A stretch of 20,709 nucleotides of DNA. It comes from a virus. Below, piece by piece: positions 1 through 20,709 of the stretch. Where the stretch lies: IMG/VR virus record IMGVR_UViG_3300005529_000111, positions 1-20,709 of that record, one strand, 5' to 3'. The notes under the pieces are model-generated. The model worked only from the letters and a program-made list of their open reading frames with translations. It was not told the origin of the DNA and ran no database searches. Each line of letters begins with the position of its first letter. Position 1 is the first letter of the stretch. The translations under genes and the position numbers were made by a program.

Positions 1-6
1 TAAAGC

Positions 7-35
7 GTCCCTGTTTTCGTTGATTCACTTCTAGC
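7..35 (+). repeat. 29-bp dispersed intergenic repeat, copy 1
   Basis: First of three copies of a 29-bp sequence with the invariant core CGTTGATTCACTT; the others are at 3702-3730 and 11975-12003. It matches copy 3 at 27 of 29 positions and copy 2 at 24 of 29 by hand alignment. It lies in the short gap before the first gene, in the same orientation as the other copies. No reading frame entering from the left edge stays open past this point (stops at 1-3, at about 21-23 and at 32-34), so the end of an upstream gene may lie here. Confidence 0.75.
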
Positions 36-56
36 AATAGCATCCTGAAAGTTTTC

Positions 57-692
57 ATGGCCATCGTTGGAGCCATGAACTTCGAGAAGATATCGGATGC
101 AACGTCACGTTGCTTTTACCAAATCCGCAACTGGCGCGCGCACTGGCGCGCTTTCTGGATGGGATCGGCAGTGATCGTTTCCGGTCTCGCGTTTTCAACA
201 CTGCGTCGTTTCAATGCTTCAGCCTGCGGCGGCGCTCAGCGCATTCGGATTGAAGGCCGGCTTTCAGCGAAAGTTATCCGCAGCAACGGCCGCGTCCTCG
301 ATCTCGGTTGCATCTCGAAACGCGTAGTCACCACGGCTGGCGTAAATTTCCTCCGTGACGATTTCGCCGGAGCCGGCAGCGACATCAGCACGTTCAAATA
401 TCACGCCTCCGGCACCGGCACTGGCGCTGAAGCAGTAAGCGACACCGCGCTCGGAACGGAAGTCACTGACAACGCGCGGACGGCGGGCACCCAGGACAAT
501 TCGGTATCGAAACATTACAAAAGCGTCGGCACGATTTCTTATACCGGAGCGCACGCAATTACCGAGCATGGCTTGTTCTCCGCGGTCAGCTCCGGCACAC
601 TCTGGGACCGCAGCGTTTTCAGCGCTGTTAACGTAGCCAACGGAGAATCGATCCAGTTCACCTACGATCTAACGATCAGCGACGGAGGTTAG
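57..692 (+). CDS. Small phage tail/structural protein
   Basis: Encodes 211 residues. From about residue 67 it follows a pattern common in small phage structural proteins: a short strand-rich start, VVTTAGVNFL, then FKYHASGTGT, a Thr/Asn-rich centre, TEHGLFSA, a D-R-SVF strand and a final TYDLTISDGG. The family is recognised by pattern only and its exact role in the tail is unknown. The first 66 residues (including a hydrophobic stretch at about 35-49) are not typical of the family, so the true start could be ATG 75, ATG 159 or GTG 171. Neither ATG 57 nor ATG 75 has a clear ribosome site, and both sit in the arms of a small hairpin (56-77). The gene ends two bases before the next start, where a GGAGG site lies, so the two are probably co-translated. 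Confidence 0.7.
   Translation: MAIVGAMNFEKISDATSRCFYQIRNWRAHWRAFWMGSAVIVSGLAFSTLRRFNASACGGAQRIRIEGRLSAKVIRSNGRVLDLGCISKRVVTTAGVNFLRDDFAGAGSDISTFKYHASGTGTGAEAVSDTALGTEVTDNARTAGTQDNSVSKHYKSVGTISYTGAHAITEHGLFSAVSSGTLWDRSVFSAVNVANGESIQFTYDLTISDGG
95..115 (+). repeat. 21-bp palindromic element, orientation A
   Basis: Contains the palindrome GCAACGT-C-ACGTTGC with asymmetric flanks (GGAT on the left, TT on the right). The exact reverse complement of all 21 bases occurs at 5191-5211. Here it lies inside the open reading frame of the first gene, in the N-terminal part that does not look like the protein family. Confidence 0.7.
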
Positions 693-693
693 G

Positions 694-2058
694 ATGATCC
701 TTCGCTCGTTAGGCCGCATCGCTGCTGTAGCCACGGTGCTGTACGCCGTCTCCAGCTTAGCGCAATCTACAAAGATCTCGGATCTTCCGTCGACCAGTAG
801 TGTCGGGTCATCGGACATCTTTCCGCTGGTGCAGGGCGGCACTACGAAACAGGTCTCGTTTTCCGACTTTAAAACATCCCTGAATCTTGGCGACGTGGTC
901 GGACCGGCCTCGGCGACGGATTTTGCTTTTCCGATGTTCGACGGGACGACCGGAAAACTCCTGAAGGATTCGTCAGTCACCAGCGATGCGGTAGGTACGC
1001 TTTATAACACGCACACAGCTTCTTTCGGTGGAGAATCCGTAGCTCTACAACTTACCAGTAACTATGGAGGAGGAGCTCCAAGCAACGGATTTGGAGAATA
1101 TATCCAATTCAGACTGGAATCCAGCACTACGAATGCGCGCGATGCGGGGCGGTTGTCGGTGGTCTGGTCTAATGCAACTGACGCAGCGCGTAGCGCGTAC
1201 ATGGACTTCCAGCTGGTCAATAACGCGGCGGCCGCAGCGAGCAAGATGCGGCTCCGGCCTTCGGGCAGCCTGTCTGTAGGCAACACTACCGATCCTGGCA
1301 CTGGTGGAATCATCATCGCGGATACTGGCTTTTGGGTCGGCACATCCGCCTCAACATCCGGCAAAATGATGCAGAGCGACGGATCCAAGTTCGCGGACTC
1401 CGCCGCCACCTGGCCTTCCACTGGAACGAATGGTCAAGCAGTTATTTTTGACGGCACAGACTTCATAGCTTCAACCAACGCCGTCGAGAATGACGCGCTG
1501 AATGCCTACCAGGTTTTAGGAAGCGCCATTAAAGGGCACACAGTCGGCGTAGGGTTGGATCGGGTTTCATCTTCCTTCACGATGGTCGATTCCCAGGCGC
1601 AATACGTGTCGATTTGGTTGCCGGTCCGGCAAACTCTCACAGGCGTAAAATGGTATCAGCAAACCGTCGGCAACTACACCGGCGACAACAATAACAAGGT
1701 CGGTCTGTACACTTATTCCGGCGGCACATTAACGAGAGTCGCCCAATCCACGAACGACGCGGCGCTCTGGTCCCAGGCAGGCGGGAACGTGGTTAAGCAA
1801 AAAGCGTTCAGCTCCACGTACGACGCCCAGCCTGGTCTCTATTTCGTCGCTCTGCTCTACAACAACTCCGCTCAGACAACCGCTCCAGTCATAGGCGCGG
1901 CATCAGCCATTGGTAACGCAGGGATTGCGGCTGGCGATTTCACGAATTCCGCGAAGCTTTGGGGAAATGTAGGAGCTCAGACCGATTTGCCCTCGACGCA
2001 AGCCAGCAGCGGACTCACCACTGCAACGGCGCAAAATATTTGGGTCGCCGTTTACTAG
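694..2058 (+). CDS. Probable phage tail fibre protein with signal-like N-terminus
   Basis: Encodes 454 residues. After a hydrophobic N-terminus (about residues 5-23, ending SSLAQS) comes KISDLPSTSSVGSSDIFPLV followed by QGGTTKQVSF. That start is typical of tail fibre and host-recognition proteins (K-I-S-x-L-P ... D-x-x-P-V-V-Q-G-G). The middle is Gly/Ser/Thr-rich with many alternating beta patterns. The last 150 or so residues (VGLDRVSSSFTMVDS onward) look like a globular beta-sandwich domain that could bind a receptor or glycan. The start is well set by GGAGG at 684-688, five bases upstream of ATG. A signal peptide is odd on a virion protein, and part of it is encoded by a REP-like element (725-749), so it may be fortuitous. 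Fibre is the best call; which tail part it forms is unknown. Confidence 0.7.
   Translation: MILRSLGRIAAVATVLYAVSSLAQSTKISDLPSTSSVGSSDIFPLVQGGTTKQVSFSDFKTSLNLGDVVGPASATDFAFPMFDGTTGKLLKDSSVTSDAVGTLYNTHTASFGGESVALQLTSNYGGGAPSNGFGEYIQFRLESSTTNARDAGRLSVVWSNATDAARSAYMDFQLVNNAAAAASKMRLRPSGSLSVGNTTDPGTGGIIIADTGFWVGTSASTSGKMMQSDGSKFADSAATWPSTGTNGQAVIFDGTDFIASTNAVENDALNAYQVLGSAIKGHTVGVGLDRVSSSFTMVDSQAQYVSIWLPVRQTLTGVKWYQQTVGNYTGDNNNKVGLYTYSGGTLTRVAQSTNDAALWSQAGGNVVKQKAFSSTYDAQPGLYFVALLYNNSAQTTAPVIGAASAIGNAGIAAGDFTNSAKLWGNVGAQTDLPSTQASSGLTTATAQNIWVAVY
725..749 (+). repeat. REP-like hairpin element, degenerate copy inside a gene
   Basis: Matches the element at 13530-13554 at 21 of 25 positions, beginning CTGTAGCCACGG. 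The hairpin arms ACGGTGC and ACGCCGT pair with one G-U and one mismatch around a TGT loop. It is read in frame as residues AVATVLYAV in the hydrophobic N-terminus of the fibre-like protein. Confidence 0.5.
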
Positions 2059-2060
2059 CC

Positions 2061-3245
2061 GTGACATTCACTCCAGGCCAGCTCACGACCGAGGCCGGGG
2101 ACATTCTCACGACTGAATCCGGCGCCGGCCTGATGACCGAGCCGGCAACCTGGTATGGCGTTGAGAATGCGTCGCTCTCGTTCGCTGGCGATCCGCTAAA
2201 GCAAACGTCGAAACTTTTGAGCGGCGTCCTTTCATTCGCTGGTGATCTCGCCACTCAGCTGGGGACCTTCGTGAAGGATCTATTCGGTTCGCTTGGTTTT
2301 TCAGGCGACGTCACCAAGAGCACTGCGAAGCTGATGAGTGGAGGAATATCGTTCGCTGGCGACGTGCTTAGGGATGCGGCAAAGCTGGTTGCCGGCGCTT
2401 TGAATTTCTCAGGTGACCTCACGAGTTTGCGTCTGTTCGTTCGCAGCCTGTCCGGGTCGCTCGCGTTTTCAGGCGACGCAAGCAAGTCAATCGCGAAGCT
2501 GTTCGCCGGCTCGGTCTCTTTCGTCGGCGATTACGTCAGAGATCCTGCGAAGCTGCTGAGCGCAACGATCTCGTTCACAGGAGCGATCGACACGATTCGC
2601 GCATTCGTAAAAAGTCTCGCGGGAACTCTTGGACTGAGCGGCGATAACAACCGATCGATCGCGAAAGCCATGGCGGGAATTCTGACTTTCGCAGGGAATC
2701 CGATCAAAAGCGTGACGAAATCTTTCGCCGGCACACTGAATTTATCCGGCGCGATCGGAGCATTACGCATCCTGCTCAAAAGCCTGGCCGGCACGCTCAG
2801 TTTCTCAGGCGAATCGACCAAATCGATCGCGAAAATATTCACAGGTTCGATTTCGTTCCTTGGCGACCAATTGAAGAATGCCACGAAGCTTCTAAGCGGA
2901 TCGCTTCCGTTCGCAGGATCCATCGCCAAAGAAATAGCCAAGCTCGTTGACGGTGCTCTGGCTTTCGTCGGCGACATTGCCGCTTTCGTACCGCAAACAT
3001 TTCAGATTGCGATCGGAGGCGTGCTGTCATTTTCCGGGTCCGTGTTCCGGCGCCTGGAAAATATTTTTAACCTGTCGCTGAGAAACCCGACGCAAGCCCG
3101 GTCTTCATTGCAAACACTTTCTGCGACCTGTGCAACCGCGATCGCAAAGGCGGCGTCGTTTATCCAAGCGCTCGCTGCGACCAACGATCTCGGCCCGACC
3201 GACAAAGCGACCAGCGATCCACAATCAACGGAGGACGAAGAATAA
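2061..3245 (+). CDS. Tail-associated protein of about 16 short repeats in a 56-residue period
   Basis: Encodes 394 residues from GTG 2061, just after the stop of the fibre gene. This start is preferred because the N-terminus VTFTPGQLTTEAGDILTTES resembles the TTE-G-D-L-TTE start seen on phage tail-end proteins; the frame is open further upstream. From about residue 35 nearly the whole protein is tandem units of 18-22 residues with the pattern (S/T)L-x-F-(S/A)-G-(D/S) then K-x-x-A-K-L-hydrophobic-(S/A)-G. Lengths run 20-18-18 four times, giving a 56-residue super-repeat in which the long unit carries an extra hydrophobic helix-like part (RLFVRSL, RAFVKSL, RILLKSL). The last 50 residues are Ala/Thr-rich and end acidic. 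Position suggests a tail fibre or tail tip component. Similar Phe-Gly repeat proteins occur in phages without a known role. Confidence 0.6.
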   Translation: MTFTPGQLTTEAGDILTTESGAGLMTEPATWYGVENASLSFAGDPLKQTSKLLSGVLSFAGDLATQLGTFVKDLFGSLGFSGDVTKSTAKLMSGGISFAGDVLRDAAKLVAGALNFSGDLTSLRLFVRSLSGSLAFSGDASKSIAKLFAGSVSFVGDYVRDPAKLLSATISFTGAIDTIRAFVKSLAGTLGLSGDNNRSIAKAMAGILTFAGNPIKSVTKSFAGTLNLSGAIGALRILLKSLAGTLSFSGESTKSIAKIFTGSISFLGDQLKNATKLLSGSLPFAGSIAKEIAKLVDGALAFVGDIAAFVPQTFQIAIGGVLSFSGSVFRRLENIFNLSLRNPTQARSSLQTLSATCATAIAKAASFIQALAATNDLGPTDKATSDPQSTEDEE

Positions 3246-3246
3246 T

Positions 3247-3558
3247 ATGGTTGAACTAAAACAGCACGATACTGCGCGATCGATAACCGACGTGCTTAAG
3301 CTCGGCGACCAGGTCATCGATCTGACGGATGCATCAGTGGTCCTCATCATCAAAGGCCGTAACACGCCGGCCGTGAGGCGTGATGCCACAATCACCAACG
3401 CCGCTGCCGGCGCCGTGTCGTACAAGCCAGTCGCGGAAGACGTGGAGAATCCCGGTAGTTTCGATCTAGAATGGGAGATCACTTTCCAGAGCGGCGACGT
3501 GCTTTCTGTTCCGACGCATTCCTACGCGCGATTGATCATCAATCCCGATCTCGGCTGA
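3247..3558 (+). CDS. BppU-like baseplate Ig-fold domain protein
   Basis: Encodes 103 residues, starting at ATG 3247 just after the stop of the repeat protein, with AACGGAGGAC about ten bases upstream. The order of motifs matches the N-terminal immunoglobulin-like domain of phage baseplate upper proteins (BppU/DUF2479 type): an opening strand MVELKQHDTARSITDVL, then DLTDASVVLIIKGR, a middle strand AAAGAVSYKPVAEDVENPGS, and FDLEWEITFQSGDVLSVP followed by a final strand ending INPDLG. This domain usually attaches receptor-binding or fibre proteins to the baseplate. Here it stands alone, without the helical and receptor-binding parts of the larger proteins, as in many phages. Confidence 0.75.
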   Translation: MVELKQHDTARSITDVLKLGDQVIDLTDASVVLIIKGRNTPAVRRDATITNAAAGAVSYKPVAEDVENPGSFDLEWEITFQSGDVLSVPTHSYARLIINPDLG

Positions 3559-3772
3559 ACGGCCTCAAAATCGCCCTGGTCAGATTTTCGGCCTATCAGA
3601 GGTGCAGCCGCGGCTTCCGACGCGCTACGCGCGTTTTGCAGTGGGTTTGCAATGCCTTCTGCGAGGCGGCTACAAGCCGATTGCAGACCTAAAGAAAAAG
3701 AGTCCACTTTTCCGTTGATTCACTTGTAGCTGTAGCCGCTCGCGCCGACCGCGTCGCATTGTAGCCGCAGCG
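3559..3772. other. Repeat-rich intergenic gap before the lysis cassette
   Basis: No gene is supported here. The gap holds the inverted motif GCGGCTACA at 3666-3674, the forward motif TGTAGCCGC at 3731-3739 and 3760-3768, the second 29-bp repeat at 3702-3730, and the short palindrome CGCGCTACGCGCG near 3630. This makes it a cluster of dispersed palindromic motifs. It separates the tail genes from the lysis genes and is the largest non-coding gap in the window, so it is the most likely site for a promoter or a transcript boundary. I see no clear -35/-10 pair or T-run terminator. Confidence 0.6.
3702..3730 (+). repeat. 29-bp dispersed intergenic repeat, copy 2
   Basis: Shares 24 of 29 bases with copy 1, including the core CGTTGATTCACTT. 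It is followed directly by TGTAGCCGC, as copy 3 is followed by TGTAGCCAC. It lies 42 bases before the first lysis gene. Confidence 0.7.
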
Positions 3773-4012
3773 ATGCCGACCAAGTCTTCAATCACCGCTG
3801 GCCTGTTGGTAATCGGAGCGATGCTTCTCGTCGCCTGGCTGCTTTTCGGATGCTCCGCTGTTCCATCCACTGCCGGCGTTGAATTGCAATCATCGATCGA
3901 CAGCGCTTCGACCGCGAATCAAACCGCGCAGCGATACAACGACAGCGCGCGGACCAAAGCTCAGCGCATCGATGATAAGACCATCGTCATCCAGAAGTAC
4001 TGGGGCCAATGA
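3773..4012 (+). CDS. Small lipoprotein, first gene of the lysis cassette
   Basis: Encodes 79 residues. Residues 8-26 are hydrophobic and end in the lipobox-like LLFGC, so Cys27 is probably lipidated after signal peptidase II cleavage. The remaining 52 residues are polar, Ser/Thr/Ala/Gln-rich and probably helical. The stop overlaps the next start (ATGA). Being a small lipoprotein beside a coiled-coil membrane protein and a holin, it could act as an outer-membrane spanin (Rz1-like), but it lacks the Pro-rich body of classical Rz1 and precedes rather than overlaps its partner. The lipoprotein call is firm; the lysis role is inferred from neighbours. Confidence 0.65.
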   Translation: MPTKSSITAGLLVIGAMLLVAWLLFGCSAVPSTAGVELQSSIDSASTANQTAQRYNDSARTKAQRIDDKTIVIQKYWGQ

Positions 4013-4410
4013 AGTGGAACTGCCTCACGATTGCCCTGTTGGTTTTTGGGACTGCTTGCTTGGCCTCCCAGGAAAAGCCAACGCCCGACGAGTTACTGCA
4101 AACGGTCAAGCACATCCAATCTCTCGCGCGCGAGCTACAGAGCGATCTCGACAAGGAAAAGGAGCAGCACGCTCTCGCTCAAAAAGCGCTCGGTGAAGCG
4201 AACAAGCGCGCCGATAAACTCGCGCAGCACGACAAAGAAGTCTCCGATCAGCTAAACGACGCGAACAAAAAACTCTGGTGGTATCGGCTGCATTGGTGGG
4301 GCAGTTGGATCGTTCTGGGGATTGGTGTCCTGCTCTCGATCGTTTTCGCGTTTTTGAAATTCACCGGGCGCCTTTCCATCGCAGCTGCGGGCGTAGCAGC
4401 GAAAATATGA
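4009..4410 (+). CDS. Coiled-coil membrane protein of the lysis cassette
   Basis: Encodes 133 residues. It has an N-terminal signal-like segment (residues 5-19, ending GTACLAS, a weak lipobox), a charged heptad-like helix at about 27-88 (ELLQTVKHIQSLARELQSDL and onward), an aromatic belt KLWWYRLHWWGSW at about 88-100, and a membrane helix at about 98-118. The predicted form is a periplasmic coiled coil held at its C-terminal end in the inner membrane. That would suit an envelope-spanning or spanin-like part, although classical inner-membrane spanins carry the membrane helix at the N-terminus. It overlaps both neighbours by ATGA, so its translation is coupled to the lipoprotein before it and the holin after it. 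No family is recognised with certainty. Confidence 0.65.
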   Translation: MKWNCLTIALLVFGTACLASQEKPTPDELLQTVKHIQSLARELQSDLDKEKEQHALAQKALGEANKRADKLAQHDKEVSDQLNDANKKLWWYRLHWWGSWIVLGIGVLLSIVFAFLKFTGRLSIAAAGVAAKI

Positions 4411-4673
4411 AACGGCTCTTCGATTGGATTCGCAACAAATGGCAGCACATCGCCTGGCGATCAGTTGGCGCTGCTGTCTCGTCGGTTCTCACGATGCTGG
4501 CCGTCGCGCCGTACACGCTCGGTGACGCATCCGACGTCATTCCGCCGAAATGGAAGCCGGTCATTTTCAAAGTCTGTCTCGCTTCAGGTCTGCTTCTTCG
4601 TCTGTGGAACTCGCGCAAGCAGCCAACGCAACCAGTTAATCCGCCGGCGCCGCCGCAGGCGTTATCGAAATGA
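4407..4673 (+). CDS. Putative holin
   Basis: Encodes 88 residues from ATG 4407, which overlaps the preceding stop. It has a basic amphipathic N-terminus (MKRLFDWIRNKWQHIAWRSV), a first membrane helix at about 18-36, a short turn containing DVIPPKWKP, a second membrane helix at about 51-67 ending LLRLWNSRK, and a Pro-rich basic tail. The motif I-P-P-x-W-x-P before a second helix ending in L-R-x-W is common among small two-helix phage holins. It sits directly upstream of the endolysin with an ATGA overlap. Holins form the inner-membrane lesions that let endolysin reach the cell wall and set the time of lysis. Confidence 0.7.
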   Translation: MKRLFDWIRNKWQHIAWRSVGAAVSSVLTMLAVAPYTLGDASDVIPPKWKPVIFKVCLASGLLLRLWNSRKQPTQPVNPPAPPQALSK

Positions 4674-5191
4674 GCCCGCAGAACAAGATCATCGCAATCC
4701 AAACGGTGCTTGGCGTGGAGAAGGATGGTATCTGGGGACCGCAAAGCCAGGGAGCGCTCGATGCGCTCGTTAGGCCAAGTGAAGTCATTCACGCGGGAAA
4801 AGCTTCGTCTTTCGCAGATCCGAAGGACGTCGAGATCTTCAAAAAATATTTCGCCAAGTTCAAGGCGCAGGGCATGTCGGATGAAGACGCCAAGGCCAAG
4901 GCGTTCAGGTACGGCGATAACGGCATCGGTTGCTGGGGCGACGACACAACAGGCGCGTCGCCGTGTTGCGCGCTGACCAAGGAAGATATCATCCGTCGCT
5001 GGGGCAGTCTCGCTGCCGGCAAACATAAACTTGTTCAAGTCGCCGCGAACGATCGCGAGGTGACCTGTGTGCTCAAAGACATCAAAGGGCACATGAACGA
5101 AGCGATCATCGATTTGAATCCCGGCGCGTGCGCCGCGCTTGGACTCAAGCCGCCAATCATGGCGAGCTGCACCTGGAAATGGATCTCATGA
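4670..5191 (+). CDS. Endolysin: peptidoglycan-binding motif plus double-psi beta-barrel domain
   Basis: Encodes 173 residues. Residues 7-33 (IIAIQTVLGVEKDGIWGPQS) are a short PG_binding_1-like repeat. Residues 41-173 resemble RlpA/expansin-type double-psi beta-barrels found in phage lysis proteins: HAGKASSF, FRYGDNGIGCWGDDTTGASP, a CCAL segment, then EVTCVLKD and AIIDLNPGACAALGLKPPIM ending in a Trp-rich strand. Asp148 of IDLNP is the candidate catalytic acid. It probably cuts the glycan strand, as RlpA-type lytic transglycosylases do, but the exact bond cannot be read from the sequence. It has no signal peptide, so release through the holin encoded just before it (ATGA overlap) is expected. 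The four Cys are odd for a cytoplasmic enzyme. Confidence 0.75.
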   Translation: MSPQNKIIAIQTVLGVEKDGIWGPQSQGALDALVRPSEVIHAGKASSFADPKDVEIFKKYFAKFKAQGMSDEDAKAKAFRYGDNGIGCWGDDTTGASPCCALTKEDIIRRWGSLAAGKHKLVQVAANDREVTCVLKDIKGHMNEAIIDLNPGACAALGLKPPIMASCTWKWIS

Positions 5192-5211
5192 AGCAACGTG
5201 ACGTTGCATCC
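5191..5211 (-). repeat. 21-bp palindromic element, orientation B
   Basis: Exact reverse complement of 95-115, containing GCAACGT-G-ACGTTGC. It fills most of the gap between the endolysin stop and the start of the large secreted protein, which otherwise has no visible ribosome site. The hairpin ends about ten bases before that ATG and could affect its translation. Confidence 0.7.
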
Positions 5212-5216
5212 AAATT

Positions 5217-8200
5217 ATGAAACTTAAAATCCTCCTCTTCGCTCTCGCTCTTGTCCTGGCACTGATGTTCTTCGCCGCTGGCGCCGACGCCGGCACGACG
5301 TACAACTCCAACGGATCACCGGATGATATTCAGCGCATCCATGACACGCTTGCGCATGACGGCGACGTGATCACGATGCCGGCAGGCGCGTTCACATGGA
5401 CGCGACCTGTTCAGGTCCGAAAGAACATCAGCGTTCTCGGTGTTCCAGGACAAACGATCCTCAATGATGCGATTGCGAAGCCGGCCACTGAGCCTGGCGC
5501 GTTTCATTGCATTCTTCCGTCGCGCACAACGCTGTTTCGCATCAGCGGAATCAAGTTCAATGCAACCGGGACCGGCAACGATACCGGGTCGCTCGGCGAG
5601 ATCACCGTCGACGGCATCAGCTCGACGCCAAACGTGCGAATCGACAATTGCGAATTCAATTTGTTGCACCTGCGTCCCATCGTCTTCTTCGGCGGCATCT
5701 GGGGCGTCGTCGATCACTGCAATTTCACGATGGGACCGTGGGTCGGCGGAATCAACATCCGTCACTCCGTTTGGAAAGGCGTTGGAAACTACGGTGACAA
5801 TTCCTGGGCGGACGATCCGAACTGGGGATCTGAACAAGCGATCTTTCTCGAAGATTGCACGTTCAGGAATTTCAGCTCGGCGACGTGGATCGATGGCGAC
5901 GGCGGAATGCGCGTTGTCGCTCGATATTGCGACATCATTGCCGGAGAAGCTGGCAATCATGGCACCGAGACCGGGCAACGTTATCGCAGCGGCCGCACGT
6001 TTGAACTGTACCGCTGCAATCTCGACGGCGGGAATCTCATTCACAATTGGGCAATCCTGATTCGCGGCGGCTCAGCATTGATCTGGGGCAACTACGCCGA
6101 TCGATACGATTCCCTGGTAAAATTCCAGGAATTCCGGCTGTGGTTCCCGGCGACGCCATGGGGACAAGCGAACGGTCTGGACCCTTGGGATCTGAACGAT
6201 CCTCAAATTTTCGAATCCGGCACCGCGACCGGAGCCGGCGACAAGTCGATGACCGACTCGTCGAAGAACTGGCCGGCCGATCACTGGAAAGGCTACATCC
6301 TGCGCAATCTCACTCGGGGCACGTCGAGCCAGGTTAGCAGCAACGACGCGCACACGATTCACTTCGACGGAAATCCGCAAGGTCAAAGCATGACGTTTTC
6401 GCCTGGGGATCTGTACGAGCTGCGATGGGTTTCTGTCGTTCTCGATCAACCTGGTCACGGCAAAGGCGATCTGATCTCAGGAACTCAGCCAAGTCCGGTC
6501 GCATGGCCGCATCAGACTCTCGAGCCGGTCCGCATCTGGGATAACGAGCTCGGACCGAACTTCGGAAACGGAAACGGCCGGCCGATCATCTCGACTGACG
6601 CACAGAATCTCTCACCTAATCGCGACTGGATTTTTTGCGGCGAAGGCGACGACTCATGCGCACCGGATGATTACACGCCGTATATTTATCCGCATCCGTT
6701 AACGAATGGCGCAACGCTCACGCCAACGCCTGCACCGTCGTCAACTCCGACGGCTACAGCTACGGCACCTGTTAGTCCGACTCCGACTCCACCGTGTGGC
6801 GTAGTTGAACTGGTTGGAAGACGAGCTGCGATCACTCAGGCTGAATTGGATAACCCGAACGTGGACGGTTACACGATCGGTGATTCCTGGGCGGACTTGG
6901 CGCCTACAGCAACGACCTACGATTTTTCATACATCGACGCGCAAGCCACGAAGATTAAGAACGCAGGCAAGTTCTTTAACTTGCGCATCCAGACGGGCGG
7001 CGGCGGTCGAAACGTGCCGGCCGGAAATGACGGCAATGTTCCGGACTATGTGATTAACGCCGTCATCGGCGCAGGCGGACCACTCTTCCAATTCGTCGAT
7101 GGGAACAGTGGCAATGTGACGCGGTCGATCCCGTTGTTTTGGGATGCAACATTCCTGGCCAAGAAACGGCAAATGATTCAAGCCACGGCCGCGCATGTGA
7201 TGGCGCAGCCTTACGCTTCGGCGCTGCGGGTTTTCTACACTGAAGTCGCCAACTCTCAGACTGGCGACTGGAATGTTCCTGATAGCAAAACGATCGACGG
7301 ATTGCCGCCGAACAACAGTAGCGAAGTGAGCCGGATGCAAACCGCTGGCTATACCACTCAGAAAATCATCGACGTTGGCTGTGCAACAGGGAACGCGAAC
7401 GGAATCATCGATACTGCGATCGCTGCCTTCCCATCGAACGTGTTCATCAGTTTCGCCGTCGGTCAGACTAACTTCCTCGACCCACTCGGCAAGCGTTACG
7501 CGGCCTTCAGTGTGCTCTCAAATGCACGGGCGAAATATGGCAAGCGGGTAATGATCACTGTGAACAGCCTATCACAAAAGATCGCGGCAACTCAGCCTTA
7601 CTCGGGTCAGCCAAACGATCAGGCGTGGCAGCTGGCTTACGATGCTGTGAACGCTGGCGCATACCTAAGCGCACAGATGGTATCCGGCACGTCTGCGATG
7701 GACAGGTTCGCTGTGCCCGGATATTCCGGCACGCGAGGCGACGCGCTTTTAGCGGCAGCGAACGAAGGCAAAAAGTATGGCATCAAGTTCGCGGAAATTT
7801 ATGGAGCCGATGTAAGAGAAACCTCGGAAGGTGTGCCCGCTGCTTTAGCCGTGATTCACGGCGTCCTGGAGTGCACGCCCACTCCGTCGCCTACGCCAAC
7901 AGCAACAGCAACGGCTACGGCCACCGCCACCGCTACGTTTACTCCAACGGCCACCGCCACCGCTACATTCACGCCTACTCCTACAGCTACTGCCACAGCC
8001 ACAGCCACAGCCACTGCGACGGCAACTGTTAGGCCATCGCCTACGCCAACGGCTACAGCTACAGCCACAGCGCCGGCAACGCCGACTCCCGGACAATGCC
8101 GCGTTCCCGATCTGCGCGGCCGAAAACTCCGCGAGGCCACGTGGTACTGGACTCATGCCGGATTTGATTGCCGCAACATCATCATTCCGCCTGGCGGCCC

Positions 8201-8288
8201 GGACGGTGAAAGCAAAATCAGAGGTCAAACCATTTCGCCAGGATCAATGCGCGATTGCGCAACAACCGTGATCGAGGTCAAACCATGA
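5217..8288 (+). CDS. Secreted multidomain protein: beta-helix, glycosidase-like and PASTA-like domains
   Basis: Encodes 1023 residues. A signal peptide (1-25, cleavage after ADA) leads into a right-handed beta-helix of pectate-lyase type (about 26-500; NSNGSPDDIQRIHDTLAHDG start, then many N/D-C-x-F turns). A first Thr/Pro/Ala linker follows (about 501-526). Next is a TIM-barrel-like domain (about 530-885) with Glu676 in FYTEVAN and Glu860 in KFAEIYGADV, placed like the acid/base and nucleophile of clan A glycosidases. A second linker (about 886-959, TPT/ATATA) leads to a C-terminal PASTA-like domain starting CRVPDLRGRKLREA. It could bind and cut surface polysaccharide or peptidoglycan outside the cell. 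It follows the endolysin and overlaps the next gene. The architecture is more like a host cell-surface protein than a virion part, so acquisition from the host is likely. The substrate is unknown. Confidence 0.65.
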   Translation: MKLKILLFALALVLALMFFAAGADAGTTYNSNGSPDDIQRIHDTLAHDGDVITMPAGAFTWTRPVQVRKNISVLGVPGQTILNDAIAKPATEPGAFHCILPSRTTLFRISGIKFNATGTGNDTGSLGEITVDGISSTPNVRIDNCEFNLLHLRPIVFFGGIWGVVDHCNFTMGPWVGGINIRHSVWKGVGNYGDNSWADDPNWGSEQAIFLEDCTFRNFSSATWIDGDGGMRVVARYCDIIAGEAGNHGTETGQRYRSGRTFELYRCNLDGGNLIHNWAILIRGGSALIWGNYADRYDSLVKFQEFRLWFPATPWGQANGLDPWDLNDPQIFESGTATGAGDKSMTDSSKNWPADHWKGYILRNLTRGTSSQVSSNDAHTIHFDGNPQGQSMTFSPGDLYELRWVSVVLDQPGHGKGDLISGTQPSPVAWPHQTLEPVRIWDNELGPNFGNGNGRPIISTDAQNLSPNRDWIFCGEGDDSCAPDDYTPYIYPHPLTNGATLTPTPAPSSTPTATATAPVSPTPTPPCGVVELVGRRAAITQAELDNPNVDGYTIGDSWADLAPTATTYDFSYIDAQATKIKNAGKFFNLRIQTGGGGRNVPAGNDGNVPDYVINAVIGAGGPLFQFVDGNSGNVTRSIPLFWDATFLAKKRQMIQATAAHVMAQPYASALRVFYTEVANSQTGDWNVPDSKTIDGLPPNNSSEVSRMQTAGYTTQKIIDVGCATGNANGIIDTAIAAFPSNVFISFAVGQTNFLDPLGKRYAAFSVLSNARAKYGKRVMITVNSLSQKIAATQPYSGQPNDQAWQLAYDAVNAGAYLSAQMVSGTSAMDRFAVPGYSGTRGDALLAAANEGKKYGIKFAEIYGADVRETSEGVPAALAVIHGVLECTPTPSPTPTATATATATATATFTPTATATATFTPTPTATATATATATATATVRPSPTPTATATATAPATPTPGQCRVPDLRGRKLREATWYWTHAGFDCRNIIIPPGGPDGESKIRGQTISPGSMRDCATTVIEVKP
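7876..8094 (+). repeat. Low-complexity Thr/Ala/Pro linker-coding DNA
   Basis: A run of ACN, GCN and CCN codons encoding TPT and ATATA blocks between the glycosidase-like and PASTA-like domains. Near-identical sub-blocks occur side by side, for example CGGCCACCGCCACCGCTAC in two copies, so this DNA can expand or shrink by slippage without shifting frame. The opposite strand carries long spurious Ala/Val reading frames here. Confidence 0.8.
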
Positions 8289-8455
8289 AGAAGAAACATC
8301 ACAACAAACAACACGACGCGCGTGCCGCGTCTTTCAGACGGATTGCAAAAGCTCTGCGTGCTGAAAGCAAAAGCTCTGGTCAGGTCGTTCTCAACGCGCG
8401 TCAGATCGGTCGCGTGTTCGACGCGGAAGCAAAACTTCTGCGCTCGATGCGTTAA
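8285..8455 (+). CDS. Small basic protein of unknown function
   Basis: Encodes 56 residues from ATG 8285, which overlaps the stop of the large secreted protein (ATGA); the frame is also open upstream. The protein is very basic (MKKKHHNKQHDARAASFRRI), then has a helical stretch SGQVVLNARQIGRVFDAEAK ending LLRSMR. No family is recognised. The coupled start and immediate abutment with the next gene support that it is real. Confidence 0.5.
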   Translation: MKKKHHNKQHDARAASFRRIAKALRAESKSSGQVVLNARQIGRVFDAEAKLLRSMR

Positions 8456-8638
8456 ATGAACGCGGAAGCTTTCGAACGAAAACTGCGTGAGCGCGCGGCC
8501 TACCGTCGCGAGCAGCTCAGCGATGACATCGTAGCGAAAACGCTGGAGGAAGTTGCGAACGCGCTGCGCGAATCATCGGCCGAACCGGATCACGGATCAC
8601 GGATCACCGATCACGAAGCGAAGCAATGTCCTGGTTAA
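8456..8638 (+). CDS. Small charged protein of unknown function
   Basis: Encodes 60 residues and starts at the base after the preceding stop. The first 40 residues are a charged helix (AFERKLRERAAYRREQLSDD). The last 20 are read through a four-unit heptamer DNA repeat (8587-8614) and look unrelated to the helical part, so the original C-terminus may have been altered. It overlaps the next gene by 13 bases. Function is unknown. Confidence 0.45.
   Translation: MNAEAFERKLRERAAYRREQLSDDIVAKTLEEVANALRESSAEPDHGSRITDHEAKQCPG
8587..8614 (+). repeat. Tandem heptamer repeat, four units
   Basis: Three units GGATCAC and one CGATCAC lie head to tail. Seven is not a multiple of three, so gain or loss of a unit would change the reading frame at the end of the gene it lies in and alter the spacing to the next start at 8626. 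Confidence 0.8.
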
Positions 8639-9087
8639 AGAAATATTGGAGCGCAATCTGGAGTTGCCGGTTAGCGATCGGCGTGAGCACGACCGCGATC
8701 GCTTCAATCTTCGCGGCGATTCTCCTGGTTGTGGCGGTCGTTAATTTCGGCACAGCGATCAAACAGGTGCACGATCAACAAATTCTCGATCGCGCCGCGC
8801 AAGCTGAAGCCGAGAAAAAAATGCTCACCAAGGAAGACTTCAATAAAAGCAACGCCCTTGTGCAGCAGGCCGATCAGACGCTTCCGGTTGCTCAGATTGT
8901 CGAGCCCACTCCGCAGCCGCAAACAGGCAAAACGAAATCGCCAAAGCAAAAACCCGAGATCGTGATTCTTCCAGGAAAACCGCAGCCGACACCCACTCCA
9001 AAAATCAAACGTGTGCCCGGCCCGGTCCGTTACAAAAAACAACCCACTCCAAAACCGTTCCTCCAATGGTTCCAGCGTACCAGATAA
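8626..9087 (+). CDS. Single-pass membrane protein with Pro-rich periplasmic tail
   Basis: Encodes 153 residues. It has a basic, aromatic N-terminus (MSWLKKYWSAIWSCR), one membrane helix at about 17-42, a helical charged part at about 45-80 (AAQAEAEKKMLTKEDFNKSN), then a Pro/Lys/Thr-rich extended tail (PTPQPQTGKTKSPKQKP and PQPTPTPKIKRVP). Orientation by the positive-inside rule is N-in, C-periplasmic. A membrane anchor followed by a long Pro-Lys arm recalls TonB or inner-membrane spanins, but no diagnostic motif is seen. It sits between the lysis genes and the terminase and overlaps the next gene by 22 bases. Confidence 0.55.
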   Translation: MSWLKKYWSAIWSCRLAIGVSTTAIASIFAAILLVVAVVNFGTAIKQVHDQQILDRAAQAEAEKKMLTKEDFNKSNALVQQADQTLPVAQIVEPTPQPQTGKTKSPKQKPEIVILPGKPQPTPTPKIKRVPGPVRYKKQPTPKPFLQWFQRTR

Positions 9088-9683
9088 CCACACTCACTCT
9101 AGCAAGCTTCATGCTCGCCGACATGTACGACCGGCTAACCAGCAACACGATCGGACTCGCTGTAGTCGGCCTCATCCTTTTGCTCTCGGTGTACGTGCTG
9201 GCCATTAAAGCTGTCACTGGAACGCGGTCCGCTTTCGGCCGGCGCCCTCCGATCGACGAAGACCTGGCGAAGCACAACGCCACGATCGAAGCGATCAAGA
9301 AGGATCTGGCGAGACTCGCGCCTAACGAAAAGCTTGAAGAGCTGATCAATCGCCTGGGAACATTCGCCACGCTCACTCAGCTGGCTGAGGTCAAACTCGA
9401 ATTCGGGCGCCAGGTCCAGGACGTCCGCGCGTTCTCACACCAGGAGATCCATGGGATTCGCGGAGTTCTGAACGAATACAATGCAGACGCCAAGCTTCGC
9501 AACGAACGCCTGGCGACGGTCGAGGCGTTTTCGAAATCGCATCATCTCGAACTCTCAGGCGTGCGAACACTGGTCGAAGACGTTCGGAAAGACATTCACG
9601 ACCGCATCAACACGATGGCCGATCGCCTGGGCGAGCTCGCAGGCGAAGTACGCGCACGATTTAACGGACGAACCAAAACATGA
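9066..9683 (+). CDS. Membrane-anchored coiled-coil protein
   Basis: Encodes 205 residues from ATG 9066; ATG 9111 or ATG 9123 are alternative starts that would remove or shorten the overlap with the previous gene. There is one membrane helix at about 28-50, then SAFGRRPPIDEDLAKHNATI and a long charged helical region up to residue 200 with heptad-like spacing (VRTLVEDVRKDIHDRINTMA and others). Membrane helix, R-(R/K)-P-P-(I/S)-x-x-(D/E), then coiled coil is a form often encoded just upstream of small terminase genes in Mu-like and related phages; its role there is not established. It ends in an ATGA overlap with the winged-helix-like gene. Confidence 0.6.
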   Translation: MVPAYQITTLTLASFMLADMYDRLTSNTIGLAVVGLILLLSVYVLAIKAVTGTRSAFGRRPPIDEDLAKHNATIEAIKKDLARLAPNEKLEELINRLGTFATLTQLAEVKLEFGRQVQDVRAFSHQEIHGIRGVLNEYNADAKLRNERLATVEAFSKSHHLELSGVRTLVEDVRKDIHDRINTMADRLGELAGEVRARFNGRTKT

Positions 9684-9928
9684 CTGCCGAAATCAAACGA
9701 CAAATTCTGCTAACGCTTAAGCAATGCCAGCCGTTCGCCTTGCCGGAAAAAACCTTGCATTACCAGGTCAACTTCGCCATCCGGCCGCCGATCAATGAAG
9801 ACGAGCTCGCAGAATTCCTGATCAGCATGCGGTCACAGAAGCTGATCGACTTCATCCTGGACGATCTCGATGAGTCGGTCCGCAAATGGCACATCACTGA
9901 GGCTGGTAAAGCGCTCTTGCAAAAATGA
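9680..9928 (+). CDS. Small winged-helix-like protein upstream of terminase
   Basis: Encodes 82 residues. The pattern is three helices and a wing: IKRQILLTLKQCQPFALPEK (H1), then a segment INEDELAEFLISMRSQKLID (H2-H3), strands ILDDLDESVRKWHI and the final helix TEAGKALLQK. The ending K-W-x-I-T-x-A-G-K/R-A-L-L is common to compact winged-helix proteins, and similar genes are often found just before the small terminase gene in phages with Mu-type packaging. It may bind DNA or act as a packaging accessory; no evidence separates these. Overlaps both neighbours by ATGA. Confidence 0.6.
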   Translation: MTAEIKRQILLTLKQCQPFALPEKTLHYQVNFAIRPPINEDELAEFLISMRSQKLIDFILDDLDESVRKWHITEAGKALLQK

Positions 9929-10485
9929 GCAAACCACGCAGCGACGCGAAGCTTCTCAATCTTCCGCCGAAAGTGGAGGACCAGATCTGCGATTGGCTCA
10001 ATTACGGTATCGATGGAGATACCAAGTACGAGACTGTCCGCGAAAAAATTTACGAGAAGTTCAACATCCGCACATCTGTCGGAGCGCTTTATGAATTCTA
10101 TCGTCAAATCGCGGCGCCACGACGCCTGGCGAAAGCCGCCGCGGCTGCAGGCAACCTGAAAGAAGAAGCCTCAGCTCGGGGAGCTCATTTCAAGGAAGCA
10201 TCGCTCGCAGTGCTTCAACAAAAAGGATTCGAGATCCTCGCGCAGCAACACACCGATCCGAAAGAGCTCGTCGCTTTCTTCGGCATGATTCTCGATGCGG
10301 ACCGCCTCGCGATAGACAAGCAGAAGGTCGAGCTGCAGCGGGACCGCTTTGAATTCAGCGCCGCAAAGGCAGCACTGAAACACGTCCGCGAACTGAAGAT
10401 CATTTCATCCGACAAATCGCTGAACGAAGAAGCGAAGATTGAAGCGGTCCGCGAACGGCTCTTCGGCAAGGCACCGGGCAAGTGA
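9925..10485 (+). CDS. Terminase small subunit (DUF3486/Mu gp27-like)
   Basis: Encodes 186 residues. The N-terminal part (KLLNLPPKVEDQICDWLNYG and KYETVREKIYEKFNIRTSVG) is a helix-turn-helix-like DNA-binding domain. The centre and C-terminus are long helices (ASLAVLQQKGFEILAQQHTD, VELQRDRFEFSAAKAALKHV). This is the form of the DUF3486 small terminase family, which recognises phage DNA and presents it to the large subunit. The stop overlaps the GTG start of the large terminase, as is usual for this pair. Length is close to that of the family. Confidence 0.75.
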   Translation: MSKPRSDAKLLNLPPKVEDQICDWLNYGIDGDTKYETVREKIYEKFNIRTSVGALYEFYRQIAAPRRLAKAAAAAGNLKEEASARGAHFKEASLAVLQQKGFEILAQQHTDPKELVAFFGMILDADRLAIDKQKVELQRDRFEFSAAKAALKHVRELKIISSDKSLNEEAKIEAVRERLFGKAPGK

Positions 10486-11966
10486 CAAAGAAAAGGAAAA
10501 AAGCAGGTCCGCTAAAACGCGCGATCGCAACGGCCGCGATTGCAGCGACGGCTGCGATGGCTCCCATCTCGACGCCGGCCGTTCATGCGCCAGCCCCGCT
10601 CGTTCCATTCCGGAATTATCAGGCGCCGGTCTTCTGGGATCACAAGACAAAGACGCTCATCCTTCATTGGTCCCGCCAGATTGGAAAGTCATACACGCTC
10701 GCAGCCTGGGCGGTTGATCGGCTGCTGCGTTTCCCAGGGCGACTGGTCACAGTCCTTTCAAACTCGCGCGATAACGGCGCCGAGTTCGTTATCAAATGCC
10801 AGGAGGTTTGTCAGAAGCTCGGGCAAGTAGTCGAGGTCGAAGATCAATCAGTCGACATCACCTACGACAACATGCGGTTCGAGATCCGCGTGGTGGTCAA
10901 CGGAAAGATCGGACGCATTAAGGTCCTCGCAGCGAATCCTCGCACTGCGCGTGGTTTTTCTGGTGATCTGATCCTGGACGAATTCGCGTTCCACGAAGAC
11001 AGCCGCGCAATTTGGGAAGCAGCTGAGCCGATCATTTCGAGTAACCCGGATTTTCTCTGCCGCATCGCTTCTACCGGAAACGGCCGGCAGAACATGTTTT
11101 ATCAGCTGATCAGCGAAGGCCGCATTCCGGTGAATCGCATGAAGCGATCGGAAGCCTGGCGCATGGGCGAGCTGAAGATCTACAGCGCAATCGACGGCCG
11201 CGAGATTACGCCGGATGAAGCGCGCCGCGAGGCGAGCGACAAACGGGCCTACGATCAGAACTACGAATGCGCGTTTGAAGATGAGAACATGCCGCTGCTC
11301 ACGCACGAGCTCATCAGCGCAGCGGAACGTTCGCTCATCACGTTCGACAGCCAGGTGTGGTCGCCGGCCAGCCTCGCCAGGATGCTCCGCGCCGAGGGCG
11401 ATCTTGAAGCCGGTTACGACGTCGCACGCACGCGCGATCTTTCGTTCATTCCTGTTCTGGAACGCGTCGGGTCGATGCGAAGGACCATCGCTGGTCTCGT
11501 CATGGAAAACATGCGCCTGCCGCAGCAGCAGGAGCAAGCTCAGCTCGTGTGTCAGATGCCGAAGTTCCGGCGCATGGAAGTCGACATGACCGGAATTGGC
11601 CTCGGCGCTTTCGAATGGCTTGAGGATGAATTCGGCAGCGGAAAAATCGGAGGCGTCAATTTCGCTTCGAGCGAACCAGTCAGCGATCGCATTCGGACGC
11701 AGGGTCGCAAAGCCCTCAATGCACGCGTCACGGAAATCATGGCCACCGACCTGGTTGGTGTGTTTGAAGATCGGGCGATCGAGATCCCAGCAGATCCGGA
11801 ATTGCGCGATGATTTGCGCAAGCCGGAAAAGATCGTCAGCCCCAGCGGCCGCGTATCGATCGCAGCCGCTCGCGACGCTTCTGGTCACGCCGACAGATTC
11901 TGGGGCTACGCCCTCGCCGTACGTGCCGGCAACCGCGTCTCACACTACGCAGCTGTCCTGATATGA
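10482..11966 (+). CDS. Terminase large subunit
   Basis: Encodes 494 residues from GTG 10482 (GTGA overlap); ATG 10557 is an alternative. The ATPase domain shows an adenine-site-like FRNYQ (43-47), Walker A WSRQIGKS (63-70), Walker B LILDEFAF (163-170) and the coupling motif ASTGNG (196-201). The C-terminal RNase H-fold nuclease has YDVARTRDLSFIPV (Asp313) and EVDMTGIGLGAFE (Asp368) as metal-ligand candidates, followed by SEPVSDRIRTQGRKALNARV. It drives DNA into the procapsid and cuts concatemers, working at the portal encoded downstream. It fits the Terminase_6/Mu gp28-like group. The first 40 residues are Ala/Pro-rich and unlike a terminase; if GTG is the true start they form an unusual extension. 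Confidence 0.92.
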   Translation: MTKKRKKAGPLKRAIATAAIAATAAMAPISTPAVHAPAPLVPFRNYQAPVFWDHKTKTLILHWSRQIGKSYTLAAWAVDRLLRFPGRLVTVLSNSRDNGAEFVIKCQEVCQKLGQVVEVEDQSVDITYDNMRFEIRVVVNGKIGRIKVLAANPRTARGFSGDLILDEFAFHEDSRAIWEAAEPIISSNPDFLCRIASTGNGRQNMFYQLISEGRIPVNRMKRSEAWRMGELKIYSAIDGREITPDEARREASDKRAYDQNYECAFEDENMPLLTHELISAAERSLITFDSQVWSPASLARMLRAEGDLEAGYDVARTRDLSFIPVLERVGSMRRTIAGLVMENMRLPQQQEQAQLVCQMPKFRRMEVDMTGIGLGAFEWLEDEFGSGKIGGVNFASSEPVSDRIRTQGRKALNARVTEIMATDLVGVFEDRAIEIPADPELRDDLRKPEKIVSPSGRVSIAAARDASGHADRFWGYALAVRAGNRVSHYAAVLI

Positions 11967-11974
11967 AGTTTTTC

Positions 11975-12003
11975 GTCCCTATTTTCGTTGATTCACTTCT
12001 ATC
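11975..12003 (+). repeat. 29-bp dispersed intergenic repeat, copy 3
   Basis: Matches copy 1 at 27 of 29 positions. It lies in the gap between terminase and portal genes and runs directly into the REP-like hairpin, so the two form a composite element of about 53 bases. Confidence 0.75.
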
Positions 12004-12027
12004 TGTAGCCACGGCCCTGCGGGCCGT
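12003..12027 (+). repeat. REP-like hairpin element, intergenic copy
   Basis: Starts CTGTAGCC and contains a perfect 7-bp stem ACGGCCC / GGGCCGT around a TGC loop. Compared with the copy at 13530-13554 (ACGGCTC / GAGCCGT) one base pair differs on both sides, which keeps pairing. It ends 24 bases before the portal start, and a GAGG follows at 12037-12040. Confidence 0.75.
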
Positions 12028-12051
12028 TCACTCTTTGAGGCATCGAACCCG

Positions 12052-14364
12052 ATGTCGATCGCCATTTCAATCTCGCTCGTTCTCGCTATGAGTTTCTTTG
12101 GCTCGATTAAGCAATCATTCGCCTCCGCGCTGCTTTCAACCGATACCGGACAAGCGCTCGTTCAAAAGTCCGCGCTCTCATGGGTTGCAGCCTGGCTGCG
12201 CGGAGACGACCCAGGAGATATCTCTGGCGATCGCCTCACACGGCCGTTCGCAAATTCTGTGTGGGTCCAGCGTGCAATCAAACGCGTCTCCGAACCAATC
12301 GCGGCTGTTCCTCTCGATTTTTACGAGCTCACTGCCAAGGGCAAAGAAGTTGAGATCTCCGATCCTGAGCTCGTCGCGTTTTGGGAAGCGCCGGCAATCG
12401 ATCGCAGTGGCCCGATGGATCGCGCGGATTTCATCGAAGCCACAGTCGGCTGGCTGAAACTGTGCGGCGAATCGTTTTGGATCCTCGACGATAGCTGGCT
12501 CACACAACGCTTCGTCAAACCCTCGACTCGCGCGCCGATCATTGTCGCGCGCCCGGAGCGGATGGAACCAGTTATCGCAGATAACAAACTAATTGGCTGG
12601 GTGTTTACCGATGCCGGCGGTCAACGGCATCAGCTCATCAAAGACCAGGTGGTCCATCGCAAATTCTGGAATCCATACGACGACATTCGCGGCCTGGCAG
12701 AATTCACTTCTGCGCGCGTAGCCAGCGAAGCGGATTATCTCGCCGGCAAATTTTCGCTGAACCTCAATCGCGCCAATGGCGATCGCGGTATCATCGCGGT
12801 CGCGAAAGGCGGTCAACCAACCGACGTGCAGCAGGAACAAATCACCCGCGCGCTGCGCGAGAAAGCGATCGCAGCCAGGCGCGGCGATTTCAAACCGCTC
12901 TTTCTCTCTGGCGACGTCGAGATCGAGGATCCGAAGGTTTCTTCGCCCGACGCGAACTTCGTCGCAGCGCGCCTGGAGAATCGACACGAAATCTTCATCG
13001 CCTTCGGCGTGCCGCCGAGCATGGCAGACGTCGCCGCGAGTTATTCAATCGGCCAGGCCAGCGATCGTTACGTGTTGATCGTCGAGACGTGCATGCCGCT
13101 GGCGAATGGAAAAATCTCAGGAGCGATCGAAGCCATTTCGAAAATGTTCCTCGCCGGCCGCACCGTCCGCGCGCGCTTCAATTTCAATGATCATCCCATC
13201 ATGCAACAAGTGCGATCGGAGCGACTCAAATCGCTCGATAGCCTCTGGCAAAAAGGCATGCCGGTCCGCGAAGCCAGCGATTATCTTGGTCTTGGGATTC
13301 CTGAATACTCAGGCTGGGAAATCGGTTATGTGCCGTACAACGTTCTGCCGGTCGGTGAAGCTGGATTGCCTGAGCAATTGCCAGGCGAAGAACAGCCACC
13401 AGGTGGAACCCCAGACGAAGCTGCGAATGATGAAAACGGAGACGCAGCCGCAGCGCAGACAATCGAAGAAATTTTTAAAGCGCGGAGGTCTCCGGTCCGC
13501 AATATCGAGCAAGCCTTCTCAGCCCGTAGCTGTAGCCACGGCTCTGTGAGCCGTAACGGAGAAGCGTCAACGACCACAAAGGATCGCGATCCAAAGCGCG
13601 TCGCATTAGCCAACGCGCATCTCGCCCAGCGCAAGCCCACGATCGCCGCATACAAATCCAAATTCACGGCCGAGCTCATGAAAGCCAGGCGCGAAACGCT
13701 GGCTAAGCTCGCGAAGCAGAACAAAACAGTGGAGGCAGGCGTGTCGACTTCAGTCCGCGCAGCTGCCGCCGACTTCCTGTTCGATCTCAATAAATTCAAA
13801 CAGGGGATTCTTGCCGGCATGCGCAACGTCGCGCTCTCTGCGATGCAGACTGCCGGCGAGCAGCTCTTTCAGGAAGTTGGTTTTGATGATCCGTTCGAGA
13901 TGCCGTCAGAAGTTGCGCTGCAATATCTGCACCTGCGCGAAAACCGTTTGTCCGATGCGAGCGATGAAGTTTACGACCGAATCAAAACTTCGCTGGAACA
14001 AGGTCTGCGCGAAGGCGAATCGATCGCAAAGCTGACGAGCCGCGTCAAATCCGAGTTCAACGATATCGGCCGCGGCGACGCGACGCGGATCGCGATGACC
14101 GAAACCTCAGCTGTTTACGGCGTGAGTCGCCAGGTGGCCATGAAAGAAGCCGGCGTAAAATACAAGCAATGGCTCACGAGCGGTCTTCCAAATGTGCGGC
14201 CGGCGCACACTGAAGCCGAAGAGCAAACCGTTGCGATCGACGAACCATTCCTGGTAGGCGGCGAACATCTCATGCACCCAGGCGATCCCGCCGGCAGCGC
14301 TGGCAACGTCATCAACTGTCACTGCGTTTCAATTGCCGTCGCAAAGAAAGAATCCGCATCATGA
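12052..14364 (+). CDS. Portal protein fused to Mu F-like head morphogenesis domain
   Basis: Encodes 770 residues from ATG 12052 (GAGG 11 bases upstream); ATG 12088 (MSFFGSIKQSF) is a plausible alternative that gives a more typical portal start. Residues of about 60-450 are an HK97-type portal: NSVWVQRAIKRVSEPIAAVP, GWVFTDAGG, FWNPYDDIRGLAEF, GVPPSMADVAASYS, ending near YLGLGIPEYSGWEIGYVPYN. The C-terminal part (about 640-768) is a Mu F-like domain: TSRVKSEFNDIGRGDATRIA, MTETSAVYGVSRQVAM, GLPNVRPAHT and NVINCHCVSIAV. The portal forms the DNA entry ring; MuF is a minor head or ejection protein. The junction is polar and holds an in-frame REP-like element. Protease and capsid genes follow. Confidence 0.88.
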   Translation: MSIAISISLVLAMSFFGSIKQSFASALLSTDTGQALVQKSALSWVAAWLRGDDPGDISGDRLTRPFANSVWVQRAIKRVSEPIAAVPLDFYELTAKGKEVEISDPELVAFWEAPAIDRSGPMDRADFIEATVGWLKLCGESFWILDDSWLTQRFVKPSTRAPIIVARPERMEPVIADNKLIGWVFTDAGGQRHQLIKDQVVHRKFWNPYDDIRGLAEFTSARVASEADYLAGKFSLNLNRANGDRGIIAVAKGGQPTDVQQEQITRALREKAIAARRGDFKPLFLSGDVEIEDPKVSSPDANFVAARLENRHEIFIAFGVPPSMADVAASYSIGQASDRYVLIVETCMPLANGKISGAIEAISKMFLAGRTVRARFNFNDHPIMQQVRSERLKSLDSLWQKGMPVREASDYLGLGIPEYSGWEIGYVPYNVLPVGEAGLPEQLPGEEQPPGGTPDEAANDENGDAAAAQTIEEIFKARRSPVRNIEQAFSARSCSHGSVSRNGEASTTTKDRDPKRVALANAHLAQRKPTIAAYKSKFTAELMKARRETLAKLAKQNKTVEAGVSTSVRAAAADFLFDLNKFKQGILAGMRNVALSAMQTAGEQLFQEVGFDDPFEMPSEVALQYLHLRENRLSDASDEVYDRIKTSLEQGLREGESIAKLTSRVKSEFNDIGRGDATRIAMTETSAVYGVSRQVAMKEAGVKYKQWLTSGLPNVRPAHTEAEEQTVAIDEPFLVGGEHLMHPGDPAGSAGNVINCHCVSIAVAKKESAS
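13530..13554 (+). repeat. REP-like hairpin element, in-frame copy inside the portal-MuF gene
   Basis: CTGTAGCC followed by the perfect 7-bp stem ACGGCTC / GAGCCGT with a TGT loop. Preceded by CGTAG, giving GTAGCTGTAGCC as in the gap at 3726-3737. It is translated in the portal-MuF linker as part of SARSCSHGSVSRNGEAST, a segment whose composition differs from its surroundings. Confidence 0.75.
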
Positions 14365-14534
14365 ACAATGAGCAATTAGCAGGTCAACTTTACGAAATTT
14401 ACTGCAAAGCAGTCGGAGGCGTCGCTTTCAATGGCGATCCGCTTCCATCATGGGACGAATTCAAAAACGATCCCGCGAAATCAAAACAGGCCAACGCATG
14501 GCGCGAAGTGGCGAAGGCGGCAAAAAAATCATGA
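14361..14534 (+). CDS. Small phage head-region protein
   Basis: Encodes 57 residues. It starts with an ATGA overlap on the portal-MuF stop and ends with an ATGA overlap on the protease start, so it is read as a coupled link between them. The protein has a helix LAGQLYEIYCKAVGGVAFNG, then DPLPSWDEFKNDPAK, then KQANAWREVAKAAKKS. The Y-C-x-A-V-G-G-V-A-F-N-G-D-x-L-P-x-W pattern recurs in short phage proteins of unknown function near structural or morphogenesis genes. It may be a scaffold or packaging accessory, but this is unproven. Confidence 0.75.
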   Translation: MNNEQLAGQLYEIYCKAVGGVAFNGDPLPSWDEFKNDPAKSKQANAWREVAKAAKKS

Positions 14535-15358
14535 ACAAACTTATCCGCACAATTCATCCCGAGGTCCGCATCATCGATCGCGCGAAGGGACTGGTTGATT
14601 ATATCGCCAGCGACGAAACGCTCGATCACTACCGCGAAATCATTCGGGCGACTGGCTGGCGCTTCACTTACTTCAAGAAGAATGCTCCGTTTGTCGACAG
14701 CCATCACTACTACACAATCGGAAATCTCCTCGGCAAGATCCTCGATTTTAAAGTTGCCGGAAAACAGCTCGTCGAGCGCGTGCAATGGGCCATCGACACC
14801 GGATCGGATCTCGCAAAGCTCGGTTGGGATCTGACCGTCGGCGGTTATTTGAAAGCCGTCAGCGTCGGCTTCATCCCGAAGCGCGTCGTCACAAAATGGG
14901 ACAACGACCCATCCAATTTTCAGAGCACGATCGCAGAGATGGGAATCTCTGCAGAGGAAGCGGCCGTGCTTCGCGCAATTTATCTGGAGCAGGAACAGAT
15001 CGAGCTGAGTGCCTGCATCATCGGCGCAAATCCGAACGCGCTCGCCAAGGCGCACATCGACGGCGTGGCTAAGGATGAAACTCTCGAAAAACTCGGCTTC
15101 GACGACAACGGTCTGCAGTTCCTTCATGAGAGCGCGGCCGCATACGAGAACGCTACGCCGGCACAACAGGCAGTGATCCGCTTCGAGCTCGGCCGGATTA
15201 CCAGCCGCCAGTCGGGCCCGGACAAAACTTTTCGCCAGGACAACGCACCGCACAGAGCAGCTTCGCCCGATAACGGCGCTGACGACGAAGCCGCAATCCA
15301 GCGCCGACGCAAAGCGTTCCTGGCGGAATTAAAAACCGCAACTCAACCAAAGGATTAA
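14531..15358 (+). CDS. Prohead maturation serine protease (HK97-type)
   Basis: Encodes 275 residues from ATG 14531; the frame is open upstream, but this start is coupled to the previous stop and gives the normal N-terminus. Protease features are the strand DETLDHYREIIRATGW, the histidine motif VDSHHYYTIGNLLGKI (His58 candidate), and the serine motif GGYLKAVSVGFIPKRV (Ser111), followed by ELSACIIGANPNALAKAH. These match the S78/U35 family, which cleaves scaffold and the capsid delta domain during head maturation. The C-terminal 70 residues are charged and probably disordered, possibly a scaffold-like tail. The capsid gene starts two bases after its stop, the standard order. Confidence 0.88.
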   Translation: MNKLIRTIHPEVRIIDRAKGLVDYIASDETLDHYREIIRATGWRFTYFKKNAPFVDSHHYYTIGNLLGKILDFKVAGKQLVERVQWAIDTGSDLAKLGWDLTVGGYLKAVSVGFIPKRVVTKWDNDPSNFQSTIAEMGISAEEAAVLRAIYLEQEQIELSACIIGANPNALAKAHIDGVAKDETLEKLGFDDNGLQFLHESAAAYENATPAQQAVIRFELGRITSRQSGPDKTFRQDNAPHRAASPDNGADDEAAIQRRRKAFLAELKTATQPKD

Positions 15359-15359
15359 A

Positions 15360-16886
15360 ATGTTAAGATTCCAAAATTCAAAACGCTCGGTGCGCTTGCA
15401 CCGTGCGGCATGCAAGTGGGGCGCGTTCGCTCTGCTTGCCGTTGTAGCGATCGCCGCGGCGACCGCTGTCATCCCACACATCGGTCATCTTCCATCGTTT
15501 GATGCGATCGCATCGATCGGCGGGAGTGGAACGCTTCTGGCGTTTCCTGTTATCGGCGCGATGGGATTCCATTCCGGTCGTGGCTTGTTCTTCATGGACA
15601 AAGCCGATGACGCCGGCGGCGGAGGTAATGGAGAATACACGCCGAAAGATGACTTCGAAAAGGCGGTGCTGTCATCGGTTAAAGAATTGCAGGCAAGTCT
15701 TGCGAAAGTGCAAAGTGGCCACGGAAAAGATATCGCCGATCTGAAACAAGCCTCCGACGACGTCGCGAGAAAGCTCGTCGAGTTCCAGAAGAACCAAATG
15801 ACGTTGAAGAGCCGTGCGCTTCGTATCGCCAGACCCGGACAGGTTAGCCAGGATTGCGCACGCCATCTAGGGGCAGTCGCTTTAGCTATTGCTCTTAAGA
15901 CGGGCAAAATCTCGGAGCACTCGGACACCGTCGAAGCTCAGGTTAAAGAGATCCTGGGCGTCGAATGGAAATCTTCGATCACTGCTTCCGACATTCCGCT
16001 TCCCACTGAATATAGTGGCGAGATCGTCGAGTTGGTCAGCATGTATGGCAAAGCTCGATTGTACGGCACAGTTTACCCACTCGGCGCCGGGACGGTGAAA
16101 TTGCCGAGGCTCAGCACCGACCCAACGTTCGGCCTGATCGGAATGAGCGTCACGGTCACGGAGAAATCCCCGCAGGCGGCATTCGTAACGTTCGCTGCTG
16201 AGAAATTCGGCGGACTTGTTCGGTTGCCGAGCGAAATCGACGAGGACTCAATCATTCCGATGGGCCAATTCCTGGCGCGTTATGCTGCCAGGCAAATGGC
16301 GCTCTGCGAAGATTCCACGTTCTTCAAGAGCGACGGAACTGACACTGCGAATACTTACAACGGTGCAGTCAAAGGTCTTTGCTTCTCGGTCATCGACAAT
16401 TCGAAAGTCGTTCAAATGGCTTCGACGAAGACTCATTACAGCGACGCCACGCTCGCGAATCTCCGGGCACTGCGCGCTGTTCCGGATGAGGCTGCTCTCG
16501 AAACGGCCGCATATTACATGCACCCGACGTTTGAGCAGTTGCTCAGCACGTTCAACACAGGAGGCGATCGCCCGTACAATCCGCAGGCGCAAATCGCTGG
16601 CTTCGGAGCGAACCCGATCACGACCGGCCCGACCCTTGATGGTTTCCCGATCCGGTGGGTGAACACGATGCCGGCGTATTCCACGGCCGCGAACGTGAGT
16701 AAGGTTTTCATTCTGTTCGGAGATCCGAGTTATCAATATCTCGGCATCCGCGGCGGAATGCGCTTCGCCAGCTCATCGGAAGCCGGATTCACGACGGACG
16801 AAATCCTGGTGCGCGCGCTGGAGCGTTATCAAATCGGTCTCATGGCCCTTGGCGCAGTCGCAGGTCTCGAAACCGCAGCGAGCTAA
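15360..16886 (+). CDS. Major capsid protein (HK97 fold) with hydrophobic N-terminal extension
   Basis: Encodes 508 residues; AAAGGA lies just before ATG 15360. From residue 97 to 146 there is a charged coiled-coil segment like the delta (scaffold) domain of HK97-type capsids. It is followed by the shell domain: TASDIPLPTEYSGEIVELV, LPRLSTDPTFG, TEKSPQAAFVTFAAEKFGG (spine and E-loop region), SEIDEDSIIPMGQFLARYAA, ALCEDSTFFKSDGTDTANTY, a MHPTFEQLLSTFN helix, DGFPIRWVNTMP and a closing GMRFASSSEAGFTTDEILVR. Order and length fit Phage_capsid. Residues 1-78 are unusual: a basic start, then two hydrophobic stretches at about 21-39 and 54-70. ATG 15594 (MDKADDAGGGG) would remove them but has no ribosome site. 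The protease encoded upstream would presumably remove this part. Confidence 0.88.
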   Translation: MLRFQNSKRSVRLHRAACKWGAFALLAVVAIAAATAVIPHIGHLPSFDAIASIGGSGTLLAFPVIGAMGFHSGRGLFFMDKADDAGGGGNGEYTPKDDFEKAVLSSVKELQASLAKVQSGHGKDIADLKQASDDVARKLVEFQKNQMTLKSRALRIARPGQVSQDCARHLGAVALAIALKTGKISEHSDTVEAQVKEILGVEWKSSITASDIPLPTEYSGEIVELVSMYGKARLYGTVYPLGAGTVKLPRLSTDPTFGLIGMSVTVTEKSPQAAFVTFAAEKFGGLVRLPSEIDEDSIIPMGQFLARYAARQMALCEDSTFFKSDGTDTANTYNGAVKGLCFSVIDNSKVVQMASTKTHYSDATLANLRALRAVPDEAALETAAYYMHPTFEQLLSTFNTGGDRPYNPQAQIAGFGANPITTGPTLDGFPIRWVNTMPAYSTAANVSKVFILFGDPSYQYLGIRGGMRFASSSEAGFTTDEILVRALERYQIGLMALGAVAGLETAAS

Positions 16887-16888
16887 TC

Positions 16889-16916
16889 GAATCGCGCTTT
16901 AACGCTTCATCGATTC
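16889..16916 (+). promoter_or_regulatory. Weak hairpin after the major capsid gene
   Basis: A 6-bp stem GAATCG / CGATTC encloses a 16-base loop that contains TTTAACGCTTC. The same 11-mer occurs after the tail tube gene (19640-19650). There is no T-run, so a standard terminator is unlikely. It might mark an mRNA processing site or be a chance structure. Confidence 0.3.
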
Positions 16917-16943
16917 AGTTCAACGCCTAACGAAAGGAGACTT

Positions 16944-17144
16944 ATGGCCGAAGAAAACAAGGGCGACCAAAAGCCGCCTGAGCCGCCTCAAGAAGAGCAG
17001 AGCGAAGAGATGACTCATTACCGCCATCCCGATGGGCACTGGGAGGAAATGACAAAATCTCAAGCAGCTAAGCTCGCGGCGAAAGACGGCAAAAAGTCCG
17101 AGGAGGACTGGAAGAGCCAGATCAAAACGCGCGGACCCAAATAA
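16944..17144 (+). CDS. Small highly charged protein after the capsid gene
   Basis: Encodes 66 residues with a strong ribosome site, AAAGGAGA, about seven bases upstream. The N-terminal third is acidic and Pro/Glu-rich (KGDQKPPEPPQEEQSEEM). The middle HYRHPDGHWEEMTKSQAAKL contains the motif H-P-D-G-H-W-x-x-M-(T/S). The end is basic. Its position directly after the capsid, and the strong ribosome site, suggest a structural or head-completion role, but I recognise no family. Confidence 0.6.
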   Translation: MAEENKGDQKPPEPPQEEQSEEMTHYRHPDGHWEEMTKSQAAKLAAKDGKKSEEDWKSQIKTRGPK

Positions 17145-17163
17145 GCCGCGCGGCATTTCATAC

Positions 17164-17189
17164 ACCGTTCCGGAGAAATCCGGAGCGGT
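17164..17189 (+). promoter_or_regulatory. Hairpin that includes the ribosome site of the connector gene
   Basis: Arms ACCGTTCCGG and CCGGAGCGGT pair over all ten positions (one G-U) with an AGAAAT loop. The GGAG at 17182-17185, the likely Shine-Dalgarno of the gene starting at 17196, lies in the right arm. No T-run follows, so hiding of the ribosome site is more likely than termination. Confidence 0.5.
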
Positions 17190-17195
17190 AATGAG

Positions 17196-17813
17196 ATGAA
17201 CTTGATCATCGGAAACATCGATCAGCTGAAATCTGTTGTGCTCCCGGAAAATCTACGGGATCACTCCGAGTGGGACGACGCTCTGTCGGACCTCGGCAAA
17301 GGCGTCGCAGCTGCGCTGCAAGCTTATTGCAATCGCAAGTTCGAGCGCATTGTGGACGACACTTTTGAGCGCAGCGCAAATTGTACTTACATCTCGCTGC
17401 CGCGTTTCCCGATCGAGTCGGTTTCCCTGGTCGAGCTAAAGGTCGACGAGCAACAAGGGTTCAGCGAATTGCCGGATAACACTGCGCTCACGATCAACAA
17501 AGAAGCCGGCCTCATTGAATTCGGCAGCATCATCGGTTCCTGGACTTCGCGTGTGCGCGTCACTTACACGGGCGGTTTCTGGGTCAATTATGATTGGCCG
17601 GCCGAAGCGACTCTGCCATCCGGCGCTACGGAAATGCCGGCGGATCTGATCCACGCCTGGCATTTGCAGGTCCAGCACGAAATAGAGGCCACGAACCTTC
17701 TCAGAGGCGTGGCAGCAAAGCGCACACAGGACAAGGCCGAGACCAGAACGGGTGAGATCAAGCTTATCGAGCGAGTGAAACAAATGCTGAAGCCGTTCGT
17801 TCGTTACTCATGA
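17196..17813 (+). CDS. Head-tail connector protein (gp6-like)
   Basis: Encodes 205 residues. Its features match the gp6-type head-tail adaptor group that docks below the portal: an N-terminal helical part with LGKGVAAALQAYCNRKFERI, then a strand region TYISLPRFPIESVSLVELKV, GLIEFGSIIGSWTSRVRVTY and TGGFWVNYDWP, and a C-terminal helix MPADLIHAWHLQVQHEIEAT. The Y-C-x-R-x-F-E pattern followed by L-P-x-F-P-I-x-S-V is typical. It is longer than the smallest members because of a C-terminal helix ending VKQMLKPFVRYS. It follows the capsid and small head gene and overlaps the next gene by ATGA. Its translation may be limited by the hairpin just upstream. Confidence 0.78.
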   Translation: MNLIIGNIDQLKSVVLPENLRDHSEWDDALSDLGKGVAAALQAYCNRKFERIVDDTFERSANCTYISLPRFPIESVSLVELKVDEQQGFSELPDNTALTINKEAGLIEFGSIIGSWTSRVRVTYTGGFWVNYDWPAEATLPSGATEMPADLIHAWHLQVQHEIEATNLLRGVAAKRTQDKAETRTGEIKLIERVKQMLKPFVRYS

Positions 17814-18388
17814 GTCTGACCATCGAAATCGCTCTCAGTCCCGAAGCGCAGGCAATCCTCCGCAACTTCGAGACGCTGCCTCCGCGCATGCTCGAAAAAA
17901 TGCGGCAGGCGATGGATGACGCGAACAACATCGTTCTCGGGCAAACGATCAAGACGCGGTTCCGCGGAGTTTCGCCTCGGCCGTTCCCGCCGAGCCAACA
18001 TCGATTGCGCGTTCGCACCGCGCGTCTCTGGCAATCATTGCGCGCGAGCAAAGCGCAGATCGCTGGCGGCAACGCGGTGCAGAGCTCGATGGGATCGAAC
18101 GTTGTTTATTTCCGCCCTCACGAATTTGGATCGACAGCCAGCGGCACCACGACAGTCCGATCTTTCACTCGAAGGCAGCCTTCGCGAAACGTCCGCGCCC
18201 CCCTCGGTCCGCGCGGAAAATTCCAAAAGCTCACCGCAACCGGAATCGCGGTTGTTCGATCCCATTCGCGTCGGTGGAAACAAAACATTCCTGCGCGTGC
18301 GCCGCTCCGGACCGGCATCGAAGAAAATATACCGCTCTACAGCGAACTGCTTTCAAAAGCGGTCCTGGAGTCAGTGAAAGGCGAGTGA
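17810..18388 (+). CDS. Head-tail joining / virion morphogenesis protein (Mu gpG or HK97 gp10-like)
   Basis: Encodes 192 residues. An amphipathic N-terminus with LPPRMLEKMRQAMDDANNIV is followed by TIKTRFRG, PFPPSQHRLRVRTARLWQSL, a beta region GGNAVQSSMGSNVVYFRPHE, and the ending IPARAPLRTGIEENIPLYSE. The succession helix, R-T-x-x-L-x-x-S, strand hairpin with F-G, then P-A-R-x-x-L is typical of the tail-completion/virion morphogenesis group found between the head adaptor and the tail terminator. The protein is strongly basic in the middle. It overlaps the upstream stop by ATGA. Confidence 0.7.
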   Translation: MSLTIEIALSPEAQAILRNFETLPPRMLEKMRQAMDDANNIVLGQTIKTRFRGVSPRPFPPSQHRLRVRTARLWQSLRASKAQIAGGNAVQSSMGSNVVYFRPHEFGSTASGTTTVRSFTRRQPSRNVRAPLGPRGKFQKLTATGIAVVRSHSRRWKQNIPARAPLRTGIEENIPLYSELLSKAVLESVKGE

Positions 18389-18389
18389 C

Positions 18390-18869
18390 GTGTTAGCCGA
18401 AATTCAACAAGCGTGCGCCGATTACCTCAATGGCGTTGTAACGCCGCCAGGTCTCCCGGAATGCACCTTCTTCAAAAAAGAGCCTGCGATAAAGGTGATT
18501 ACCGAGCAGCTCGACGATTATGAAAGCGCGATCGAGCGCGACGTTCAATCGCTGGGCATCTGCGTGTTGATCATGACGGTCACGGCGAAGGATTCTCAGA
18601 ATCAATTTCCAGGCGGCCTCGCGTTCGACAAAATCGACGTGCGCGCTCGCGCAATGGGCGATCCGTTCATCGCCCAACGCACAGTCGGCGTCGACGTCGC
18701 TACCGCAGCTGAAGCCGCGGCCTGGTATCTGCGCAAGCTCCGTCCGCTCGATCGAGGTGGAACGCTCACCTTGCAATCGATCGAGCTCGCGGAGGACCGC
18801 GCAGCTCCCGTCGCTTACGACGCAATATTTTCGCTCTCAGCAGAGAGCGATTCTCCCCCGGAACGTTAG
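18390..18869 (+). CDS. Probable tail terminator / neck protein
   Basis: Encodes 159 residues from GTG 18390, one base after the previous stop, with GAAAGGCGAG upstream. The form is a helix (EIQQACADYLNG), an exposed loop, then strands: IERDVQSLGICVLIMTVTAK and FDKIDVRARAMGDPFIAQRT, a helix AAEAAAWYLRKLRPLDRGG, and strands LTLQSIELAEDRAAP. An alpha-beta protein of this size between the gp10-like protein and the tail tube is most often the tail terminator, which caps the tube and fixes its end. The call is based mainly on position and fold pattern. Confidence 0.55.
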   Translation: MLAEIQQACADYLNGVVTPPGLPECTFFKKEPAIKVITEQLDDYESAIERDVQSLGICVLIMTVTAKDSQNQFPGGLAFDKIDVRARAMGDPFIAQRTVGVDVATAAEAAAWYLRKLRPLDRGGTLTLQSIELAEDRAAPVAYDAIFSLSAESDSPPER

Positions 18870-18896
18870 TGAACCAAAACCCCAAACCAAAAACAC

Positions 18897-19634
18897 ATGA
18901 ACTATAAAAAACTCATCGTCGGAAATAATTTGTTTTTCGGCCGCGACAAGGGTGACAACTTCGTCGTCCAGGCCGGAACAGTGGCCGTCGTCCTCGGCGA
19001 CGCGACGGTCACCGGCACAGGAACCACGTTCACCGGCATCCCAAACGGAACGATCCTCACGATCGGCGGCCGCAAAGTTGTCGTGGATTCAGTGACTGAT
19101 GCCACGCACCTGGAGCTCGCCTTCCCGTGGAGCCTGCCCAGCGCGAGCAGTCTCCCCTGGTGGAAGAACGTCGATAACAGCATCGACTTCGATAATCCGC
19201 CGGCCACCGAAAATGATTGGCTCGATCTCGGTAAGATCGAAGACGTCAATTTCAATCCGAAACGAACGGAAGCAGAGATCTATTCGCCAAACCCTGGCTC
19301 GTATGATCTCTCCGATATCCTGATCAAATCGAAGGAGCTCGGCCTCGAATTCACTCTACAGGAAGTGACCGAGTTCATGATCGAAATGTTGACGGCCTCC
19401 ATCGGCCCGATCGTTGACGATTATCAGCCGTTCACTGCGAGTGGCGCTCTTTACGGTTGGTTCCGTGTCGGCCAATTCGGACAGAACAACGCGCAATTCA
19501 ACCAGCTGAGTGTCTGGGGACGCGCGACGGCCGATGCCACGAAGTTCGGAAACGATCCAGCGAAAGGCAAGGTCAACGTCCGTTGTCTCTCGAATCCGAA
19601 GACGAGCGGCACGCTGGCTCTCGCAGTCGTCTGA
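18897..19634 (+). CDS. Major tail tube protein with inserted beta domain
   Basis: Encodes 245 residues from ATG 18897, after an A/C-rich leader without a ribosome site. The tube fold is visible from about residue 92: WLDLGKIEDVNFNPKRTEAE, IYSPNPGSYDLSDILIKSKE, LGLEFTLQEVTEFMIEMLTA, and the strands ALYGWFRVGQFGQNN and SVWGRATADATKF. These match phage tail tube proteins. Residues of about 26-78 (GTVAVVLGDATVTGTGTTFT, then GTILTIGGRKVVVDSVTDAT) form a separate beta domain of the G-T-V-x-V-x-x-G-x-x-x-V-T-G-T-G-T kind, apparently inserted close to the N-terminus. No sheath gene is next to it, supporting a non-contractile tail. Confidence 0.75.
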   Translation: MNYKKLIVGNNLFFGRDKGDNFVVQAGTVAVVLGDATVTGTGTTFTGIPNGTILTIGGRKVVVDSVTDATHLELAFPWSLPSASSLPWWKNVDNSIDFDNPPATENDWLDLGKIEDVNFNPKRTEAEIYSPNPGSYDLSDILIKSKELGLEFTLQEVTEFMIEMLTASIGPIVDDYQPFTASGALYGWFRVGQFGQNNAQFNQLSVWGRATADATKFGNDPAKGKVNVRCLSNPKTSGTLALAVV

Positions 19635-19635
19635 T

Positions 19636-19671
19636 CCGTTTTAACGCTTCGGTCCTTTAACGTTTACACGG
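19636..19671 (+). promoter_or_regulatory. Imperfect hairpin after the tail tube gene
   Basis: Arms CCGTTTTAACG and CGTTTACACGG pair at 9 of 11 positions around a 14-base loop. It starts two bases after the tail tube stop and ends 12 bases before the next ATG. It contains the 11-mer TTTAACGCTTC shared with the spacer after the capsid gene. No T-run follows. It could lower downstream translation or stabilise the tail tube transcript. Confidence 0.35.
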
Positions 19672-19683
19672 CAGCGCGACGCG

Positions 19684-20094
19684 ATGCTGGTCACGGCCAC
19701 ATGGCAAATAAAGCTTGGCTCGTTGGTCTTGCTCGATTGGGGCGAGCTCATGGACGACGAGCCGCGCATCGACCGCGCCCAGGTTAATGACATCGTCCCG
19801 ACACTTGGTGCCAGTGTAAAAAAGATCTTCACGCGCGATAACGTCTCGCACGTTCTCAGGTTCACTCGCGTGAAGATCTTCGATGACGACATTGCGGCCC
19901 GCGAGTTCCTGTTGACTCATACGGCCGCGATTCCGTCATCGCTGCAGAACTGCACGATCAAGCGCGCTAATTATACCGGCGCACCTGTCACTACACTTGC
20001 AAATGCCGTGATCGATCAAAGCGGCTTCCAAGCCCGCTGCGAAGCTAATCGGTTCATCGCTAGCTATCAGCTGATCGGAGGAGCGCTCACATAA
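19684..20094 (+). CDS. Tail protein of unknown function between tube and tape measure
   Basis: Encodes 136 residues. It is rich in beta patterns: ATWQIKLGSLVLLDWGELMD at the start, then SHVLRFTRVKIFDDDIAARE, a helix, and NCTIKRANYTGAPVTTLANA. The place between tail tube and tape measure is normally taken by tail assembly chaperones, but this protein is strand-rich rather than helical and no second, frameshifted product is visible. It could be a small tube-related or tail-tip component. I do not recognise the family. The start at ATG 19684 is uncertain, since no ribosome site is clear. Confidence 0.6.
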   Translation: MLVTATWQIKLGSLVLLDWGELMDDEPRIDRAQVNDIVPTLGASVKKIFTRDNVSHVLRFTRVKIFDDDIAAREFLLTHTAAIPSSLQNCTIKRANYTGAPVTTLANAVIDQSGFQARCEANRFIASYQLIGGALT

Positions 20095-20097
20095 GCC

Positions 20098-20709
20098 ATG
20101 GCCGATCAATTCGACATCAACGTCAGGTCGAAGGCCGATATCTCCGGCGCGAAGCAGCAAGAGCAGGCGCTTAAAGATGTCGAGCTGCAGGCCCGAAAAA
20201 CCCAAGCGGCTACAACGACAGCTGCAGCCACGCCAACTCCTCGTGCTGCTACTCCAGCGGCCGCCGCCGCAGCTGAGGCCGAAGCCGGCGCGAGCGTCAG
20301 CGCTCTTGGAAGTTTAATCGGAAGTTTCGCCGGCATCGGCATCCTGGGAGCGATCGAGTTTATCGCAGGCAAGATTCAAAGCTGGGCCGAGAATCTTCGC
20401 CGCACGGCCGAGGAACAACGTAGCCTGAACCGCGAAATCGATCAGGCTGTCCGCTCATACGAGAAAATTCGCACACCGGAACAGTGGGACCGCGAGAACG
20501 AAAAGATCGAGGAACAAATTCAAAAGCTGCGGGACAGACGAGCGGTCACTACCGATTCCCGCGAGATCGATCAGCTCAACCAGGAAATCGCGGCGTACGA
20601 GCGGCAGCAAACGGATCTAGCGATCCTGGCTCGCCGCGGACTTGAACGCGCGCAGATCGAACAACAGGTCGCCATAGCAATTCGTGGTCAGATCATTGCG
20701 ATCGCGGAG
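20098..20709 (+). CDS. Tail tape measure protein, N-terminal part (cut by window edge)
   Basis: The frame is open from ATG 20098 to the right edge, giving 204 residues without a stop. It starts three bases after the previous stop, with GGAGGAG about 15 bases upstream. It begins MADQFDINVRSKADISGAKQ, then a charged helix, an Ala/Thr/Pro-rich stretch (about residues 38-60), and a Gly-rich hydrophobic segment ALGSLIGSFAGIGILGAIEF. Long coiled-coil helices follow (ENEKIEEQIQKLRDRRAVTT, EIDQLNQEIAAYERQQTDLA). This composition, an early hydrophobic segment and the place after the tail tube genes fit the tape measure protein, which sets tail length. The rest of the gene is outside the window. Confidence 0.75.
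   Translation, partial: MADQFDINVRSKADISGAKQQEQALKDVELQARKTQAATTTAAATPTPRAATPAAAAAAEAEAGASVSALGSLIGSFAGIGILGAIEFIAGKIQSWAENLRRTAEEQRSLNREIDQAVRSYEKIRTPEQWDRENEKIEEQIQKLRDRRAVTTDSREIDQLNQEIAAYERQQTDLAILARRGLERAQIEQQVAIAIRGQIIAIAE

Follow-up and report, generated by a model that had tools for sequence, protein, structure and literature searches.

Two host-type GTAG REP elements in a virus fragment, one adjoining a 36-nt repeat and one translated within the portal gene

A host REP element is present twice in the 20.7-kb virus fragment IMGVR_UViG_3300005529_000111, once in translated form, as was established by analysis of the whole 20,709-nucleotide stretch (hereafter the window). The starting point was a preliminary description in which positions 11975-12027 were regarded as a 53-bp composite, a dispersed 29-bp repeat joined to a GC-rich hairpin, and attributed either to host-derived REP or miniature mobile elements or to phage late promoters. 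The underlying observation was confirmed, but the interpretation was only half right: the composite consists of a single copy of the repeat adjoined by an element of another kind, not of a unit present three times, and it probably comprises a host REP lying beside a phage-private repeat, two unrelated elements that share one gap. The REP-like features located in the window were as follows:

12004-12027, + strand: GTAG-headed REP element, TGTAGCCACGGCCCTGCGGGCCGT, with stem arms at 12011-12017 and 12021-12027
13531-13554, + strand: second perfect REP, read in frame within the portal/Mu-F linker
726-749, + strand: probable degenerate REP agreeing at 20/24 positions, at the start of the tail-fibre ORF, with a fold that was not significant (z = -0.99)
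3666-3674, - strand: REP head TGTAGCCGC without a good stem
3731-3739, + strand: REP head TGTAGCCGC directly after copy 2 of the 36-nt repeat, stem decayed or absent
3760-3768, + strand: REP head TGTAGCCGC, stem decayed or absent

The reported hairpin with a perfect 7-bp stem, into which the third repeat copy runs, was upheld (ACGGCCC-TGC-GGGCCGT, 3-nt loop, 12011-12027; -8.1 kcal/mol as ssDNA, z = -2.95) and, judged by its sequence, this half of the composite is a GTAG REP element of the host type. The GTAG foot, tested as TGTAGCC, was present at both 12004 and 13531, both perfect elements folded perfectly, and each was preceded by C in a 5' C|TGTAG arrangement. Two perfect REPs were recorded in the window against 0 expected, and TGTAGCCRC occurred 7 times against an expectation of 0.08, although the occurrence at 20206, in the last ORF, may be due to chance. 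The TGTAGCCGC motifs reported to follow the second repeat copy were found at 3731 and 3760, and the elements at 726 and 3666-3768 are probable degenerate REPs. Together with its preceding codon, the element at 13531-13554 encodes SCSHGSVSR; the phage has acquired a REP of this type at least twice, once in frame inside the portal gene.

For the hairpin half the suggestion of a host-derived REP was borne out, 24-mers identical to those of the window being dispersed in Verrucomicrobia genomes, with one exact copy (host locus L263) lying beside a RAYT gene. A scan of genome contigs with TGTAGCCACGGCYCTGNGRGCCGT returned at least 97 stretches, and among the matches listed nearly all were from Verrucomicrobia (Verrucomicrobia, Udaeobacter, Spartobacteria and Chthoniobacterales MAGs), the exceptions by title being one Nitrospinaceae and one Devosia MAG, possibly mis-binned. 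The TGTAGCCACGGCYCTGNGRGCCGT pattern occurred 2-14 times per genome in five host genomes and its reversed control 0 times, while the looser TGTAGCCRC-N4-CTGYG-N4-GY was present as many as 57 times in a genome, its control matching once in 24 genomes. In 649 kb of host loci, the inner stem was perfectly complementary in 132/145 elements with 14 different stem sequences, which indicates that it is the hairpin, rather than the sequence, that is conserved; these loci were retrieved by the exact REP pattern, and the commonest stems are over-represented in them. About two thirds of the host copies (98/145) had an inverted partner within 80 bp, whereas both perfect REPs of the window were single. The base preceding TGTAG was a pyrimidine in 94% of host copies, and the bases immediately following were mostly C, then T or C; unlike many host copies, neither perfect REP of the window had CT directly 3'. 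ORFs of at least 120 aa made up 84% of the host DNA and fully enclosed 62/145 REPs, and the host elements were present in many dispersed copies that were depleted from genes. RAYT (Y1 transposase, PF01797) genes were detected in 5/5 hosts tested, with REPs on both sides in inverted orientation at one locus (L285), and REPs adjoining the gene at three others (L263, L262 and L267). The host copies matched the defining features of GTAG REPs (PMC3733652, PMC3116915).

Repeat-finding on the window confirmed the three copies of the 29-bp sequence reported at 7-35, 3702-3730 and 11975-12003, all on the + strand like the genes, and revealed a 36-nt family. The repeat is accordingly about 36 bp in length, with sharp edges, and far beyond chance. 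Its copies, and the two genes that bound the gap containing the third, are as follows:

6-41, + strand: 36-nt repeat copy 1, at the edge of the contig and preceding the fibre block
3701-3736, + strand: 36-nt repeat copy 2, ahead of a putative lysis block
11974-12009, + strand: 36-nt repeat copy 3, in the terminase-portal gap, its final TGTAGC overlapping the REP head
10482-11966, + strand: terminase large subunit gene (terL), nearest relative L005 (76-79%)
12052-14364, + strand: portal/Mu-F fusion gene, nearest relative G015 (72-74%)

Pairwise identity between the copies was 28, 32 and 29 of 36 positions, with background levels beyond the repeat edges. The core CGTTGATTCACTT, identical in 3/3 copies, was the sole 13-mer with at least three dispersed copies in the window, and 0/100 third-order Markov simulations yielded a comparable 13-mer. 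The consensus was CGTCCCTRTTTTCGTTGATTCACTTCTAKCWRTAGC, copy 2 being the most divergent, and the 3' end read AATAGC in copy 1 and TGTAGC in copies 2 and 3. Each copy begins 3-9 bp past a + strand stop codon (TAA at 1-3, TAA at 3690-3692 and the terL TGA at 11964-11966); neither the first of these stops nor the short ORF preceding copy 2 need belong to a real gene. The positions and coding orientation given for the copies held, but copy 1 lies at the contig edge with its upstream gene unseen. At copy 3 the REP head overlaps the 3' edge of the repeat, and a pre-existing TGTAG/GTAG that served as the junction could have produced the exact abutment of the two elements.

A host-REP origin was not sustained for the repeat half: 213 Chthoniobacterales genomes yielded 7 single matches against 5 for the reversed control. 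Two scans of IMG/VR returned nothing and a third gave one chance-like match, in L004, which was rejected as kin because the 20-bp match is antisense within a reverse-transcriptase-like ORF, about one chance match being expected for the assumed collection size; the ORF concerned (L004 6336-7388) belongs to an unrelated viral contig. The repeat exhibited no fold, an Rfam search gave no match, a promoter scan of the gap that covered the sigma-70 type returned none either, and no Mor/C activator was detected in 12 records. The earlier proposal of a late promoter shared by the tail-fibre, lysis and head blocks therefore stood in respect of positions and orientation, but gained no sigma-70 match, no Mor/C activator and no relative carrying the motif. 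As a best guess, to which the location of its copies ahead of the fibre, lysis and head blocks and their shared orientation lend weak support, the 36-nt repeat may be a phage regulatory site, either a late promoter or an operator, which would perhaps be read by a non-sigma-70 or phage-encoded factor.

Were the repeat instead a small mobile or selfish element of an unsampled host or phage, both halves of the composite would be parasitic sequences collecting in spacers. The sharp edges and recurrent start 3-9 bp past a + strand stop are consistent with this, as is the related phage G015, where dispersed repeats of several families fill most late-gene gaps, one family or more being present also in host-order genomes. 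The repeat nevertheless contains no palindrome or terminal repeats, all its copies follow gene orientation, and no family of it was found in the 213 Chthoniobacterales genomes or in IMG/VR, so that we consider a selfish origin rather unlikely. That the repeat acts not as a DNA signal but by coding a short peptide, VPxFVDSLLxVA, is scarcely credible: a frame is open through all three copies, it starts at copy 3 with an ATGA overlap, and the peptide differences between copies 1 and 3 are conservative (V/I, A/S, I/V), but no start codon is present in copies 1 and 2, each of which is closely preceded by an in-frame TAA.

The genes around copy 3 place the composite at a boundary between gene modules. 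The closest named relatives of terL include Pseudomonas phage B3, at about 28-30%. Identities to G015 (IMGVR_UViG_3300044838_000165), which was picked up through a slightly degraded REP between two of its genes, were 69% for the protease, 64% for the MCP, 57% for the adaptor, 43% for the neck protein and 80% for the lysin; G015 encodes a transposase (phrog_310), a DNA transposition protein (phrog_296), Mu Gam and a DNA methyltransferase, and is Mu-like. Since terL is L005-like and the portal G015-like, the modules that meet at the terL-portal gap differ in their nearest relatives, and both the REP and copy 3 of the repeat sit in this gap. Copy 3 lies exactly between the two modules, and the G015 terminase is only 29% identical, an arrangement that would suit a repeat acting as a module linker, in which short homology serves block exchange and the copies mark mosaic junctions; L005 and G015, however, both lack the repeat at the junction, where a shared linker would need it, and we regard this role for the repeat as very unlikely.

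The translated REP at 13531 falls between the portal domain (residues 72-402) and the Mu-F domain (residues 643-760), in a linker with the peptide FSARSCSHGSVSR. When aligned with the window, the linker of G015 proved to contain not the REP but CATTCTGTTGATTCTGTCAAAAAA, with a CAGAGGTCAGCGATCAG-type heptad upstream, both of which belong to families that recur in G015 spacers, and the same linker in L008 contained CACGGGCTTCCAGCCCGTG and ACTGAAA heptads; taken together, the three linkers indicate that the portal/Mu-F linker tolerates in-frame repeats.

Several further repeats were recorded in these genomes. The G015 gaps at 21394, 24844, 26467, 27567 and 28047 (L296 being G015 15501-30994) showed most late-gene gaps to be repeat-filled, the families present comprising palindromes headed by GTGGCACAG, which form inverted pairs and occur in host-order genomes as well, together with CAGAGGTCAGA heptads, ATCCGCGTAATCCGCGG motifs and GTTAATTCTGTCAAAAAA. 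A perfect 21-nt inverted repeat occupies positions 95-115 and 5191-5211 of the window and contains an internal palindrome (GCAACGTNACGTTGC); six other IMG/VR contigs (L167-L172) share the identical 21-mer, L171 having the palindrome three times, and the 21-mer begins right past a stop codon both in the window and in L169. This palindrome was rejected as a host REP, none being found in 59 Verrucomicrobiota genomes. A tandem heptad, GATCACG, at about 8586-8615, the end of ORF 8456-8638, is similar in kind to CGATCACCGATCA, which lies beside a REP in host locus L091. The 1023-aa ORF 5217-8288 contains a long Thr/Ala/Pro-rich array of 12-nt repeats (7884-8092), and ORF 1959-3245 contains repeated coding units at 2176-2974 with a consensus of about SFxGDxxKSxAKLxxG; the latter ORF had no Pfam or PHROG match and possibly specifies a repeat-built fibre or stalk protein.

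As to how the REP could have entered the phage, the hairpin half is probably one of the non-autonomous elements ascribed to RAYT (TnpA-REP) transposases. Cutting at CT by TnpA-REP and the role of GTAG have been described (PMC8266576), and a host RAYT would similarly recognise GTAG plus the hairpin on single-stranded DNA and cut at CT. The phage group is probably temperate and transposable, in which case a resident prophage would be part of the chromosome and could receive REPs via the host RAYT. We infer RAYT-mediated insertion into phage DNA; what was observed is which element this is and to which host group it belongs, that in the hosts its stem covaries and its copies form inverted pairs and flank RAYT genes, and that C|T marks the 5' edge. 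No Y1 transposase was detected in seven phage records, so that the RAYT would have to come from the host, and no transposase or integrase gene was seen in the window, itself a fragment.

A different explanation is that the hairpin serves as a phage terminator or mRNA-stabilising structure that has been under selection since its capture. It lies in a unidirectional gap 37 bp past the terminase stop, REPs occur mostly downstream of genes and are plausibly transcribed (PMC3733652), and in another virus contig, L069, phage REPs lie directly between genes. By way of contrast, the hairpin has no following U-tract, it is missing from the list produced by the terminator scan, which gave no intrinsic terminator at the gap, and the second perfect REP is intragenic; selection for such a function is in our view unlikely. 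With the entry of REPs through a host RAYT retained as the preferred account, we tentatively raise the wider possibility, which we consider less likely than not, that transposable phages of soil Verrucomicrobia have been repeatedly seeded by host RAYT/REP and other host repeats, not only in spacers but also in frame, the portal/Mu-F linker being a recurrent site; REP-decorated virion proteins would then exist and phages could carry REPs between hosts.

Across IMG/VR the loose REP pattern matched 88 stretches, most without complementary stems. Perfect-stem REPs of this type were rare, being present in only six other contigs (L068, L069 with two, L177, L212, L244 and L258), and near-perfect REPs in a few, for example L223 and L201. 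Generic host 14-mer repeats showed no excess in the terL relatives (71 bp against 70 bp for the control), from which it follows that carrying REPs does not characterise the terL clade as a whole; these relatives may have other hosts. No description of REPs inside phage genomes was found in the open-access literature, which only weakly indicates that none has been published. Most accounts of REPs treat them as chromosomal. The present phage, in which two copies are perfect and one of them is translated in a structural protein, offers a concrete vehicle for REP spread; its REPs would also make it simple to test the action of a host RAYT on phage DNA. Furthermore, the REP signature ties an uncultured phage to Chthoniobacterales hosts (Udaeobacter-like soil Verrucomicrobia), and is thus useful for host prediction.

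Phage Mu-type late promoters provide a repeated site ahead of the lysis and head blocks in gene orientation. The likeness of the 36-nt repeat to them is one of placement; the differences are its sequence, the want of a sigma-70 match and the absence of Mor/C from the 12 records. The GTAG REP/REPIN/BIME systems with RAYT (PMC3733652, PMC3116915, PMC8266576) share with the present elements the GTAG foot, a short GC-rich hairpin and dispersal in host genomes, and with the host copies inverted pairs and flanked RAYT genes, the REP of S. maltophilia being close in anatomy (23 nt, 8-bp perfect stem, 3-nt loop); the elements described here differ in that two copies lie in a phage genome, unpaired, one of them translated in a virion structural gene. 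REPs that are read in frame have been recorded in bacteria, and O. terrae, also a verrucomicrobium, has the most intragenic GTAG repeats (PMC3733652). The intragenic REPs of Opitutus terrae and the Rickettsia palindromic elements (PMC3733652) are likewise short palindromic repeats in frame, but these known elements occupy cellular genes, many of them for DNA repair or replication, whereas the present one occupies a phage portal/Mu-F linker. In the transposable Pseudomonas phage Ab30 there are hotspots of transposition next to BIMEs (PMC5977238), which independently ties this phage type to REPs: in P. aeruginosa, as here, where the terminase is distantly B3-like, a Mu-like phage is linked to host REP/BIME sequences; Ab30, however, inserts next to host REPs, whereas in the window the REPs lie inside the phage.
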